A DNA stretch of 64,000 nt. Origin: a virus. This document shows positions 1 through 64,000 of this stretch, in pieces; positions within the stretch are counted from its first letter, which is position 1, and each line of letters opens with the position of its first letter. Made by a program: the position numbers and the translations under genes. The stretch is taken from positions 1-64,000 of IMG/VR virus record IMGVR_UViG_3300024054_000269. One strand, given 5' to 3'. Below the pieces are notes generated by a model. The model saw nothing but the letters and a program-made list of their open reading frames with translations. It was not told the origin of the DNA and did not search any database.

Positions 1-300
1 GTCACGGGTCCGCAGGGAGCCACTGGTCCGCAGGGAGTAACGGGTCCGCAGGGAGTAACGGGTCCGCAGGGAGTAACGGGTCCGCAGGGAGCTACTGGTC
101 CGCAGGGAGTCACGGGTCCAACGGGTCCAACGGGTCCAACTGGTGCGGTTGGTCGAACGGGAGCAACGGGTCCGCAGGGAGTAACGGGTCCGCAGGGAGC
201 AACTGGTCCGCAGGGAGCTACGGGAGCAACTGGTGCGGTTGGTCGAACGGGAGCAACGGGTCCGCAGGGATCGCCAGGCGTAACCGGTGCAACGGGTCCT
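1..300 (+). repeat. Tandem repeats coding for collagen triplets
   Basis: Near-identical 18-nt units (GGTCCGCAGGGAGTAACG and variants) run head to tail, with a repeated longer block containing GCGGTTGGTCGAACGGGA at about 140-160 and 234-254. Such arrays expand and contract by slippage or recombination and can change fibre length. Confidence 0.85.
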
Positions 301-621
301 GGTGTTGGTGCTTGTGAGCATGCAACAATAAGACAACTAATACATTTTGTTGATGATGGTCCGGCAAAAGGATTCCCATCTGGTTCAACTAAAGTTGTAT
401 ATGGCAGGCCTTTTCCAACTTCTGTTATTTGGTATGAAAATTTTGCAATGACTAAGAAAATCCTTGAAAAAATATATTATGCTCCGCTTGTTACTCCAAC
501 GGCTGTAAGATGGAATCTTTATGCAACTGGTGGCACTTCGATTGTTGAAACTATAACTGATTTTATAGTTTATACCGGGGTGTTTGAAGCTTATAGAATT
601 AGATCGATAGATCCTTGTTGA
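1..621 (+). CDS. Collagen-like phage fibre protein, C-terminal part
   Basis: The reading frame is open from the first base of the window and stops at TGA 619-621, so the start lies upstream. The first ~100 residues are Gly-X-Y triplets of the type [12 protein letters not shown] and GATGAV, which is the collagen triple-helix pattern. They are followed by a ~105-residue globular end (from about base 300) with no recognised domain. Collagen-like stretches are common in phage tail fibres and capsid fibrils, where they form trimeric rods; the terminal domain usually drives trimerisation or binds a receptor. The glycosyltransferase genes that follow directly suggest that the fibre or the host surface is glycosylated (inference). 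The collagen part is clearly more GC-rich than the AT-rich genes around it. Confidence 0.85.
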
Positions 622-3051
622 GTGGTAGCGTCGTTTATGTCTTTCGTTGCTCCAATTTCTGCGTGTTTAATAGTTAAAAATGAATCAGGTCAATTAAAAT
701 TTTGTCTTCAGTCTATTAGACCATATGTTGAAGAAATTGTTGTTGTTGATACTGGTTCTGTTGATAGTTCACAAGATATAGCTAAAGAATTTGCTGATAA
801 ATTTGAAATTTTTACTGATTGTAATGATGATCAAGGTCGAATAGTTTCTTTTGCTCTTGCTAGACAAAGAAGTTTTGATTTAGCTACTAAACCATGGTGT
901 TTTTGGGTTGATGGTGATGATGAAGTTGTTGGTGCAAATAAGCTAATCGACGTTGTTAACAAAGCTGAAAAAGAAAAAGACGGAAGACCAACAATGATAA
1001 TGCTTCCGTATGAATATTCACACGATGAAAATGGTAATGTTACTTGTTTGCATTATAGAGAAAGGATAATTAACCCAAAATCTGAATTTGAATGGAAGGG
1101 TCCTGTACATGAAGTTTGTTCTCCAAAATCATCTGCACAAGCATTGCAATCTGATGCTGTTAAAATTGTTCACAAAAGACAAAAGTCTGGGAAAGTCATA
1201 GAACCGAACAGAAACTTAAGAATTCTTAAATCTCATTATGAAAAAGTTGGCGAATCTGATGTTCGTCAATTGTATTACCTTGGTCTTGAATATGGCAATG
1301 CTGGCGATATTGGAAATTCTATTAAATTCCACAAAAGATATGTTGAGTTATCTGGTTGGGATGATGAGAAATTTTTAGCATGTATGAAAATATCAGAACA
1401 TTATCAAGGATTTGGCGATTACGAAAATGCCATTCAATGGGCATTAAAGGCTTTAACAGTTAGAGAAGGTTGGTCTGAGGCTTATTTTTCATTGGGTAAA
1501 AGTTATTATTTTATGGCTCAACGTGGTGGGCCAGAAGAAAAAAGAAATTGGGAAAAATGTGTACATTTTATTCGTCTTGGGTTGCAAATGCCACCGACTC
1601 GAACGGTTTTGTTTATAAATCCAATGGAACGTCAATTTGAAATGCACAGATTTTTGAATCTTGCACTTAACAAGATTGGTGATGTTCGAGGTGCATTGGA
1701 AAGTTGTGATACCGCTTTAAAAATTAAACCTGATTCATCCATTGAATTAAATAGAAATCTTTATGTTAGTTTTTTAGCCAAAAGTGACATAACAAACAAA
1801 ATCAATGACCTTGTTAATGCTGGTGGACTTAGTCAAGAAGTTAAAAATACTGTTCTTGACTTAATAAATTCGAATGATATTTCAAAAATAAACAACACAA
1901 AAATTGAACCAATTGCTGTTCCTTCAAATAAACTTGATATTGTTTTTTATGTTGGTCCAGGTGTTGAGCCATGGAATCCCGACATTATTAAGAAAAATGG
2001 TATCGGTGGATCAGAGACAGCTGTTTATGAGATGTCTCGCCGTTTAGTCAAATTTGGTCATTCAGTCCGTGTGTTTGGTCATTGTGAGAATATTGAAGGC
2101 AATTTTGATGGTGTTAATTATTTAAATTTTACTAAATATAGGAATATAAGCTGTGATGTTTTAATAACTTCACGAAGGCCACGTGCCATTGATGATGAAT
2201 TCAACGTAAGTTCTAAGGTTTCATTTTGTTGGGTACATGACATACATTGTGGCAACGATTTAAATCATTCGAGATCTTTAAGAATTGACAAGTTTTTAGT
2301 TCTTAGTAATTGGCATAGAGAATTTTTTTTAAACCACTATAAATTTATTCATCCAAGTCAAGTGATTACTACTAGAAATGGCATTGATTTGAGCAGATTT
2401 GATCATAAAATTCAAAGAAACCCGCATAGAGCTGTATATAGTTCTAGTCCTGATCGTGGTATGGAAGTAGTTACAAAAGTTTGGCCAAAAATTAGAGAAG
2501 TTATACCTGATGCTGAACTTCATTTGTTTTACGGATTTGAAACTTGGGAGTCATGCGCACGTTCTGCTGGTGACAACGGTCAATTAGACCTTATTCAACG
2601 TTTGAAACAAATGATAAAAGATTATGAAAAATATGGTGTGTATTATCATGGTAGAGTCGATCAAAATCAATTGGCTAAAGAATTTTTAGCAAGTGGTGTT
2701 TGGGCATACAGCACCTGGTTTTCTGAGACAAGTTGTCTAACTGCTATGGAAGCTCAGTGTGCTGGGCTTAGAATTGTTACTTCACCAATTGCTGCCTTGA
2801 ACGAAACAGTTGGTTCAAGGGGTAAAATGATACCAGGTGATTGGTTATCTGAAGAATATCAAAGGCAATTTACTGAGTCTGTTATTGAAGTCATGCTAAA
2901 ACCTGATAACGGTGACCGTTCTGAATTACAAGATTATGCAAAGAAACATTTCTGTATTGATAAATTGGCGTCTCAGTGGGATGAAATGTTTAGAAATGTA
3001 ATTGAGGAAATTTCAATAAACATTGTGCCGCCATACAAAGAGGCATGCTAA
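622..3051 (+). CDS. Bifunctional glycosyltransferase: GT2 domain, TPR-like middle, GT4/GT1-like domain
   Basis: 809 residues from GTG 622, which directly follows the fibre stop; ATG 637 is an alternative start. The N-terminus (about 10-110) is a GT-A/GT2 fold: SACLIVKNES, then VVVDTGSVDSS, and an acidic DGDDE at about 96-100 that fits the metal/nucleotide-sugar site. Residues ~200-400 hold helical repeats resembling TPRs. From ~440 on there is a GT-B-type domain with IGGSETAVYEMSRRL, a glycine-serine acceptor loop typical of GT4 enzymes, then SSPDRGMEVV and an ETSCLTAMEAQCAG donor-binding segment. Two catalytic domains in one chain suggest it adds two sugars in sequence. The acceptor is unknown; the adjacent fibre is a candidate (inference). 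Confidence 0.8.
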   Translation: MVASFMSFVAPISACLIVKNESGQLKFCLQSIRPYVEEIVVVDTGSVDSSQDIAKEFADKFEIFTDCNDDQGRIVSFALARQRSFDLATKPWCFWVDGDDEVVGANKLIDVVNKAEKEKDGRPTMIMLPYEYSHDENGNVTCLHYRERIINPKSEFEWKGPVHEVCSPKSSAQALQSDAVKIVHKRQKSGKVIEPNRNLRILKSHYEKVGESDVRQLYYLGLEYGNAGDIGNSIKFHKRYVELSGWDDEKFLACMKISEHYQGFGDYENAIQWALKALTVREGWSEAYFSLGKSYYFMAQRGGPEEKRNWEKCVHFIRLGLQMPPTRTVLFINPMERQFEMHRFLNLALNKIGDVRGALESCDTALKIKPDSSIELNRNLYVSFLAKSDITNKINDLVNAGGLSQEVKNTVLDLINSNDISKINNTKIEPIAVPSNKLDIVFYVGPGVEPWNPDIIKKNGIGGSETAVYEMSRRLVKFGHSVRVFGHCENIEGNFDGVNYLNFTKYRNISCDVLITSRRPRAIDDEFNVSSKVSFCWVHDIHCGNDLNHSRSLRIDKFLVLSNWHREFFLNHYKFIHPSQVITTRNGIDLSRFDHKIQRNPHRAVYSSSPDRGMEVVTKVWPKIREVIPDAELHLFYGFETWESCARSAGDNGQLDLIQRLKQMIKDYEKYGVYYHGRVDQNQLAKEFLASGVWAYSTWFSETSCLTAMEAQCAGLRIVTSPIAALNETVGSRGKMIPGDWLSEEYQRQFTESVIEVMLKPDNGDRSELQDYAKKHFCIDKLASQWDEMFRNVIEEISINIVPPYKEAC

Positions 3052-3053
3052 AC

Positions 3054-4022
3054 ATGCGCATTTTAGTAACCGGTGGGGCTGGTTTTATAGGTTCTCATTT
3101 GTGCGAGGTTCTTGTTTCTCAAAATCATGATGTGATATGTATAGATAATTTTTTTACTTCACATCGTGAGAATATAAGCCATCTTTTTAAATTCAAGAAT
3201 TTTGAGTTTTTTAGGTATGATGTATGTGATCAATTTCACATAGAATGTAATCAAATTTATCACCTTGCTTGTCCAGCAAGTCCGGTACATTATCAAAAAA
3301 ACCCGGTACGTACTATAAAAACTTCTGTTCTTGGTACATTGAACGCCCTCGAATGTGCGCGTGATGTATCAGCCAGGTTAGTAATTGCTTCAACTTCTGA
3401 AATTTACGGTGATCCAACGGTTCACCCTCAAGTTGAGTCTTATCTTGGCAACGTTAACCCGATCGGTACTAGGTCATGTTATGATGAAGGAAAACGTGTT
3501 GGTGAAAGTCTTGCTTTTTCTTGGTCACAACAATATAAAACTGATGTAAGAATAGCAAGACTTTTTAACACGTTTGGTGAACGAATGGCCATGAAAGATG
3601 GTCGTTTGATACCAAATTTCATAACTCAAGCCATAGAAGGTAAAGATTTAACAGTTTATGGCGATGGAAAACAAACCAGGAGTTTTTGTTATGTTTCTGA
3701 TACTGTATCAGGATTAATTAAATTGATGAATGCTGATAGGATTTCAATCATAAGAAATTCTGAAGAAATTCCTGTGTTTAATATAGGTAATCCAGACGAA
3801 AGAACAATTTTAAACGTTGCGAATGATGTTGTCAGATCATTTGATAACAAAATTGGTGTGTGTTTTGAACCGTTGCCGTTAGATGACCCAAAACAACGGT
3901 GTCCTGATATAACCAAAGCAAAAGAATTATTGAATTGGTATCCAAAAATCAGTTACGAAGAAGGTATGAAGCGTACCGTTAATTGGTTCGTTGATTATAT
4001 TAAAAACCATAACAGTGTTTGA
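3054..4022 (+). CDS. UDP-glucuronate decarboxylase (UDP-xylose synthase)-like SDR enzyme
   Basis: The N-terminus RILVTGGAGFIGSHL is the NAD-binding Rossmann motif of extended short-chain dehydrogenases. Motifs typical of UDP-xylose synthases follow: ACPASPVHYQKNPVRTIKTS, ASTSEIYGDP, HPQVESYLGNVNPIG and CYDEGKRVGE, including the catalytic Ser and YxxxK-type pair. The family converts UDP-glucuronate to UDP-xylose with internal NAD+ recycling. ATG 3054 was chosen because an AAGAGG ribosome site lies 10 nt upstream; ATG 3045 overlaps the previous stop and is only 1 nt from that site. At 322 residues it has the length of bacterial cytosolic homologues. It probably supplies a nucleotide sugar to the neighbouring glycosyltransferases (inference from context). 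Confidence 0.85.
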   Translation: MRILVTGGAGFIGSHLCEVLVSQNHDVICIDNFFTSHRENISHLFKFKNFEFFRYDVCDQFHIECNQIYHLACPASPVHYQKNPVRTIKTSVLGTLNALECARDVSARLVIASTSEIYGDPTVHPQVESYLGNVNPIGTRSCYDEGKRVGESLAFSWSQQYKTDVRIARLFNTFGERMAMKDGRLIPNFITQAIEGKDLTVYGDGKQTRSFCYVSDTVSGLIKLMNADRISIIRNSEEIPVFNIGNPDERTILNVANDVVRSFDNKIGVCFEPLPLDDPKQRCPDITKAKELLNWYPKISYEEGMKRTVNWFVDYIKNHNSV

Positions 4023-5173
4023 TGTCAAAGAAACTTAGATTAGGGTTTTTTTATCATCCTTCCTGCGTTAGGTTGCCATTTAACCCTAATGAACTTTGGT
4101 CGTCAAATCGTGGATTAACTGGATCAGAGCTTGCTTTCTTTATGTATGCAATAGAACTCGCGAAATTTGGTCATGGTGTGACTGTTTTTTCAAAATTTAC
4201 ACATCCGTCTAATATAGACAATGTTGTATGCTGTCCATATCAAGAATGGGAGAATGTATACAAAGATCAGAGTTGGAACGCTTTATGTTCTTGGATGGTT
4301 CCGACACCATTAAAATTTGCAAAAGATGGTGTTTTTAGATTTTATAATCAACAAGTTTCAGACTTTAACATGTGTGAGCCTGGTTGGGAACAATATATTG
4401 ACATTGTTGCACCTTTGTCTTTCTCACATGCAGAACACATGATTGGTAAATGTTCCGTTCCTAAAGAAAAATGGAGAATATTGTACAACGGTGTTGATAC
4501 TTCATTGTTCAAACCTTCTAATAAAATACGCGGTAAGATGATATGGGCTTCATCTCATGATAGAGGTTTGCATTGGCTTTTAGAGGCTTTCCCAAAAATT
4601 AAAAAAGAATCACCGCATGCGAATCTTCACATATTTTACGATTTTAACGGTGTTAATGTATTTTCGAAATGGGAAAATCTAGATAAGAATACGCAAAGTG
4701 GTAGGTATGGCAATGAACTTGGACAAAGATCAAGATATGTTTTAGAAGCTATTAGAAGACTGAAAAATTATGATGTGTTCGTTCATGAATCTGTAAGTCG
4801 TAAACGAATCATTGAGGAAATGTCAACTTCGGAGGTATTAGCTTACCCACTTGACCCAATACATTATACTGAAACGTTTGGCGTGACTGTTCTTGAAGCT
4901 TGTGCATCAGGGGTTGTTCCAGTTTTGTGCACATCCGATGCTTTTGGTGAATTGTGGGGGAATGTTTCTGAAACTGTTCTGCCACCTTATACAGAACACA
5001 AAGAAGAATTTATTGATAAAACTGTCAAACTATTGAATGACGACGAATACAGGGCTAACATGTCAATTAAATGTGTTCGTGAATCACAGAAATTTGACTG
5101 GTCAGTCTTATCAAAAAATTTGAATGAGTGCATAGAGTCCAATGGTGTTTCTGGGTTACCGATTATTTGCTAG
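4022..5173 (+). CDS. GT4-type glycosyltransferase
   Basis: 383 residues from ATG 4022, which overlaps the preceding TGA, indicating translational coupling. GT-B fold features include RGLTGSELAFFMYAIELAKFG near the N-terminus, the acceptor-side Gly loop, then VDTSLF and SSHDRGLHWLLEAFPKI, and a C-terminal donor-binding helix YTETFGVTVLEACASGVVP with the E-x7-E pattern of GT4 enzymes. It resembles the next gene throughout and the C-terminal half of the protein at 622-3051 (the shared SS-x-DRG motif), so the three probably arose by duplication. It is expected to act in the cytoplasm on a nucleotide sugar; donor and acceptor are unknown. Confidence 0.8.
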   Translation: MSKKLRLGFFYHPSCVRLPFNPNELWSSNRGLTGSELAFFMYAIELAKFGHGVTVFSKFTHPSNIDNVVCCPYQEWENVYKDQSWNALCSWMVPTPLKFAKDGVFRFYNQQVSDFNMCEPGWEQYIDIVAPLSFSHAEHMIGKCSVPKEKWRILYNGVDTSLFKPSNKIRGKMIWASSHDRGLHWLLEAFPKIKKESPHANLHIFYDFNGVNVFSKWENLDKNTQSGRYGNELGQRSRYVLEAIRRLKNYDVFVHESVSRKRIIEEMSTSEVLAYPLDPIHYTETFGVTVLEACASGVVPVLCTSDAFGELWGNVSETVLPPYTEHKEEFIDKTVKLLNDDEYRANMSIKCVRESQKFDWSVLSKNLNECIESNGVSGLPIIC

Positions 5174-5184
5174 TATTGTTATAA

Positions 5185-6327
5185 GTGCGCATTGGGTTTG
5201 TATACGGTCGTTGGATTGCATCTGGTAAGAAATATAATTTTTCAGATCTATTCAATGATAAACGTGGCTTAACTGGGTCTGAACTTTCTTGTTTTAGTTT
5301 TGCTCGTGAGATGTCACGAAAAGGAAATAAGGTAAGTTTATTTCTTGATTCAGAAGCTAACTACCACGAATGGGAAAACATTAATATACGTCCGTTAGAT
5401 GATGTTACTAATGCAGAGCTTGATGTTGTTTATTCATGGAATGAAGCAGATGTTTTAAGGTTTGTTAGAAATAGTTCATTACGAATGGTTAATTTACAAA
5501 TCAATGATTTTGCTCATTGTATGTCTGGTTACGATGATTTTGTTGATATTTGGACTAGTCCATCTGAATCTCACAAAAACTATATTCTATCAACATTTAG
5601 GTATCATTTGTCAAATAAATGGAAAGTTCTTCCAAATGGGTGTGACTCAAGTCAATATGAATATAACATAAAAGTCCCTGGAAGAGTTATCTACGCTTCG
5701 TCACCAGATCGTGGTTTACATTGGCTTTTACAACAATGGCCAAAAATTAGAAAGTCAGTACCGAATGCAAATTTAAAGGTGTTTTATAGACTTAATCCAT
5801 GGATAGACCATTTTATCAATGTTTATAATTCTCCAAATAAGGGTTACCCAGAACTTGGTATGAGAGCTAGGTACATAAAGGAAGCTCTTAGGCGTTTATC
5901 TAGACATGGTGTTGAAGCTGTTGATTCAGTTAGTAGAAGACAAATTTCTAAAGAAATGTCAGAGGCTATGGTTTTGGCTTATCCATGTGATACAGTGTTT
6001 TATACAGAGGGTTTTTCTGTAACGACCTTAGAGGCCTGTGCAGCTGGTGTTGTTCCAGTCATAACTGATGTAGACGCACTCGGTCAAGTTTATTATGGAA
6101 ACGTACCGATGGTTAGATCACCAATTAAACATAATATTGATGAATTCACTGATTTTGTGATTAGAGGCCTTGTTGATGAGAAATTTGTAAAAGAAACAAC
6201 AGAAAAACTGAAAGAATTTTCAAAACAATACGAATGGACAATATTAGCCAATAAATTGGAACAGATAATAAAGGAAGCGCTAAGTGAGAATAGTACTAGT
6301 AATACCACCAAGCCCGTTTCTGCTTGA
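5185..6327 (+). CDS. GT4-type glycosyltransferase, paralogue of the upstream gene
   Basis: 380 residues from GTG 5185. The same block order as the upstream neighbour is visible: NDKRGLTGSELSCFSFAREM, then SSPDRGLHWLLQQWPKI, GMRARYIKEALRRL, and YTEGFSVTTLEACAAGVVPV. This is a GT-B enzyme with the usual donor-binding ExxxxxxxE helix. The gene overlaps the next one by 44 nt. Three glycosyltransferases with related GT-B domains in a row suggest stepwise assembly of one glycan (inference). Confidence 0.78.
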   Translation: MRIGFVYGRWIASGKKYNFSDLFNDKRGLTGSELSCFSFAREMSRKGNKVSLFLDSEANYHEWENINIRPLDDVTNAELDVVYSWNEADVLRFVRNSSLRMVNLQINDFAHCMSGYDDFVDIWTSPSESHKNYILSTFRYHLSNKWKVLPNGCDSSQYEYNIKVPGRVIYASSPDRGLHWLLQQWPKIRKSVPNANLKVFYRLNPWIDHFINVYNSPNKGYPELGMRARYIKEALRRLSRHGVEAVDSVSRRQISKEMSEAMVLAYPCDTVFYTEGFSVTTLEACAAGVVPVITDVDALGQVYYGNVPMVRSPIKHNIDEFTDFVIRGLVDEKFVKETTEKLKEFSKQYEWTILANKLEQIIKEALSENSTSNTTKPVSA

Positions 6328-8860
6328 TGATAGGGCTTTCCCATTTTTAGGGCCTTTGCAAATTTCAGCTTTGGCTCGTGAATTAGGTCACGACGTTAAT
6401 GTTGCTGATTTGACTGGATACAAGCAAAGAAACCCAAATGTTATTCATGCTAACTATGACGATGTTATGCATGAAGCTAAACAAAGACTTTCTGAACATG
6501 TAAAAGATGCTGATCTTGTTGGGTTTTATTCATTGGCGGCTCAACATCCGCAAGTTGTTAAACTTCATAATTTTGTTAAACAAAATTTTGGTTGTATTAC
6601 TGCGTTGGGCGGACCACATGCTAATACAACACCAGAGCGTTGTTTAGATGATGGATTTGATTATGTTGTTGTTGCAGATCAAGGTGGAGGAGGAGGGGAA
6701 CAAGGATTTTTAGAGTTGTTAAATAGAGTATCAAATAACAAAAAATATTTATCCAATGGGAGAATTATTAAAATACCAAGTCGTTCTAGTAATGAAATTT
6801 ATTTAAATGACAAGTGGCCGTTACCAGCACGTGATTTAATAGATTTAAATAGCTATTATTATTATATAAATGGAGAACGTGCAACTTCTATTGTATCAAC
6901 GACCGGCTGTCCATTTGCTTGCTCTTTCTCGGTAACAGGCGATACTCTAATATTTACCGATCGTGGGTTTGAAAGAATTGATTCCTTAATTGCAGGACAA
7001 CATGAAGTAAAAGCGTGTAATCATGGTGGCCATATTTTGAGGTATAAATCTGATAGAATTGTTTCTACCCATCTTGGCCAAAAAACTATAACATATGCAA
7101 TAAAGGAAGGAATTCGTCCAGTATTTCATATTAAGACAGATAATGGTCTTATTGTTAAGGCCACCAAAGAACACCTGTTTTTATCTGTTGATCATGGGCA
7201 ACTAATTTGGAAATCTGTTGGCAACTTGAAGATTGGTGACTGGCTTGTTTTGAAATCACCTGATCACAAATGGCCGCATGATTATGTTAAAATTCCTTCA
7301 CCCCATCCAATAACAAAATTTGCAAATGGTCCTCGTGTAGTCCCATCTTTTTTAACTGAGGATGTAGCATGGTTAACAGGTTTTATAATTGGTGACGGAT
7401 GTTTGCCAGCTGATGGTAGACCAGCAATTCATTTTAGTGTGACGCCAAAAACTCATTGGAAACTAATCAAAATTATTAAAAATTTGTTTGGCGTTCGTCT
7501 AAAAACATATAAAACGCATCATACTAAGAAATGTCGTCATGGTTGGGTTTATGGGCGAGCGATTTACGATTTTTTTGTTAAGTGTCTTGGTATATCACCA
7601 AGTTCAAAATTACGAATACCAGAATTGATCAGACAATCACCAAAATCGGTAGTAGAAAGTTTCATTGACGGGTTGTTAGATGCTGATGGATATAGTGGAA
7701 AAGGTAGAACGCCATATTTAACAACAGTTTCAAATGATTTGGCAGTCGAATTTTCTCAATTACTTTTAATGCTTGGGAAAACCCCGTATATACATCATTG
7801 TGGGCCATACGATTCTTTTTCTGCGCGGAGCCATTATCGAGTTGGATACTATGCTCATGACAGAATTCCAACAAAAAAAGCACTATATAAATCACCAAAA
7901 TCTGATGCTTGGTATTGGAGAACACCTAGAAAAAAAAGTGGGTTTTTAGGTGTTCGACGAACTACGTTAAATAAATCTGGTTTACTTCATCAATTGAATA
8001 TTGATGGGTATCATTATGTTAGAGTTTCTTCTATTACAACCGGAATTTCGGAGCCTGTGTATGATTTAGAAGTTTTAGGTGATCATAGCTTTCTTGCTAA
8101 TGGATTCATATCTCATAATTGTTCACATTGGGATGGTTACAGAAAATTAGAAATGAAATCTCCGAAAAGAATTAATGAAGAAATTAAATTAATAAAATCA
8201 AGTTATGGGTGGAATTCGATTATGTTTTATGATGATGAAATTAATTTAAGGTCCGATTTTAAAGACGAATTTCTTAATATGTTGAGAGATGCCAAAATAA
8301 CCTGGAGAGCTTTCTTTAAAAATGGGAAAAATTTGACGATTGAATCAATTTTTAAATTGATGGCTGAATCAGGCTGTGTTCAATTGTGTACTGGTGCAGA
8401 AAGTGCTGACCCAAAAATTCTTAGAGATACTAAAAAAGGTGCTACTTTAGAGGATAATACTAATTTTGTTAAATATTGTGTTAAATACGGAATAAACGCG
8501 AAGCTATTTACCCAGGTTGGTTTACCTGGCGAATCTCCAGAAACGATAGAGGCTTTGAGAATTTGGTTAATACAAATGGCGAATGAAGGACTTGCTGATG
8601 CTGATGTGTCAATTACGACGCCATATGAAGGAACACCTTTATTTAACAATCCAGAAAAATTCGACATACATTTTGATAAAGATAAATTAGATTACTCAAA
8701 TGACCAGATATTATATAAAGGAACGCCGGGCGAATACCAGTCTTGGGTGTGGCATGATAAACTATCAAAAGAAGATATAGTTTCAGCACGCCAAATGATT
8801 GAAGATGAATTTAGGAAGGCGGCTGGTCTTAAACCTCTGCTAGCCAAGGATGATGGATAA
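6284..8860 (+). CDS. B12-binding-type radical SAM enzyme interrupted by an intein
   Basis: 858 residues from GTG 6284, overlapping the upstream gene by 44 nt. The N-terminal ~190 residues look like a cobalamin-binding-type Rossmann domain (FLGPLQISALARELGHDVNV, LGGPHANTTPE). The radical SAM cluster motif is split: residues 209-213 give CPFAC, followed by SF. An intein of 397 residues then intervenes and Cys613 follows it. Joining the exteins restores CPFACSFC, the canonical CxxxCxxC that holds the [4Fe-4S] cluster. The C-extein carries FYDDEINL, FKNGKNLT and the barrel segment QVGLPGESPET. The mature product would be 461 residues. Related enzymes methylate or rearrange poorly reactive substrates; placement after sugar genes suggests a glycan or lipid modification (inference). 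Confidence 0.88.
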   Translation: MRIVLVIPPSPFLLDDRAFPFLGPLQISALARELGHDVNVADLTGYKQRNPNVIHANYDDVMHEAKQRLSEHVKDADLVGFYSLAAQHPQVVKLHNFVKQNFGCITALGGPHANTTPERCLDDGFDYVVVADQGGGGGEQGFLELLNRVSNNKKYLSNGRIIKIPSRSSNEIYLNDKWPLPARDLIDLNSYYYYINGERATSIVSTTGCPFACSFSVTGDTLIFTDRGFERIDSLIAGQHEVKACNHGGHILRYKSDRIVSTHLGQKTITYAIKEGIRPVFHIKTDNGLIVKATKEHLFLSVDHGQLIWKSVGNLKIGDWLVLKSPDHKWPHDYVKIPSPHPITKFANGPRVVPSFLTEDVAWLTGFIIGDGCLPADGRPAIHFSVTPKTHWKLIKIIKNLFGVRLKTYKTHHTKKCRHGWVYGRAIYDFFVKCLGISPSSKLRIPELIRQSPKSVVESFIDGLLDADGYSGKGRTPYLTTVSNDLAVEFSQLLLMLGKTPYIHHCGPYDSFSARSHYRVGYYAHDRIPTKKALYKSPKSDAWYWRTPRKKSGFLGVRRTTLNKSGLLHQLNIDGYHYVRVSSITTGISEPVYDLEVLGDHSFLANGFISHNCSHWDGYRKLEMKSPKRINEEIKLIKSSYGWNSIMFYDDEINLRSDFKDEFLNMLRDAKITWRAFFKNGKNLTIESIFKLMAESGCVQLCTGAESADPKILRDTKKGATLEDNTNFVKYCVKYGINAKLFTQVGLPGESPETIEALRIWLIQMANEGLADADVSITTPYEGTPLFNNPEKFDIHFDKDKLDYSNDQILYKGTPGEYQSWVWHDKLSKEDIVSARQMIEDEFRKAAGLKPLLAKDDG
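6929..8119 (+). other. Intein with LAGLIDADG homing endonuclease domain
   Basis: The in-frame insertion covers residues 216-612. It starts SVTGDTLIFTDRG, a block A with Ser instead of Cys at position 1. It ends VYDLEVLGDHSFLANGF followed by ISHN and then Cys+1, which is a normal block F/G with the terminal His-Asn. Two endonuclease blocks are seen: WLTGFIIGDG (about residue 362) and FIDGLLDADG (about residue 458), each with the catalytic acidic residue. The splice chemistry would be Ser1, Asn397, Cys+1. The element sits between the second and third cluster cysteines, so the enzyme cannot bind its cluster in the normal way before splicing. Confidence 0.92.
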
Positions 8861-9489
8861 TGGCGTCCGAATCACCAGCCGCAGTTTTAGTTTACGAAGC
8901 TGGCGGAATAATAATTGGACAGAAGCCTATGGCTTCTTCAATACCTGTTACTATGGCAATAGATCAAGTTGCCATACCAGTTTTAATATCATCTATTAAT
9001 CCATTAAATCTTGTTACTGATTATTTAAAAGATGGGTCGACTACTAGCATGAAAGTTGATGGTTCAGCAACACCAAAAGTTTATGTGTATAATGCTGATA
9101 GTACTAAAGATATATACATATTCGAAATTAGGTTCGTGTTTTCCGCTCAATCTTTTGATTGGTCTGGTGCTGGTTTTGGTAAGGCTGCTTCTGCAACACT
9201 CACAAATGGTATACTTGTAGAATTAATCATAAACAGTGGTTCAACGGTTACACTTAATAATATTAAGATCAATGAAGATTTTTTGAGAACCTTCGGCGAT
9301 AACCCAGTTGTGGAACAAGCCGGTGCTAATGACATTTTGGTTGCTTCATACAGGTTTGGTGGTAATACTGCAGTTTTAAAAGCTGGAACAGCTGATAAAG
9401 TCAGAGTGACAATTCGTGACAATTTAACGCCGGGTTCACTTGGTGTTAATTATTTAACCGCGACTTTTTTCGGTAATAAGGTTATATAA
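8860..9489 (+). CDS. Unrecognised virion-type protein
   Basis: 209 residues; ATG 8860 overlaps the upstream TAA. The sequence is rich in beta-prone residues (Val, Ile, Thr, Gly) with almost no Cys, for example VLVYEAGGIIIGQ and FRTFGDNPVV, as in small structural or decoration proteins. There is no signal peptide or membrane segment. It starts a run of three similar beta-rich genes (to 11099), so a structural role is inferred from composition and order only. Confidence 0.55.
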   Translation: MASESPAAVLVYEAGGIIIGQKPMASSIPVTMAIDQVAIPVLISSINPLNLVTDYLKDGSTTSMKVDGSATPKVYVYNADSTKDIYIFEIRFVFSAQSFDWSGAGFGKAASATLTNGILVELIINSGSTVTLNNIKINEDFLRTFGDNPVVEQAGANDILVASYRFGGNTAVLKAGTADKVRVTIRDNLTPGSLGVNYLTATFFGNKVI

Positions 9490-9983
9490 TGCCAACAACA
9501 ATTAACACATGTGAAAAACCAACCTATTCAGCTGAGGCTGCTCTTACTGGCGCTAACAATAAAGATATGTTTTGTATCATGAATCCGAGTGGTTCTGGAA
9601 AAGTATTTAGAGTTTGTGAAGTTTGGGCAGTTGTGTCATCACTAAACGGTTCTAATTATTTCATTCCATTTGAAATTAGAAAAACTACCACTTTGACAGG
9701 TGGTACATCTGTTACGCCCATGAAATGGGATTCAAATGACGCAAGTTCTGCAGCTAACTTCAGACACACACCAACTGGTCTTACAGACGCAGGTATTTGG
9801 TCTACATTTGTAAAAGAAATAGACAAAGAAGTAAGTTCAATCTCAAATATTCGTGGTTTTAAACCAACTTCTTGGGTGAAACCTTTAATACTTTATCCTA
9901 ATGAAGGTTTATATCTTAAACAAATATCAAACAACTCTAGTACGTTCCGTGTGGGCGCTCTCTGGACAGAGGATGTATTGTGA
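9489..9983 (+). CDS. Unrecognised virion-type protein
   Basis: 164 residues; ATG 9489 overlaps the previous TAA. Beta-rich, with the stretch LTGANNKDMFCIMNPSGSGK near the N-terminus and YPNEGLYLKQ near the C-terminus. The Gly-Ser loop is not a convincing Walker A because no Lys-Ser/Thr follows and there is no Walker B. Its neighbours suggest a virion component; no family is recognised. Confidence 0.55.
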   Translation: MPTTINTCEKPTYSAEAALTGANNKDMFCIMNPSGSGKVFRVCEVWAVVSSLNGSNYFIPFEIRKTTTLTGGTSVTPMKWDSNDASSAANFRHTPTGLTDAGIWSTFVKEIDKEVSSISNIRGFKPTSWVKPLILYPNEGLYLKQISNNSSTFRVGALWTEDVL

Positions 9984-10016
9984 TTCAGATGATGAATTGT
10001 GATTCAGAGGATTGAC

Positions 10017-11099
10017 ATGACTATTCGAATAGTCAACGGTATAATTGTCAATTACACTGTTGACGAGTGGGTAGAATTTAAGAAGTGGCTGGATGGTACG
10101 CATGCAAAATTGCGTTATGTTTGGTCTGATGATGGTGTTTCATATACTATAATTGCTGTAGATGAGCAGATTTACCGTGCAATATCAATCGTAAAGACTG
10201 AAGCAGCTGATTTTGAATCAAATTATAAATCAAAATTTGCACAAATTAGTAACAAAACACAAGATGATGGTGTTCCACAGGTTGCTTTTTCTGGCCGTCT
10301 TGGGAACGAAGTTATATACGCTACGCATAATTTTTGTGATCCAACAACTTGGTATTCTGAATCAATTCGTGTGACTAATGAAATATTGGTTGACTCCGGT
10401 AACGGTTTAGTTTTCAACTCCAACCATGAAAATTGGATTGACATGACCCACGGGAAGGTCTTAGACGAAGAAGCTGTAGCAGAAGAGTCTGATCCGGATT
10501 ATAAATATTTAGTAACAGTTACTGTTGATAATATTGACAAGATTCAGAGAAACCCATTCGCAGAATCTGGAGGTGATTACGATGTTAATTATACAACTGG
10601 TCAAGTTACTTTTTTTGGTTCACAATCTGGTAAAACTGTCAAAGCTTCGTATAATTATGCAAACGGCTCGACTTGGGTAATGAAACCTAGTTCTGGTAAA
10701 CAACTTAGAATTGAACAGGCTGAAGCTCAATTTTCTGGAGATGTGGTATTGAATGACACAATAAAATTTGGCGCGTGGGGTCTAGTTGATGTTTTTGCAC
10801 CGCAACTTGTTCCTGACGTTATACCGTCTGGCACGCTTATAGAGTTGTTGTCTACTCGTTATCAACGTTTAGACCAAATAATTGATGAAGCTCTTGGCAG
10901 TTATCCAGTCATACCAGCGATTGGTGGAAGTCAACGTGGGAATTCGACGGCTCGTTATGGTTTTCCATTTCGTTATGGAACTGTTAGAGTTATCTCGTCA
11001 TCTGCTGGCATGGAACTTCGAGTCAGATTAGAAAATGATATAAAATACGGTGGTGAGAGAGCTACTGCTACATTTTATTGTTTGTCTGAAAATGAATAA
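10017..11099 (+). CDS. Unrecognised virion-type protein
   Basis: 360 residues from ATG 10017, preceded by a clear AGAGGA ribosome site 5 nt upstream; an upstream TTG at 9999 is less likely. The leader contains a short duplication (TGATTCAGATGATG / TGATTCAGAGGATTG). Mixed alpha/beta with a central DYDVNYTTGQVTFFGSQSGK segment that resembles strand-loop-strand units of phage baseplate and neck proteins; a similar phrase (YIVDVETGLIQFL) occurs in the 32905-34116 product. Function is unknown and a virion role is inferred. Confidence 0.6.
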   Translation: MTIRIVNGIIVNYTVDEWVEFKKWLDGTHAKLRYVWSDDGVSYTIIAVDEQIYRAISIVKTEAADFESNYKSKFAQISNKTQDDGVPQVAFSGRLGNEVIYATHNFCDPTTWYSESIRVTNEILVDSGNGLVFNSNHENWIDMTHGKVLDEEAVAEESDPDYKYLVTVTVDNIDKIQRNPFAESGGDYDVNYTTGQVTFFGSQSGKTVKASYNYANGSTWVMKPSSGKQLRIEQAEAQFSGDVVLNDTIKFGAWGLVDVFAPQLVPDVIPSGTLIELLSTRYQRLDQIIDEALGSYPVIPAIGGSQRGNSTARYGFPFRYGTVRVISSSAGMELRVRLENDIKYGGERATATFYCLSENE

Positions 11100-11136
11100 T
11101 GTTGACAAGTGAAGTTTTTAATGATGTTTGTGTTGT

Positions 11137-11997
11137 ATGAGAGCTTTAGTATTGAGTGGTGGCGGTTGTAAAGGTGCATATGAAGTTGGTGCAATTGAAT
11201 ATCTTTGTGGAAATTTAGAGAATAAATATGATGTTATTTGTGGTGTGTCAGTTGGAGCGTTAAACGGGTCTTTTCTTTCTCAATATCCGGTTGGTAAAGA
11301 AAAATTAGCGTCAGAAGCACTTGGAAAACTTTGGGACACAATTGACGACAAAAAAATTTATAAACATTGGTTTGGTTGGTATTTAGCTTCGTTGTGGAAA
11401 TCAAGTGTTTATGATAGTAAACCACTTCAAGATTTAGTCAGATCAAAACTTGACGTCAAGGCTGTTAAGAATAGTGGTAAAAAACTTTGTGTTGGTGCAG
11501 CTAATTTAGTCACTGGTGAATATAAAATATTTGACGAAAATTATCATGATATAGCTGGCGCAGTTTTGGCTTCTTCTTCATTTCCCGGCATGTTGTGCCC
11601 AATTGAACTTGATGGTCAATTGTGGACTGATGGTGGAGTAAGAGATATAACACCATTAAAAGCTGCTATCAACTTAGGAGCTGATGAAATTGATGTTGTG
11701 GTATGTTCACCGAATTTTGTTGATAAGTCTTTTCCAAAAAAACCAAACGTTTTATCAATAATGAAAAGGTCGATTGAAATAATGTCGGATGAAATTGATA
11801 GAACAGATTTAAACAAAGCCATGCTTTATAATGATTTAGTGTCATCTGGTGTAATTATTGATAAAAGAAATATACCTATTAGAATAATTAGACCAAACCA
11901 TCATCTAACAAATAATTCTCTTGATTTTTCACCAAAATTATTGAAAGAAATGAGAGAAATTGGATATTTTGACGCAAAGAAAATTTGTTCTTCTTGA
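11137..11997 (+). CDS. Patatin-like phospholipase
   Basis: 286 residues from ATG 11137. It has all patatin landmarks: the oxyanion-hole loop LSGGGCKGAYEVGA, the nucleophile elbow GVSVG (GxSxG), and the catalytic Asp in DGGVRD. These enzymes use a Ser-Asp dyad to cleave acyl chains from phospholipids or lipids. No signal peptide or membrane span is seen, so it starts in the cytoplasm. It stands between structural genes and small membrane proteins; a role in membrane damage at lysis or in lipid remodelling is plausible but inferred. A TTGTAT element overlaps the start region. Confidence 0.88.
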   Translation: MRALVLSGGGCKGAYEVGAIEYLCGNLENKYDVICGVSVGALNGSFLSQYPVGKEKLASEALGKLWDTIDDKKIYKHWFGWYLASLWKSSVYDSKPLQDLVRSKLDVKAVKNSGKKLCVGAANLVTGEYKIFDENYHDIAGAVLASSSFPGMLCPIELDGQLWTDGGVRDITPLKAAINLGADEIDVVVCSPNFVDKSFPKKPNVLSIMKRSIEIMSDEIDRTDLNKAMLYNDLVSSGVIIDKRNIPIRIIRPNHHLTNNSLDFSPKLLKEMREIGYFDAKKICSS

Positions 11998-12020
11998 TGT
12001 TTTATGTCTTAATTTAATGT

Positions 12021-12362
12021 ATGGATACTGGTCCAGCGTTAGGTGGTGCGTCCGAACTTTTGAAACAAGGTGTACTTGGAATAGTTTCTGCACTGTTAAT
12101 AGCTGCTTTAGTTTGGGTTACAAAAAATTGGAAGAAAGCCATGGAGGATCGTATTGAAGATGCGAAGGGTTTTGGTAATGCATTAAAAGAAGTTAACAAT
12201 GCAAACACAAATCTAATAGTTGAAACTAATAAATCAAGCGATGCAGCTAAAGCTTCAATTGAAGGTTTGAAAGCGGAGTCAATTAATGTTAGGTCAGAAT
12301 TAACGAAGCTTAGGGATGAACAAGTAAAATTAATTGTTGCAACCAAGGGAAGCAACGGATAG
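12021..12362 (+). CDS. Small membrane protein with coiled coil, holin- or spanin-like in layout
   Basis: 113 residues. A hydrophobic span of about 18 residues (GVLGIVSALLIAALVWVT, ~17-34) is followed by basic residues and a long heptad-like helix to the C-terminus. This single-span plus cytoplasmic or periplasmic helix layout is seen in several phage lysis and superinfection proteins. Together with the 12707-13462 gene, also one-span plus coiled coil, it follows the phospholipase; a membrane or lysis function is inferred. No specific family is recognised. Confidence 0.6.
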   Translation: MDTGPALGGASELLKQGVLGIVSALLIAALVWVTKNWKKAMEDRIEDAKGFGNALKEVNNANTNLIVETNKSSDAAKASIEGLKAESINVRSELTKLRDEQVKLIVATKGSNG

Positions 12363-12386
12363 TAGATAGTTGGAAGAGACATAATC

Positions 12387-12494
12387 ATGAAAATTATTCG
12401 ATCTTCTAAATGCACTTTAAAGTTATCAAATCAAGGAAAAATTAAATTATTGCGATCAACTTGTTGCAAACCTCTATTTATAGAGGAACGGTGA
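12387..12494 (+). CDS. 35-residue ORF, possible TnpB-like N-terminal remnant
   Basis: An ATG at 12387 has a GGAAGAG ribosome site upstream and runs 35 codons to TGA 12492-12494. The peptide begins MKIIRSSKCTLKLSNQGK, which resembles the usual N-terminus of IS605/IS607 TnpB proteins (RSTKxSLKF..K pattern, from memory). The frame then stops, so this may be a decayed nuclease start or a chance match. It ends inside the palindrome that carries the next gene's ribosome site. Confidence 0.35.
   Translation: MKIIRSSKCTLKLSNQGKIKLLRSTCCKPLFIEER
12471..12486 (+). promoter_or_regulatory. Hairpin overlapping the ribosome site of the next gene
   Basis: CCTCTA-TTTA-TAGAGG forms a 6-bp stem with a 4-nt loop. 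Its right arm contains the GAGG that serves as ribosome site for ATG 12499, so folding would hide it. Translation of the short ORF through the hairpin could open it (inference). Confidence 0.5.
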
Positions 12495-12498
12495 AATC

Positions 12499-12759
12499 AT
12501 GGGCGTTGTTTCTTGGATAAAAGAATTAGTTTCGCTCAATTCTAAAACTGATGAAGCTATAGAAGAATTTAAACGAGAGAAAGAAAGAACACATGTAGTC
12601 ACGTCTGACATTGAGAAGATAACCGCGGACTTGAGAAGGGGTAGGGAAGCTATAAAAGCCAAAGCCAAAGGCCTAACAAATCACTTAACCCCTAGTGAGC
12701 AACAAAATGACATCAGAGAAATCCAACCCAGACAAGCCATCAAGTCTTCCGCCGGGTAG
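12499..12759 (+). CDS. Small coiled-coil protein, unknown
   Basis: 86 residues; GAGG ribosome site 11 nt upstream. Highly charged and helical (KTDEAIEEFKREKERTH) with no Cys and no membrane span. It overlaps the next gene by about 50 nt in another frame, implying joint expression. No family is recognised; it may partner the adjacent membrane proteins. Confidence 0.55.
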   Translation: MGVVSWIKELVSLNSKTDEAIEEFKREKERTHVVTSDIEKITADLRRGREAIKAKAKGLTNHLTPSEQQNDIREIQPRQAIKSSAG

Positions 12760-13462
12760 AAAACTTACTTCAACATCCGGAGAGCATAAACTTAATCTGA
12801 CTGGAACTTTGTCGTCTAAAGAATCAGAAGAGCTTGTCAAAAAAGGTCGTGCTCAAGTCGTTGCTTTATCACCAGAAGTAAAAGAAAACAACGAGGATAG
12901 GCCTTCTCAGACTAATATTGAAGAAGCTAGTGGTGACTTACAAGAGGCCGCCGGAGCATTTGTCCATGGTGTTGATGTAATAACTGATTCTTTGTTTTTC
13001 ATTATTGGAAAATTTGATAAAACAATATCAAGAATAAATTTCAGCATCATGTTTACGTCTGTTGCAATTGCTTGCTTGTCATATCTAATTATTAGAGTTG
13101 AAAAACTTACTTCCGAACTTGATAAAGGTCGTCAATCGAATGCAGAAATAACTGCCAAGCTTAAGGATACAACTGATAAACTTGATGGAATAACCCAGGG
13201 TCAAAAAGAGACTGATAAAAAAGTCGAAGAAACTAAACAAGAAGTTGCTAAACAGCAAAATATACAAATTGTAGCTGATGAAAAGACTGGACAAGCAAAA
13301 GTAGTAATTAAACCAAAAGAGAAACCAACAACAGCACCAACAATACCATCTGCTTCATCAGGCGTTCATTCGATAGAAATACCAATCAAATTACCACCCG
13401 GGTCCAAAACTGTTGAATCAGATTCAGGAGTAAATAGGTCTGAATCGATTCAAAAGAAATAA
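12707..13462 (+). CDS. Membrane-anchored coiled-coil protein, unknown
   Basis: 251 residues from ATG 12707 (GTG 12695 is possible). A disordered, Ser/Lys-rich first third is followed by one hydrophobic span near 115-135 (IMFTSVAIACLSYLIIRV) and a long heptad-repeat helix (KLTSELDKGRQSNAEITAKL and on). The tail is Pro/Thr-rich (KPKEKPTTAPTIP). A single span in mid-protein with a long coiled coil suggests a membrane-tethered scaffold or lysis accessory. No family is recognised. Confidence 0.6.
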   Translation: MTSEKSNPDKPSSLPPGRKLTSTSGEHKLNLTGTLSSKESEELVKKGRAQVVALSPEVKENNEDRPSQTNIEEASGDLQEAAGAFVHGVDVITDSLFFIIGKFDKTISRINFSIMFTSVAIACLSYLIIRVEKLTSELDKGRQSNAEITAKLKDTTDKLDGITQGQKETDKKVEETKQEVAKQQNIQIVADEKTGQAKVVIKPKEKPTTAPTIPSASSGVHSIEIPIKLPPGSKTVESDSGVNRSESIQKK

Positions 13463-13464
13463 AC

Positions 13465-14079
13465 CTAGAAGAAAATAATTTTCAGCCAATCCGGATGTTC
13501 AACACTTCTAACAGCGTTGTCACGACGCGGTGAGTCAAGTCTTTTCAACACGACACCGTGGATGAAACCAGACTTAGCGTTCGTGCTTTCTTTGTGCTTT
13601 CCAGCTTCTTTTTTAATTTCTAAACATTTAGATAGCGATACTTCCTCTTGAAGGACAAAGGAGAGGTCAGGGAGGCCATCCGGAATTACTTCTAACAGGA
13701 ACTTGCGTCTTTCAGATAGTGGAAGATTACTGATATTTTTATATCCAAACCTCATTGTGTCCCAAAAAGTCGCACTACATACTACATCTCTATTGTGTCT
13801 CCAACTACCACGTTTGGTCGGGGTCCAAATTTCACCGTCTAAAACTGTTCCTTTTGGAATATTCAAATATTGAAGTTGGTTCAAAAGATTAGTCGGAATT
13901 TCGATGATTCTCTTTTCTCTTGTATAAAATTTAATTGAATTTTCTTCCCTAATTAAAATTAGTCGATGCCCATCGAATTTTCTCTCAAGCGTATATTCAT
14001 CTGGATTAATTTCTTCAAAAATTGATTCGTTTACTCGAACTGGTTTTTGTGGATAGCGCCACCATTCGCCAAAGTTCAT
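13465..14079 (-). CDS. Short ATP-dependent DNA ligase-type nucleotidyltransferase
   Basis: 204 residues on the minus strand, convergent with the upstream gene (2 nt apart). Ligase motifs are visible: motif I ERKFDGHR with the adenylated Lys, motif III IKFYTRE, motif IIIa VLDGEIW, and a motif V-like VVLKRLDSPRR near the end. The usual C-terminal OB fold and motif VI are absent. At 204 residues it is shorter than the ~270-300-residue minimal ligases, so it is either a minimal adenylation-domain enzyme or truncated. It would seal nicks using ATP if active. Confidence 0.78.
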   Translation of the reverse strand: MNFGEWWRYPQKPVRVNESIFEEINPDEYTLERKFDGHRLILIREENSIKFYTREKRIIEIPTNLLNQLQYLNIPKGTVLDGEIWTPTKRGSWRHNRDVVCSATFWDTMRFGYKNISNLPLSERRKFLLEVIPDGLPDLSFVLQEEVSLSKCLEIKKEAGKHKESTNAKSGFIHGVVLKRLDSPRRDNAVRSVEHPDWLKIIFF

Positions 14080-14096
14080 AGTGTATTATATTTTGG

Positions 14097-14363
14097 ATGC
14101 CTAGAAATTTACGATGGACAATTGAGAATGGATTAACAAATCAAATATATAGATTATATGTTAATGATACTCAGACGCATTCTATTCAAAGAATTGTAAA
14201 TGGTATTTTTGCAGCAATTAGGGTTCAATCTACATCATATCAGATTTGTAACAGCCATAAAACAATTGACGAGGCGCTTGTCTGGGCTGAAAATGATATA
14301 ACATCTGGCGATTATTTTGAATGGGCTAACAACGAAATTGTTGAAGAAATTATAAATTCGTAA
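14097..14363 (+). CDS. Small protein of unknown function
   Basis: 88 residues. It lies head to head with the ligase gene; the 17-nt gap contains a TATTATATTTT tract that may serve as a promoter in one or both directions. The protein is mixed alpha/beta with no recognised motif. It ends EEIINS, a weak version of the shared C-terminal tail described in the findings. Confidence 0.5.
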   Translation: MPRNLRWTIENGLTNQIYRLYVNDTQTHSIQRIVNGIFAAIRVQSTSYQICNSHKTIDEALVWAENDITSGDYFEWANNEIVEEIINS

Positions 14364-14392
14364 GTTATTAAATAGTTCATGTAATATTTAGC

Positions 14393-14782
14393 ATGATCTA
14401 TGTTGAATGCAGGAAGGAATCTCCGACATACAAAATAACTTTTACGACTAAAAGTGCTGGCCATAGTGTTGACTCAGGAAAAATTGGATCTTATATCTTA
14501 CTGAGGTTCTCTGGTCCAGATTATCATGTCATTGCTAAAGTGTTCAAAAATCATAAGGAAATTGCTGAATTTATGTTTTTGCTTTCTGTCCCTGGTAACC
14601 CAATTGCTAATAATGCCATTCTTGGAATAATGAAAGGTGACGTTCATGGTGAGACCGCCAAAACCATTGTTTATTTGGCTATGAACGAAATCATTGACAA
14701 TTTATCCTGGTTCAAAGAATATTTTCCTGAGATTTATGAGCAGTGGCAGTTTGAAAAAACTGAATTTGTTTTGAAAGGTTGA
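14393..14782 (+). CDS. Small protein of unknown function
   Basis: 129 residues with no membrane span, signal peptide or Cys cluster. Upstream is a TGTAATATTTAG tract close to the ATG. The middle is helical (AKTIVYLAMNEIIDNL). It ends EFVLKG, loosely like the shared tail. No family is recognised. Confidence 0.5.
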   Translation: MIYVECRKESPTYKITFTTKSAGHSVDSGKIGSYILLRFSGPDYHVIAKVFKNHKEIAEFMFLLSVPGNPIANNAILGIMKGDVHGETAKTIVYLAMNEIIDNLSWFKEYFPEIYEQWQFEKTEFVLKG

Positions 14783-14806
14783 AGTTTTTATTTTTATTTC
14801 TAGAAA

Positions 14807-15406
14807 ATGGAAAAATTTTTTCGAATTGCAGCTATTGCAGCTAAAATCTCAGGGCCTTCAAAAAGACCCGATAGAACATCTATTTTAAAAAAGAAATTTC
14901 GTGAAGAAAAAGACCGTTCAGAGTGGGCTTTGTTCGATAGTAAAGGCAAGAAAGTTTTAAAATGGTTCGGGCCAGAGAAACCAAGTAAAGAACGTGTTCA
15001 AAAAGAAGAAAGAAGAATCCAATTTTTCAAGCATAAAAAAGGATCAAACATTAACATAGCAGATGATTTTGAACATGATGAAGATGTTTATTTTGAGTAT
15101 GAACGCGATGATTCTATAGAATATGGTGATTATTTTAGTTTTCTTTTAACTGAAAAGCCAGGCAGTCTTAATGAAATTGTTGAATACGCCATTTCCGAAA
15201 ATGAACACCCAGAATTAAAGAATTCTACTGTAAATGAAAAGGGATTTGATAATGGTTTTTGGAGTGACTATTGGACGAAAAAGGGATATGATTATACTGA
15301 TTTTTTGATGGAAATTCCAGAAAAACATGAAATAAAAGAAGGTCAACGTGTTCTGGACGCACTCAAGAAAGCAATTAGTGAAAAAGCCGGAGTTATGTTC
15401 ACATGA
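14807..15406 (+). CDS. Charged protein of unknown function
   Basis: 199 residues. A short hydrophobic N-terminus (FFRIAAIAAKISG) is followed by a basic region with repeated Lys/Arg/Glu (KKFREEKDRSEW) and an acidic middle (DDFEHDEDVYFEYERDD). The N-terminal motif resembles that of the 24311 product (SKIANKIANKIAQ), so both may carry an amphipathic leader. It overlaps the next gene by 4 nt (ATGA). Confidence 0.5.
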   Translation: MEKFFRIAAIAAKISGPSKRPDRTSILKKKFREEKDRSEWALFDSKGKKVLKWFGPEKPSKERVQKEERRIQFFKHKKGSNINIADDFEHDEDVYFEYERDDSIEYGDYFSFLLTEKPGSLNEIVEYAISENEHPELKNSTVNEKGFDNGFWSDYWTKKGYDYTDFLMEIPEKHEIKEGQRVLDALKKAISEKAGVMFT

Positions 15407-15774
15407 AAATCAGAGCTAATTATGATGTGTGTGCCAATTGTGGTCAAAATTGTAAATGTGTCACAAAGATTGCAGCTAAAAATACTGAAGCATCAACTGC
15501 AGCCGCAACTATTATGATGGCTGCAATTAGCCAAGCTGTGCATCAAGCAGCTTCTAAAAATGCTGAAAAGGCCGTTAATAGCTCTGGACTTGAGTTGTAT
15601 AGCGATTTTGACCTTGGTGTGTTTAGGAATGCATTGCTCAATTCTTTGAAAGACCGAGACACTATTTGGAGTTTTTACAAACACGCAGAAGAATCAATTC
15701 GAGATGTTTTAATTAAACGCCAAAATGTTCGACGGGATGAAGAAGATGCTGCTAAAAGAGTTATTGAGGGATGA
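15403..15774 (+). CDS. Small protein with N-terminal Cys cluster
   Basis: 123 residues. The N-terminus CANCGQNCKC could bind one metal ion. The remainder is helical and Ala-rich (AATIMMAAISQAVHQAA). It ends KRVIEG, a member of the shared C-terminal tail group. Both flanking genes overlap it by 4 nt, so it is part of a tight operon. Function is unknown. Confidence 0.55.
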   Translation: MKIRANYDVCANCGQNCKCVTKIAAKNTEASTAAATIMMAAISQAVHQAASKNAEKAVNSSGLELYSDFDLGVFRNALLNSLKDRDTIWSFYKHAEESIRDVLIKRQNVRRDEEDAAKRVIEG

Positions 15775-16022
15775 ATCCTGAAAAGCGGGTCGTTTTCCGC
15801 AAAATTCCAAACGGTCCCAAATTAAACCCGCTGACTTGGATGGAATGGCCTGAGAATAAATCTGGTATCATTGCCGAATGTTGTTGTATATTCGGTCATT
15901 GCGGCACGTTGAGATCCCAAAACCATAATGTTGATAATGAAGGAAATGTTATGCCTTCATATGTTTGTCCAGTTCCCGGCTGTTCATTCCATGATTTTAT
16001 AAAACTTGATAGCTGGAAGTAA
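15771..16022 (+). CDS. Small Cys-rich, probably zinc-binding protein
   Basis: 83 residues; ATGA overlap with the upstream gene. Cys and His residues (AECCCIFGHCG, then YVCPVPGCSFHDF) suggest a zinc knuckle. Many phages carry such small zinc proteins that bind host proteins or nucleic acid. No specific family is recognised. Confidence 0.55.
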   Translation: MNPEKRVVFRKIPNGPKLNPLTWMEWPENKSGIIAECCCIFGHCGTLRSQNHNVDNEGNVMPSYVCPVPGCSFHDFIKLDSWK

Positions 16023-16029
16023 CGTATAC

Positions 16030-16335
16030 ATGATTAAACCTGGTGTTCCAGCTGAAATTAAAATTGATTGTTATAGTATTAATTATGTAAAACACTTTAA
16101 TCAACCAGGGCTAGGAAGTTATGTTAGGGTAGTCTTGCCAGAAGTCACAAAAATTGGCGTGGTTGTTGGGTATGAAGATTCGTTCTTAAAAATTAAATTT
16201 ATATGTAATGCTTCACAAGATAACCACCGATCAAAGTATACAGATGATGAATATTATGTTCCGATTGATCTTATAACAGAATGTGAAGGTATTGATGCTG
16301 ATTTAATTGCCGTATCTGAGGTTGTAGAAGGTTAA
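16030..16335 (+). CDS. Small protein of unknown function
   Basis: 101 residues from ATG 16030, with GGAAG 11 nt upstream; a TTG at 16006 overlapping the previous gene is an alternative. Beta-rich centre (YVRVVLPEVTKIGVVVGYED) resembling a small SH3-like barrel, which is not certain. It ends SEVVEG, a member of the shared tail group. Confidence 0.5.
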   Translation: MIKPGVPAEIKIDCYSINYVKHFNQPGLGSYVRVVLPEVTKIGVVVGYEDSFLKIKFICNASQDNHRSKYTDDEYYVPIDLITECEGIDADLIAVSEVVEG

Positions 16336-16350
16336 CGTAAATAGCATAGT

Positions 16351-16360
16351 TTGTATTGTA
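16351..16360 (+). promoter_or_regulatory. Candidate phage promoter element TTGTATTGTA
   Basis: TTGTATTGTA lies 10 nt before the GTG start at 16370. The same element, with minor changes, precedes many genes in the window and the structured RNA at 26777. Confidence 0.45.
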
Positions 16361-16369
16361 CATTTTGTT

Positions 16370-16747
16370 GTGATAGGAATCAATATTTTATATGTTTTGG
16401 GTGTAGCGTTTGGTTTTTCTCTATTCATGAATATTTTTCAGTATGTTAGATATAAACCAAGTAAAAAATATTGTGCTTCTGCTTACTGCAGATCTATTCA
16501 AGATCCGAGATGCGGTGGCGGTAATTGTTCACATCATTGTCATATGAATTGTTCTGGAAAATGTAAACCTAGTACATACGATTTTGGCGGGCATGAGTTT
16601 ATCGAATTTCCGACTGATAATAGAAGCATGAATTTAAAGTGCAAAAAATGTTGCCTATCAATTTCCTCAATCAATGATTTGAAAAACGCCAAAAGTTGTA
16701 GAACTGAGTTGGAGTTGATGAAGACCCAAGAAATTTTGGAGTCATAA
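16370..16747 (+). CDS. Membrane-anchored Cys-rich protein
   Basis: 125 residues from GTG 16370. One N-terminal hydrophobic span (ILYVLGVAFGFSLFMNIF) is followed by a dense Cys/His segment (YCASAYCRSIQDPRCGGG, CSHHCHMNCSGKC, KCKKCC) that could hold two or three zinc ions on the cytoplasmic side. It ends QEILES, a member of the shared tail group. It overlaps the next gene by 1 nt. Function is unknown; a membrane-tethered zinc module is the visible design. Confidence 0.6.
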   Translation: MIGINILYVLGVAFGFSLFMNIFQYVRYKPSKKYCASAYCRSIQDPRCGGGNCSHHCHMNCSGKCKPSTYDFGGHEFIEFPTDNRSMNLKCKKCCLSISSINDLKNAKSCRTELELMKTQEILES

Positions 16748-16998
16748 TGGCAGAGTTAGAAGGATGCCCATTTTGCGGAAACAACGAAATTAGGGTTCTG
16801 CCACAAGTTGGCGGATTTAGTGTTGATTGCACAGTGTGCAATGCTACGAAGCGTGTTTTCACAGAACATGAAGAACAAGCTATAGCTAGTTGGAACAAAC
16901 GGGCTGACATTCATCTTTTGCTTGTATGCCCGCATTGTAAGTCTGATTTAGATGTTAAAATAGATCATAGTACTTGTGAGGAAATTGAGGTACACTAA
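16747..16998 (+). CDS. Lar-like zinc-ribbon protein (restriction-alleviation family type)
   Basis: 83 residues. It begins AELEGCPFCGNNEIRVL, then VDCTVCNATKRVF, EEQAIASWNKRA, which matches the Lar/restriction-alleviation pattern (CPFCG ... CxxC ... EAIxxWNxR). A second pair CPHCKSD follows. The Rac prophage Lar protein changes type I restriction-modification behaviour; most phage members are untested. With an accessory-region location, a counter-restriction role is possible but inferred. Confidence 0.7.
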   Translation: MAELEGCPFCGNNEIRVLPQVGGFSVDCTVCNATKRVFTEHEEQAIASWNKRADIHLLLVCPHCKSDLDVKIDHSTCEEIEVH

Positions 16999-17183
16999 TG
17001 GCCGTTGTAACTGAAGCTGATGAACGACGAGACCAAGTTATTGTGCATATAAATGCAGCGTTGAAAGAATTGAATGTTATTATTTACAAACGTTGTTGGG
17101 GTTGGGAAGATTACAGACAAGACTATCGTGACAAATTAATAGAAATACAAGCAACGTTATTAAGATTTCGTGATGAATTATGA
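16998..17183 (+). CDS. Small protein of unknown function
   Basis: 61 residues, helical and charged, starting one base inside the previous stop and ending 4 nt into the next gene. No family is recognised. Confidence 0.5.
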   Translation: MAVVTEADERRDQVIVHINAALKELNVIIYKRCWGWEDYRQDYRDKLIEIQATLLRFRDEL

Positions 17184-17506
17184 CTTTCAATAGGCGTTTG
17201 CCTTTACCTATAGTCGAAGATATTGATTTAGCTATTTTTCAAATCCAAATTTGTACGCCGGAATTTGAGTTCAAATTTGAAGATGAATTATATTTTATAA
17301 AATGTTTCTCAAATAGGTCGCAACGCGATTGTTTTTTTATTGGTTTCGGCCCTAAATCAGATTTTGATAATATTGCGTCTTATGCACCTCAAGTTTATGG
17401 GGCAAAGGCTGGATCTAAGGAAATGCGTTCACATTGTTTGACTTCAAAGGGTGACTTTATCAAAATTCTTAGAGACTTGAAAACTGAAGAGGTTGTTGAT
17501 GGATGA
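17180..17506 (+). CDS. Small protein, first of a tandem duplicate pair
   Basis: 108 residues. It aligns with the next gene along its length: both have a FEFEDE-type strand followed by YFIKC/YFIRC, a FFIG.G.KSDFD block, an EM.S.CLTSK block, and an ILR.LK ending. It ends EEVVDG, a member of the shared tail group. No known family is recognised. Confidence 0.6.
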   Translation: MTFNRRLPLPIVEDIDLAIFQIQICTPEFEFKFEDELYFIKCFSNRSQRDCFFIGFGPKSDFDNIASYAPQVYGAKAGSKEMRSHCLTSKGDFIKILRDLKTEEVVDG

Positions 17507-17792
17507 TATTTTGGATACAGTGATTCATCAAATTCAAACTCGAACCGAAGGGTTAGAGTTTGAATTTGAGGAAGATTTTTATTTTATAAGATGCGATCTT
17601 ATTGGACGCGATAATTACTTTTTTATCGGTTTAGGAAAGAAATCAGATTTTGATTTTGATGTTTTGAAATTTACTAATGTGGTCGTTTCTCATATTTATA
17701 AAAAAGAAATGCATTCATATTGTTTGACTTCCAAATTTGAACTTATCCAGATTCTTAGGTGTTTAAAAGTCAAAGAAGTTATTGATGGGTAA
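17499..17792 (+). CDS. Small protein, second of a tandem duplicate pair
   Basis: 97 residues from ATG 17499, chosen because GAAGAGG lies 6 nt upstream inside the previous gene. Paralogue of the preceding gene (FEEDFYFIRC, FFIGLGKKSDFDFD, SYCLTSKFELIQILR). It ends KEVIDG. Diverged but co-linear copies point to an old tandem duplication. Confidence 0.6.
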   Translation: MDDILDTVIHQIQTRTEGLEFEFEEDFYFIRCDLIGRDNYFFIGLGKKSDFDFDVLKFTNVVVSHIYKKEMHSYCLTSKFELIQILRCLKVKEVIDG

Positions 17793-17885
17793 GATATCAA
17801 ACGTCTTCAAATTAAATTTGTGTTGCCATCATTTTTTACCATTATTAAATTTACGTTAGACGTCCTTTGTTTAGTAGTATAAAAG

Positions 17886-18782
17886 ATGTCAAGCATTTTC
17901 TATCGTGGCCAGGAACTTAAACGTGGTGATCTAAATATATTTTTAAAGACAAGGGATGGATCACCTAAAAATGCAGCTGAAATATCATATAGCATAATCG
18001 ACTATACTTCAGGTGTTGAAGTATTAGTTCCACCATCCAATAGAATACCAATCAACCCAGCAATTGGTGAATATTATGCAAGTTTCTTAACACCACTTGA
18101 TGCAAATTTGGGCAAATATCGGGTTAGATGGTTTTTTAGAGAGTATACAAGTTCCCCACAAGTTCAGATTGTACAAGAATTTAATATTATCGGTGGTGAT
18201 GTTAAAATTGTTAATTTGCCTGGATCAACTGCAATTGAAACTGATTTAATCAGAAGTCTCAGAGTGTTACTACGCGATAACAATCCTGGCCGCAACTATC
18301 ATTTCTCTCCTCCTACTGGTGAGAGTTCAATAAATCAGTACACAAGGGTGTTTGGCTTTATTTGGGAAGATGAAGAGTTACTTGAATTTCTTAGGGTTTC
18401 AAATGATGCTATTAATATGTACCCACCTCAGACTTTCTACAGCACGCTTGATCAATTGATCACAAACAACAGAAATTGGCGAACGTTATTACTAACTGGT
18501 GGGATGGTTTATGCTATTCAAGCACTCACACTTAATTGGATTTTAGACGAATTTGATTACACGATTGGCGGCGTTTCACTTAGTATTGAAAAATCATCCA
18601 AATATCAATCTGTAATGAATGATGCTAACACTAGATTTTTGGAATTTATGACAAATGCCAAAGAAACGGTAAAAGTGATACGTGGGTTAAAACATTCCAA
18701 ATTTGGTGTTGGTATTAGGTCATCATTCGGTCCGTCGGTCGGGCGTGGCTCGCTTACCCCGCGCCGTTTCCTCGGTTTCTGA
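17886..18782 (+). CDS. Virion structural protein, unassigned
   Basis: 298 residues. An N-terminal beta-sandwich-like part (FYRGQELKRGDLNIFLKTRD ... YRVRWFFREYTSS) resembles Ig-like modules in phage neck and baseplate proteins. A mostly helical C-terminal part follows and ends in a basic tail. A terminator begins at its stop. It stands alone among accessory genes and upstream of an HNH-GNAT gene. Confidence 0.55.
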   Translation: MSSIFYRGQELKRGDLNIFLKTRDGSPKNAAEISYSIIDYTSGVEVLVPPSNRIPINPAIGEYYASFLTPLDANLGKYRVRWFFREYTSSPQVQIVQEFNIIGGDVKIVNLPGSTAIETDLIRSLRVLLRDNNPGRNYHFSPPTGESSINQYTRVFGFIWEDEELLEFLRVSNDAINMYPPQTFYSTLDQLITNNRNWRTLLLTGGMVYAIQALTLNWILDEFDYTIGGVSLSIEKSSKYQSVMNDANTRFLEFMTNAKETVKVIRGLKHSKFGVGIRSSFGPSVGRGSLTPRRFLGF

Positions 18783-18800
18783 AGCCTTCCGAGGCTTTTT
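18782..18800 (+). terminator. Intrinsic terminator
   Basis: AAGCCT-TCCG-AGGCTT forms a 6-bp stem with a stable TCCG loop and continues into TTTTT. It begins at the stop codon of the upstream gene and is the clearest intrinsic terminator in the window. Confidence 0.85.
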
Positions 18801-18839
18801 CGTGTATTTTTAATATTTTTGAATTATCATTTGTAATTA

Positions 18840-19018
18840 ATGAATTCTGTAATCATCCAATAAGACACATAAACTGTTACTGTTATTAATCTATAATCAT
18901 CAAAAAATTTTAAATTCTGTAATCATCAAATTTTAACAGAAAATGTACTACTAAATAGTATTGGAATTAGATTGTAAATAAAATTTAATTGGTTGATTTG
19001 GGTGATTACAGAATTCAT
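18840..19018. repeat. 16-bp inverted repeat with extra direct copies
   Basis: ATGAATTCTGTAATCA (18840-18855) is repeated exactly in reverse complement at 19003-19018. Partial direct copies, AATTCTGTAATCATC and ATCTATAATCATC, lie between (about 18890-18930). The stretch 18801-18988 is otherwise gene-free. It adjoins the start of an HNH-GNAT gene and may be its recognition or insertion boundary. Confidence 0.6.
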
Positions 19019-19048
19019 AGAATGTTAATCACCCAGTATAGTCATAAA

Positions 19049-20671
19049 ATGGAAGCTCAAACATGTGTTGGTTGTTTTGTTGAAAAACCACTATCTGATT
19101 ATTTCAATAATGCAATTAAGAAAAATGGTAAAGATTCAAAATGCAAAGTATGTAGAAAATTAAGAAACAAAGAATGGTCAAAAGATAATGAAGAAAAATG
19201 CAAGTCAATACGGAAAGCATATTATGAAAAAACTTATTGGGATAATAGAGAAAAACGAAAAATAAGATATCAACTTGAACATGATAAAATATTAGAACAA
19301 AAACGTGAGTATGTGTCAAGAACAAGAGAAGAAAGGAAGAAATATCTAAAAGACTATAGAAATAGAAATAAAGATGAACTACAAATTCTCAGTAAATTGA
19401 ATAAACGATTCATAATTGATGGGGTATTGGATTTACTTGGTCCAATATGCATTGATTGTGGTGAATTGAACAGGCATTTTTTGACAGTTGACCATAAATT
19501 GAACAATGGGAACGAAGAGAGACACCTGAGCAGTATTGGATGGAAAAGGAGAATATTAAATGGTCAATCAAATAAAGATGATTATCAAATTTTATGTTTT
19601 AATTGCAATTTAGGTAAATATAGATTAAACCCAACAAACCATCAAAAAGGTAGACAAATTATTGGTGAATTAATACTATGTCCGAAATGTTTGTTTGAAA
19701 AAGATCGATCAGAATTTTCCAATGATTTATCTAAGAACAGATCTTGTTTTGAATGTCAGCGATTTATGGACACTTTTGTTAAAGTTAAAACAATAAATTT
19801 TGTTGGAGGTAAATGTGCATGTTGTGGAATGTCAGAACCACATAAATTAACAATTGATCATATTAAAGGTGATGGATGGTATAGAAGAAAATTTTTGAGT
19901 GAAGGTTCTGGCGTTGATTTTTATAAAAAAATCTTGAACCATACTATAGATTCTAAAGGTTTTCAAATCTTGTGTTGGAATTGCAATATGAGTAAACACA
20001 TAAATAATGGTGTTTGTTTGCACCAAATGCTATTTAAATCAGAAAAATTAAACAGAAATAGACCAACGCTGACCAAAAATAACAATAGCTCTGAAAATAA
20101 AGATTTTAATTTTATTAATATCACAATAATTAAGGGTTCTAACCTCCAGTCAAAGAAATTGTTCAAAGATTATCACTACAACAAATTCGGGCGCCCTCAA
20201 ACCGCTATCTATTCAGCCATTCTTGACGATAAAGTCATTGCAGCTGTCAAATTTTGTACGCCAGTTAGGTTAGAGGTTGCAACGACGCTTGGCTATGAAT
20301 ATAAAGATGTAATTGAGCTTGATCGATTTTGTATTCATCCTGAATATCAGAAAAAGAATTTTGCATCTTGGCTAATGTCGCGTGTGGTCAAACAGTTTAA
20401 AACTGACTTTCCTGACATCAAGGCTTTAGTTTCATTTGCTGATACTCGTTTTGGTCATGTTGGTACTATTTATAAGGCTTCAAATTGGAAGGAACTTGGT
20501 CAAACTTCACCAAGTTACGTCTACGTCGATCTTGATGGCAATGAAATAAACAAGAAAACTCTATATGGTTATGCAAAACGTAGAAACATGAAAGAACGTG
20601 AGTGTGCTGACCGGCTCGGTCTCAAGAAAGTGCCGACGCCGCCAAAAATCAAATATATTTACGAACTTTAA
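19049..20671 (+). CDS. HNH endonuclease fused to a Mom-like GNAT domain
   Basis: 540 residues from ATG 19049, which has a CAGTATAGT element just upstream; the frame is open back to 18989. An N-terminal Cys pair (CVGCF ... CKVC) is followed by an HNH/treble-clef unit (CIDCGELNRHFLTVDHKLNN ... ILCFNCNLGKYR). A second one follows (CACCGMSEPHKLTIDHIKGD ... ILCWNCNMSKH). The last ~180 residues are a GNAT fold like phage Mom DNA-modification proteins: YHYNKFG, ELDRFCIHPEYQ, ALVSFADTRFGHVGTIYKAS. Free-standing HNH proteins are typically homing endonucleases; fusion to a possible modification domain is unusual. It is one of four such GNAT-endonuclease proteins in the window. Confidence 0.75.
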   Translation: MEAQTCVGCFVEKPLSDYFNNAIKKNGKDSKCKVCRKLRNKEWSKDNEEKCKSIRKAYYEKTYWDNREKRKIRYQLEHDKILEQKREYVSRTREERKKYLKDYRNRNKDELQILSKLNKRFIIDGVLDLLGPICIDCGELNRHFLTVDHKLNNGNEERHLSSIGWKRRILNGQSNKDDYQILCFNCNLGKYRLNPTNHQKGRQIIGELILCPKCLFEKDRSEFSNDLSKNRSCFECQRFMDTFVKVKTINFVGGKCACCGMSEPHKLTIDHIKGDGWYRRKFLSEGSGVDFYKKILNHTIDSKGFQILCWNCNMSKHINNGVCLHQMLFKSEKLNRNRPTLTKNNNSSENKDFNFINITIIKGSNLQSKKLFKDYHYNKFGRPQTAIYSAILDDKVIAAVKFCTPVRLEVATTLGYEYKDVIELDRFCIHPEYQKKNFASWLMSRVVKQFKTDFPDIKALVSFADTRFGHVGTIYKASNWKELGQTSPSYVYVDLDGNEINKKTLYGYAKRRNMKERECADRLGLKKVPTPPKIKYIYEL

Positions 20672-20952
20672 TGTATTATCACGTTATGGCTAAATTTGTT
20701 TATGTAGTTTATAAACCAGAACAGAGTTGGCTTGACATTCGAAAAGATGGTATAAATTTTAATGTTCTTGAAATGATTGCTGATTTTCCTGAATCTAGAC
20801 GTGATGAATTGATCAACAATCCTGAAAAATATTTGGACAGGGTCTTTGGTGATAGACTTATTTATTGGTCATTTATTCCTGATTTGAAATATAAAGAATA
20901 TGAAAAAACCCTAAATAACCTAAAAATTTGTAGTGAGATCTTAGAGGCGTAA
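20671..20952 (+). CDS. Small protein of unknown function
   Basis: 93 residues; ATG 20671 overlaps the stop of the HNH-GNAT gene. Mixed alpha/beta, with no Cys cluster or membrane span. It ends SEILEA, a member of the shared C-terminal tail group. The next gene starts 1 nt later. Confidence 0.5.
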   Translation: MYYHVMAKFVYVVYKPEQSWLDIRKDGINFNVLEMIADFPESRRDELINNPEKYLDRVFGDRLIYWSFIPDLKYKEYEKTLNNLKICSEILEA

Positions 20953-20953
20953 T

Positions 20954-21379
20954 ATGATTCATACTATAAATTTTCCAGTTTATATAGAAGATTGTGATCA
21001 GTTTTGGAAAAAAGTAACGGACGTGACAAACGTTCCCGAGTCTCTTCTTATCGATAAATTCCAAAAAGCGCTGGGAGATTTTATTATGTCAAATCCTAAT
21101 TTTGTGCCAGATTTAATGAAACCTACAGTAATAAATTTCGTTGACGCTAATGGATGTGAATGGAGTTCTGGTTATAAATTCTTTGACAAAGATGAAATTT
21201 CGTGCAGTGAGGTACTTGAAGAATCCCAACCTTGTTCTGCCATCGTTAAATCTTATGAAATTTTCATAAAGAAAAGATACGCAGTCATCCAAAGGGCCTT
21301 TAATTTACTAAAACTCAAACGAGACCCAAATTTGTATAGCCAACTAAATTTGGTTCAGATTATTTTTCATAGCATTTGA
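20954..21379 (+). CDS. Protein of unknown function
   Basis: 141 residues, starting 1 nt after the previous stop. It is convergent with the Cas12m-like gene and its array (the array begins 22 nt beyond this stop). An internal phrase SEVLEES resembles the shared tail motif but is followed by about 50 more residues, so the original stop may have been lost. No family is recognised. Confidence 0.45.
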   Translation: MIHTINFPVYIEDCDQFWKKVTDVTNVPESLLIDKFQKALGDFIMSNPNFVPDLMKPTVINFVDANGCEWSSGYKFFDKDEISCSEVLEESQPCSAIVKSYEIFIKKRYAVIQRAFNLLKLKRDPNLYSQLNLVQIIFHSI

Positions 21380-21401
21380 ACGCTTCGAAGTCATGCGTCT
21401 C

Positions 21402-21585
21402 GTTCCGGCTTTTTAGTTGCCGGACAAACTTTGATACCCCGTGAAGTCTCCGCCGTTCCACTTCTGGAGGTCGCGTTCCGGCTTTTGAGTTGCCGGACAA
21501 ACTTTGATACCTTGGCGTCGCCGAACGTTGGCTTCATGCCCTCCAACTCGTTCCGGCTTTTGAGTTGCCGGACAAACTTTGATAC
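21402..21585 (-). CRISPR. CRISPR mini-array: three 36-nt repeats, two spacers
   Basis: Repeats at 21402-21437, 21475-21510 and 21550-21585; spacers of 37 nt (21438-21474) and 39 nt (21511-21549). Read on the minus strand (the cas strand), the repeat starts GTATCAAAGTTTGT and ends in CCGGCAACTCAAAAGCCGG plus AAC. That is a 5-bp hairpin next to the spacer, as in type V crRNA handles. The repeat farthest from the gene (21402) has one mismatch, as expected for a terminal repeat. There is no room for a normal leader: the array starts 6 nt after the nuclease stop. Both spacers are about 60-65% GC by hand count, far above this genome. Confidence 0.93.
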
Positions 21586-21591
21586 AATCAT

Positions 21592-23553
21592 TCACGATGA
21601 AAGCGTTTCTAGTGCTGTTTCGTTGGCGTTTTGCGAGATATTCTTATTTGATTTCGTATTAACATTCCTTTCTTGGTTTTTCAGTTGTTTTTCAGATGGT
21701 CCGTTAGGCTTGCGAGAAACTCCTGGGTTTGGAGAACCATTTGATTGCTCGCAACGTTTCAACAAAATATGGCAGGCATTTTCATCTTGATCCCAATATT
21801 TTTCACAGTTTGAGCATTGGAGAACCAAAATTTCTTGATTTTTCCATTTATTAATGTGTCCGCACAAATGACATTCCCTGGTTGTATTCTCTGGATCAAC
21901 CTTTATAATATTTGGTTTACCAAAAGCTTGAATTAACTCTAAACGAAGCTCACCAGGTGATCCAATTGACATAATGCAATGCGTATAATCTTTCGGGTTT
22001 TCATTCTCTGGGGTCGAGTTTTTTATAAATTTTCTAAGATCCATATCCTCAACAACTAATGTTTTATATCTTTGTGATAAATTAGAAGCTATGTTTCTGT
22101 ACAAATGTTGACGATTCGATATTGTCTTTTTGCGTTGATCGGCTGCCCATTGAATCAAATGCCGGTCTTTACGGCGCCAAAGTTCTAAATAAAACAACAG
22201 TTGAGTGGCTTGGTCTTTAATCCCAGCCAAATTCGCCCACGTAAATATTTCGTCCTTTGTCGCAAATAAATCTAATTTAGACGAAAATCGATAATTTTTC
22301 CAATCAGAACAAATTTTAAAAATAAGATCTTTGTCTGATTCAGTTAACCATCGATTAACAATCGAGGCTAATTTGCCATGCATTCTCCACTGCGAGATAT
22401 TTAACGTTGCTTCTGGCATCCAATTTGGCAAACCTGAAAGTTTAGATTTAATGGCTTCTGACAAAATTGATAAAGCAACATTAAAAAATTCATCTGAGTA
22501 ACCAATTAATTTAGACGAATGCTCTAAAGCCGTTTGAATGTGATTAGGAACTAAAATTTCTTGCTTGAACCCATCATTTCCAACCACGAATCCGACTCTT
22601 ATACCATCAGGACGAACACGCCAACCAAGATCGAACGCTATTGCACCGCTAGTTGGCCTGACTTTTACGAATTCATTTGATTCGAGTGTTAGTTGTAGTT
22701 CAAATTCAGTATGAAGACCAATTCTACGGGTTGAAATCCAAGCCCAAGTAATGATTGCATCATCTGGCAATTTTCTATGCAAAGTTATTGGAAATTCGGC
22801 CCAAATTGGATTTCGTGACTTGTCTGAACCAACTCGAATTCTGACTTTTGACCTTGATAAAGGCGGCCTTACTTTTTGCTTACCATTTTTAATAAAATAA
22901 GCCTCAGGCGAAACCGGGTTGATCTGAATCATAGTTGATTTTTGATCAAAAATATCTTTTACGGTCGGTTTGTTTTGTAGCTGAACACCAATACGACCAT
23001 TTCCATCCCAACGGTGAAATTTTTGATCAGCTTGAGATGACTTGGAAGATTCTACCGCCTTTTCAATTAAGAGATAAGTTCCAAAATAAACTCCACATTT
23101 TGATCTAGCCAATTTAACTTTCTCAAGCATATCAGAAGTCAGTTTTTTATCGGCAGCTTCCAAAACTTCATTTGAATTTGCTTCATCACGTGCTTGTTTA
23201 AGTGACTCGTAAACTTGTTTCTTTTCGGCTTTCAAGTCGGAAATATGCTTTTGTAGTTCAAGATTTGAAACGCGTTTTCGAACTGATTTTCTAATTGACC
23301 TAAGTTCATCAATTGCTTTATCAAGCCTTTCTGAAACGTCTTTATATTTAACTTCAAATTCGGCTAAGTTTGGACACAATGAAGAACGCACAGTACGATA
23401 GGCTGAGCGTCTTTCTTGTTCTATTTGAACAAGATCGTTGTAATATTTATGTGCAAGTTTTAATTGCTCCCAAACAATTTGGGCATTTGAGGTTGGGCGT
23501 TTGCAACTAAATGACCAGACTCGGACTGGCAAATCTGACATTCTACGACGCAT
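21592..23553 (-). CDS. cas12m-like: Type V CRISPR effector, Cas12m-like
   Basis: 653 residues. From memory of mycobacterial Cas12m the match is co-linear: LAHKYYNDLVQIEQERR at 34-49, a coiled coil ~62-125, FHRWDGNGRIGVQLQ at 179-193, ITLHRKLPDDAIITWAW at 256-272, the RuvC-I strand AIAFDLGWR with Asp308, RuvC-II LVVEDMD with Glu502, a zinc ribbon with Cys561, Cys564, Cys580 and Cys583, and RuvC-III WDQDENA with Asp590. All three acidic residues are present, whereas studied Cas12m proteins have an altered RuvC site and silence transcription without cutting. The guide would come from the array 6 nt downstream. No cas1, cas2 or cas4 is nearby, as is usual for V-M and phage systems. A Ser/Asn-rich tail (about 604-653) extends beyond the zinc ribbon. 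TnpB is excluded by length, the N-terminal domain and the adjacent array. Confidence 0.88.
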   Translation of the reverse strand: MRRRMSDLPVRVWSFSCKRPTSNAQIVWEQLKLAHKYYNDLVQIEQERRSAYRTVRSSLCPNLAEFEVKYKDVSERLDKAIDELRSIRKSVRKRVSNLELQKHISDLKAEKKQVYESLKQARDEANSNEVLEAADKKLTSDMLEKVKLARSKCGVYFGTYLLIEKAVESSKSSQADQKFHRWDGNGRIGVQLQNKPTVKDIFDQKSTMIQINPVSPEAYFIKNGKQKVRPPLSRSKVRIRVGSDKSRNPIWAEFPITLHRKLPDDAIITWAWISTRRIGLHTEFELQLTLESNEFVKVRPTSGAIAFDLGWRVRPDGIRVGFVVGNDGFKQEILVPNHIQTALEHSSKLIGYSDEFFNVALSILSEAIKSKLSGLPNWMPEATLNISQWRMHGKLASIVNRWLTESDKDLIFKICSDWKNYRFSSKLDLFATKDEIFTWANLAGIKDQATQLLFYLELWRRKDRHLIQWAADQRKKTISNRQHLYRNIASNLSQRYKTLVVEDMDLRKFIKNSTPENENPKDYTHCIMSIGSPGELRLELIQAFGKPNIIKVDPENTTRECHLCGHINKWKNQEILVLQCSNCEKYWDQDENACHILLKRCEQSNGSPNPGVSRKPNGPSEKQLKNQERNVNTKSNKNISQNANETALETLSS

Positions 23554-23605
23554 TTAACAAATTACATTAGGGTCAAATAAATTTACAATTTTAGTATTGT
23601 TGAAC

Positions 23606-24289
23606 ATGACAGTCATAGCTGTAGTCAATAAATCAAAACGTGTGACATCGTCGGAAATTAAACGTATGGTAAATGCCTGTAATATTCAAGTCAAACGAGA
23701 CGTTGCACCAATTTGGGATGCCACCCCATGGTCGGTTAAATACTACGAAAATAAATTACCAAAAAATTCAATATCAATAGTAATATTTGACAATGCCGAT
23801 GAAGCTGACACTTTAGGATATCATAGTGAAACGCCAGATGGTAAACGATATGGACGTGTATTTGTGAATCCAATATTGAGATCGGGCGGTGATATATTAT
23901 CTAAACCAAACAGCGTGTCAGTAACATTGTCGCATGAAGTGTTGGAAGCATTTATAGACCCAGATATCAATTTATGGGCTGAGGATGACAAAGGACGAAT
24001 GTGGGCGTATGAAATTTGCGACCCAGTCGAAGCAACATCATACCGTATAGCTAACGTAGCCGTTTCAAATTTTGTAACGCGTTTGTGGTTTGACTCTGAA
24101 AATCAGCCAGGATCAAAATTTGATTATTTACAGCTTACAAAGCGAGCTTTCCAGGTTCTACCAGATGGTTATGCAGTATGCCGCGCAGGAAATCAAAAAG
24201 AACAAATTGTTTGGGGCAAAAAATATCCAAAATATAAAAAATTAGCAAAACGCCACCCAGCAGCCAGAACAGCACAACGTCATTTTTGA
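23606..24289 (+). CDS. Putative zincin-like protein, unknown function
   Basis: 227 residues from ATG 23606, divergent from the Cas12m-like gene with about 50 nt between. A conserved-looking block TLSHEVLEAFIDPDINLW is followed by YEICDPVEATSY. HEVLE recalls a metallopeptidase HExxE/H helix, and the later acidic pair could complete a metal site. Similar HEVLE...DP...CDPVE proteins occur in phages and bacteria, but I know of no assigned function. The C-terminus is basic. It could be an accessory of the CRISPR locus only by position. Confidence 0.55.
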   Translation: MTVIAVVNKSKRVTSSEIKRMVNACNIQVKRDVAPIWDATPWSVKYYENKLPKNSISIVIFDNADEADTLGYHSETPDGKRYGRVFVNPILRSGGDILSKPNSVSVTLSHEVLEAFIDPDINLWAEDDKGRMWAYEICDPVEATSYRIANVAVSNFVTRLWFDSENQPGSKFDYLQLTKRAFQVLPDGYAVCRAGNQKEQIVWGKKYPKYKKLAKRHPAARTAQRHF

Positions 24290-24310
24290 ATTTTTTTGAT
24301 AGATATAAAT

Positions 24311-24832
24311 ATGTTAAGCAAAATTGCGAACAAGATTGCGAACAAAATAGCACAAGATCATACAAAAAGCGACTTAAAAGATCTAATCACTAAGATCGTT
24401 TCGTTCGGTTACAAACCGATTATTGGGTTGATGGAACTTGGAGGCGGAAGTGTGTATGATGTTTGGGCTTTGTCAAAAAATCCAGACGCTTGGGAACCGT
24501 ATAAGGGCAACAGATACGTTAAAAACTCAGAAAGTTACGTTATTGGATATGAATATAATGATGAATTGACTTCACAAAATATGGCTGAGGAGATGATTTA
24601 CGAAGAAACTAGCCAAGATTGGCTTCTAGAAGGTGAAAAATCAAAAGAAGTGAATACTGAGAAGTATAGATTGATACCCATTGGTAATTTAATCTCCAGA
24701 ATTGAAGGGCATCCAGGTACTTTAGAAAGAATAAAAGACATACTGTCAGCAGTCGATCCAGAATTAAGTCAAACTGCGGAAGTTTTGGAAAAAGATATTG
24801 AATATTGGTCTGAAATCAGACTAGACAAGTAG
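24311..24832 (+). CDS. Protein of unknown function
   Basis: 173 residues from ATG 24311 (TTG 24296 possible). It starts with a repeated amphipathic segment SKIANKIANKIAQ, followed by an alpha/beta body (GYKPIIGLMELGGGSVYDVW). No catalytic motif is recognised. The gene ends 11 nt before the hairpin-repeat array on the same strand, so read-through from it could transcribe the array. Confidence 0.5.
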   Translation: MLSKIANKIANKIAQDHTKSDLKDLITKIVSFGYKPIIGLMELGGGSVYDVWALSKNPDAWEPYKGNRYVKNSESYVIGYEYNDELTSQNMAEEMIYEETSQDWLLEGEKSKEVNTEKYRLIPIGNLISRIEGHPGTLERIKDILSAVDPELSQTAEVLEKDIEYWSEIRLDK

Positions 24833-24843
24833 ATGTAAGTTAA

Positions 24844-25069
24844 TTTTGAAATTTGTCTGGCAATTCAAAGGCCAGAACGATGAGCCAAGGCGTTAAAGCT
24901 TGTTCGGTAGCCAAAAAACCGGAACACTTGTGCCCGTTTCTATCAAAGTTTGTTCGGTAACTCAAAAACCGGAACTACTGAGTACAAGTCATAAACCTAT
25001 CCGGTGGTTCAAAAACCGGAGCCACTTGTAGATGATTTAAGCTTGTCTAGTAGCTAAAAAACTAGAACC
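24844..25069 (+). repeat. Array of five diverged CRISPR-repeat hairpins with 10-14-nt gaps
   Basis: Five 36-nt units (about 24844-24879, 24891-24926, 24941-24976, 24988-25023, 25034-25069; the last may be off by 1) match the repeat of the 21.4 kb array, read on the plus strand. The third is 32/36 identical. Gaps are 11, 14, 11 and 10 nt, too short for ordinary spacers. Stems change in pairs: CTGGC/GCCAG, CGGT/ACCG, CCGGT/ACCGG and CTAGT/ACTAG against CCGGC/GCCGG in the CRISPR array, while the A-rich loop and final AAC/AGC persist. Retained pairing with changed bases shows selection on RNA structure. Possible roles are decoy repeats (RNA anti-CRISPR) or a non-coding regulator; a simply decaying array is less likely. 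Confidence 0.88.
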
Positions 25070-25078
25070 GAACCTGCA

Positions 25079-25570
25079 TCACGATTCAATCATTTCCTTT
25101 GATAATTGTTCATTAACAAATTTCAATAATTCTGATCTTACATATGCACCGGCTTTTCTTAATTTTGGTCTGTGGGTCAATCTTCGACGTCTTCTACATG
25201 CCGCGAAAAAATGACCAGAAGTTGGCTTTGTTGAATAATCAATATAGTATATGTTTTGGTTTTGGTTTTGGTTTTGGTCAGCGTGTATGTCAACGCGAAT
25301 TAATAATGAATATTTTGATATTAATATTTGTATCACGCCTAGTTTTTGATTTAATTTATATTTTATGATATGATTTCCGCATGTCTGATTCGGTATAACT
25401 GATAATGGGTGTTTGTCAATTGATTTTATGAATGCCTTTATTCCATTTTCATGTTTCATGTTTCTGATAAATGCCACGATTTTGATTTTGTAACAGTCAG
25501 CCTGATCTCTGTGCGTCGCCATCGTGGCTTCACGTGCGCGGAGGATTTGAGGCCCAAATTTATTGTACAT
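25079..25570 (-). CDS. Basic protein of unknown function with Gln-Asn repeat
   Basis: 163 residues on the minus strand, convergent with the hairpin array. It contains DQNQNQNQN, coded by a TTTTGG repeat at about 25254-25278, and a basic patch ACRRRRRLTHRPKLRKAG that could bind nucleic acid. It ends KEMIES, a member of the shared C-terminal tail group. Its position beside the repeat array is notable, but no function can be read. Confidence 0.5.
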   Translation of the reverse strand: MYNKFGPQILRAREATMATHRDQADCYKIKIVAFIRNMKHENGIKAFIKSIDKHPLSVIPNQTCGNHIIKYKLNQKLGVIQILISKYSLLIRVDIHADQNQNQNQNIYYIDYSTKPTSGHFFAACRRRRRLTHRPKLRKAGAYVRSELLKFVNEQLSKEMIES

Positions 25571-25591
25571 TGATGATGGTAAAATTTACAT

Positions 25592-26008
25592 ATGAATTAT
25601 TATAAAGCAAGACAACGTGAATCAGATCAACGTTGGGATTACACATGTTCAAATAAAAGAACAGGTTGTTATCCTGTTGGGTATTGCCATGAATGGAGAG
25701 ATTGGTCAGAAAATCTTAAAAACAGCAAAGAATATGAAAAATATTTACAATTTAAACATAAACATCACTCAGATGGTCATGCCACAGCTGAAGAATCTGA
25801 AGGTTGCTACAAGGAATATTTAATAGATCATAGATTAAATTTGGACATGAAATTTAATAACATGCAAAGAAAGTGTGAAGTCTGTCAGTCTTATACAGAA
25901 AGTTTTGCTGAAATCGATGGTATTTCGATTGTACTTTGTAATGAACATAGAAGTTTAGAAGAAGTAAAAAAACGGTTTCAAGTCCATGAAAGTTGGAGTT
26001 CATATTGA
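25592..26008 (+). CDS. Cys/His-rich protein of unknown function
   Basis: 138 residues. Metal-ligand candidates are spread through it (YTCSNKRTGCYPVGYCHEW, KHHSDGH, CEVCQSYTE, LCNEHRS). The last CxxC...CxxH resembles a small zinc finger. There is no membrane span. It is divergent from the 25079 gene with 21 nt between starts. No family is recognised. Confidence 0.55.
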   Translation: MNYYKARQRESDQRWDYTCSNKRTGCYPVGYCHEWRDWSENLKNSKEYEKYLQFKHKHHSDGHATAEESEGCYKEYLIDHRLNLDMKFNNMQRKCEVCQSYTESFAEIDGISIVLCNEHRSLEEVKKRFQVHESWSSY

Positions 26009-26328
26009 AAACTATTGAAGTTGAAGATACCGATTTTGTGATTGTTTATAAAGGACCAATGGTTGGTTTAACTAAATGTTATATGGGTAATAAACAATTA
26101 TCATTGATAACCGCTTTGAGCTTTAGTACATTAGGTAAAACTTTTTACCCAGAAGTAAAAATAGAATTTGCTGGTAACACTGGTAATTTCGACCCTGACA
26201 TCGTTGGTAACCAAATAATAAATAGAATTTTTAAATTTTATGATATATTTCATAAACTTCCAGGTTTTGAAATAGAGTCACCAATTTTGGATGATTATGT
26301 CAAAACTAAAGAAGTAGTCGATTCATGA
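26005..26328 (+). CDS. Small protein of unknown function
   Basis: About 107 residues if it starts at TTG 26005, which overlaps the preceding TGA; an upstream TTG 25993 is also in frame and no ATG is well placed. Beta-rich N-terminus (VIVYKGPMVGLTKC). It ends KEVVDS, a member of the shared tail group. It overlaps the convergent minus-strand gene by 6 nt. Confidence 0.5.
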   Translation: MKTIEVEDTDFVIVYKGPMVGLTKCYMGNKQLSLITALSFSTLGKTFYPEVKIEFAGNTGNFDPDIVGNQIINRIFKFYDIFHKLPGFEIESPILDDYVKTKEVVDS

Positions 26329-26727
26329 TTCTAGCAATTCTTTAGTATTTCTTATATCTCGTAATTCTTTCTCAATCCTCAATAATTGTTCCGGTTCAAG
26401 TGCTTCAACTAAACCATATTTTGGTTTGTATTCTTTTTTAAATTTATACGTTGGTGTTTTACCAAACATGTTCGTGACAAATTCTTCTGGTATGTTGTAT
26501 TTTCTTGCGAAATTTAGTGACTTTATTCTTAGTTCTTTATGCATTTGTCTTCTAAATATTTGATATTTTTGCTTTTTTGGAAGTTTGTTTATGCGTTTGA
26601 ACACATTCCAGTGGCTTCCGTAAAAATCAACAATAAAATCAGAATTGTCAGATATCCATATTACATTTTCAACTTTTAGGATAAGGTTCTTTGTAATTAT
26701 CTTCAAATATTTTTTAGTATCATCCAC
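26323..26727 (-). CDS. Basic protein of unknown function
   Basis: 134 residues, rich in Lys, Arg and aromatic residues (INKLPKKQKYQIFRRQMHKE), with no Cys cluster. It ends TKELLES, a member of the shared tail group on the opposite strand from most others. Its stop overlaps the stop of the plus-strand neighbour. A nucleic-acid-binding role is possible from charge alone. Confidence 0.5.
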   Translation of the reverse strand: MDDTKKYLKIITKNLILKVENVIWISDNSDFIVDFYGSHWNVFKRINKLPKKQKYQIFRRQMHKELRIKSLNFARKYNIPEEFVTNMFGKTPTYKFKKEYKPKYGLVEALEPEQLLRIEKELRDIRNTKELLES

Positions 26728-26763
26728 ATAAAATAATACACATGAAAGTATTAAATTTTCTGG

Positions 26764-26772
26764 TGTATTGTA
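26764..26772 (+). promoter_or_regulatory. Candidate promoter of the structured RNA
   Basis: TGTATTGTA ends 4 nt before the closing stem of the RNA at 26777. It matches the element seen before several protein genes, and its placement suggests transcription starts a few bases downstream. Confidence 0.45.
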
Positions 26773-26776
26773 ATGT

Positions 26777-26972
26777 GTCCCAGGCCAAACAGAGAAAGTC
26801 CTCTAAGGAGGTCGGTAAAGGTGGAACGAACGATCGAAAGATTGTTCATGGCACCACGCTCTTAAATCCTCAAACTCACTGGAGAGTCTAGGCAGCAACC
26901 ATTTGGTTCGCAGGTTAATAACCAAGTCTTGACTCAATGAAGGTGAGAAAAGCCGTAGTTTGGTCCTGGGAC
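26777..26972 (+). ncRNA. Structured non-coding RNA, class unknown
   Basis: A 196-nt gene-free stretch folds by eye as a closed multi-branch RNA. GTCCCAGG (26777-26784) pairs with CCTGGGAC (26965-26972), and CC/GG extends it with one bulge. Inside are CCTC-TAAG-GAGG, a GGTG/CACC helix enclosing GAACGATC-GAAA-GATTGTTC with a GNRA loop, and nested helices CTCAC/GTGAG, GAGTC/GACTC and TTGGTT/AACCAA. The GNRA loop and the upstream promoter-like motif favour the plus strand. It is not a tRNA or tmRNA and shows none of the RNase P, SRP or group I core sequences I can recall. It is more GC-rich than the surrounding DNA. Confidence 0.72.
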
Positions 26973-26973
26973 G

Positions 26974-27222
26974 CTATCTTCTCCAATTTGCATGTTTAAC
27001 AACTTCTTCATGTGTTTTGTTTTCTTGTTTACAAGCAGCTTCGTATATTATCTGTAATGATGTAATGACAAACCCGCTGGCTAATGACGCATGTATGCAT
27101 TTGTCCAAAACTTCCAGAACTTGAATAGCAGTTGGCGGGTTGGACCATTTACGAATTAATTTTTTCATTGAATCATCAAGCTGATCATCTGAAGCCTCCA
27201 ATAAGAGTTGACCGAAATTCAT
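26974..27222 (-). CDS. Small helical protein of unknown function
   Basis: 82 residues, all-helical by composition (QVLEVLDKCIHASLASGFVI). Its stop lies 2 nt beyond the end of the structured RNA on the opposite strand, so the two transcripts would converge. Its start is divergent from the wHTH gene at 27261 with a 38-nt AT-rich gap. No family is recognised. Confidence 0.5.
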   Translation of the reverse strand: MNFGQLLLEASDDQLDDSMKKLIRKWSNPPTAIQVLEVLDKCIHASLASGFVITSLQIIYEAACKQENKTHEEVVKHANWRR

Positions 27223-27260
27223 ATAATATTTTACATTAAATTTTGAATGTAAACTGAAAT

Positions 27261-27704
27261 ATGGCTAATGAATTGATCAAAACAATAGGTAAGAGGGTGT
27301 CTAAAAATTTAGTTGAAAATGTAAAAATTCGGTTAACCGAGTTGGAAGTCGAGAAAACTAAATTGTTTAATATATTGGACGTATTTAGTAATTCTGGGCA
27401 ATCGTTAAAACGAAGAAAACCACGCTCTAAAGTTAGTGCACGAAGGAAGAAATCTCGTGTCAAACAAAACACACGAAAAACCAAAAAATTAACTAAAAAG
27501 GCGCACAAGCCTGGTCAAAACGGCATGTATAATAAAGTTGTGGCTTATTTAAAAGATAATCCTGGTTCATCTCTTCAAGACATATCAAAGGCCATGAAAG
27601 GCCATACATATGGTCAAGTAACCAGTTGTATAACATACTTAAAAAAGCGTAAGCGAATTAATATTGTTTCAAGAGCAAGGCCTTTTAAATATAATGCTAA
27701 TTGA
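27261..27704 (+). CDS. Basic DNA-binding protein with winged-helix-like C-terminus
   Basis: 147 residues in three parts: an N-terminal helical/coiled-coil segment (~1-50), a very basic linker (~52-90, KPRSKVSARRKKSRVKQNTR), and a C-terminal helix-turn-helix-like domain (YNKVVAYLKDNPGSSLQDIS ... VTSCITYLKKRKRI). This oligomerisation-linker-DNA-binding layout resembles nucleoid-associated or H-NS-like proteins without sequence identity. It could bind phage or host DNA and regulate it (inference). Confidence 0.6.
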   Translation: MANELIKTIGKRVSKNLVENVKIRLTELEVEKTKLFNILDVFSNSGQSLKRRKPRSKVSARRKKSRVKQNTRKTKKLTKKAHKPGQNGMYNKVVAYLKDNPGSSLQDISKAMKGHTYGQVTSCITYLKKRKRINIVSRARPFKYNAN

Positions 27705-27705
27705 T

Positions 27706-27975
27706 ATGTCACAATATCCTGAACACGACAAATTACGATTGATCAGGGATAAATCTCAAGCAATCGGTGAATTTTTATCGTTACTTGGTCAACACGGTTT
27801 AACATTATGTGAATTTCATGAAAAATATAATGAGTATTTACCAACTGGTATCACAATTCAAAAGTTGTTGGCCAAACATTTTGGTATTGATTTAGTCAAA
27901 CTAGATGATGAAAAACGTGATATGCTGGACGAATTACGTAGGCTTAATGATGCTGAAGATGTAATAGACAGCTGA
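27706..27975 (+). CDS. Small conserved-type phage protein, unknown function
   Basis: 89 residues from ATG 27706, 1 nt after the previous stop. The pattern YPEHDKL..I.DKSQAIGEFL ... ITIQKLLAKHFGIDLVKLDDEKRDML resembles a short protein that recurs in many phages and bacteria without known function (from memory). It ends EDVIDS, a member of the shared C-terminal tail group. Confidence 0.6.
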   Translation: MSQYPEHDKLRLIRDKSQAIGEFLSLLGQHGLTLCEFHEKYNEYLPTGITIQKLLAKHFGIDLVKLDDEKRDMLDELRRLNDAEDVIDS

Positions 27976-28008
27976 GATGTAGTTATATTATTTATCAAAT
28001 TGTATTGT

Positions 28009-28221
28009 ATGTCAATGGCCAAGCAAAAGTTAGAAGAATCAAAAGTAAAAATTGCTAAGTTGGCTCTTGTGTTGGTTCATCATACTAAACTTGGTGATAT
28101 GTTTAATGATATCTTACACGCACCCAATCATGATTATCGCCTTGAAGGCAATCAAAAAGAAGTCCTTAGAGAATTTCTTGAAGCTATCAAAAATTATGAA
28201 TTTTGGGAAAGCAAGGTGTGA
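28009..28221 (+). CDS. Small protein of unknown function
   Basis: 70 residues from ATG 28009. A TTGTATTGTATG element overlaps this start, which would give a nearly leaderless message; ATG 28015 is the next option. Helical and charged, with no motif recognised. Confidence 0.45.
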   Translation: MSMAKQKLEESKVKIAKLALVLVHHTKLGDMFNDILHAPNHDYRLEGNQKEVLREFLEAIKNYEFWESKV

Positions 28222-28244
28222 GATAATTTTAATACATTAGTTTG

Positions 28245-28658
28245 ATGGAAATGTCAACAGAGTCTAAATTTGCATTCGTAGCAGCTAGAGTTGCCAACGT
28301 TGGTCTAACTATTGCCAGAAAAAACAATAAGAAAACAACGAAAAAAAACAAGAAACCGGTTAAACCAAAGCCAGAAAAACCTGTAAAAGTTTCAAAGCCA
28401 AAAATCTCTGAAACTGACATAACCACGCCTTTTACTGAATTTTCTTGCAGAGCTGATATTTCTCTTAGTATGGATTTTGAAGGTCAAGCTTCAAAACAAA
28501 ATTTGGTGAATGCTGTTAAAAATGAAATTAATGCAACTATTAAAGAAACTGCCGTGTCAATAGCACGTGGTTTTCAACTAAATTTAACAAATATAACCGT
28601 TGGTCCAATGACAGTGGAGTGTGCTGTTACTGATTCTTTGAGTGGTGGAGAAGAATGA
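28245..28658 (+). CDS. Protein of unknown function with Lys/Pro-rich linker
   Basis: 137 residues from ATG 28245. A short helical N-terminus is followed by a Lys-rich stretch (ARKNNKKTTKKNKKPVKPKP) and a C-terminal alpha/beta domain (FSCRADISLSMDFEGQASKQ). The C-terminal domain resembles in style the SADISGGVITFNITIEAEA part of the 30383 product, a possible shared fold. Function is unknown. Confidence 0.5.
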   Translation: MEMSTESKFAFVAARVANVGLTIARKNNKKTTKKNKKPVKPKPEKPVKVSKPKISETDITTPFTEFSCRADISLSMDFEGQASKQNLVNAVKNEINATIKETAVSIARGFQLNLTNITVGPMTVECAVTDSLSGGEE

Positions 28659-28707
28659 AATAATTTCAATTAAATTTGTTTAATTGCCAACTGTATAGTG
28701 TACGACA

Positions 28708-29001
28708 ATGGAAAAGAAAAATATAAAACTTGAAGATAAAGCATTTGAACATATTAAGCGTATAGACGCATCGATGCGTCATCATGCTACCCAGTATACT
28801 CAAGCTTCTGCGTATGCCCAAAAGCTTCTCATAACTTATATGTCAATGGAAGAAGCAAAGGTGACTTTTGTTTCTGAACAAATTAAAAAACACGGCATAG
28901 ACCAGGCTAAAGTTATTGGAGCAACCGTCAATTCCGACGGAACGGTTGACATTGAGTTAATGGATACGCCAGACAATAAAGAAATTCAACCTGTCGTTTA
29001 A
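28708..29001 (+). CDS. Small helical protein at the head of a structural operon
   Basis: 97 residues, helical (KLEDKAFEHIKRIDASMRHH), with no ribosome site but a CTGTATAGTGTAC element 5-17 nt upstream. It may be a small virion or assembly factor given the genes that follow. No family is recognised. Confidence 0.5.
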   Translation: MEKKNIKLEDKAFEHIKRIDASMRHHATQYTQASAYAQKLLITYMSMEEAKVTFVSEQIKKHGIDQAKVIGATVNSDGTVDIELMDTPDNKEIQPVV

Positions 29002-29033
29002 TTTTGTACTCCTAATGGTTTATTATATCTAGG

Positions 29034-30383
29034 ATGCCAGGTCCTAGGGACAGAGACGTAATTAGAGATGACGTACCTCTAATTCTTGAAAATGAAGACT
29101 CAGCATACCCATTACCACCACTAAATATCCAGTGTTTTTCTTCCTTTCAAAAGGGATCTTATGATATTAGATGGTCTGATCCATCGGTTTTGTGTTCTAA
29201 CACAAAATTCAGTCTCATAGGTGTTAATGTATATAGGAGTTTTGATTCTGAATTTGGCCCTTTTATTAGATTGACACCAGTTCCAATCGGAACAACATTC
29301 TATAGAGATAGAACTGAGGTTACGGTCGCTCTTCAAGAAGATGTATCTAATTCATTCATAGCGCGCGGTGCGACTAAAGATGTTTATGGTAGATACATTT
29401 TCAGAGTTAAAAATGTGCCTATATTTGTTGAGCAATACCCTGGCATAACTGATTGCGAAAATTTGAGTGTCTTTGTTACTGTCAACAATATACAAGCAAC
29501 AGTTTCAGGACTTGACTCGGCAACCGGTGAAATTGAATTAAAAAATACCTCAAATTATGACGTTGCAAACCATAAAAAAACTTCACCAATATTACCAATT
29601 AATAACAATGACGTTGTTCTTTGCACATACAAATATATAAAAAACTTTGTTAAAAGTGATCTGCACGCTAGAATATTTTATAGGATAACGTCTGTTGCTG
29701 TTGATAATGAAACTGGTGAATTGGTTGAGACACCGTTAGACAAATCAGCAAGAACCAATAATTTGGAAGTTGAAAAATTAGATTGGATTTGGAGGGAGGC
29801 TGTAAGAAGAAATTCTTGGATATTGGATCAAGGCGGCGAACGTGTGAAGGTCTTTCTCAGAAAGACTGTCGGTGTTTTGTGTGGTTGTGTAACTGATTTA
29901 CATAAACAAGGAAAATCTGACTGTTTAAATTGTTTTGGAACACGTTATATTGGCGGGTTCGAAGGCCCCTTTAATATAATAATAGCACCTGACGACGGAG
30001 AAAAAGCGGTACGCCAAACGAATAGAGGCAGAACGCAAGATCATTCGTATGATACTTGGACTTACCCGAGCCCATTATTATCACAACGTGATTTTTTGGT
30101 TAAATTGAATGGTGATAGATATGCAATAGGACCAGTTCGTATGCCAAGCAACAGGGGCATGCAACTTCAACAATTCTTTTCAATTTCATCATTAGATGAA
30201 GAAGATATAAGATTTAAAGTCCCAATAATTGATCCGTTTGATCTTCCATACCCAAGAACAATCCATGTTGACCGTCAACACAGTGACTCTTACCCAATTA
30301 TGACGGATGCTGATGCCATTCCAGATGAAAGAGAGATACGAGGAAACACAGTTACACATGTTAATCATATTAGACGGTCATAA
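29034..30383 (+). CDS. Virion structural protein with Cys cluster (neck/baseplate type)
   Basis: 449 residues. An N-terminal fibronectin-like beta region (FQKGSYDIRWSDPSVL ... VNVYRSFDSEFGPFIRL) is followed by a middle domain, then a zinc-ribbon-like segment VLCGCVTD ... SDCLNCFGTRYIGGFEGPFN. The segment after it (PSPLLSQRDFLVKLNGDRYA) is typical of jumbo-phage structural proteins in style. A head-tail or baseplate position is suggested by the following genes; the exact role is unknown. Confidence 0.6.
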   Translation: MPGPRDRDVIRDDVPLILENEDSAYPLPPLNIQCFSSFQKGSYDIRWSDPSVLCSNTKFSLIGVNVYRSFDSEFGPFIRLTPVPIGTTFYRDRTEVTVALQEDVSNSFIARGATKDVYGRYIFRVKNVPIFVEQYPGITDCENLSVFVTVNNIQATVSGLDSATGEIELKNTSNYDVANHKKTSPILPINNNDVVLCTYKYIKNFVKSDLHARIFYRITSVAVDNETGELVETPLDKSARTNNLEVEKLDWIWREAVRRNSWILDQGGERVKVFLRKTVGVLCGCVTDLHKQGKSDCLNCFGTRYIGGFEGPFNIIIAPDDGEKAVRQTNRGRTQDHSYDTWTYPSPLLSQRDFLVKLNGDRYAIGPVRMPSNRGMQLQQFFSISSLDEEDIRFKVPIIDPFDLPYPRTIHVDRQHSDSYPIMTDADAIPDEREIRGNTVTHVNHIRRS

Positions 30384-30988
30384 TGGTTGACTACACAACA
30401 ACTGTAGAAGCATTGGTTAACCGTGCAATTGTTCAGGTTACTGATGATATAGCAACAGAGGGACTTAAAGCCCTTCGAAGAATTTTGATTAAATCTGGAT
30501 TTTTAGAATCAGAACATTTAAAAAATTTTGAACTTTCGGCCGATATTTCTGGTGGTGTTATTACATTTAATATTACCATTGAAGCTGAAGCCATTGAAAT
30601 GGATGAAAAAGAACAAAAAGAACAAAAAGAACGAGAACAAAAGTTAAATGAAACAAAATCGATGCACAAAGTCGTTGAACATGCTATTAGAAGTTATAAA
30701 CTAGTTGGTGGAAGAGTTGTTAAGATTGGTGATTCCAGGTCAACGGCTGCTGATCGAATGGCTGCTCACACGGTTGCGCTTAGAAACCCACGTGGAATGA
30801 AAATTACACCAACTGGTAAATTGTTTATTTCTTTGAAGAAGAGTTTAAAAAAACTTGACACTAGAAAATTCAGATACCCAAAAAAAGGACCAGAAGGTAT
30901 ATCAAAAAATATAATAGATGAAATTACAAAAGTAGTGTTAAAAGAATTTTCACCTGAAATAATAAAAATAGCCAAGAGATTGATATGA
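30383..30988 (+). CDS. Probable virion or assembly protein
   Basis: 201 residues; ATG 30383 overlaps the preceding TAA. An N-terminal helical-beta domain, a charged repeat (EKEQKEQKEREQK, ~75-87) and a basic C-terminal half (FISLKKSLKKLDTRKFRYPK). It sits in an overlapping operon of four genes (29034-31569). The size and position would fit a neck or completion-type protein, but there is no sequence proof. Confidence 0.5.
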   Translation: MVDYTTTVEALVNRAIVQVTDDIATEGLKALRRILIKSGFLESEHLKNFELSADISGGVITFNITIEAEAIEMDEKEQKEQKEREQKLNETKSMHKVVEHAIRSYKLVGGRVVKIGDSRSTAADRMAAHTVALRNPRGMKITPTGKLFISLKKSLKKLDTRKFRYPKKGPEGISKNIIDEITKVVLKEFSPEIIKIAKRLI

Positions 30989-31569
30989 GATTATGTAAAA
31001 TAACAAACTTGGTAAATTATGCAATATCTGTTGAAGATATAGGCGTAATGTTACCAGGAAGGGGAAGCTCATGCATAGTTGAATTAGAAGCTGCTAATAA
31101 ATCTATAAATTTGTTAGAAAAAGTAAGATTAAAGCAAGTATTAGCTAAACCAGTTCAGCCAATCATGAGTGTGTGGCCATTCATAAAACGACAGCCAGAA
31201 CCTGTCGCAAAAGTTGAACAAATCGTACCTGTTCAAAAAGTTGAACAAACAAACAAAATTATGGAGGATAAATTTGATCAATTGAATCAACAAGTTAATA
31301 AATTAGTAGAATTGATTGGTAGTGGCGTTTCGATTTTATCATCTATTCCGCAAATTCAAACCGTTCAAACTCAAATTGCCACACAAATTCAATCTCAAAC
31401 AATTAAAGAAAACGAACTAAAAGTTAATATGCAAGAACCTATGTTTATACCAAGTAAAATAATTCCAGATGATGCGAAGGCAAATGTAAAAATTTCTAAG
31501 AGTGAAATTAAAACTGACGTTGACTCTAGCGTTGATGCTTTGAAAAAATTAAAAAAACGTCAGTTTTAA
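30985..31569 (+). CDS. Probable virion-associated protein
   Basis: 194 residues; ATGA overlap with the previous gene. The first ~50 residues look like a small beta domain (VEDIGVMLPGRGSSCIVELE); the rest is Gln/Val/Lys-rich and probably extended or coiled (QVNKLVELIGSGVSILSSI). Capsid-peptide-like small N-terminal domains of this style occur in phage structural genes. Function is unknown. Confidence 0.5.
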   Translation: MRLCKITNLVNYAISVEDIGVMLPGRGSSCIVELEAANKSINLLEKVRLKQVLAKPVQPIMSVWPFIKRQPEPVAKVEQIVPVQKVEQTNKIMEDKFDQLNQQVNKLVELIGSGVSILSSIPQIQTVQTQIATQIQSQTIKENELKVNMQEPMFIPSKIIPDDAKANVKISKSEIKTDVDSSVDALKKLKKRQF

Positions 31570-31572
31570 TTT

Positions 31573-31586
31573 AGTGTATAGTATTG
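31573..31586 (+). promoter_or_regulatory. Candidate promoter element before the actin-like gene
   Basis: AGTGTATAGTATTG lies 15-28 nt before ATG 31601, which also has an AGAGG ribosome site. It matches the recurring TGTAT(A/T)GT element. Confidence 0.45.
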
Positions 31587-31600
31587 AATTAGAGGTTTAG

Positions 31601-32611
31601 ATGTCAAAAGAGAATTCTGATAAAGTTGAACACGGCGTTGCAGTTGATATAGGTACAATGTTCATAGTTGGTGCCCGTCGTATTGGTAAGAAGGTCATAA
31701 CGTCAAGAATAAGGGATGCTTTTATTGATTTACCGCCAGAGCATAGACGAATGCTCAAGCTGTCAAACACAGCTTTCGCAGAAATTGATGGTCGTTTAAT
31801 AGTTGTTGGAGATGACGCACTGAATACCGCCAATCTTTTAAATAGAGAAATTAGAAGACCACTTCAAGGCGGTTTAATTTCGGCTGGAGAACTTGATGCG
31901 CAAACTGTAATAGCAATTATGATGAAACAAATTTTAGGTGAACCTAAAAAATCGGGCGAAAAGTGTTGTTATTCAGTGCCAGCTATGGCAGTTGACGTTA
32001 ATGGGTCTGATGTTACATACCATAGCGCAATTTTAGGCAAGATTCTTAGCGAACTTGGGTTTTCACCTGAACCTGCGAATGAAGCTATAGCCATAATTTA
32101 TTCTGAGTGTGCAGCTGAGAACTTTTGTGGTCTTGGAATAAGCTACGGAAGCGGTATGACAAACGTTTGTTTAGCTTATAATGCTATGTCGGCTTTGGAA
32201 TTTAGTTTAGGTCGTGGTGGTGACTTTATTGACAATGGAGCAGCAAAAGCTGTTGGGTCGACCAAAGCTAAAATGTGTGCTTTAAAAGAAAGTGGTATTG
32301 ACATAACTTCACCAAAAACTCGTGAAGAGGAAGCAATAGCTCTTTATATACAAACTTTAATTGATTACACAATAGATAACATCATACAACAATTTGTGAA
32401 AGTTAAAAGCGAACTCTTAGTTCCAAAACCAATCCCTATAATTGTGTCTGGTGGAACTTCTTTGGCAGGTGGATTTTTAGGTAAATTTAAGGAAAGATTT
32501 GAGCAGAAGAAAGAAAAATTTCCAATACAAATTTCAGAAATACGCCCAGCTAACGACCCGATGACTGCTGTTGCAACTGGACTATTAGTTTTGTCGCAGA
32601 TGGAGGATTAG
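31601..32611 (+). CDS. Actin-like ATPase (ParM/MreB superfamily)
   Basis: 336 residues. Actin/Hsp70-fold landmarks in order: phosphate-1 loop VAVDIGTMFIVGAR (~14-27), interdomain region CYSVPAMAVDVN, connect/phosphate-2 GLGISYGSGMTNVC, and the adenosine loop IIVSGGTSLAGGFLG near the C-terminus. It is closer in layout to archaeal/plasmid ParM and MamK-type filaments than to Hsp70. Phage filaments of other families (tubulin-like PhuZ) centre replication compartments; an actin-like protein here may position DNA or capsids, or be partitioning machinery (inference). It is embedded among virion genes, which is unusual. Confidence 0.82.
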   Translation: MSKENSDKVEHGVAVDIGTMFIVGARRIGKKVITSRIRDAFIDLPPEHRRMLKLSNTAFAEIDGRLIVVGDDALNTANLLNREIRRPLQGGLISAGELDAQTVIAIMMKQILGEPKKSGEKCCYSVPAMAVDVNGSDVTYHSAILGKILSELGFSPEPANEAIAIIYSECAAENFCGLGISYGSGMTNVCLAYNAMSALEFSLGRGGDFIDNGAAKAVGSTKAKMCALKESGIDITSPKTREEEAIALYIQTLIDYTIDNIIQQFVKVKSELLVPKPIPIIVSGGTSLAGGFLGKFKERFEQKKEKFPIQISEIRPANDPMTAVATGLLVLSQMED

Positions 32612-32634
32612 TCCTTTTGTATTGAATAATTTAT

Positions 32635-32892
32635 ATGGCAAATTTTGGAATTAAGGGTATTAAGGTGTTAAAATCTGTTGAACCAGCTGCGCCCCAACAA
32701 GTGGTGCCTGTTCCGGAACCAGTAGTACAGACTGTCCACGCACCAGTTGAAGAGTCAGTTAATTCATCAGATCAGGATGAAGCAGAAAGTTCTGAAGAAG
32801 AAGAGGAAGAAGAAGAGGAAGAAACTAAGTCCGAAAAGCCAAAACGCGCAAGAGGTAAAGGCGGGAAATTCTTGCCAAAGAAGTCTAAATAA
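32635..32892 (+). CDS. Small acidic-then-basic protein
   Basis: 85 residues, immediately after the actin-like gene. A Pro/Val-rich first half is followed by an acidic run (SSEEEEEEEEEETKSEK) and a basic end (KPKRARGKGGKFLPKKSK). This is a disordered, charge-segregated protein that might modulate the filament or bind DNA. A TTGTATTGAATA element precedes its start. Confidence 0.5.
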   Translation: MANFGIKGIKVLKSVEPAAPQQVVPVPEPVVQTVHAPVEESVNSSDQDEAESSEEEEEEEEEETKSEKPKRARGKGGKFLPKKSK

Positions 32893-32904
32893 TAAAGGCG
32901 TATT

Positions 32905-34116
32905 TTGTCTTATACTTGGTTAACAAGTGCTACTAAGAAGCGAGTAATCCGAGAATTACGAAAAATATTAGAAAAGCACCCGCGCTATAGATCATCAGCA
33001 CAAAACGTACAGGATAAATATTCATTTGATGAACGTCCGCAACGTGGGATAATTATAAATTCGACATCTGCAGACAGAGTTAGATTATCAGCAGACAATT
33101 ATATTGGAAGGATGATATCATTTGTTCAACTTGCAAAGGTTGGAGATGCTCCTAGTACAACTATTGAATGGGTCCGTGAAAATCAAGGCCATTTAGAAGA
33201 AATTTCACCTAAACGTAATATTTTCCCAACTCAATCAGGTGTTTACGTCGTTGAAGTCCTCAAAATACCAGACGAACCTGGCAACGTTCCTGGTCAGTTT
33301 ACTATTGATCCAATATTGACTATTATAAACGAACCATTAATAACTTTTAGTACTTCAGATGATAATGATGCACAATTATCAAATGTTAACATTTATCCAG
33401 GTTCAGTTCGTCTTTGGTTAGATCAGAAACGAATGTTAGTCGAGAATGTTGACTACATAGTTGATGTTGAAACAGGTTTAATACAATTTTTAAAAGAAAC
33501 GCCAACTGGCGGAATTATATTTGCTGATTACAGATACATAACGCCAAAACTTGGGCCATTCAATTTTAGATTTGAAGAGTTTAATGTGACGGCTTTACCA
33601 GGCGTTGTCATAGCTTTTGGTGATAGAGCTGAAAAATGTGATAAACAAGCAATAGTTATAACCGACGAAAGGACTGAGACTGCTGAAATTTATGGTGGAA
33701 AGTTTGAGGTTGCGCTCGAACTTTTAGTGTTTACAAGAGATTCAGAAGATCGTAACAAAATGGCAGATTTTGTTATTACTGAATTTCTAAACATTCAAAA
33801 TATGCTTGGATTCGAAGGTATTGAATTAATTGATATTTCGCCTGGCGGAGAAGTGGAAGAAATATACAATGAAACTGATGACTCATATTATTATGATACT
33901 CCAATATCACTCTCTTTAAGAGTTGATTGGGAAACCCATGTTCCATTGCCAATAAATATTGATAGAATTGAAATGACATCAAAGGCTATTGAAGATGAAA
34001 GAGGATATCTTGACGGGTCAGCAATAATTGATTTGATTAGAGTTGGGAGTATGTCCCAAATTATCGGACATTATACCTCAATCGGAAAAGGGATTTCTTA
34101 CGAAAGAATATTGTAG
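32905..34116 (+). CDS. Virion structural protein, probably neck or baseplate
   Basis: 403 residues from TTG 32905 with AAAGG 6 nt upstream. Beta-rich with ordered modules: IIINSTSADRVRLSADNYIG, a strand-loop unit VDYIVDVETGLIQFL similar to the 10017 product, and a C-terminal half (ERTETAEIYGGKFEVALELL) that looks like tail terminator/completion proteins. It is the last gene before the sheath cluster. The role is inferred from position and composition. Confidence 0.6.
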   Translation: MSYTWLTSATKKRVIRELRKILEKHPRYRSSAQNVQDKYSFDERPQRGIIINSTSADRVRLSADNYIGRMISFVQLAKVGDAPSTTIEWVRENQGHLEEISPKRNIFPTQSGVYVVEVLKIPDEPGNVPGQFTIDPILTIINEPLITFSTSDDNDAQLSNVNIYPGSVRLWLDQKRMLVENVDYIVDVETGLIQFLKETPTGGIIFADYRYITPKLGPFNFRFEEFNVTALPGVVIAFGDRAEKCDKQAIVITDERTETAEIYGGKFEVALELLVFTRDSEDRNKMADFVITEFLNIQNMLGFEGIELIDISPGGEVEEIYNETDDSYYYDTPISLSLRVDWETHVPLPINIDRIEMTSKAIEDERGYLDGSAIIDLIRVGSMSQIIGHYTSIGKGISYERIL

Positions 34117-34241
34117 CATTTTGTAACCTGTAACATCAAATCAAACGGTTCCTAATTCAACAAGACAAAATCAACAGGTACACAGATTAGTGACTTTGTT
34201 CAATTGTTTTAAGCTGTATAGTCCTTATAGGAGTTTACAAA

Positions 34242-34643
34242 ACGCCTTCATACGAATATGAATGTGGTGGTTGTGGGTACACTTTCGAAGAATTGCATTT
34301 AACTATATCTGACGCAAAGAAGTATGAAAAAGAATTTAACTGTCCAGAGTGTGGTGATTTAGCTATTAGAATAATGTCTGCAACAAATTTTACTTTTAAA
34401 ACTGGGAAAACCCCAGGGAACTCTGGTGTGTATGGCATTGATTATAATGCTGATATAGCTGTTGGCAGATCAGCAGCTAAAAAATGGGAAAAAGTAAACC
34501 AAGAAAAAAATGAAAAAGATAAGGCTAGGAAAGAATTTGGCACAAATGCACTCAGAAAAACTGAAAATGGTTATGCTCCATTAACAAAAGAACAATCAGT
34601 ATTAAGAGATAAAGCATTTACTATGTTGAAAAAACCGAAATAA
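34242..34643 (+). CDS. FmdB-like zinc-ribbon protein with apparent ACG start
   Basis: 133 residues if initiation is at ACG 34242. The frame reads (T/M)PSYEYECGGCGYTFEELH and later NCPECGDLAIRIMS, matching the FmdB-family N-terminus MPxYEYxCxxCG and its second CxxC. A TAGGAG ribosome site ends 8 nt upstream of the ACG and no in-frame ATG, GTG or TTG occurs near it; the next possible start (TTG 34293) would cut off half the zinc ribbon. A CTGTATAGT element lies at 34213-34222. The C-terminal two thirds are charged. FmdB ribbons are regulatory or adaptor modules; the role here is unknown. Confidence 0.75.
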   Translation, partial: TPSYEYECGGCGYTFEELHLTISDAKKYEKEFNCPECGDLAIRIMSATNFTFKTGKTPGNSGVYGIDYNADIAVGRSAAKKWEKVNQEKNEKDKARKEFGTNALRKTENGYAPLTKEQSVLRDKAFTMLKKPK

Positions 34644-34686
34644 TTTCATTTATAATTTTACTTTTATTGATCCGTATAGTTTAGTG

Positions 34687-36237
34687 ATGCTTACGCCAGT
34701 ACCTGGTCAAAACCTGCCATCAAGAGGTTCCAACAAGTTAATTTATTTTGATTGTTCATGTGGCAGGAAAAACAATGCAATAAAATGGAAATATTACACG
34801 CTTGGTCACACAAAAACATGCGGAAAATGTGGTCTAAAACCAGTTAGTTTTTGGGAAAATTCAAAATTTGGAAAGCTTAAATTAAAAGAACCGATTGAAA
34901 CTTATGAATTCTCAAATAAGAAAGCTGATTGGGTTTGTGATTGTGGCAATACAACTAGAGTTCAAATAAATTTAGTAACAACTGGAAACACAAACTCTTG
35001 TGGTAAATGCAATGTTCATGTTGCTTCTTATTGGGAAAATTCAAAATTTGGGAAATTAAAGTTAAAAACGCCAATTAATATTCACAAATTTTCTGGCCAA
35101 AAAGCTGATTGGGTTTGTGATTGTGGTAGAGAAGCAAATATTATAATCCACAATGTAACAAGAGGCCTTCAAAAAACATGTGGTAAATGCAATTTGTTAA
35201 GTGCTGAAGATTTAGCAAACAAAAAATTTGGAAAATTGAAAATAAAAACTCCGACAGTTATTGATCTTATTTTAAACACAGAAAAACCAATTCGTACGTT
35301 GTGTCTTTCGTGTGGAAATGAATATAAACCTGTACTAAACAATGTAAGACTTGGCAGATCTTTAACTTGTGGGTGTTCATCAAAAATTTCATCTTCACAA
35401 ATTGACATAGCAAATTTTATCAAATCGTTTGGTGTTGGCGTTGTTTCTGAATATAAGATTGACGGATTAAAATATGACATTTTTGTTCCAGATGTTAATC
35501 TATTGATTGAATATAATGGTCTAAAATGTCATTCGATGCCAGAGTCAAAAAAGAGAGACATATTTAAATATCAAAATGCACTAAATAATGATTTCGATTA
35601 TATCATGATTTTTGGGGATGAATGGCTGAGAAATAAACAGAAAGTTAAAAATTACTTAATTAACAGACTTTGTTTGGGCAGACCAAAGTCTGTTAGACCA
35701 TCTAAATGTTCAATAAACAATATAAACTCAGATTTGGTTAACGAATTTTATGAAAAATTCCATTATATAGGTGCTGTTAAAGCCAAAATAAATTATGGTG
35801 TGTTTTTTGATGGCAGACTTATTGCGTGTGTTTCTTTTAAACGACCAACTAGGCAATCAAAATACGACTATGAATTGATTCGAATGGCTTCTGACCCAGA
35901 ATTTAGGATTCATGGTATTTGGTCAAAAATCATAAAACAATTTTTATCTAATAATGAGTGTTCTTCAATTGTTTCTTTCTCAGACAATCGACTTTTCTCA
36001 GGGAAAGTTTATGAAAAAATTGGTTTCAAATTTGATGGTGAAATTCGACCTGATTATTATTGGGTAAAAGGTAACAGACGATTTCACAAGTCAGGTCTTA
36101 GGAAAAAAGATTATGAAAAGACATCAGGGTTTACTGAGTACCAGCTCCGTGAATCACAGGGGTATTCTAGAATTTGGGATTTAGGAAAGAAGCGTTGGGT
36201 TTTTGACTGTAATCAAGCCTTTAATTCAACAATTTAA
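34687..36237 (+). CDS. Zinc-repeat / Vsr-like endonuclease / GNAT fusion
   Basis: 516 residues from ATG 34687 (GTG 34684 adjacent). Residues ~15-230 hold four repeated zinc modules of about 60 residues, each with CxCG...CGKC (for example WVCDCGNTTRV ... NSCGKCNV). A Vsr/EDxHD-type nuclease domain follows: VVSEYKIDGLKYDIFVPD and NLLIEYNGLKCHS, then a Lys/Asp segment to FGDEWL. The last ~180 residues form a GNAT-like domain (FHYIGAVKAKINYGVFF, IRMASDPEFRIHGIWSKI, SFSDNRLFSGKVYEKIGFK). Vsr-like proteins include known homing endonucleases. It lies just before the sheath gene. It is strongly similar to the 49296-51251 protein. Confidence 0.75.
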   Translation: MLTPVPGQNLPSRGSNKLIYFDCSCGRKNNAIKWKYYTLGHTKTCGKCGLKPVSFWENSKFGKLKLKEPIETYEFSNKKADWVCDCGNTTRVQINLVTTGNTNSCGKCNVHVASYWENSKFGKLKLKTPINIHKFSGQKADWVCDCGREANIIIHNVTRGLQKTCGKCNLLSAEDLANKKFGKLKIKTPTVIDLILNTEKPIRTLCLSCGNEYKPVLNNVRLGRSLTCGCSSKISSSQIDIANFIKSFGVGVVSEYKIDGLKYDIFVPDVNLLIEYNGLKCHSMPESKKRDIFKYQNALNNDFDYIMIFGDEWLRNKQKVKNYLINRLCLGRPKSVRPSKCSINNINSDLVNEFYEKFHYIGAVKAKINYGVFFDGRLIACVSFKRPTRQSKYDYELIRMASDPEFRIHGIWSKIIKQFLSNNECSSIVSFSDNRLFSGKVYEKIGFKFDGEIRPDYYWVKGNRRFHKSGLRKKDYEKTSGFTEYQLRESQGYSRIWDLGKKRWVFDCNQAFNSTI

Positions 36238-36238
36238 A

Positions 36239-36255
36239 TTGAGGTCCAACCTCAA
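36239..36255 (+). promoter_or_regulatory. Hairpin before the sheath gene
   Basis: TTGAGGT-CCA-ACCTCAA forms a 7-bp stem right after the preceding stop, with no T-run, so it is more likely an RNA-stability or regulatory hairpin than a terminator. The leader to 36331 holds no other feature apart from the AGAGG ribosome site. Confidence 0.5.
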
Positions 36256-36331
36256 AAACATATACATAAACTAGTAATTTTCAATAAACACATACGTAGA
36301 CACAAATGGCTTCTGTGAAAGAGGTTAGACC

Positions 36332-39300
36332 ATGGCGATTGGACCGTTTACCACGTATGCCCCACCAGGTGTATATACCAGAACTTTAACTGAACCTTCT
36401 TCAGCCCAACTTCTTGGCGGTCTCAGAGTTCCTACCCTAATTGGAACTGCCCAAGAGTCTTTATCTCAAGATAACGTTGAGATAATTCGAGGTTCAAGCA
36501 GCGTTGCTGACACCGCCATCTTCAATGAAGATGTGTCTGGGCGTTGGGTGACAGGCGGTACTAATGTCAACCCAACTCTTGGAAATCAAGATGGGTCTTT
36601 AGCAAAGTTTCGTGTTAGAAACTATCCGATTGTTGATGGAAATGGTACTGGAACAGCTACTTTTGAAGCCAGCAAAGTATCTGTAACAGTCAATAACCAA
36701 CCGGTTACTGTTTCATCTGTTGACGGTCAGAACGGGATAGTAACACTTTTACTACCAACCGAGATAACTGATGTTGTTTTGGTTTCGTATTATTTCAAAC
36801 GTACAGACACACGTATCACTGATGATCTGAGTGACCAAGTTACTGATGGTCTTGCCATCTTAATTGCTACTAAGGCACAAACTTATGAAGTAATATCAGG
36901 AACGAGTGATACCTTAGAAGTATTTGTAAATGATAGCGCTTCGGCTTCTATCATAACATTTGTTGCTGGGGCTACTAAAACCGCAGCTGAAGTTGCTAAC
37001 GAAGTCAACTCAGCTGCAATTTCTGGTTTGTCAGCGTCAATACATATTGATAACCAGGGATTTAGCCATGTTCAACTTGTTGCTACAGGAAATGTTCGTA
37101 TAGGTTCTGGTAATGCCAACGGTGCCCTTGGCTATAACGCCGGTGATTACACAAACCGCAATAAAGATTTTCGTGTTTTCAACGGCCCAATTGTTGACGG
37201 CTCAAACGGTGGTATAACAACTACAGATCCGTCAAAGGTAATAGCCAAAGTTGATGGTGTAACTGTGTCTGTTAGCGTTGTTGATGGTGCTAACAGCTTA
37301 GTTACATTAGCAGCTGCTCCTGCTAGCGGTACAACGGTTGAAATAACATACTATTTCAACACATATCAAGACACCTTTGATTATTTGCCAAACAATAATA
37401 TACTTGAGGTTGGGAATGTTGGTATAGCACCAGGAAGACGTGATTATTTAAATGGTCCGGATTTTATTGTTATAAATCAAGGTGATCAGTCTGTAATCCA
37501 ATGGGGAACGGCTTTTCAAGTCAATTCTGGTGTTACAACCGGAGGTTCAACGTTTGACAGCACACAGGTTCTTGGTTTGTTGGTAGACAACAGAATTTAT
37601 GCTACTGAATGTACAAGATATACTGATCCAACGACAAATCAGGTATCAACCACTGAATGGGTTCTTCCACTAAAGCCGACGACCGGTAACGGACGCGATA
37701 CGCCGCTCGGTCTAAGTCTATATCAGACTGTTTCGAATGGTCGTATAGACCTTCCAACTAATAGACCTGACCTCGTCATTGCGTATGTTGGTAAAAACAT
37801 TCGTGATGCCTTGGCTAAGGCACCTGTTACGGTTCTGTCTGTTGATTCGTCAAATAACAGAATCAAACTTAAGGAACCTGTTCCGGCCGACTATGTTGTG
37901 TTTGCCACATTCTGGTACAACACAATCCAGGATGATAATTACACTCTGAAAGTTGTTATTCCGGGACCGTCTGGCACGGGCGTGTACACTGTTGAATCAG
38001 AAATTCAACAGGCTGCTCTGTTTAATATCAGATTCGGAACTAAGTCTGCTTTGCCACAGACTGTTCAATTCCCAAGTGGGTCGCAGAGCAATCCAGATGC
38101 AATCCATTATGGTGGCAACCCGGTTGCAGAAACAGTTACCGTAACGTTCTCAACTGAAACCGCCACTCATGCTGATTTCACAAATGCTCTGGCAGAGCCA
38201 TATGACATTTACGCTGCGTTTAGTGCGTTTGCTGACGTGGTGATTGATGGTGTATCAGTTAACGCAGGCGCTGGCGTTGATATGGCGACGGCTTTCCCAG
38301 CAACACTGGTTAGCCAGCCGGTTTCTTCCCCAACGTTGTTAGCATTTGATTCAACTGATCGTTTGGCCTTTGAGATAGATGGCTACACGTATGGATCAGT
38401 TGACATCAGCGCTCTCACAACGTTGGCCACAGTTGCTACGGCTATCAACCAGCGAACGGTGATTGATTTAGCTAACGATTTGAAAGCACTTTATAACGCC
38501 CACTTGACTCAAACCGGCATTCATTTGGTGAACGACACGACGAACCCGGCGACGTCACCTGATGCAACAACATTAGCCACTGCCATAACGCTGATCAACG
38601 AAATTAGAACTGATTATAACGCCCACCGTACACAGGCTGGCGTCCATGTAAACGATGATACGGTAAACGTTGTAACTTCAGCGGCTGCTGTCACGTTAGC
38701 TGATGCTATCACACTGTCGAATGAAATCAAATTAGACTTCAATGCTCATTTGAGTGAGTTCAGTGTTGCAACCACTGGAAACGTTCATATAATTGATGAT
38801 ACGACCAATTTGGTTGATACACCGGATTCTGGATTGGTTGCGTCAACTATAACCTACGGAACAGAAGCTCTGTTGAAAGTTGAGAGTCTAACAACTCCAG
38901 CAACTTTCCAAGATCTGTCAAAGGTTGTTGTTCGAGTCCCGGTTGGATCGGGTGAAACTGATGCATCCGATAAGGTTGGGTTTGAACCAAACCTGACTGC
39001 CTATGGTTACATAAACTCGTTGAATAAACCGGCGGTTTCTGTTAGTGGAAATTCCGGGTCATTCAATATCACATCGGCTGTAAATGACACGTTCAAGTTC
39101 AATTTGGACGGAACTGATTACACTGTGGTGCTTCCACAGAGCACGGTAACAACTGTTGACGCATTGGTCGCACATATCAATGCTGGAGTTGCAAGTGCTG
39201 CAGATATAGCAACCGCAACGGCTGCATTGGTAACGCTGGCTGGCGAACTCGATACGGACTACGCTGCCCACAGAGCGTCTGCAGTGTTCCATACTGCCGC

Positions 39301-41329
39301 TGACGTTGTTAACACAACTGCAACTGTTCCAGTTTCACTTGCAACGTCAATTACGTTCCTGAATGAGCTGAAGACAGCATTTAACGCGCACCGTGTTTAT
39401 GCTGTTTCGCACCCAGTTTTGGACACTTTGGATGTTGTTACTTCGCCAAGTGCCACGGACCTGCCAAGCGCTATTGTCTTGGCCAATGAGTTGAAGGCCA
39501 GATATAATTATCACCTTCAAGTCGAAATGTCTGGCGGCAACGTACACGTTGCTGACGACTTGGTTAACGATGTAACTTCGGCTTCTGTTGTTTTTGCCAC
39601 ACCGGTTGCATACGTCGGAACGAGCCAATACTCTGGCAAGCTTGCCTTGAGATCGTTGATAAACACAGTTGATTCTCTCATAACTGTGTCATCCGGAAAT
39701 GCAAACTCAACGCTCGGATTTACGAATAACTCAAGTTCGTTCAGAACGCAGGCCGACGCTGGCTCAATAGCGTCGGCTTTGAACGCCGACGCTGGATTTG
39801 CAGCTTCAGCTGTTGCGTATAGAATTGTTCAAACTGGTTTGGGCGGATTCTTGAATATCAGGAGTCTGACGGCCGGCTCTACTTCGACGATTGCATTCGG
39901 AACTGCTACTGGTACGATATTCTTTGATGACACTGGAATTGGTATTGAAATTGGTGTAAGCGGAGACACTGGAGAAGCTGCTCAAAGCGGTTACACTGTA
40001 ACATCGTCTGACGCTGTTAATGGTTCATCAGGTGAAGGTCTTCCGGGTCAGACCTATACCGACGCCAGAACCGGTCTCAGGTTCACTGTTTTGCCGGCTT
40101 CAGCAGGTGATTACGCATCAGGTGGTTCATTTACCTTCAATATAACGTCGACATTCACAACTAACGGTTCCATACCGACCCGAGCCATACCTGGGTTGGA
40201 AATGACCGTTTTGAATACGAACGGCATGGGAGTTGATACAACTGCTATCCTGAGCACGTATGCGCGCGGTGGGGCTGAGCCGGCTATCGGTGACGTTTAT
40301 GACGTCTCGTACAAGTATGCCAAGACGGACTTGTCAACGGCTTTGTTCCGAGATCTGAAGAAGATTCAGACAAATTTCGGTCCTCCTACGCCAGAGTTCC
40401 CGTTAAGCTTGGCCGCCCGTTTGGCCTTGTTAAATGGTTCTGTGTTGGTTGGTCTAAAGCAAGTCCTTAGGATCCCAGGACAAGGTCAGGCTTCGGCAAC
40501 GTCATACGCTGCTGCAATTGATGAACAGAAAAAGCCGATGCCTGGAAACGTAAAACCTGACGTCATAGTTCCATTGACTAGCGACACAACGGTTTTTGCG
40601 TATTTGAATCAACATTGCATCTTCATGGGTTCGCCTCGTCAAGAAGGCGAACGCATAGGAGTTGTTGGTACTGCCGTCGGTACAACACCACTTGGTGTTC
40701 AGTCGATTGCCAGGGGCTTGGCTTCCGAACTTATGGTGGTTATGTACCCAGATTCATATGTGATAACGGTCACAGATTCTCAAGGCAATCAAGTTGATCA
40801 GGTCATTGATGGTTCCTACGCAGCTGCTGCAATGGCTGGTAGCGCAACATCACCAGCACTTGATGTTGCTACCCCATGGACTCGAAGAGTTCTGCTTGGG
40901 TTTAAGCGTCTCGGAAGGATTCTTGATCCAACTGAAGCAAATCAGACAGCAGTTTCCGGCGTGACAGTTATTGAGCAGGTTGACGCTGGTCTCAGGATTC
41001 GCCAAGGTTTGACAACGAATCTAGCAACTGTGATAACCCGTACGCCAAGCGTTATCACGACAATCCATTACGTTCAGCAGACAATGCGAGCAGTTTTGGA
41101 TCCATACATTGGTCAGAAATTCACTGGAGCCATCATTAAGTCTGTCGAAGATAAGATGCGTGGTGGCTTCCAGAACATGATAGACGGTGAGATCGTAGCC
41201 AAGGTGGCTGAGATTAACGCACAATCTGATGAGGTAGACCCAACAATTCTAAGAAGTGAAGCTGTATACGTACCGGTCTTTCCGCTCGAGTATATTGTGA
41301 CTACTCTCAGTATAAGAGTACGCATTTGA
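36332..41329 (+). CDS. Tail sheath protein, giant form
   Basis: 1665 residues from ATG 36332 with AGAGG upstream. The N-terminus FTTYAPPGVYTRTL and the C-terminal ~230 residues (VQSIARGLASELMVVMYPDS, LGFKRLGRILDPTEANQTAV, RQGLTTNLATVITRTPSVIT, ISLRVRI-like end) are typical of contractile tail sheaths, which are usually 400-700 residues. The extra length is large inserted beta domains. Two insert regions (~705-835 and ~960-1090) carry about six copies of a helical module with YNAH...(V/I)H...D..N..TS, for example YNAHRTQAGVHVNDDTVN. The inserts probably decorate the tail surface. Codon and base composition become visibly more GC-rich from about 37.7 kb, fitting a highly expressed gene. Confidence 0.9.
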   Translation: MAIGPFTTYAPPGVYTRTLTEPSSAQLLGGLRVPTLIGTAQESLSQDNVEIIRGSSSVADTAIFNEDVSGRWVTGGTNVNPTLGNQDGSLAKFRVRNYPIVDGNGTGTATFEASKVSVTVNNQPVTVSSVDGQNGIVTLLLPTEITDVVLVSYYFKRTDTRITDDLSDQVTDGLAILIATKAQTYEVISGTSDTLEVFVNDSASASIITFVAGATKTAAEVANEVNSAAISGLSASIHIDNQGFSHVQLVATGNVRIGSGNANGALGYNAGDYTNRNKDFRVFNGPIVDGSNGGITTTDPSKVIAKVDGVTVSVSVVDGANSLVTLAAAPASGTTVEITYYFNTYQDTFDYLPNNNILEVGNVGIAPGRRDYLNGPDFIVINQGDQSVIQWGTAFQVNSGVTTGGSTFDSTQVLGLLVDNRIYATECTRYTDPTTNQVSTTEWVLPLKPTTGNGRDTPLGLSLYQTVSNGRIDLPTNRPDLVIAYVGKNIRDALAKAPVTVLSVDSSNNRIKLKEPVPADYVVFATFWYNTIQDDNYTLKVVIPGPSGTGVYTVESEIQQAALFNIRFGTKSALPQTVQFPSGSQSNPDAIHYGGNPVAETVTVTFSTETATHADFTNALAEPYDIYAAFSAFADVVIDGVSVNAGAGVDMATAFPATLVSQPVSSPTLLAFDSTDRLAFEIDGYTYGSVDISALTTLATVATAINQRTVIDLANDLKALYNAHLTQTGIHLVNDTTNPATSPDATTLATAITLINEIRTDYNAHRTQAGVHVNDDTVNVVTSAAAVTLADAITLSNEIKLDFNAHLSEFSVATTGNVHIIDDTTNLVDTPDSGLVASTITYGTEALLKVESLTTPATFQDLSKVVVRVPVGSGETDASDKVGFEPNLTAYGYINSLNKPAVSVSGNSGSFNITSAVNDTFKFNLDGTDYTVVLPQSTVTTVDALVAHINAGVASAADIATATAALVTLAGELDTDYAAHRASAVFHTAADVVNTTATVPVSLATSITFLNELKTAFNAHRVYAVSHPVLDTLDVVTSPSATDLPSAIVLANELKARYNYHLQVEMSGGNVHVADDLVNDVTSASVVFATPVAYVGTSQYSGKLALRSLINTVDSLITVSSGNANSTLGFTNNSSSFRTQADAGSIASALNADAGFAASAVAYRIVQTGLGGFLNIRSLTAGSTSTIAFGTATGTIFFDDTGIGIEIGVSGDTGEAAQSGYTVTSSDAVNGSSGEGLPGQTYTDARTGLRFTVLPASAGDYASGGSFTFNITSTFTTNGSIPTRAIPGLEMTVLNTNGMGVDTTAILSTYARGGAEPAIGDVYDVSYKYAKTDLSTALFRDLKKIQTNFGPPTPEFPLSLAARLALLNGSVLVGLKQVLRIPGQGQASATSYAAAIDEQKKPMPGNVKPDVIVPLTSDTTVFAYLNQHCIFMGSPRQEGERIGVVGTAVGTTPLGVQSIARGLASELMVVMYPDSYVITVTDSQGNQVDQVIDGSYAAAAMAGSATSPALDVATPWTRRVLLGFKRLGRILDPTEANQTAVSGVTVIEQVDAGLRIRQGLTTNLATVITRTPSVITTIHYVQQTMRAVLDPYIGQKFTGAIIKSVEDKMRGGFQNMIDGEIVAKVAEINAQSDEVDPTILRSEAVYVPVFPLEYIVTTLSIRVRI

Positions 41330-41365
41330 CGCATTGCGTCATAATTTATTGATGTACCTTATAGC

Positions 41366-43021
41366 ATGTTGGATGTTGAAAAATATTCAATCTTGACTGA
41401 TAGTGGAAACAAAAAAATTATATTTAAATGTGAATTTTGTTCAAACAAATTTGAAACATTGTACAAGACTTTCTTACGTAGCAAACATGGTGCTTGTATC
41501 AAATGTAGATCATTAGCATCTGCATATTCACAAACCAATTCATCTAAAAATAAACATGAATTTTATCTTGAAAGAAGAAAAAACATAAATAAAAATCTGT
41601 TTAATATTGAAGCTACTATTGAAAAATTTGGTTATTCACCATTAGATCTGGTTAATGGTTCTAAGAAAAGAATAATAGCTAAATGTGAATTTTGTTTATT
41701 AGATTTCGAAACTCAATTTGACGTAATCAATAACGAATCAAATTTAATTGCTTGCAAAAAATGTGACGCTATTGCGTCTTCATATTCCAGGTCTAAAAGC
41801 ATTGAAAACAAACATGAATTTTATTTATCAAAAAGACCGAAATTAAACATTGATTGTCTTGATATTGAGGCTACAATTGAAAAATTTAATTATTCACCAC
41901 TGGATTTAAGCACATATTCTGCGAAAATTATAGTGGCTAAATGCGCATATTGTAGCAAAAAACTTGAAATTAGAATGTCTAAATATTCGCTTCGCGAAGG
42001 AAGGATTACGTGTTGGGGGTGTATGAGGAAAAAGACTGTCGAAACGCTAAAATTGAAATATGGTGTTGAATGCACATTGCAAATACCATCTGTTCTTAGC
42101 AAATTATCTAACCCAAAAACCGAGCAAATAGTCGAATCAGTGTTGAAAACTAGGTATAAATTAGATTATGTTCGCAATCATTCTATTGGTATTTATTCTT
42201 TTGATTTTTTCGTACCAAGTTGCAATTTGTTAATTGAATGTCATGGCGATTATTTTCATGACTTCAAAAAATTTGGTTATAGCGGGACACCAAAAGACAG
42301 AGCTAAGTCAACCTATGTTGAAAAATACACAAATCATAAATTAATTTGGGTTTATGAGCATGAAATTCACATAGGTAGAATCAATAAAATATTAGATTAT
42401 CATATACATAAGATTCTTGAACCACAATTGAATGTTGATTTGAAATATATAGAATTTAAACAAATAAATAACAAAGACGCACATACATTTTTATCTCAAT
42501 ATCATTACATTGGCAATCTCGGAACTGTTGCGACTTCGTTTGGAGCATTTTTCGGCGAAGTATTGATTGCTGTGTGTGTTTTTGGTGGTATTACACGTCA
42601 TCAATCAATTAAAAAGATTAACAAATTCTGTTCAACATCTTTTGGTCCAAAAGATGTTAGGGAATTAAGAAGATTTTGTATTAAACCGAACATCATTACT
42701 AAAAATATGGCAAGTTTCTGTTTGAAAAAATTTATTGATTTATATAATGATTACAATTCAAACATTAAAGCAATAATAAGCTTTTCAGATCCAACTGTAG
42801 GAGACATAGGAACTATATACAAAGCTTCAAATTGGAAACAAATGTCAGATTCAATCAAATCATATCATTATGTAGATCCAAAAACTAATCGTCAGATTCA
42901 TAAAAAGACAGTGTGGGACATGGCTAAAAGCAATCATATGAAAGAACAAGACTTTGTAAATAGTTGTGGATTGATAAAGGTTGTGGAATTGCCAAAAAAT
43001 GTCTGGCTGAAATTATTTTAG
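41366..43021 (+). CDS. Zinc-repeat / Vsr-like endonuclease / Mom-like GNAT fusion
   Basis: 551 residues from ATG 41366, 37 nt after the sheath stop. Three N-terminal zinc modules (FKCEFCSNKFETL ... CIKC; AKCEFCLLDFET ... CKKC; AKCAYCSKKLEI ... CWGC) are interspersed with repeated IEATIEKF.YSPLDL segments. A Vsr/EDxHD-type nuclease follows: SIGIYSFDFFVPSCNLLIEC and HGDYFHDF. The C-terminal GNAT domain (RELRRFCIKPNIITKNMASF, IISFSDPTVGDIGTIYKASN) is close to that of the HNH protein at 19049 and to phage Mom. It flanks the sheath gene opposite the 34687 element. Confidence 0.75.
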   Translation: MLDVEKYSILTDSGNKKIIFKCEFCSNKFETLYKTFLRSKHGACIKCRSLASAYSQTNSSKNKHEFYLERRKNINKNLFNIEATIEKFGYSPLDLVNGSKKRIIAKCEFCLLDFETQFDVINNESNLIACKKCDAIASSYSRSKSIENKHEFYLSKRPKLNIDCLDIEATIEKFNYSPLDLSTYSAKIIVAKCAYCSKKLEIRMSKYSLREGRITCWGCMRKKTVETLKLKYGVECTLQIPSVLSKLSNPKTEQIVESVLKTRYKLDYVRNHSIGIYSFDFFVPSCNLLIECHGDYFHDFKKFGYSGTPKDRAKSTYVEKYTNHKLIWVYEHEIHIGRINKILDYHIHKILEPQLNVDLKYIEFKQINNKDAHTFLSQYHYIGNLGTVATSFGAFFGEVLIAVCVFGGITRHQSIKKINKFCSTSFGPKDVRELRRFCIKPNIITKNMASFCLKKFIDLYNDYNSNIKAIISFSDPTVGDIGTIYKASNWKQMSDSIKSYHYVDPKTNRQIHKKTVWDMAKSNHMKEQDFVNSCGLIKVVELPKNVWLKLF

Positions 43022-43335
43022 TTTGAATGTTTTTCCAGACTTTTCATTAGCCTTTCTTTTAATTTTGTTTGGTCTAGCGGTCCAACCACCTTATGTTTAA
43101 TTCTAGACAAAAAAAGGGTTGCTTTCAGGTCACCGTCTACCATTTTTAAGCTGACTGTTATTGGTTCTATTTTTCCATGTATTCTTATAAACCCGTTTGC
43201 CCTATAAACATAATCACCGACTTGGGTTTCTTTGAGATTCTTGAAATCAAATGACTCAATAAATTTCTTTATTTTGTCAGATATTTCAATTCTTAACAAT
43301 TTTGATCTTATCTTATTCAATCTATACTTATCCAT
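43018..43335 (-). CDS. Small protein of unknown function
   Basis: 105 residues on the minus strand, overlapping the stop of the endonuclease gene by 4 nt. An N-terminal basic helix (YRLNKIRSKLLRIEISDKIK) is followed by a beta-rich part. No family is recognised. Its upstream region contains TAAATATTATG, a possible AT-rich promoter. Confidence 0.5.
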   Translation of the reverse strand: MDKYRLNKIRSKLLRIEISDKIKKFIESFDFKNLKETQVGDYVYRANGFIRIHGKIEPITVSLKMVDGDLKATLFLSRIKHKVVGPLDQTKLKERLMKSLEKHSN

Positions 43336-43386
43336 AATTCATAATATTTAGGTAATGATTAAATTTTCAATGGTATTTTATGATTG

Positions 43387-44877
43387 ATGTTTAAGAAATT
43401 AGCAACTTATTTACCACTTATGAGTGGTGATGAATATAATATACCAAAACAAATAACATCTTTAGTTAATTTCTTCTACGATGTGTATTTCAATAAAATA
43501 GACGAACGCGAACGGATGTGGCGAGAGTTAAATCCGCCAAGTGACATCCCGATGGACCCCATTCTTGCCTTAAAAGAAGAATGGTTAAACGCTGAAGTTC
43601 ACGATTTCATATGTATTAACCAATCATATCCAGCTTATGCAAAATCAAGGAACGCTTGGGCCTTCTTTAACTTATTGTTTGGTAAGAGTGCTTTATACGA
43701 AGTTTTTCCAGTTGTTGAAAACTGTCGATTCAAGGATCTGATTAAGAGTTTCTTTAAAATCGAACGTGAGCAGTTAAACATTGACCTTGGTATACCAGCA
43801 ACACTTCCAGTTTTCGGGCGTTATTTTATCACACATAAAGCAACCGGAGCGCATCTAGTAGTTGATTTTGATTTTTGTTTCCAACAACCATATACTTGTG
43901 ATATAAAAATATCAGCTTCTCCTAAAGATCAAGAAAGAGCTGAGGAGTTTTTCAAGAATGTTATTTGTGCACTTGCTGAACACGACATTTATCATAAGAA
44001 AATTCTTTCTTACAACAAAGGTTTCCTCGATTTCCAAGGCATTAAACCAACTCTTTGGAATGATTTGGTTTTAAAACCTGAAACAATAGAAAAAATTCGT
44101 GTAAACTCGGTCTGCGTTCTTGATAATATTGACGGTCTGAAACGCGTTGGTATGTGCCCGAATCGGAACACACTTCTCATTTCTCCGCCTGGCATGGGTA
44201 AAACCACCATTTTCAGGGCAATTAGCTGCGAGATGGTTGGAAATGCAACTTTAATTTGGTGCACGGGCAAGTCAATCAAATACCCAGAAGACGTTACTTC
44301 TTTGTTTGAAGCGGCTCGTGGTTTGACGCCATGTGCTGTAATAATAGAAGATATGGATCTTTTTGGTCGTGATCGTGGATCACTTTCCAATATGGAGAGT
44401 CAAGTTTTTAATGAATTTTTGGCTTGTTTGGACGGTGCTCAAGATAACTCTGGTTTGATAGTTTTGGCATCAACCAACGATGCTAAATCAATGGATTCTG
44501 CGTTACTTCAACGTCCGGGCAGGTTCCATGCTAAGGTTGAAATCCCATACCCAGATTTGTCAGATCGTCTTGCAATAATGAGAAAATTTCTCCATAGTTA
44601 TAAATGCACACCTGATGATAGCGTCAACAAAGAAGTTCTGAATAATATCGCCCAAATGATGGATGGTATGACCGGTGATTATCTTAAAGAACTAGTAAGC
44701 AGCATAACTTTGCGGGCAATCTCAGATGGTAGATCAACCCCGCATGGCGTTATATTTAACGCGTCTGACATGATAGCAGCTGGTGAACAAGTTTTGGATA
44801 ATTATCGTATTGGGAAAATGTCAAAAATGCACCACAAATATGACTCAGCAACTGAAGGTCCAACAGAAGCAGCCTAG
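43387..44877 (+). CDS. AAA+ ATPase
   Basis: 496 residues from ATG 43387. The AAA module occupies the last ~260 residues: Walker A SPPGMGKTT, Walker B AVIIEDMD, sensor-1 VLASTND, and arginine finger LQRPGRF, followed by the lid domain. The order and the ED(M)D plus RPGRF motifs are those of the classic AAA clade (FtsH/Bcs1/VPS4-like). The N-terminal ~230 residues are unique and may recognise the substrate. No protease or membrane segment is present, so it is likely a remodelling ATPase acting on tail or head proteins or the host. The J-domain gene downstream hints at a chaperone-related module. Confidence 0.85.
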   Translation: MFKKLATYLPLMSGDEYNIPKQITSLVNFFYDVYFNKIDERERMWRELNPPSDIPMDPILALKEEWLNAEVHDFICINQSYPAYAKSRNAWAFFNLLFGKSALYEVFPVVENCRFKDLIKSFFKIEREQLNIDLGIPATLPVFGRYFITHKATGAHLVVDFDFCFQQPYTCDIKISASPKDQERAEEFFKNVICALAEHDIYHKKILSYNKGFLDFQGIKPTLWNDLVLKPETIEKIRVNSVCVLDNIDGLKRVGMCPNRNTLLISPPGMGKTTIFRAISCEMVGNATLIWCTGKSIKYPEDVTSLFEAARGLTPCAVIIEDMDLFGRDRGSLSNMESQVFNEFLACLDGAQDNSGLIVLASTNDAKSMDSALLQRPGRFHAKVEIPYPDLSDRLAIMRKFLHSYKCTPDDSVNKEVLNNIAQMMDGMTGDYLKELVSSITLRAISDGRSTPHGVIFNASDMIAAGEQVLDNYRIGKMSKMHHKYDSATEGPTEAA

Positions 44878-44922
44878 ATATAGTTTTAATGAGCCGTAGA
44901 AAACAGCAAATAGAGGATAAAT

Positions 44923-45459
44923 ATGAGCTCCATTCAGGAATCAGTTAAAATTTTAGTTGCTTCAACTCAGCGTTTAGCTGAAATGGATCCTAAGGACGAT
45001 GCAATTGCTCGTTCGGTTAAGAATCTTGAACAACAAGTTTCCATGCTTCGAGAACAACTGAAGGGATCACGTTCCTGGTCAAAAAACTCAATGGAACATG
45101 ATATTGAATTTCTTCAGGAAGAAATCAAACGTCTTCGTTCAGCAGCTGAAATTCCGTTGAATAATTGGAAGAGAATCAACACTATAATTGAAGGCCTGCA
45201 AAGGGTTGCAGCGTTAGCATCCAGACCACAAAATTCAGAGCTTGCACCGAAAATTAAAGAATTGACCATTAAAATAGCTGGCCTCTTTCAAGAAGTTGAT
45301 ACATCAGCCGATCTTGACCGCCCATTGGAACAGATTCAAGACGCAGTTTCAAAACTGTATGGCCCAGACTTGAATGATCCAATGGCTTACATGTTTGAAA
45401 AGCGTAATAAAGGTCATCACGAGAAAAGATATGATAAAGATCCTTATACAAAGAAGTAA
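44923..45459 (+). CDS. Coiled-coil protein, unknown
   Basis: 178 residues; TAGAGGA ribosome site 8 nt upstream. Nearly all helical with heptads (VKNLEQQVSMLREQL, EHDIEFLQEEIKRLRS) and a basic, His-rich end (GHHEKRYDKDPYTKK). It is likely an assembly or scaffold factor of the AAA+ cluster. Confidence 0.55.
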   Translation: MSSIQESVKILVASTQRLAEMDPKDDAIARSVKNLEQQVSMLREQLKGSRSWSKNSMEHDIEFLQEEIKRLRSAAEIPLNNWKRINTIIEGLQRVAALASRPQNSELAPKIKELTIKIAGLFQEVDTSADLDRPLEQIQDAVSKLYGPDLNDPMAYMFEKRNKGHHEKRYDKDPYTKK

Positions 45460-45461
45460 TC

Positions 45462-45710
45462 TTGCCAATTGATACTACTCCTATAATCCCAAAGCTTTCC
45501 CCGGGCATAGGATGGCATTTAGGGGAAGATGGTAAATGGGCTGAAGAAAAGATTTCTGCAGACGTTTTAGAGACTGCAAAATTTACTAATTATTTAACTA
45601 TTTTTGGTTATAGGGCTTCGGTCTTCGAGACGCCAGAGGGCGACCTTTGGGCACAAAAGACTGATTTGAGTAAATTAGCCTTTATAGCTTCAAAAATAAC
45701 CAATCTGTAA
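45462..45710 (+). CDS. Small protein of unknown function
   Basis: 82 residues from TTG 45462, 2 nt after the previous stop, with AAGAAG as a weak ribosome site. The sequence has a WHLGEDGKWAEEK motif that resembles short beta-hairpin repeats. No family is recognised. Confidence 0.5.
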   Translation: MPIDTTPIIPKLSPGIGWHLGEDGKWAEEKISADVLETAKFTNYLTIFGYRASVFETPEGDLWAQKTDLSKLAFIASKITNL

Positions 45711-45739
45711 ATTTTAATTTTGGTTTTGTACATTCAGAT

Positions 45740-47050
45740 GTGAGTCTGGATCGAAATATTTGGATTTCTACTCTGAATTCGATGGCCGTGGCTGTCAATA
45801 AGATGGCCAAAGCAGATACAATTACATACGGTGAGTTATTTTCACATGTTAAAAAAGATAAAATTTCATATCTTTCGCCAATTATGCAGAAAGCAGTTTT
45901 ATCGTATTTGTCAAGTCAAAAAATTATAGATATAAAATTGTCTGACAATTTAGAGAATGACACAATAATATCACTAGATAAAGCTAATCTGATTAACATT
46001 TATAATTCATTTGTACGCGGCAATAGAAAAGAAATTGAGAAACTCTTTAATGAAGGTCAAAAAATAATTAAAGAAATTGCTGACAATCAATCGAAGTTGC
46101 ACGCTACAAAAGATGAACCTGAAAAATCTGAACCTGAAAAAGATGAACCTGAAAAATCTGATAAACTAATCGTTTCAGAGCCGGAGCCGAGTCCGGAGCC
46201 GAGTCCGGCCCCTCCAAACCGTTATCAATTTACTAAAGAACAAAAAGATCGGCTTGAATGGGCAGAATATGCAATTTTATGTTTGTCAGATTACAATTGG
46301 GTGACACGCAATGATTTGTTTCCTGATAAGTCCATCAATTCTGGATGGCGTGTTCGCTTTATGGGAAAGTTAAAGGCTGCTGGGTGCCTTAAAAAATCTG
46401 GAGTAAAAAAATATACAAAATGGAAAGGCGTAGAGGAAAAGATTGATAAACTATTAAAATATGATAATTTAGTTGAATTCTTGTTTCCAGGAATTGCTTC
46501 GCAGCCAATTTTAACTCAATCAAATACTGAAAAAATCAGAATTGGAAAGTCTGGCAGATTTATAATAAATAGCATCCAAGATAACTCTACTGTGTCATAT
46601 TGGGTTGATCATAATTCGTTAGTTGATTTATTAAAAAATAACGGACATAGGTCAGATAATATCACCAGAAGTATTAATCGTTTGATGGCTTACGGCATTT
46701 TGATTGAAAATGACGGTAAATACTCATTGAGCAAATTTGGTTCGGACGTTAAACATGGCAGACTTAAAGATGAACCAATATTTAATGATGATGAAGATGA
46801 AATAACAAACGATGATGAAAATGAAAATGAAAATGAAAATGAAAATGAAAATGAAAATGAAGAGTCGCTAGTTGTAAGTTCATCAAGTGATGATGCATTT
46901 AGCATGATCTTAGACAGGATGTCTAAATATCTTGAAATTTTTGAATCTCAATCTGAACAATTCAAAGAAATAAACAACAAAATTAGCGAGATTAATGGAA
47001 AACTAAATGCTATCTTAGATGCAATGAACGTGAACAAGCACCATGGATAG
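45740..47050 (+). CDS. Winged-helix-type protein with low-complexity linkers
   Basis: 436 residues from GTG 45740, with TTTTGTACATTC upstream. The N-terminal ~110 residues are helical. A Glu/Lys/Pro repeat follows (EPEKSEPEKDEPEKSD, PEPSPEPSPAP). Then come two winged-helix-like domains (YAILCLSDYNWVTRNDLFPD ... GWRVRFMGKLKAAGCLKKSG; WVDHNSLVDLLKNNGHRSDN ... INRLMAYGILIENDGKYSLS). An Asn-Glu repeat, coded by GAAAAT units at about 46815-46863, precedes a C-terminal coiled coil. It looks like a DNA- or partner-binding regulatory or assembly protein; no family is recognised. It overlaps the J-domain gene by 8 nt. Confidence 0.55.
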   Translation: MSLDRNIWISTLNSMAVAVNKMAKADTITYGELFSHVKKDKISYLSPIMQKAVLSYLSSQKIIDIKLSDNLENDTIISLDKANLINIYNSFVRGNRKEIEKLFNEGQKIIKEIADNQSKLHATKDEPEKSEPEKDEPEKSDKLIVSEPEPSPEPSPAPPNRYQFTKEQKDRLEWAEYAILCLSDYNWVTRNDLFPDKSINSGWRVRFMGKLKAAGCLKKSGVKKYTKWKGVEEKIDKLLKYDNLVEFLFPGIASQPILTQSNTEKIRIGKSGRFIINSIQDNSTVSYWVDHNSLVDLLKNNGHRSDNITRSINRLMAYGILIENDGKYSLSKFGSDVKHGRLKDEPIFNDDEDEITNDDENENENENENENENEESLVVSSSSDDAFSMILDRMSKYLEIFESQSEQFKEINNKISEINGKLNAILDAMNVNKHHG

Positions 47051-47900
47051 ACCTGAATTAATAGCAAAATACCGTTTTGCGAAAACGGACCGAGAAAAAG
47101 CTGATATAGAGCTTCAAATCTGGAATGCCATACCAAGACATGAACGTACTGGCGTTGGTATGGCTAAACAACTTAGACCATTGCTTAATATTCCTTTATA
47201 TCAAATTTCAAATCGCTACCAAATTTCTTTGGCTGGTAAGGATTTTGAATTCCTTTGGGATAAAATCGAAAGTGGTATGACATTAGGAACCGCCACAAGA
47301 ATAATTAATGAAGCTAGGAATGCAGCAAAAAAGCATGATTTGAAAATCAAGGATGTAATACCAAAAATTGTAGAGGCCTATGATTCAATTGGGTACGGAA
47401 CGACGCTTAAATCTGGAAAGGTTATAAGGAAAAGAACGTTTCAAAATTTAATATTTGAACCACCAAACGCAGATATGTTGTCTGTTTTAACCGATCAAAT
47501 ATATGAAATTGTACTTAATGGATGTCGGGTTTACGAATATGATAAATATAAAATTCTTCAAGAATTGAAGATTGATCTTGAAATATTGGTCAAAGAATAC
47601 AAAAGAAAAATCAACAAACTTGACCGAAAGAATGCAATTGATCAAGAATCATTAATGATGGATGACGTTGTGAATGCTTGTGAAATACTTGGCATTGACA
47701 TTCCACAAATTGGTGAAAGTGTAAACTCAAATGAGGTAAAATCTAAAGTTAGGTCTAAGGCTAAGATTTATCATCCAGATGTACATGGCGGAAGTGAATC
47801 CACAAGACACAAATACGAAGAAGTTATGTGGTCGTATAAAGTTCTCCAAGAATATAACGAAAATTTTGCAAATCAAAAAATAAAAAGGTCTAGACGATGA
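47043..47900 (+). CDS. J-domain (DnaJ-like) protein
   Basis: 285 residues. The C-terminal ~75 residues form a J domain: ACEILGID ... NEVKSKVRSKAKIYHPDVHG with the diagnostic HPD, then RHKYEEVMWSYKVLQEYNE. The N-terminal ~200 residues are helical and unique (AKYRFAKTDREKADIELQIW). J domains stimulate Hsp70 ATPase, so this protein probably recruits the host DnaK chaperone to a phage substrate. It is encoded between a wHTH-like protein and a basic protein, shortly before the tail tube. Confidence 0.8.
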   Translation: MDRPELIAKYRFAKTDREKADIELQIWNAIPRHERTGVGMAKQLRPLLNIPLYQISNRYQISLAGKDFEFLWDKIESGMTLGTATRIINEARNAAKKHDLKIKDVIPKIVEAYDSIGYGTTLKSGKVIRKRTFQNLIFEPPNADMLSVLTDQIYEIVLNGCRVYEYDKYKILQELKIDLEILVKEYKRKINKLDRKNAIDQESLMMDDVVNACEILGIDIPQIGESVNSNEVKSKVRSKAKIYHPDVHGGSESTRHKYEEVMWSYKVLQEYNENFANQKIKRSRR

Positions 47901-47917
47901 AACCAAAGAGGAATAAG

Positions 47918-48433
47918 ATGGCGACGAATGTGAAAGTTACTGGATACGAAGCACCCGGTAAGATGAAGACCCTGTCGCATCGGGTCGCACATTTTCTGAA
48001 TTGGGGTGCTCAGCACATGCCTTATGTGTATTTTTCGTACAACGTGATTGTCCGAGAAATTAATGGATTTACTAATACTCCACGACACGACAACCCGCAA
48101 GTCGACGCAGTTAGAAAGTGCATGCAATCTGTGAAGCGCATTATGTTGCGCGATTCTGGGCGTGGCTTTCATGCTAAAAAGAATGAAGGCGTAAGAGCGA
48201 CGGTTGATGACTTGGACAAGATCGAATATGACATGGTCCCACGTCAAAGTCGCATCAACTCCTCAGTTCAGGTTCAGAAGCAAGTCGCCTCAACTGTAAA
48301 GCATGATCGTCTTCCAGCAACCGAGCGAGGGAAAATACTTTCTAAGTTCCTTCATGGTGTAAAGAACGAAATTCGTTTTTTGGAAGAAGAAAAACGAATT
48401 ATGGCTCTCTTGCCAGAGAAATCCAAAAAGTAA
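47918..48433 (+). CDS. Basic protein of unknown function
   Basis: 171 residues from ATG 47918 with AGAGG 8 nt upstream; ATG 47897, which overlaps the previous TGA, would add 7 residues. Basic throughout (MLRDSGRGFHAKKNEGVRA) and helical at the end (FLHGVKNEIRFLEEEKRIM). The DNA is more GC-rich than its neighbours, suggesting strong expression. No family is recognised. Confidence 0.55.
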   Translation: MATNVKVTGYEAPGKMKTLSHRVAHFLNWGAQHMPYVYFSYNVIVREINGFTNTPRHDNPQVDAVRKCMQSVKRIMLRDSGRGFHAKKNEGVRATVDDLDKIEYDMVPRQSRINSSVQVQKQVASTVKHDRLPATERGKILSKFLHGVKNEIRFLEEEKRIMALLPEKSKK

Positions 48434-48434
48434 T

Positions 48435-48656
48435 ATGGCGTTTACCCGAAAAGATCTGGACAGTTTTCGGTGCGATAACCCGAGTTGCACCGAAAAACAT
48501 GGTCCATTGATATTGCATAGCATTTGTCACCCGAATGACCCAACATGGTCATTCTATGATTATAACAATGGGATTTTGACTGTTAAATGTTCAATCTGTG
48601 AATCTGAAATAGCAGAAATTTTAGTTGCTGTGTGCAATGAATTGGATAAGAATTAG
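48435..48656 (+). CDS. Small Cys-containing protein
   Basis: 73 residues, starting 1 nt after the preceding stop. Cys/His residues (FRCDNPSCTEKHG ... LHSICHP ... VKCSICESE) suggest a zinc-binding fold. It overlaps the next small gene by 20 nt. Confidence 0.55.
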   Translation: MAFTRKDLDSFRCDNPSCTEKHGPLILHSICHPNDPTWSFYDYNNGILTVKCSICESEIAEILVAVCNELDKN

Positions 48657-48804
48657 CGGTCCAAAGTGGACTTTCGTTATAATTGAAAAAGACGGTGTTG
48701 TCGTTGATTCCCCGCCAATTTCAAAGTGGGCGATCGGAAAACCACTGGAAATGGTTCTTGTTTGGTGGGCCAAGAAGGGTGCCGATAAAATAACTAAACT
48801 TTAA
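48637..48804 (+). CDS. 55-residue protein, unknown
   Basis: An ATG at 48637 inside the end of the preceding gene opens a frame to TAA 48802-48804. The peptide begins MNWIRISGPKWTFVIIEKDG and ends GADKITKL. Good codon content and the operon-style overlap support it as real. It converges with the HNH gene (11-nt overlap at the stops). Confidence 0.55.
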   Translation: MNWIRISGPKWTFVIIEKDGVVVDSPPISKWAIGKPLEMVLVWWAKKGADKITKL

Positions 48805-49315
48805 CTTGGTCGATCTTTAATTGATGTTGCTTCCAGATTTTTATTCTATGACAATTAACGCATATTAAATCGCACTTTTCAATCTCCAGTATAATCTTTT
48901 CTTTTGAGTATTTGCTGTTTTTCATTTGTGATACTGGTTTAAATTTTTTCTTTTGGTTTCTATGATCGAAATTCAAACTCCAATATCTAAATTGATGGCC
49001 GCAATTTGAACATCTGCGGTTATCCTTGATTGAATTCAACCAATTTGTAAGTTCTACGAGCTTGTTGCTAACGCATGTGTTTTGCACGTTTTGATTAAAT
49101 TTATTACTGTTACAATTAGCACAAATAAGATGATGTTTTCTTATTTTGTTTAAAATGGTTTTTGTACTGACCGTATACATTTTGTGAAGTGATATTTGTA
49201 CATCAAATTCCATTGCTGAAAAATGGAATTTTCCACCACATTTATAACATGGCCCTGATTTCAAATTTTGAACAAAATTTCTTATTCTGTTTCGTTTAAT
49301 TCTTGTTTTCAACAT
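48794..49315 (-). CDS. HNH endonuclease
   Basis: 173 residues on the minus strand. It has two HNH/treble-clef units: CYKCGGKFHFSAMEFDV ... LICANCNSNKF and CSNCGHQFRYWSLNFDHRNQ ... LICVNCHRIKIW; the second retains the catalytic Asp-His (FDH) and looks active, while the first lacks the His. Its ATG overlaps the last 20 nt of the Vsr-GNAT gene upstream on the same strand, so two different nuclease types are translationally coupled. It is probably a homing endonuclease. Confidence 0.8.
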   Translation of the reverse strand: MLKTRIKRNRIRNFVQNLKSGPCYKCGGKFHFSAMEFDVQISLHKMYTVSTKTILNKIRKHHLICANCNSNKFNQNVQNTCVSNKLVELTNWLNSIKDNRRCSNCGHQFRYWSLNFDHRNQKKKFKPVSQMKNSKYSKEKIILEIEKCDLICVNCHRIKIWKQHQLKIDQVKV

Positions 49316-51251
49316 TAATAACCCATCTTTTTTTACCTAGATCCCAAATTTTGTAATAACCTTGAGCTTCTCTCAATTGAGTTTCAGTTTTTCCGCTTAA
49401 TTTCTCTTCTCCTTTCTTTCTTAGGCTTGATTTATGGTATCTTTTTTTGTTCTTTGTCCAGAAATAGTCAGAGCTAATTAAGCCATCAAATTTAAATCCT
49501 AATTTTTCATAAATTTTACCAGAAAACAATCTATTGTCAGAAAAACTAACTATAGATTTTAAATTATGCTCTAGAACAAACATGTTTAGCAATTTAGTCC
49601 AAATCCCGTGGACTCTGAAATTTGGATGTGAAACCATTCGAACTAATTCATAATCATGTTTAGATTGTCTAGTTGGATTTTTGAATGACATGCACGCAAT
49701 TAATTGATTTTTATACCAAGCGCCATAATTTAATTTTGATTTGGCTTTTCCTATATAATGAAACTGTTCATACAAAAAATCAGCTTCTTGTAATGATGTT
49801 TTACGCAAATCACATTGTTTTGGTCTAATGCTTATCGGTTTAAATTTATTTAACCGATTTTTTACCAAATTTTTTATTGATTCTTTCCTATATTTCCATT
49901 CATCTTCATATACAACCAAATAACTGTAGTCATGTTTAATAGCTAAATCATATTTAATTTTGTCTCGTTTTTTTGATTCTTCTGAACCATGCCACTTTAA
50001 ACCATGAAATTCAATCAATAAATTATTTTTTGGAACAAATATGTCATATTTATATCCAAATGTTTTATACTCAGATTCTACATCAATATTTAATGATTTA
50101 ATAAATTTCATCAATTCGCCCTGCCCAACTGAGAGTGAATTGTTTGATGTACACCCGCATGTTAAAGATTCACCAGTTTTTATTCCATGGAGTCTTGGGT
50201 AGTATATGTTTTTACAAACTTCGCATATAGCTTTAAACGGTTTTGATACTGATGTTATAGTTTCAAGGGCCTCAATACCGCCAAATATTTTTCCAGGTTG
50301 GACTGGGCATTTTAATGATTTTATTGCAATTTGATTTTCTATATACCAATTCTTAATGTTGTTTGAACACTTACCACAAGATTTTGTGTACCCTGAACAT
50401 ACGCTTGTTATACTTATCAATGCTTCATTTCCACAATCACATAACCATTCAATTTTTTTGTCTGAATGCTTCTTTATTGATTGTTGATGTTTGATTCTTA
50501 ATTTACCAAATTTTATCTCTAATGATTGTGTTGCTGAAATTTCGTTACATTTATTACATGTCTTTTTATATCCAGAAAATACTTCTCGTATCTTTAATAA
50601 TTCTTTTCTACCACATTTACAAATAAATAATTCTTTTGAATTTGATACTTTGTTTATTATAGTTTTGTCGCCTACATAAACAAAACTATTTATCTTGTCA
50701 CCATTTTTGATGTTTACTTCTTCACATTTGTTACATGTTGAATTTGGTGAATATCTGTTAAATTTTCTTGTATATGTTTTCCCGCAATTGCATAGGAAAT
50801 CAAATTTTTTATTTGTTCCAGCTGTCCATGAATTTGGTAGATTTTTATCCACCAAATTCGGCAGTTTCAATAGCCAGTCTTCTTTTTTCTTCGACTCATA
50901 ATGTGGTTTAATAATAATTATATTATGTCGTAAACATCCACAACTTTTGATTTTCCCACTCAAAACATGATGAGGTTTAATTAATTTTTCTTTTCCACAA
51001 TCACATTTCCACAAATATTTTTCTGTTAATTTTATTACATCTTCAATGTTGGTAATAAGTTTCAGGCTGTTGAATTTTGTTTGATTTGTTTTTTTCCACA
51101 AAAACAATTTGCATGAACCACAGCTTTTACTAGCTCCAGTTGCGAAATTTGCCCAGTTTGTTTTGAATTTATTACCACAATCGCAAACGAATTCAATTCG
51201 TTGTTTTGAATATTTATTACTTGGCAATTCAGAAGTAATTGGCGTTATCAT
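49296..51251 (-). CDS. Zinc-repeat / Vsr-like endonuclease / GNAT fusion, largest copy
   Basis: 651 residues on the minus strand. At least five or six N-terminal zinc modules are seen, for example FVCDCGNKFKTNWANF ... SCGSCKLF, WKCDCGKEKLIKPHHV, FLCNCGKTYTRK, FICKCGRKELLK and WLCDCGNEALIS ... SCGKCSNN. A Vsr/EDxHD-type domain follows (VESEYKTFGYKYDIFVPKNN, LLIEFHGLKWHG, VVYEDEW), then the GNAT-like domain (FHYIGKAKSKLNYGAWY, VRMVSHPNFRVHGIWTKLLN, SFSDNRLFSGKIYEKLGFKF). The C-terminal half is nearly co-linear with the 34687 protein. It stands between the tail accessory genes and the tube gene. The variable module count suggests evolving DNA specificity. Confidence 0.77.
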   Translation of the reverse strand: MITPITSELPSNKYSKQRIEFVCDCGNKFKTNWANFATGASKSCGSCKLFLWKKTNQTKFNSLKLITNIEDVIKLTEKYLWKCDCGKEKLIKPHHVLSGKIKSCGCLRHNIIIIKPHYESKKKEDWLLKLPNLVDKNLPNSWTAGTNKKFDFLCNCGKTYTRKFNRYSPNSTCNKCEEVNIKNGDKINSFVYVGDKTIINKVSNSKELFICKCGRKELLKIREVFSGYKKTCNKCNEISATQSLEIKFGKLRIKHQQSIKKHSDKKIEWLCDCGNEALISITSVCSGYTKSCGKCSNNIKNWYIENQIAIKSLKCPVQPGKIFGGIEALETITSVSKPFKAICEVCKNIYYPRLHGIKTGESLTCGCTSNNSLSVGQGELMKFIKSLNIDVESEYKTFGYKYDIFVPKNNLLIEFHGLKWHGSEESKKRDKIKYDLAIKHDYSYLVVYEDEWKYRKESIKNLVKNRLNKFKPISIRPKQCDLRKTSLQEADFLYEQFHYIGKAKSKLNYGAWYKNQLIACMSFKNPTRQSKHDYELVRMVSHPNFRVHGIWTKLLNMFVLEHNLKSIVSFSDNRLFSGKIYEKLGFKFDGLISSDYFWTKNKKRYHKSSLRKKGEEKLSGKTETQLREAQGYYKIWDLGKKRWVINVENKN

Positions 51252-51264
51252 AATTCATAAATCT

Positions 51265-51274
51265 TACAATACAA
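51265..51274 (-). promoter_or_regulatory. Candidate promoter element on the minus strand
   Basis: TTGTATTGTA, read on the minus strand, lies 14-23 nt before the ATG at 51251. The rest of the 51252-51370 gap holds AT-rich sequence and the AAGGAAAC ribosome site of the tube gene. Confidence 0.5.
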
Positions 51275-51370
51275 GAAACTCAACATGTTGTTCGAATGTA
51301 TCAATTATACTATGAATACTATTTAACAATACGTTCTTTATTGAGTTCTCTTAAGTAAGGAAACTAAGAA

Positions 51371-52045
51371 ATGGCAAGAGTAAGTGATGGATACATATAC
51401 AGGCGGGGTTCTTCACCGAACACAAAGGTAGCCATTTCGCAGAAAAACCGTGTATTTTCAATTCCATTCCAACAAAATTCATTTAAACAAATTGGTGTGC
51501 TATCTACGTTTGATTGGTCAGAGTCAAGAGCTGTTGATCCAGTGAGAGGCGTCGGATTCGGTGACAAGATTCAGGAATTAGTTCCTGGTGTCACTGAGCC
51601 AATGACGCTTACTTTAAACCGAACTCTTTTGTACACTGCTTCTATTGCACAAGAAGTTGGATACGCTGGTGGAGTTGACGGACTTGTCAGATCTTTGCGT
51701 CAGCATAAATGGCCATTTGATATTAGATCAGAATTAGTTTTTTCTGAATTAATCAGCCAAGGTGCTGAATTTCAAAATGTTTTGGTTCAAACCCCCGGTT
51801 CTGATGGTGGGTTTGCACTTATTACTAGATATGAAGCTTGTTGGCTTAACTCAATTTCAGCTAGTTTTCCTTCTGACTCAGCCATAGTTGTTGAAGATGC
51901 CTCAGCAACATGTACGGATGTGCTTGACGGATTGCCCAGTTTCTATGGTCCAGGGCCACTTGATTATGGTGACAATCTTGAGTCTGGTAATAATCCGTTC
52001 AACACTGCTAATGGTGGTGGGTCGGCCCTTTTCACCGGAGCTTAA
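51371..52045 (+). CDS. Tail tube protein (probable)
   Basis: 224 residues; AAGGAAA ribosome site. It begins ARVSDGYIYRRGSSPNTKVA and has the beta-rich body of a tube monomer (TEPMTLTLNRTLLYTASIAQ, RYEACWLNSISASFPSDSAI) with a Gly/Asn-rich tail. Size and place, after the sheath and before the chaperone-position genes and tape measure, fit the tube, which is the inner tail channel. The call rests on order and composition because tube sequences diverge fast. Confidence 0.72.
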   Translation: MARVSDGYIYRRGSSPNTKVAISQKNRVFSIPFQQNSFKQIGVLSTFDWSESRAVDPVRGVGFGDKIQELVPGVTEPMTLTLNRTLLYTASIAQEVGYAGGVDGLVRSLRQHKWPFDIRSELVFSELISQGAEFQNVLVQTPGSDGGFALITRYEACWLNSISASFPSDSAIVVEDASATCTDVLDGLPSFYGPGPLDYGDNLESGNNPFNTANGGGSALFTGA

Positions 52046-52066
52046 TTAAAACTATTTTAATTGTAA

Positions 52067-52099
52067 ATACCAAGGCTATGGTATGGTTAGCCAGAGGCT
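52067..52099 (+). promoter_or_regulatory. Two small hairpins in the tube-chaperone intergenic region
   Basis: ATACCA-AGGCTA-TGGTAT (52067-52084) and AGCC-AGA-GGCT (52089-52099) follow each other directly before the solo CRISPR-repeat-like unit. They lack T-runs and may adjust expression between tube and downstream genes. Confidence 0.4.
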
Positions 52100-52134
52100 G
52101 GTTAGTATCTGTCTGGCGATCCAAAGACCGGAGC
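52099..52134 (+). repeat. Solitary CRISPR-repeat-like hairpin
   Basis: A 36-nt stretch ends GTCTGGCGATCCAAAGACCG plus GAGC and aligns with the repeat units of the 24.8-25.1 kb array (TCTGG...CCGGA stem with one wobble, A-rich loop, GAGC end). It stops 8 nt before ATG 52143, occupying the place of a ribosome site. It may be a solitary repeat unit or a translational control element. Confidence 0.65.
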
Positions 52135-52142
52135 AATGAATT

Positions 52143-53108
52143 ATGGACGAAGATTTTCTTGTTGAATTAGATAACAAATTAGCAAACATAGGTTATGAAA
52201 CTGTTTGGAAGGTGGAAATTGGCGGTCATTTGATTTGGCTGTCTCCTCCGTCTCAAACTGAAAATATGAAAATTAATGAGACTATGACAAATCAGTCTCT
52301 TGGTATTCATATTTTGTCTGAAGTTAAACGCACAACTCTTTCATATGTAATAGTTGGTCTTGATGATATAGATTTTCGTCAACATGATAAATATGGACCA
52401 TTCCCATCAAAGAAAGACGGGAAACCAACTTATCTGTCAAGAGACAGATATATGTATGCAAAATTAGCAAATTGGCCAGCTCAAATGATTGATGATATAT
52501 TTTCAGTTTTCACCGATCTTATGACAAGTTATGAAATAGAAAATTTGAAAAATATTGAATTTAAGAATAAAAAGAGTCAACTTGAGGAACTTGAGGAACT
52601 TGAGATAAGGATCCAGAACATCAGAGCTGAGCTTGGCATGCCAAGGTTGATTGAAGCAACTGATGAACCTACTAAACAAGAGAAAAAAGCTGCAGAAGAG
52701 GCAGAAAAAGAATTTGAAGAAGAGTTAGAGGCTGAGGTGCTTAAGGCGCAAGAAGAAGCGCAAGAAGATACCGAAGAGGCGCAAGAAGATACCGAAGAGG
52801 CGCAAGAAGAGGTTGTTGAGATAAAGCCCGTTGCCCCAAGAATTGTTCCGCCAACCCAAGATCACCCAAAGCCTAAAATAGAGGATGTTGATCCAAAGGT
52901 TGCTCAACGTGCTCGTGAATTAGCTCAAATTGAAAGTGCGCCAGTTAGAGTAAGCGATGGCAAACAAGTTTATGTTGGTATGCCATCTGTTTCGAATGAA
53001 ACAATTGAAAAGAAGTCACAAGATAAACTTGATCCAAAGAAGATAGTAATAGACGCTCCGCCGCAAGGCGGTAGAAACCCGCGTTTCCAACCACCACCTA
53101 AGATTTAA
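52143..53108 (+). CDS. Protein in the tail-assembly-chaperone position, acidic
   Basis: 321 residues. The N-terminal ~130 residues are a compact domain (WKVEIGGHLIWLSPPSQTEN, HILSEVKRTTLSYVIVGLDD). The middle is strongly acidic and helical with an exact 21-nt tandem duplication (QEDTEEA twice, about 52758-52799), and the end is Pro-rich. Between tube and tape measure, this is where tail assembly chaperones lie. There is no ribosome site; a hairpin occupies the leader. A chaperone role is inferred. Confidence 0.6.
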   Translation: MDEDFLVELDNKLANIGYETVWKVEIGGHLIWLSPPSQTENMKINETMTNQSLGIHILSEVKRTTLSYVIVGLDDIDFRQHDKYGPFPSKKDGKPTYLSRDRYMYAKLANWPAQMIDDIFSVFTDLMTSYEIENLKNIEFKNKKSQLEELEELEIRIQNIRAELGMPRLIEATDEPTKQEKKAAEEAEKEFEEELEAEVLKAQEEAQEDTEEAQEDTEEAQEEVVEIKPVAPRIVPPTQDHPKPKIEDVDPKVAQRARELAQIESAPVRVSDGKQVYVGMPSVSNETIEKKSQDKLDPKKIVIDAPPQGGRNPRFQPPPKI

Positions 53109-53111
53109 TTC

Positions 53112-54260
53112 ATGAACAATGGGCAAAGCGTCAAACCTGAACAGGAGCAAGATAATAAAAAAATAAAAATAAGTATACCTGAACAATATAAAAGGAATCT
53201 TGATGAATCAGTTTGGGAAGAATTAGAAGAATATTTATTCACTGGCTTTTTAACTAGCCAAGCTTACATAGCTGGTAATAGTTTTGTTTTCAAAACACTG
53301 AATTGGTATGAATCAAATTTTATTAATTATTTGAAACCTGCAAAAGAATCTGCAATAGAACAAAAGCTTCATTTTCAAGCTTCGTTTATAGCACACAGCA
53401 TTTTCATAACTGAAGGTGAAAATGTTTTATTTGACAGGCCTAACCATATACGTCGTCTTATAAATATAATTAAGAAAATTCCAACTTCATTCCAAAATGA
53501 GATTATTTTGAATCTTTCTTACATAAATAAAAAAGCTGTTAGGTTATATCCATTAGTTGAAGTTTATGTTCATGAAAATAAATCTAGATTAAAATGGCTT
53601 CAACTAAAAAATCTACCAATTCATTCACCACAATCTACCGGAATTTCAGGAACTGAACATTTGGGAATGAATCTATGCCAATCAACTTGGGTCGCTTTAA
53701 ATAGACTGATTGACATCAAAGATGAATCTGAACGTGACTGGAATAACGCAAAATTTGTGGGTTCATGCTTTGCAAAAGGCGTAAGAAGTATAGACCAACA
53801 AGATAAACAACAGAAAGACATAGAACGCCAAAAACTTGAAGATTTAAAAATTGAAGTTCTTTACAAATATTTAAACAGGATAGATGATGATAAATCAATG
53901 CCAAAACAGGTTTCTCTTCCTGACGGCAGAACAGCTGAAGTTGTTGAGGAAAAGCGTGCCCAAACAGTTGATGAATTAGCTGAGCAATTACAAAATGCAT
54001 TAAATGAAGAAAAAGATCATCACGATATTGTTATTGGACACACGATTGAAAAAATCAAACAACGTGCTAAATTGATAGATAAAAATCGACAGGCTATCCA
54101 GTCTGGAATGATAACAAATCCTGAAGGCGGAACTAAAATTATTGGTGGTCGTGTCGAGGCACAAGAAGTTATAGACAGAATAAAGAAAGCACGTCTTGAA
54201 TCAATACAGGCACATTATAGAAATCATACACCGAATTTAGAAGATATTGATAAACTTTAG
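53112..54260 (+). CDS. Protein in the second tail-assembly-chaperone position
   Basis: 382 residues, 3 nt after the previous stop. Helical N-terminal half (EYLFTGFLTSQAYIAGNSFV, IKKIPTSFQNEIILNLSYIN) and a charged helical C-terminal half (RAQTVDELAEQLQNALNEEK). The two-gene arrangement before the tape measure matches the usual G/GT pair in place, but I see no slippery site or overlap, so these are two separate proteins here. The role is inferred. Confidence 0.6.
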   Translation: MNNGQSVKPEQEQDNKKIKISIPEQYKRNLDESVWEELEEYLFTGFLTSQAYIAGNSFVFKTLNWYESNFINYLKPAKESAIEQKLHFQASFIAHSIFITEGENVLFDRPNHIRRLINIIKKIPTSFQNEIILNLSYINKKAVRLYPLVEVYVHENKSRLKWLQLKNLPIHSPQSTGISGTEHLGMNLCQSTWVALNRLIDIKDESERDWNNAKFVGSCFAKGVRSIDQQDKQQKDIERQKLEDLKIEVLYKYLNRIDDDKSMPKQVSLPDGRTAEVVEEKRAQTVDELAEQLQNALNEEKDHHDIVIGHTIEKIKQRAKLIDKNRQAIQSGMITNPEGGTKIIGGRVEAQEVIDRIKKARLESIQAHYRNHTPNLEDIDKL

Positions 54261-54271
54261 AAAGGTGAACA

Positions 54272-57200
54272 ATGCCTATCAGAGACGAAAAGACGAACGT
54301 CACATTAGGTGTTAAACCAACAATTGTTGGTGAAAAAGAATTCGTCAAAGATGTAAAAGATTTACTTAAAAAAACTGGTAAGCTTCAAATTTCGATGAAG
54401 CAAATCGCCGGTCGATCCCAGGCGGCGTTTAAAGAAATATCACATTTAAGTGATGTAGCAGATGAATTCGGGAGAAATTTATCAAGGGCTGCCAAAGATA
54501 GCGTTGAAGAATTTAAAGATTTAGGAAAACAATTACAAGAAGCAGCCGAAGCAGCAGAGGAAGCAATAGAGATTGCCAAGTCGGCGGGCGATGTTGAGTC
54601 TGCAAAAGCCGCAGCTGAGTCAGTTTCAAAACTAAATGAATTAACAAAACAATATGATCTACAGAAAAAAGCTTCCCAATCACAATTAAGAGAAGTTCAA
54701 AAAGTAGTTAAATCATATAAAGAATTTTCAAACCAACTTGAAGGTTTTGCAAAATTTAAAGGAACCGACATGGTTAAAGGCTTAGGCGAAGGTCTAAGCG
54801 TAGCCATGAAAAGCCCGATGCAGGGCATTACTAAGATGCTTTCTGCAGCCGGTAAAGGTGCAACCGGTGTTGCTGCTCGTGGTGCGCTTTCCGGTATGGA
54901 AGGCGGCATTTCCCAAATGGGAATGATGGCGAAAATGTCTGGCCAGCTTGCAACAGCGGCTGGCGCTGTTGCAGGTGCAGCCGCTGGTATTGGGGTTCTT
55001 TGGAAAGTTTTAGAGGCTGTTAGTGACAACATATCAAAAATGAATAAAGCGTTAACTGAAGGAATTGCATTAGCTGGTGATTGGGGAGGAACAATTGCCA
55101 CAGCTGAGCGTTATTCAGAAGCATTGCAGAGTATGAGAAATGTTGCTTATGAAAATGAAATGGAATTTAGAAAGTTAGGATCAAGCGGTGAAGGTGCGTT
55201 AAAGGCTATTAGTGTTTTTGCTAAAGAATCAACTGGATCATTAATACAAACACATGATGCTTTATTGCAAATGGGCAAAGGTGAAGCTGGAATCAAAAAA
55301 TTTGCGACAAGCGCAATGTTGTATGGGAAGGCTCTTGGAATTACTACCGAAGAAGTTGCTCAAACGATGGGTACTTGGGTTAGTGAATTTGGTGTTGGTT
55401 CAAATCGTGTTCTTGAAATTATGGGCTCGGTTGCCGGTGCAGCCCGCGATTCTAGTATGCCTGTCCATAAATTTATGGATATATTCAGACAAGTGACGCC
55501 TCATTTAGATTTGTTCTCAAATCGAATTGAACAATTAACTGGAACAATCAAATTACTTAGTAAAAATATGAGTCCTGGTCAAGTCAGGCAATTTATGGAC
55601 GCCTTCGCAAAAGGTTTTAAAGGCGTTGATTTTAGACAGAGACTAAAAACCGCATTCATGGCCGGACCGGGCTTTGTCAGCTCTCAATTAGCAAAAGATT
55701 TTAGTGGTGCTGCCAAAGACATGGGCAAATCATTTGAAAAATACGGTTTAAAGCCCGGTGAATTTGAAGAAGCATTTAAGTCTGGTGGTGAAAAATTTTC
55801 AAAAACAATAGCAAAGTTGAAAGCTGGTGGTGCTGAAGGAGCCGAGATAGGAAGAGCGCTTGAAACTAGGAAATATGAACAAATAAGGAGAAAAGGTGAT
55901 GTTCTTAGCATAACAACGGCTATGAAAAAAGCCGGCATGGTGTCAACATTTATGATTTTGAAAAAACAAGCAGCTTTTACTGGGACCGGGTTATCTGGTC
56001 TTGGTGAACACGTTATGGATCAAATGGGAATATCAAAAGAACAACAAGAATCAATGTTACAAATGGAAGCTTCTCTTGATCAAATGAGAAGCGAAATAAG
56101 AGACACTGGGTTAACAACAAATAAATCAGTGAATGATCAATTAATATTGGCAGCTGCACAAAAAACAGGTATAAAAGGCATTGAAAAAATGTCGGCTGAA
56201 GACATAAGAAAGAATCCTCAGCTTTTCGCAAAAGTTGAACAAGCAATTAAAACATTGACAGACGAAGAAATTTTACGTGCATCTGATCTAGTAAAAGAAA
56301 CTGAGGAATCTAAAACAACTTTGGAAGATGTTGCACTTAAACAATATAATGAAACCAGAACATTATCAGAAAAAGTTGATGATGTTATATCAGCTTTAAT
56401 GTCAAAAATTTATCCGCATTTAGAATTTATTGTTAAGGGTGTTGAAGATATTCTTAATTGGCTTATGACTGGAGTATTTGGAGCAGATACTAGAAAGAAA
56501 CAAAAAGAAGTGCAAGAAATGAATGCAAGATTCCAAAAAGATTTTTCTGATTTTACAACTGCAACTGGTGATGTTGTGTCGAGAGCCGGTCAAAGAGAAC
56601 AATTCGATGTTGTATCAAGAGCAATTGTTAAAGGCATGGCGGCCGGTAAAACTGGATCAGAGTTAGGAAAACATTTAGAACAGTCTGGTGTATTTGATCA
56701 AGTTGATTTTAGTAAAGAAGGCAAAGAAACAATTCGAAAAGAAATGGCTTCTCTTGCTAAAGAGAAGGGCATAAAAGATGCTGATTGGGAGAAAGGGATG
56801 GGGGAAGCAATCAAGGAGGGTGACATAGGAAAGTTGTTAGAAATATTAGGTAAAACATTTGGACCAGATGCTGGTGAAGCCTTCATGAGGTTAGCAAAAG
56901 TTGGTGGCATTAGCACAGAAGCAAAAAAGAAAATCGAAGCCAGAACAGTTGAAAAAAGAGAAGTTAAAGGCCCCGGGACTATGGCCGCTGAAGCAAGATT
57001 AAAGAAACTAGACACAGAGTTGGCTGGCGTGAAAGATATAGACCCAGAATGGATTAAAAGAGCTGGCGGTGATAGAGCGCTTGCAGCTAAACAAAGAAAA
57101 GTTGCACTATTAGCGGAAAAACAGGCGTTAGAATCTGGAAAATCCGTTAAAGAAGCTGAAAAAATGGGTGCAGAAGCAGCTGAAGGCGTTACAACTGCTA

Positions 57201-57838
57201 GTCAAGCAGATGCACAAATTGCTAATTTAGAAGAACAAAATAAAAAAGCAGAAGAAGAAGGAAAGAAATCAGCTAAGAATCTTGAACTTACAAAGAAGGA
57301 AGAAAAAGCCGTAACGCACATGGATACTTTGATGACATCTAAAGGAATCAAACTTGAGCCTGCTGATACTGGAAAAATTTTTGAAAATGCAATGTATAAA
57401 GCCATAAGCCGCGGCCTTATGGAGTTTACGGTCATTCTGGCTTCAATGTGGGACGATAAAGCCGTTAGAGAAAAATTGGCTAGTGACAAAGCATTTCACG
57501 CCACTAGAGAAGGAGCTTCACTAGGAGATTTAATTAAATCAGCATCTGGTGCTACAGACATTGCATCTTGGGACGATACTAGATGGGATAAATTTATAAA
57601 AGAAGTTGGTGCTGCTGGCAAACAGCTTGGTACACCAGGCCCGATCGAAACTAAAACCGGACTTGCCTTGTTGCATCGTGGTGAAAAGGTTCTTACGGCT
57701 GCTGAGGCTGCTGGATACAATGCTGGTGGAGGAAGCCCAACAATAATAAACAATACAATTATAGTAAAAGGAACGAGCCCGATGGCAATAGCTTCAGAAG
57801 TCAAAAGACAGATGTCAGAATCAGCTAGGAGACATTAA
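54272..57838 (+). CDS. Tape measure protein
   Basis: 1188 residues with AAAGGTGAAC before the ATG. Long helical stretches, Ala/Gly-rich hydrophobic centre (LATAAGAVAGAAAGIGVLWK, ~230-250), a lytic-like or coiled middle, and a Lys/Glu-rich second half are typical. It ends in a short conserved-looking segment TGLALLHRGEKVLTAAEAAG and a C-terminal ISTSEVK-type helix, common at tape-measure ends. The general rule of about 0.15 nm tail per residue would predict a tail near 180 nm. Confidence 0.88.
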   Translation: MPIRDEKTNVTLGVKPTIVGEKEFVKDVKDLLKKTGKLQISMKQIAGRSQAAFKEISHLSDVADEFGRNLSRAAKDSVEEFKDLGKQLQEAAEAAEEAIEIAKSAGDVESAKAAAESVSKLNELTKQYDLQKKASQSQLREVQKVVKSYKEFSNQLEGFAKFKGTDMVKGLGEGLSVAMKSPMQGITKMLSAAGKGATGVAARGALSGMEGGISQMGMMAKMSGQLATAAGAVAGAAAGIGVLWKVLEAVSDNISKMNKALTEGIALAGDWGGTIATAERYSEALQSMRNVAYENEMEFRKLGSSGEGALKAISVFAKESTGSLIQTHDALLQMGKGEAGIKKFATSAMLYGKALGITTEEVAQTMGTWVSEFGVGSNRVLEIMGSVAGAARDSSMPVHKFMDIFRQVTPHLDLFSNRIEQLTGTIKLLSKNMSPGQVRQFMDAFAKGFKGVDFRQRLKTAFMAGPGFVSSQLAKDFSGAAKDMGKSFEKYGLKPGEFEEAFKSGGEKFSKTIAKLKAGGAEGAEIGRALETRKYEQIRRKGDVLSITTAMKKAGMVSTFMILKKQAAFTGTGLSGLGEHVMDQMGISKEQQESMLQMEASLDQMRSEIRDTGLTTNKSVNDQLILAAAQKTGIKGIEKMSAEDIRKNPQLFAKVEQAIKTLTDEEILRASDLVKETEESKTTLEDVALKQYNETRTLSEKVDDVISALMSKIYPHLEFIVKGVEDILNWLMTGVFGADTRKKQKEVQEMNARFQKDFSDFTTATGDVVSRAGQREQFDVVSRAIVKGMAAGKTGSELGKHLEQSGVFDQVDFSKEGKETIRKEMASLAKEKGIKDADWEKGMGEAIKEGDIGKLLEILGKTFGPDAGEAFMRLAKVGGISTEAKKKIEARTVEKREVKGPGTMAAEARLKKLDTELAGVKDIDPEWIKRAGGDRALAAKQRKVALLAEKQALESGKSVKEAEKMGAEAAEGVTTASQADAQIANLEEQNKKAEEEGKKSAKNLELTKKEEKAVTHMDTLMTSKGIKLEPADTGKIFENAMYKAISRGLMEFTVILASMWDDKAVREKLASDKAFHATREGASLGDLIKSASGATDIASWDDTRWDKFIKEVGAAGKQLGTPGPIETKTGLALLHRGEKVLTAAEAAGYNAGGGSPTIINNTIIVKGTSPMAIASEVKRQMSESARRH

Positions 57839-58566
57839 TGCCGGCCGGTCTTAACCGCGTCCAAATTCCATACAACAAAAATCCGGAAGTTGGTAAATCT
57901 GCATTCTCGGAGAGACGCGGAAGACCGTTTTTATTTTTAATCCGTGATCCAAACGGTCAACCAGCTTTTGATGTTGCTCTAGCATTACATACAAACCCAA
58001 ATACGTTAAGTGAGAAAATGACAAAAGCCAAATCTGTTGTTATGACATATGGTGGGTTTGTTGAATTTCTTTGGCCAGACGAACTTGATGTTATAACAGC
58101 TTCCCACACAACTGGCGCTTTTCTTGGCGCCCATGGTTTAGTTTCTGGATTTGATAGTTTGATTCCGGCTGAAAATGACGCCGATAGAAAAAACACAATT
58201 GCGTGGGAACGACAACAAGATTTGCTTGAAATTTTTAGAAATAACGGTTTAATTTATGATGGGTTCGGAAAGCCAGTTTTACGCGGAACTGTTGAGATGA
58301 TTTATGACCGCGGAATTTTTAGAGGTTATTTCACAACTTTTTCAGTTGGTGAAGAAAGCATGTCTCAATTTTCTTTTAATTTGGATTGGGAGTTTAAAGT
58401 TGAACAAGCTATCTATAAATTCCCACCATTTAGATCAGATGATGCTGAAACGACTTTGACGGTTCCGGCTGGAATTCCAGCAGCCAATGAAATTCCACCG
58501 GCAACTGACGCCGGTGTTGTGTCTGGTGGCAGAATTGTATTTCCACCTGGCGTTGTTGGAGAATAA
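57838..58566 (+). CDS. Tail/baseplate protein, related to the next gene's C-terminal domain
   Basis: 242 residues; ATG 57838 overlaps the tape-measure TAA. The body aligns with the C-terminal third of the next protein: PFLFLIRDPNGQPAFD / PLVLLINPQEFNRNYE, LLEIFRNNGLIYD / LVQIYKNNGVIYT, and FRGYFTTFSVGEESMSQFSF / YIGSFDDFEVSDSGDKPFNL. The position after the tape measure suggests a baseplate or distal-tail component. A Pro-rich tail closes it. Confidence 0.68.
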   Translation: MPAGLNRVQIPYNKNPEVGKSAFSERRGRPFLFLIRDPNGQPAFDVALALHTNPNTLSEKMTKAKSVVMTYGGFVEFLWPDELDVITASHTTGAFLGAHGLVSGFDSLIPAENDADRKNTIAWERQQDLLEIFRNNGLIYDGFGKPVLRGTVEMIYDRGIFRGYFTTFSVGEESMSQFSFNLDWEFKVEQAIYKFPPFRSDDAETTLTVPAGIPAANEIPPATDAGVVSGGRIVFPPGVVGE

Positions 58567-58568
58567 CG

Positions 58569-60575
58569 ATGCCAGCTTCTAACATATACGGAAAAATCAA
58601 GGACATGCGATCTATGATCGTTGATGTCCTTAGCACTGTTAATAAACAAGTAAGTTGGTTTGCTGCTAAAGATGGTGAAAATGTTCATTTTACAATGACT
58701 GGCGCACGAATTAGTACAAAACCATTCGTTATTGGATTTATACCACCTGATGACCCAGTTGATTTTATACCGATAGCACAGAAGAAAGCAAGACTTAGAA
58801 AACTTCCGATTGATTTAGTTGCTCAAGATCAATCGGGTAAAAGGGCTGTTAGAGTAAATAGGGTTGACTATGGTAAAAAAGAAGAAGTTGCATACGAAAA
58901 CAAGGGATTTTCACCTTCAGATTTGAGAAAAGCTTATTTTGCAGCTGGTAAAAAAGTTCTTGGCATGGAACCTTCTGAAGAGTTTGTTTGCTTTTTGTTC
59001 GGACAAGCTAGAAATGAAATCGGGTGCACGGCTGATAGACCAGGATGTGGTGCACCCGTATATAATTTAGGTGGTGTTCATGGATCGACTAAACAACTTA
59101 AATTGGCAGACCCGTGTGATAGAAAATCAGAAGTAGTTTCTTCCGATGAAGAAAAAGAAAAAGCACAACCAAAAACTGGAAAGTTTTATTTAAAAACCGA
59201 CACATTTGGTACACCTGGAAATTGTTCAAATGGAAAACGATGTGAAAATTTAATAACGCCAGGCGATAGAAAGCAGGGCTTGAATAGATGCGCGTTCGGT
59301 GTTTATTTTAAAGGATATAAAAACTTAGAAGAAGGGGCCGCAAGCAAAATACAGTTCGTAGCTTCTGGTTATCCAGAAGCTATTTTTGCAAAAACTCCTG
59401 AAGAATACGTCCAAAAAATTTGTCCAAAAGGTGCGACTGGTCAAGGAACTTGTTATTTTGACTGGCGCGCAATGGATGATTACACACAAGGCGTGAAAAA
59501 AGGTTGTGACACATATCAAAAGAAATTTTTAGGTAAAGAGGGAGCAATCCAACCGGATTCTCCTGAAGAGGAGGCAGCAACACCTGAAGAAACTTTAGAT
59601 GTAGTTATGAAAAATTCTGATGCCGCTGAAACTACTATTACTGAGGATGATACGTATTTTAGAACTGGTAGAGACATTGAAGTTGACGAGACAAGATTAT
59701 CATCTGTTTATGAACAAGTGACTGCTTTAAAACAACAAATCGACATCTTCAATAGAACTCCGCCCTTAGTTTTATTGATAAATCCGCAAGAATTCAATAG
59801 AAATTATGAAAGAGCAGTTGACGATGGAAACAAAGGACGTCAAAAAAACATAGTTCATATGTGGCTTGAACGTCCAATGACGTTATCAGCCAGTGGTCAA
59901 ACCGCTGCTCAGTACGTTCTCAATGCTGATAACACTGGCGGACTTACTCATCACAAACGCATTCATAGTTTGAGCTATTTGAATTTGATGTCGTTAGTTC
60001 AAATTTACAAAAATAACGGAGTTATATATACGAATTTACCAGAAAATGAAGGTGTTGCAGTTCTTCCAATGAGCATTTTTATTTATTATGACAATCATTT
60101 ATACATTGGTTCATTCGATGACTTCGAAGTTTCTGACTCAGGTGACAAACCATTCAATTTGAGCTATTCGTTTAAATTTACTGTTCGTTATGACATGGAA
60201 ACAACTCTTAGCGCAGGAAAAGCACCAACTATTCCGGATTCAATAGAGGATAAGATAGGAACTGTTGACGTAGAGGCTGAAATTGCAGCCGAAGAGAAAG
60301 CGGCCAATACTCAATTGTTTAAATTTTATACTGAAGAACTTGGTTTGTCTGAAACTGAGGCTATAGAACAAATACAACAATCACAGACTCAGCCATCTGA
60401 GGAAACGCTAAAACAATTCGAGGAAAATTTGTTGTCTGGGAAATTGAATAGCTTTAATGGTGAGGATGTTGTTTTTCCAAGTGACAATAAAACAACAAAG
60501 ACAAACAAAACATCTGGTTCAGGAAAAGCTAACACGGATTTATTAAACAAATTCAAAAGAGCTTTTGGTGATTAA
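58569..60575 (+). CDS. Tail/baseplate protein with Cys-rich insert
   Basis: 668 residues. The N-terminal region is beta-rich. A Cys-rich middle (CTADRPGCGAPVYNLGG, NCSNGKRCENLIT, CAFGVYFKGYK, CPKGATGQGTCYFDW) could hold metal or disulfides. The C-terminal part is homologous to the preceding gene. The final ~80 residues are Gln/Thr/Lys-rich and probably disordered. A baseplate hub or wedge component by position. Confidence 0.66.
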   Translation: MPASNIYGKIKDMRSMIVDVLSTVNKQVSWFAAKDGENVHFTMTGARISTKPFVIGFIPPDDPVDFIPIAQKKARLRKLPIDLVAQDQSGKRAVRVNRVDYGKKEEVAYENKGFSPSDLRKAYFAAGKKVLGMEPSEEFVCFLFGQARNEIGCTADRPGCGAPVYNLGGVHGSTKQLKLADPCDRKSEVVSSDEEKEKAQPKTGKFYLKTDTFGTPGNCSNGKRCENLITPGDRKQGLNRCAFGVYFKGYKNLEEGAASKIQFVASGYPEAIFAKTPEEYVQKICPKGATGQGTCYFDWRAMDDYTQGVKKGCDTYQKKFLGKEGAIQPDSPEEEAATPEETLDVVMKNSDAAETTITEDDTYFRTGRDIEVDETRLSSVYEQVTALKQQIDIFNRTPPLVLLINPQEFNRNYERAVDDGNKGRQKNIVHMWLERPMTLSASGQTAAQYVLNADNTGGLTHHKRIHSLSYLNLMSLVQIYKNNGVIYTNLPENEGVAVLPMSIFIYYDNHLYIGSFDDFEVSDSGDKPFNLSYSFKFTVRYDMETTLSAGKAPTIPDSIEDKIGTVDVEAEIAAEEKAANTQLFKFYTEELGLSETEAIEQIQQSQTQPSEETLKQFEENLLSGKLNSFNGEDVVFPSDNKTTKTNKTSGSGKANTDLLNKFKRAFGD

Positions 60576-63500
60576 ATGACAAGAGTTTCTGCATTCAAAG
60601 GAACCTATATACCTAATAGGAGACCCTATATAACACTTACCCCAGATGTTTATGTTTCGATACAGGGCGAGACCTCGGTCATCGGATGTGGTGAATGTCG
60701 TCGTGAAATATCATTTAATAGATATTTGACTTCAGTTAGTACTGAAGCCAGCGTTGATTCTCCGCCAGGGTCTGCAAATTTTACATTATCAATTCCTGAC
60801 ACTGACGTTAACGATTTTTATGTAAACGGACAATTCTTAATTGTTCCGATGATGGAGATTGAAATTTATGCTAAAGGTTATTTCACGGTTGGTGGTTTTC
60901 CACAATATTATAAAATTTTCTGGGGTTTAGTCTCATCAGTTACTAAAAATTGGTCAAATGGAACAACTACAATTACCGTCAATTGCAGAGATATTTTAAG
61001 GTGGTGGGAACTCACGTATCTAACGATGAACCCAGCTTTTGTTGATCCGATTGGAAGTTCAGCCGGAAATTTCCAATTTTGGGGAAATCAATTTGCTGGA
61101 TCAAATCCTTACGAAGTTATAATATCACTTGCTAAAGAATCTATGGGCGATTTTTCGCATACAACTGGTTCTTTTATACAGTATAGGCCTGATCAAGGGC
61201 CAGAAAGACAAGTTACTGGTGAATATGTAAAAGACATAATGGCTTATTGGCAATTGAAATTTGGTAACATATGGAACAATTTGGTTTTGTATGGATCGTC
61301 AGGAACTGCTTATACACTGAATGCTACCGATAAAAATATAAGGCCACGTCAAATTGCAATGTCAATATTTGAAGAAGAATCAAATATTGTAAGATATAAT
61401 CAACAAACAGCTATTTTTAGAATTCAACCAACTGAAGTCGCGGTTTTTAGAAAACAACTCGCAAAAGCCGCCGAGGTCGATTTCTTTCAGGCTGAACAAC
61501 GTAGCAAATTATCGATAGCAATGGATGCTAGAGACCAAGCTGGCAATTATGAATTCTATTGTGATACCACTGGTGACATAGTGTTCAAGCCACCGTTTTA
61601 TAATTTAAATGTTATGCCGAATAAACCAACTTCTTGGATTCAAGATTTTGAAATAATAGATGACAGCGTTACAGATTCTGAAGCGGAAGTTTTTACCCAC
61701 ATAACATCAAGTGGCAATGCTTTTGGTGGTGTTATGGATTGGGGCTTAAATGACGAAATAACAACACCGAGAACAGCGGTGTACGATTATCATCTTTTGA
61801 GAAGATATGGATGGAGAAGATTAGATTATCAAGTTGAGTGGGCTGGTAACCCAAGAAAATTATTCTTTCATTTGTTTGATGTTTTGGATAGAACAAATGC
61901 GAAACGCCAATATGGGAATATAACAATTCCCATGCGACCTGAGCTTCGCATGGGATTCCCCGTTTGGGTTCCAAAATATGATTCATTTTTTTACGTTTCT
62001 GGAATATCGCACAATTTCTCAGCTGGTGGACAAGCAACTACTGTTCTTACGCTTACTGCTAAACGCAGCAAATTCATAGCACCAAGAAACATAGGACGAG
62101 TTGACAAAACAGGCGCAAGTGATTCGCCCCCAAATAAAAATAAAAGCAAAATAAATAAGAAGCAAAAGAAAAATAGTAGTGTTGTTCTAAAAGAAGTTGA
62201 TGAAATACCAAATTCCGAAATAAATCCACTTTTTAGAATCGAATTCCCATCAGAGACCGGTGAAACGATCGGTTTAAATCAAGCCAATACGACAAGAGAT
62301 TGGGACCAACCAGTTATACTCCGACATCCAGAAACTGGAAGAATGCTCGGATTCCCAAATGCTGTTATGGTATATAGGACAACTTATGATGGTCAAAAAT
62401 TAGCAACTATATTAGCAAAATCCGGTAGCATGGAACATGACAATCCAAAAGACAAAAACCCGAAGTCTGCTGAGGGTACGCCTTTAAATTATAACAAAGT
62501 AATTGCTGAAGTTCGTGAGTTACTGCGCCAGCAAAAGAAATCTGAGTTAATTGGTAGGCTTAGATCACACAGATATGAAGCCGCTGTAACAAGTCTTGGT
62601 GCTTATGACTATGCACATGATACTAGCGGTTATTTTAAAGAAATGGCAATAGTTCCAACAGAAAGCGTTACTTATTCATCTGGAACTACTGATCCGAACG
62701 ATGCTATAAGAATTTCAAAGGCTTCTCCTAATGAAATAAAAAAGCAAAACACAGAGTTCAAAAAAACACGTAATGAACTTGAGAAAAAACTTAGAGACAT
62801 AAAGAAAAAAGAAAAAGACGCTGAAAAGAAATTCAATCAAAAATTGGTGGAGTTAAGAAGGAAATCAGGAAATGACACAACAAAACAAACAAACTCAACA
62901 AAAAAGCAGATATCGGATGTTGAAAAATCAATAAAAGAGTCTAAAACTAAACTTGAGAAGATACTTAAAGAGTTGGCTAAAGAAACTAAAAAACAATCGG
63001 ATTTAAGTATTGAACGTGATAAACTTGAACAGGCTATATTTAGTCTTGGGTACGTTCCGACTGCTAAAGGTTTTGTTTTACCGAAATCTGAATTAGATTC
63101 ACCAAAACAAGCCCTAAACGCAGACGCTAAAACTAAAATAAAAATTAATAAATCATCTCAATCTGGTAAGAATGCAGCCGAAGAGTATAAAAAACTAACA
63201 ACAAATCAAACGACAAACACAAATAACGCCGGAACTGACAGTGCACAATTTATTAAATTAAAGAACGACTATGATAAAGCTGTTTCAAATATTGAAAAAC
63301 AAAACGAAATAATAAACAAAATTCAAACTAGTCAAACTTCTGCGCAGCAAAAATTTAGTGAACTTGAAAATCAGTTGGCAGCTTTAAAAGTTTCACAAGG
63401 TGATTTCAAAACTGGTCAAATATCAAAATTAAAATCTGATATAAAAGAATTGGGAGAAAAAATAGATAAATTGCAAATCCGAATAGAAAAGCTTAAGTCT

Positions 63501-64000
63501 GGTGAAGAAGAAACATTAGATGAAACAGACAGAGCGAAAAAACTTTCTGATTCTAGAAGGGAACTCCAAAAGTTGGTAGTTGATTATGATCAATTACAGA
63601 AAAAATTAAGAGTAGCTGAAGATGAATTTGAGGAGGCCGCAACTGAATCTGACGATTTATTTAATATAAGAGTTCAACGTGCTGAACTTGAAAAACAATT
63701 AGATGACTTAAATAGCAAAATAGCAAAAAATAGAATTTTGCCAAATTTAAACATTATGATAAGGCCAGTTTCTGACGAATTTGGATTTGAAGTTATAGGC
63801 CATTATAGATACGGACGCGGAGCATTCATAGACAGAGGCAAAGTAAAAATCGAAGTTGGTGGTAAAGATCGTCCAATTGTGAATGATTTAGGCATTCAAT
63901 TTGCGGCGACTGGTTCATTAATTGAAAATTTTCCAATGGATGTTAACTTAGCAACCAACGGTCCTGAAACTTTAAACTTTGCTGAAGCATTCGAAGATAT
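60576..64000 (+). CDS. Baseplate hub-like protein, C-terminus beyond the window
   Basis: ATG 60576 directly follows the preceding TAA and the frame stays open for at least 1141 residues to the window end. The N-terminal ~500 residues are beta-rich with TEASVDSPPGSANFTLSIPD, MEIEIYAKGYFT, TITVNCRDILRWW and YVSGISHNFSAGGQATTVLT, the style of gp27/protein-D-type hub proteins. Long charged coiled-coil segments follow (about 720-1060, KKLRDIKKKEKDAEKKFNQK), then a further beta domain (RRYGRGAFIDRGKVKIEVGG type). Fusion of a hub with long coiled coils is unusual. Confidence 0.7.
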   Translation, partial: MTRVSAFKGTYIPNRRPYITLTPDVYVSIQGETSVIGCGECRREISFNRYLTSVSTEASVDSPPGSANFTLSIPDTDVNDFYVNGQFLIVPMMEIEIYAKGYFTVGGFPQYYKIFWGLVSSVTKNWSNGTTTITVNCRDILRWWELTYLTMNPAFVDPIGSSAGNFQFWGNQFAGSNPYEVIISLAKESMGDFSHTTGSFIQYRPDQGPERQVTGEYVKDIMAYWQLKFGNIWNNLVLYGSSGTAYTLNATDKNIRPRQIAMSIFEEESNIVRYNQQTAIFRIQPTEVAVFRKQLAKAAEVDFFQAEQRSKLSIAMDARDQAGNYEFYCDTTGDIVFKPPFYNLNVMPNKPTSWIQDFEIIDDSVTDSEAEVFTHITSSGNAFGGVMDWGLNDEITTPRTAVYDYHLLRRYGWRRLDYQVEWAGNPRKLFFHLFDVLDRTNAKRQYGNITIPMRPELRMGFPVWVPKYDSFFYVSGISHNFSAGGQATTVLTLTAKRSKFIAPRNIGRVDKTGASDSPPNKNKSKINKKQKKNSSVVLKEVDEIPNSEINPLFRIEFPSETGETIGLNQANTTRDWDQPVILRHPETGRMLGFPNAVMVYRTTYDGQKLATILAKSGSMEHDNPKDKNPKSAEGTPLNYNKVIAEVRELLRQQKKSELIGRLRSHRYEAAVTSLGAYDYAHDTSGYFKEMAIVPTESVTYSSGTTDPNDAIRISKASPNEIKKQNTEFKKTRNELEKKLRDIKKKEKDAEKKFNQKLVELRRKSGNDTTKQTNSTKKQISDVEKSIKESKTKLEKILKELAKETKKQSDLSIERDKLEQAIFSLGYVPTAKGFVLPKSELDSPKQALNADAKTKIKINKSSQSGKNAAEEYKKLTTNQTTNTNNAGTDSAQFIKLKNDYDKAVSNIEKQNEIINKIQTSQTSAQQKFSELENQLAALKVSQGDFKTGQISKLKSDIKELGEKIDKLQIRIEKLKSGEEETLDETDRAKKLSDSRRELQKLVVDYDQLQKKLRVAEDEFEEAATESDDLFNIRVQRAELEKQLDDLNSKIAKNRILPNLNIMIRPVSDEFGFEVIGHYRYGRGAFIDRGKVKIEVGGKDRPIVNDLGIQFAATGSLIENFPMDVNLATNGPETLNFAEAFED

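Follow-up and report, generated by a model that had tools for sequence, protein, structure and literature searches.

What is a row of diverged CRISPR-repeat hairpins doing near the gene of a phage-encoded Cas12 protein, apart from the array of that protein and on the opposite strand? We examined this question in the window, by which we mean the whole 64,000-nt stretch of DNA analysed, itself part of a 182,302-base virus record. Judging from the sequence, the cassette is probably a second guide array, compact and hard-wired, that serves the DNA-binding Cas12m of the phage itself.

Repeat-like hairpins near a phage cas12m gene

The cassette and its neighbours are arranged as follows.

21402..21584, − strand: canonical array of three repeats (21550-21584, 21475-21509, 21402-21436), pitch 75 and 73, GC-rich spacers
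21592..23553, − strand: cas12m effector gene, 653 aa, type V-M (PDB 23vw Cas12m, E=5e-67)
24296..24832, + strand: 178-aa gene with no family match, on the cassette strand; its end is 11 nt ahead of the first unit
24844-24878, 24891-24925, 24941-24975, 24988-25022 and 25034-25068, + strand: the five hairpin units, given as 35-nt extents
25079..25570, − strand: convergent 163-aa gene, which bounds the cassette

The cas12m gene, 1.3 kb from the cassette, is the sole Cas12-like gene found in the 182-kb record, where searches for a second Cas12 effector and for Cas1 both gave none. Its product keeps D308 and D590, which are conserved across alignments, in line with the D-E-D triad. At the cassette itself no clear promoter and, on either strand, no terminator-like site was found, and an Rfam search of the cassette gave no match. 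Plausibly, the cassette is the 3′ UTR of the 178-aa gene.

Elsewhere in the window, a GC-richer non-coding stretch of around 200 nt (26785-26985) has a predicted structure z of -1.5 on the + strand and no Rfam match above chance. A 72-nt tandem repeat (4-178) resembles a collagen-like Gly-X-Y coding repeat, and a 560-aa protein (18989-20671) ends in a C-terminal Mom-family (DNA modification) domain (Pfam PF25680, E 7e-21).

A first-pass annotation had described five diverged repeat-like hairpins here. We confirm all five on the + strand, with the array repeats on the − strand. Over 35 nt, units 1 to 5 share 27, 25, 32, 20 and 23 positions with the array repeat, compared to 22/35 for the best other site in the 182-kb genome and 23/35 for a reversed-sequence control. 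Accordingly, units 1-3 stand out singly. The best match had been put at 32/36; the 32 identities hold, over an actual length of 35 nt. Units 4 and 5 are not significant singly and are therefore placed by their similarity to unit 2 (68% and 77%, respectively), by register and spacing, and by structure. A covariance model run on the 182-kb record scored strongly at eight sites only (E 5e-11 to 2e-7), the next site being AT-rich with E=0.02. As the eight sites are the model's own training sequences, this result shows that there are no further copies and is not a measure of independent significance.

The position of the cassette between two convergent genes would suit chance hairpins or a transcription terminator. 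We consider this hardly credible: no terminator-like site is present, one unit matches the array repeat with E about 1e-8, the register is fixed across units and the stems covary (below). The cassette is also not a conventional array, which would have near-identical repeats and spacers of around 25 nt or more; its units are 20-32/35 identical to the array repeat and its spacers measure 16-20 nt.

Unit boundaries and stem pairing

Each unit divides into a scaffold and a free, guide-like segment.

24849..24878, + strand: unit 1 crRNA scaffold, 30 nt, stem UCUGGC/GCCAGA
24879..24895, + strand: unit 1 guide-like segment, 17 nt, between-unit identity at background
24896..24925, + strand: unit 2 scaffold, stem UUCGGU/ACCGGA
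24926..24945, + strand: unit 2 guide-like segment, 20 nt
24946..24975, + strand: unit 3 scaffold; over 35 nt this unit is the nearest of the five to the array repeat (32/35)
24976..24992, + strand: unit 3 guide-like segment, 17 nt
24993..25022, + strand: unit 4 scaffold, stem UCCGGU/ACCGGA, non-canonical G.A swapped to A.G
25023..25038, + strand: unit 4 guide-like segment, 16 nt
25039..25068, + strand: unit 5 scaffold, stem UCUAGU/ACUAGA
25069..25085, + strand: presumed unit 5 guide, placed from the other units, its 3′ end having no bounding unit

The presumed unit 5 guide overlaps the end of the convergent 163-aa gene. The boundaries come from the identity between units, which is 0.30 at positions -35 to -31, rises to about 0.7 from -30 to -1 and falls to 0.2-0.24 over the next 17 nt. 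The conserved part is thus 30 nt per unit, and the five nucleotides before it are at background. Since conservation starts at -30, the segments left free after the scaffolds measure 17, 20, 17 and 16 nt, with room for a guide of around 17 nt each; the gaps of 10-14 nt reported earlier followed from assuming a full 36-nt repeat and do not stand.

These dimensions can be set against solved Cas12m complexes. For Cas12m2, crRNA nucleotides -36 to -30 are disordered; base pairing joins -22 to -17 with -8 to -3 and G(-23) with A(-2), the protein reads C(-1), and the heteroduplex spans 17 bp (PMC10442227). GoCas12m uses around 30 nt of its repeat along with 18 bp of guide, and no tracrRNA is needed for Cas12m to cut its own pre-crRNA (PMC11013384). 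In the cassette, the limit of conservation coincides with the point from which the solved crRNA is ordered, and all five units have the 6-bp stem and C(-1), with the G.A pair in four and A.G in unit 4. Taken with the published scaffold and guide sizes, the unit pitch of 46-50 nt corresponds to one minimal Cas12m crRNA per unit.

The stems differ between units and still pair. In an alignment of the five units with two variants of the array repeat (stem UCCGGC/GCCGGA), all 42 stem cells pair and six carry changes on both sides, a covariation score matched by 0/500 shuffles. The paired stem changes noted in the first-pass annotation are therefore real. Changes on both sides occur at three stem pairs (C-G to U-A, G-C to A-U, and U-A versus C-G). 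Within the five units alone, 30/30 stem pairs are intact despite 16 stem substitutions (2, 3, 3, 2 and 6 in units 1 to 5). Random placement of these substitutions would leave all pairs intact with a probability of ~2e-5 if the units were independent; as they share ancestry and are not fully independent, the true probability is higher.

This bears on a second explanation, that the cassette is the remnant of a once ordinary array, now decaying without function, in which pairing persists by chance or for want of time. The diverged units and shortened spacers would fit such decay, as would the lack of targets in the searches described below. The intact stems are unexpected under it, and so is the coincidence of the conservation limit with the onset of order in the solved crRNA. 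We regard a remnant as unlikely, also in view of the related phages described below.

Compact arrays in other Cas12m phages

Single-protein scans with the Cas12m of the window gave no relatives, and alignment-based scans were needed. Run on IMG/VR, these turned up first 28 and later 42 loci holding relatives of Cas12m, in overlapping and partly redundant sets. Virus Rctr197k (locus L011) is a distant relative. No close relative with the same cassette as the window was found. Arrays in most relatives have a pitch of 71-77 nt, and compact diverged units occur in a minority, among them phages unrelated to that of the window.

The strongest example is L025, where 28 units, all different, directly follow cas12m at a pitch of mostly 45-51 nt (one of 60) and form the only visible array near the gene. 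Of the stem cells in these units, 95.8% are paired and 44 are changed on both sides; every pair covaries, with 0/500 shuffles reaching this level. For the G/A pairing of -23 with -2, covariation in L025 was no greater than chance would give (p=0.14). The earlier claim that the RNA shape is under selection thus holds, supported by the compensatory changes seen in the window and, with far greater strength, by those in relatives such as L025.

Other loci shorten along the array. The pitch drops from 73 to 43-50 nt distally in L020 (stems including CCGAG/CTCGG and GCGGGC/GCCCGC) and from 73 to 37-47 nt in L046 (stems CUGC/GCAG, CCGC/GCGG and GCGC/GCGC, on a shorter scaffold); in both, the 73-nt pitch is proximal to cas12m and the short pitch is distal. 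L011 has one short distal unit, and smaller compact cassettes are found in L042, L036, L040 and L038. Separately, the 35-unit array of L111 (11868-14301) has 34 distinct units in the scanned segment at a normal pitch of ~73, that is, divergence without shortening. In Rctr197k (L011), a second CRISPR array with a different repeat lies beside a 'transposase-like' gene (4634-4888 and 2993-4396), possibly a second Cas12-like system.

Pitch was collected over 32 loci with position-weight models tuned per locus, hand-chosen seeds included. The main peak is at 71-75 nt and a second group at 45-56 nt, with few values below 45, almost all from L046 with its shorter scaffold; this second group is dominated by L025, and once L025 and the window are set aside, the short pitches are distributed rather uniformly between 45 and 68, again with few below 45. 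We used this pitch-based search in place of a strict automatic finder of hairpin chains, which missed most cassettes, including that of the window, and gave control hits in coding repeats. The trimmed appearance of the distal ends of several V-M arrays agrees with decay into remnants. The floor near 45 nt and the 95.8% pairing over 28 units in L025 argue against it.

On the Cas12m tree, the nine compact loci need nine label changes, on separate branches; because loci were labelled compact by hand and long branches are common, the tree supports recurrence without fixing the number of origins. Searches for Cas1 in 11 compact-array phages (that of the window and ten further records, which may be incomplete) found none. 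In L025 and L042, some guides are diverged copies of each other, which suggests that guides spread by duplication.

Two loci place compact crRNA-like units directly upstream of the cas12m start codon: L042 (9640-9990), where the ribosome-binding region occupies the place of the last guide, and L040 (9440-9620), with three units. In L041, a relative of L040, the aligned interval is 36 nt compared to about 180, so the cassette is absent there. The units before cas12m in L042 and L040 are a possible autoregulatory leader. Also in view of these units, the most serious functional rival for the window is one in which the hairpins act on the phage's own Cas12m as a sponge or regulator, binding it to limit or delay its activity, or having it cleave the mRNA of the upstream gene within its 3′ UTR. 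The hairpins fit the phage's own Cas12m best, and under this reading the segments between them need match nothing, as agrees with the target searches below. A free segment of 16-20 nt in each unit would be unneeded, and the 28 units of L025 are the only visible array near its cas12m. We rate a sponge or regulator as rather improbable, slightly more so than a remnant.

The first-pass annotation offered three functions: a decoy bank that occupies several Cas12 effectors of hosts or rivals, tuning of the phage's own effector, and mini-spacer guides for it. The guides fit best, as the pitch equals one minimal Cas12m crRNA and L025 has the same design directly after cas12m. For the bank of RNA anti-CRISPRs, directed at the Cas12 of the host or of a rival element, there is precedent in phage-encoded repeat mimics that inhibit type V-A and other systems (PMC10651486), and different stems could suit different effectors. 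We found no pointers to it. The core of the units matches the repeat that goes with the phage's own Cas12m, their pitch equals that of complete crRNAs, the same design serves as the main array of another phage (L025), and Racrs are described as solitary, compared to five units in tandem here. We judge such a bank very unlikely.

Guide targets, proposed function and known systems

Compact guides were searched against eight own genomes, and self-targeting was not above reversed or complemented controls. The PAM in known Cas12m cases is TTN. One window candidate, a unit 4 match at 94989 with a TTN PAM and 2 mismatches in 17, was discarded, an equal number of control hits being found. We also rejected the window guides as regulators of their own cas12m or its upstream region, where every match had at least 6 mismatches in 17. 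Viral scans with one window spacer, the unit 1 guide and one L025 guide pair returned only the L025-type contigs themselves and no foreign match, the unit 1 guide having no match in IMG/VR. The targets of the compact guides are probably foreign.

Some array spacers do match their own genomes. In L041, the full-length spacer of array unit 11380 matches the phage's own cas12m (9732-9770, 36/38) with an adjacent TTC PAM, about 110 nt past the presumed start, possibly for autoregulation or as a weapon against the cas12m of a sister phage. A second apparent self-targeting of cas12m is found in L038, where the spacer of array unit 17738 matches 10908-10943 (36/36) with the 5′ context GTC. The spacer of array unit 12408 in L022 has a 34-nt perfect match to the phage's own repeat-coding gene (1045-1078).

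Returning to the second guide array for the phage's own Cas12m, we propose that each unit consists of a 30-nt crRNA scaffold plus a guide of 16-20 nt, close to the minimum size of crRNA that Cas12m has been seen to use. Transcription would run along the + strand, with the units probably forming the 3′ portion of the transcript of the gene that ends at 24832, and Cas12m itself would excise them from this precursor. Loaded with these units, it would bind DNA at foreign targets and block transcription, as in the Cas12m proteins studied so far, which silence via binding and not cutting (PMC11013384, PMC10442227). Four points count against this reading: no clear promoter or terminator was seen for the cassette, it is apart from the canonical array on the opposite strand, unit 4 is the most divergent (20/35), and no target was found for any compact guide among the searches run.

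Such cassettes may originate where a phage lacks a spacer-acquisition module and the units of an ordinary V-M array duplicate, drift and shrink. Shrinking would cost each unit half of its spacer and the 5′ end of its repeat, which is dispensable; the hairpin would be kept by selection. More generally, it may well be, with about as much to be said on either side, that in Cas12m phages without an acquisition module arrays recurrently become hard-wired cassettes of guide genes, with compensation preserving the fold in units of around 47 nt and with guides multiplying as copies that then diverge, unseen by CRISPR finders.

CRISPR arrays are recognised by their identical repeats. L025, in which all 28 units differ and nearly all keep the stem, is evidence that every repeat of an array may be different while the array still works. 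If this is true, viral guide arrays are undercounted, as finders look for identical repeats and accept spacers only from about 25 nt upwards. For example, a survey of landfill viruses ran MINCED with the minimum spacer length set to 25 nt (PMC12607003), so compact arrays would be missed there. The units would also form a natural inventory of the scaffold variants that Cas12m tolerates and of minimal guides, directly useful for compact DNA binders, and would allow study of the turn from CRISPR immunity to a fixed set of guide-RNA genes.

We found no description of diverged, short-spacer V-M arrays in the literature searched, which covered few subscription papers and no preprints. Ordinary type V-M (V-U1) arrays share with the cassette the effector family, the crRNA fold (G, 6-bp stem, ~9-nt loop, stem, AC) and the expected self-processing; the cassette differs in that all its repeats differ, its spacers are 16-20 nt compared to ~36-38, and it lies off the array on the other strand. 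Racrs or solitary repeat units are likewise phage-encoded repeat mimics with a retained hairpin (PMC10651486), but they are solitary and aimed at the host system, whereas the five units here have their effector in the same phage. Virus-borne mini-CRISPR arrays are also small guide arrays on viruses, for virus-virus conflicts (PMC11656645); theirs have 1-2 spacers and host-identical repeats, in contrast to the diverged repeats, short guides and own effector of the cassette. A phage-encoded RNA-guided DNA binder for gene regulation (PMC13418256) is likewise a case of phage-borne guided DNA binding, but it has no known CRISPR array and regulates host flagellin.

The closest functional parallel is the delocalized crRNAs of CAST systems (I-F and V-K), off-array units with a partly matching repeat and their own guide (PMC11656645). 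Those serve transposon homing, whereas the cassette has several tandem units with a DNA-binding Cas12m. The closest evolutionary parallel is the TIGR arrays of Tas proteins, which also have variable yet consistently palindromic stem-loops and short guides (PMC12045711); their effectors carry Nop domains, their RNA is unrelated and their dual spacers are 8-12 nt, a layout that the spacers of the cassette do not fit.

What the first reader, a model, noticed from the sequence alone, without database searches (positions are those of the whole stretch)
26777..26972. Unclassified structured RNA in the accessory region
196 nt with a long closing helix, a GNRA-capped hairpin and three nested helices, GC-richer than its surroundings and preceded by a promoter-like TGTATTGTA. 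It does not match known RNA classes I can recall. It could be a host-takeover RNA, a ribozyme or a guide-scaffold RNA.
Basis: partly seen in the sequence, partly recalled or inferred. Interest (0 to 1): 0.72.

Follow-up and report, generated by a model that had tools for sequence, protein, structure and literature searches.

The report
Orphan kink-turn RNA in jumbo phage
A large environmental phage carries, between two small genes, one 196-base stretch that very probably makes a tightly folded non-coding RNA with a kink-turn; it matches no known RNA family, no relative was found, and what it does is unknown.

Summary
In detail: 26777-26972 is a real, well-defined RNA fold on the + strand. Folding energy is z -4.7, and no shuffle of 200 folds as well. 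The ensemble is far tighter than shuffles on the + strand and ordinary on the - strand. It is the only one of its strict form in the whole 182-kb record on either strand, and 2 of 5000 shuffles of the element have one. [quoted passage not shown]

No relative was found in phages, plasmids, E. coli, 17 related or comparison phage records, or about 1200 bacterial genomes, so covariation cannot be tested. The upstream neighbour (26974-27222, -) is a complete gene; in related phages the next gene overlaps its stop, with no RNA between. So this is a recent or lineage-specific intergenic RNA, not an intron.

Most likely it is a stand-alone, trans-acting structured RNA bound by a kink-turn protein; a stranded guide-RNA scaffold is the main rival. 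Function is inferred, not shown.

The parts
26777..26972 (+). whole structured RNA (196 nt)
   Evidence: z -4.7; low ensemble diversity and entropy on + only; single copy in the 182,302-base record
26777..26790 (+). closing helix P1, 5' strand (pairs with 26958-26972, one bulged U at 26964)
   Evidence: pair probabilities 0.96-1.0
26958..26972 (+). closing helix P1, 3' strand
26791..26811 (+). small 5' hairpin: AGAG/CUCU (26791-26794 with 26801-26804) or, nearly equal in energy, CCUC/GAGG (26800-26803 with 26808-26811); fold of this part not settled
26820..26855 (+). hairpin GGUG..CACC with an 8-bp upper helix (26828-26835/26840-26847), one G-U pair and the GAAA tetraloop 26836-26839
   Evidence: upper helix pair probability 0.99-1.0
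26875..26947 (+). kink-turn domain: NC helix 26875-26880/26942-26947, C helix 26884-26888/26931-26935, upper helix, then a three-way junction with two hairpins (26895-26911, 26913-26923)
   Evidence: most pair probabilities 0.94-1.0; folds alone at -23.4 kcal/mol
26881..26883 (+). kink-turn, non-bulged strand G3n-G2n-A1n (UGGA-GAG)
   Evidence: strict kink-turn scan: only hit in 2 x 182 kb
26936..26941 (+). kink-turn, bulged strand: loop AAU (L1-L3), then G1b-A2b-A3b
   Evidence: -1b:-1n C:G, 3b:3n A:G, 4b:4n G:U as in drum and RAGATH-18 (PMC8191799)
26973..26992 (+). 3' flank, antisense to the end of the neighbouring gene; would be the guide if the element were a TnpB-type guide RNA (hypothesis only)
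   Evidence: sequence; no support beyond position
26974..27222 (-). neighbour gene (82 aa), complete; its stop codon is 1 base from the RNA
   Evidence: relatives in L185 (56% identity, full length) and in Rhizobium phages
26323..26727 (-). neighbour ORF (134 aa, GTG start, no Shine-Dalgarno-like site; frame open up to the RNA edge), no known relative

Best explanation
It is a stand-alone, trans-acting structured non-coding RNA of the phage, transcribed from the + strand. Shown by computation: one defined multi-branched fold sealed by a 14-bp helix, with a GAAA-capped hairpin and a kink-turn next to a three-way junction. Inferred: the kink-turn folds on its own in magnesium and/or is clamped by a host or phage protein of the L7Ae/YbxF type, bending the arm so that the domains pack against each other. 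The RNA would then work as a folded ribonucleoprotein or scaffold, as suspected for other phage-borne ornate RNAs, rather than by an open base-pairing guide. It was gained as a lineage-specific insertion between two - strand genes. The biological target is not known.
For: Fold significance and strand: (+ strand ensemble diversity and entropy far below shuffles, - strand not); A-rich unpaired bases. Kink-turn: only strict one in the record, 2 of 5000 element shuffles; its letters obey the published folding rules (3n=G, -1b:-1n C:G, 4b:4n G:U; PMC8191799). Stand-alone rather than cis: no gene begins directly 3' of it on + (next likely one at 27261) and no terminator-like site is near. Not an intron: the neighbour gene is complete and no Rfam intron model matches. 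Inserted: in L185 and in Rhizobium phages the following gene overlaps the neighbour's stop, leaving no room for an RNA.
Against: No relative exists in anything searched, so no covariation test. No transcript data. The promoter-like sequence is not better than chance. No partner protein is identified. About 0.3% of windows in the record reach the same adjusted energy. The fold of element nt 15-98 is not unique.
Confidence: 0.42

Rival explanations
1. Stranded guide-RNA scaffold (omega/reRNA-like): the RNA once belonged to a TnpB-type nuclease element. The 14-bp helix ends the scaffold, and the bases after 26972, antisense to the end of the neighbour gene, are the guide, which would direct cutting of uninserted neighbour loci in other phages.
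For: Kink-turn core UGGA-GAG / C-NAU-GAAGG matches the RAGATH-18 kink-turn oligo GUCUAUGAAGGCUGGAGAC except in the variable loop and helices. RAGATH-18 RNAs are guides of IS607 TnpB with a 187-nt scaffold (PMC11061315). The element ends 1 base from the neighbour's stop codon, and loci without it exist. A Cas12/TnpB-type protein lies 3.2 kb away.
Against: RAGATH-18 does not match even at E 10. The reported reRNA has its RAGATH-18 part followed by a 64-nt 3' motif, whereas here only 25 nt follow the kink-turn domain. No other TnpB-like protein was seen in the record and the Cas12m-like effector has its own CRISPR repeats, which the RNA does not resemble. The Cas12m-bearing phage Rctr197k has no such RNA.
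Confidence: 0.15
2. Cis-acting riboswitch-like aptamer controlling a + strand gene.
For: Closing helix, multi-branch body and kink-turn are common in bacterial riboswitches (general knowledge).
Against: No expression platform or terminator-like site. The next likely + gene starts 288 bases downstream with a - strand gene in between. The 14-bp closing helix is long for a switching helix. No Rfam riboswitch matches.
Confidence: 0.1
3. Ribozyme or catalytic RNA of an undescribed class.
For: Compact fold, GNRA loop, kink-turn, A-rich junctions.
Against: No match to any Rfam ribozyme or intron family; no interrupted gene; no reverse transcriptase in the record.
Confidence: 0.08
4. Functional strand is -: an intercistronic leader or processing element between the 26974-27222 and 26323-26727 genes, or a small insertion in the 5' end of the latter.
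For: It lies between two - strand ORFs and fills the gap. The frame of 26323-26727 is open up to the RNA edge with no start before GTG 26727, and an ATG overlapping the first gene's end could be its original start.
Against: The - strand ensemble is no better defined than shuffles; loops would be U-rich; the kink-turn exists only on +.
Confidence: 0.12
5. No function: a decayed palindrome or a chance fold.
For: Singleton; 22 of 7434 windows reach its adjusted energy; 14-bp closing helices occur about 1.3 times per shuffled genome.
Against: Energy, ensemble tightness on one strand only and a strict kink-turn coincide.
Confidence: 0.08

Closest known systems
RAGATH-18 RNA / IS607 TnpB reRNA (PMC8191799, PMC11061315)
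   Same: kink-turn with -1b:-1n C:G, 3b:3n A:G, 4b:4n G:U and the words GAAGG / CUGGAG; similar total size (187-nt scaffold)
   Different: no covariance-model match; three-way junction beyond the C helix; only 25 nt follow the kink-turn domain against a 64-nt 3' motif; no IS607 TnpB next to it
drum RNA (Weinberg and Breaker set; kink-turn in PMC8191799)
   Same: same kink-turn key positions
   Different: no Rfam match; the published table has only the kink-turn, not enough to compare the rest
ROOL and GOLLD phage RNAs (PMC12286853)
   Same: phage-borne ornate RNAs of unknown function without a partner gene
   Different: those are far larger and often near tRNA islands; no Rfam match; the only tRNA of this record is near its far end
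Kink-turn riboswitches (SAM-I, lysine, T-box; from memory)
   Same: closing helix, multi-branch body, kink-turn
   Different: no Rfam match, no downstream gene or terminator
Retron msr-msd RNA (from memory)
   Same: long helix joining the two ends
   Different: no reverse transcriptase in the record

Membership tests
Kink-turn (structural motif) | 3-nt bulge followed by tandem G:A and A:G pairs between a C helix and an NC helix | tested here: met
   26884-26888/26931-26935, loop 26936-26938, G26939:A26883, A26940:G26882, NC helix 26875-26880/26942-26947; strict scan, only hit in the record
Kink-turn (structural motif) | folds with Mg2+ or binds L7Ae-type protein | not testable with these tools
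   predicted from 3n=G, C:G and G:U rules
RAGATH-18 / IS607 reRNA | match to the Rfam covariance model | tested here: not met
   no hit at E<=10 on 79, 219 or 351 bases, assuming the family is among the 4227 models
RAGATH-18 / IS607 reRNA | lies downstream of an IS607 TnpB | tested here: not met
   only Cas12/TnpB-like protein seen in the record is the 653-aa Cas12m-like one at 21592-23553 on the other strand
drum RNA | match to an Rfam model | tested here: not met
   no hit at E<=10, assuming the family is among the 4227 models
Cas12m (type V-M) guide RNA | shares the CRISPR repeat or pairs with it | tested here: not met
   best local match is reached by 12% of shuffles; no anti-repeat
Retron | reverse transcriptase nearby | tested here: not met
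   PF00078 absent from the 182-kb record
IS110 bridge RNA | IS110 recombinase | tested here: not met
   PF01548 absent
IS200/IS605 element | Y1 transposase | tested here: not met
   PF01797 absent
IscB/HEARO | Rfam HEARO match or RRXRR protein | tested here: inconclusive
   no Rfam match; PF14239 absent but the control rang nowhere
Group I intron | splits a gene; intron core | tested here: not met
   neighbour gene complete; no Intron_gpI match on either strand
tRNA/tmRNA | ARAGORN call | tested here: not met
   none in the window

The most novel reading that the evidence does not exclude
An undescribed class of phage kink-turn RNA, possibly a guide-type scaffold inserted exactly at the neighbour gene's stop codon, whose 3' flank would direct a Cas12/TnpB-type nuclease acting in trans to copies of that locus lacking the insert.
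Probability: 0.1. Interest if true: 0.85.

Novelty: new variant of a known kind. Interest (0 to 1): 0.5.

Why it matters
Phages carry several elaborate RNAs whose work is unknown, and few are small enough to study easily. A 196-nt RNA with a canonical kink-turn, one copy and clean edges gives a defined object for probing, pull-down and structure. If relatives turn up in metagenomes it would found a new RNA family; if it binds a Cas12/TnpB-type protein it would extend RNA-guided systems to stranded phage scaffolds.

Tried and rejected
Intron splitting the two - strand ORFs: rejected, because the 26974-27222 gene is complete in relatives. RNase P: a resemblance of AGAGAAAGUCC to its conserved region was seen by eye, but the partner strand does not pair and no Rfam match appears. 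Retron, IS110 bridge RNA, IS200/IS605: enzymes absent. CRISPR repeat or anti-repeat: no. Relatives by exact words in viral contigs and genomes: only chance hits, none fits the covariance model. Single-sequence covariance models R1 (whole) and R2 (kink-turn domain) against related phages, Rctr197k and one Rhizobium phage, and R1 against about 1200 bacterial genomes: nothing. blastn against phages, plasmids and E. coli: nothing. Structure prediction of the 26323-26775 ORF: pLDDT 39, useless. Other low-energy windows of the record: of eight inspected, mostly hairpins or terminators, none a similar compact RNA.

Full report
Observation. The window is the first 64,000 bases of a 182,302-base virus record. 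At 26777-26972 the + strand folds at -71 kcal/mol; 200 dinucleotide shuffles give -49.9 +/- 4.5, none as low. The two ends form a 14-bp helix with one bulged U. Ensemble diversity is 18 against 45 +/- 14 in shuffles and pairing entropy 0.40 against 0.99 (about 1 and 0 of 150 shuffles as low). On the - strand the energy is also low, but diversity and entropy look like shuffles. Thirty-four of 66 unpaired bases on + are A. The + strand is therefore the functional RNA if either is.

How special. By an energy adjusted for composition, 22 of 7434 windows in the record are as low. Of the eight low-energy places inspected, most are hairpins or terminators and none resembles this compact branched fold. 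The closing helix alone is not rare enough to count. The promoter-like word upstream is at chance level.

Kink-turn. Element positions 105-107 (GGA) and 160-165 (AAUGAA) form a canonical kink-turn: C helix GAGUC/GACUC, loop AAU, G:A and A:G, then A:G and a G:U pair leading into the NC helix CUCACU/GGUGAG. A strict scan (GA/GA, a C-G pair next to the loop, 5-bp helices on both sides) finds this one and no other on both strands of the 182-kb record. Six shuffled genomes gave 1, 2, 0, 0, 0 and 0, and 2 of 5000 shuffles of the element had one. The scan was written after the motif was seen in the fold, but its rules are those of the published consensus (PMC8191799). [quoted passage not shown]

What it is not. 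No Rfam family matches at gathering score in the record except one tRNA-Gly near its far end, nor at E<=10 on 79, 219 or 351 bases apart from chance lncRNA fragments. RAGATH-18 RNAs are guides of IS607 TnpB (PMC11061315), so that family was considered seriously. The model does not match and no IS607 TnpB was found. Membership is therefore not claimed; the similarity is that of the kink-turn alone. Reverse transcriptase, IS110 and Y1 transposases are absent.

Neighbours. The gene at 26974-27222 (-) has a full-length relative in a 222-kb phage (L185, 56% identity) and shorter ones in Rhizobium phages. In both, the next gene overlaps its stop codon, so those loci have no RNA there. Here one base separates that stop codon from the 3' end of the RNA. 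The ORF at 26323-26727 (-) has no relative in the phage or viral collections and no start codon between its GTG and the RNA edge, so the RNA may have displaced its 5' end; this was not shown. In 21 related phage loci the flanking structural genes are kept, but genes of this stretch other than the homing-endonuclease type were not found.

Relatives. None found: blastn in phages, plasmids and E. coli, word scans in viral contigs and genomes, and covariance models from the single sequence in 15 related phage records, Rctr197k, a Rhizobium phage and about 1200 genomes of three phyla. A model built from one sequence is weak, so distant relatives can be missed.

Mechanism. Shown by computation: fold, strand, kink-turn, single copy, intergenic site. 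Inferred: that it is transcribed alone, that a kink-turn protein binds it, and that it acts in trans as a folded RNP. The main rival is a stranded guide scaffold; it predicts binding to a Cas12/TnpB-type protein and a variable 3' tail.

Side result. The window also holds a Cas12m-like effector (21592-23553, -; PADLOC E 3e-90) with a three-repeat CRISPR array at its 3' end and an inverted, degenerate second array whose spacers are only about 11-15 nt. Phage Rctr197k has a distant homologue (31% identity) likewise flanked by arrays. No link to the RNA was found.

Noticed in passing
window 21592-23553 (-), 21402-21585: Phage-encoded Cas12m/V-M-like effector (653 aa) with a CRISPR array of three 36-nt repeats directly at its 3' end; two spacers of 37 and 39 nt with 62-65% GC in a 35% GC phage, no clear protospacer in phage records.
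   Followed up: partly
window 24880-25085: Second, inverted array of four degenerate copies of the same repeat with spacers of only about 11-15 nt; hairpin stems differ in sequence but stay paired (TCTAG/CTAGA, CCGG/CCGG). Could be short-guide crRNAs for a binding-only Cas12m, or decay.
   Followed up: partly
L142 (KX853510.1, Virus Rctr197k): Distant Cas12m homologue (31% identity) annotated as similar to transposase, also with CRISPR arrays on both sides; different repeats.
   Followed up: partly
window 18840-19018: Another inverted repeat (14 bp or more, 179 nt span) between a structural gene and a homing-endonuclease-like ORF, with direct repeats beside it.
   Followed up: no
window 6284-8860: Radical-SAM-like gene apparently interrupted by an intein, judged by eye from the translation.
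   Followed up: no
window 18989-20671, 34684-36237, 41366-43021, 48794-51251: Several large HNH/homing-endonuclease-like ORFs between structural genes, judged by eye from the translations; the 18989 one has relatives in several related phages.
   Followed up: no
window 26323-26727 (-): 134-aa ORF whose frame is open to the RNA edge without a start codon; an overlapping ATG in the end of the upstream gene would give a longer N-terminus if about 197 nt were absent.
   Followed up: partly
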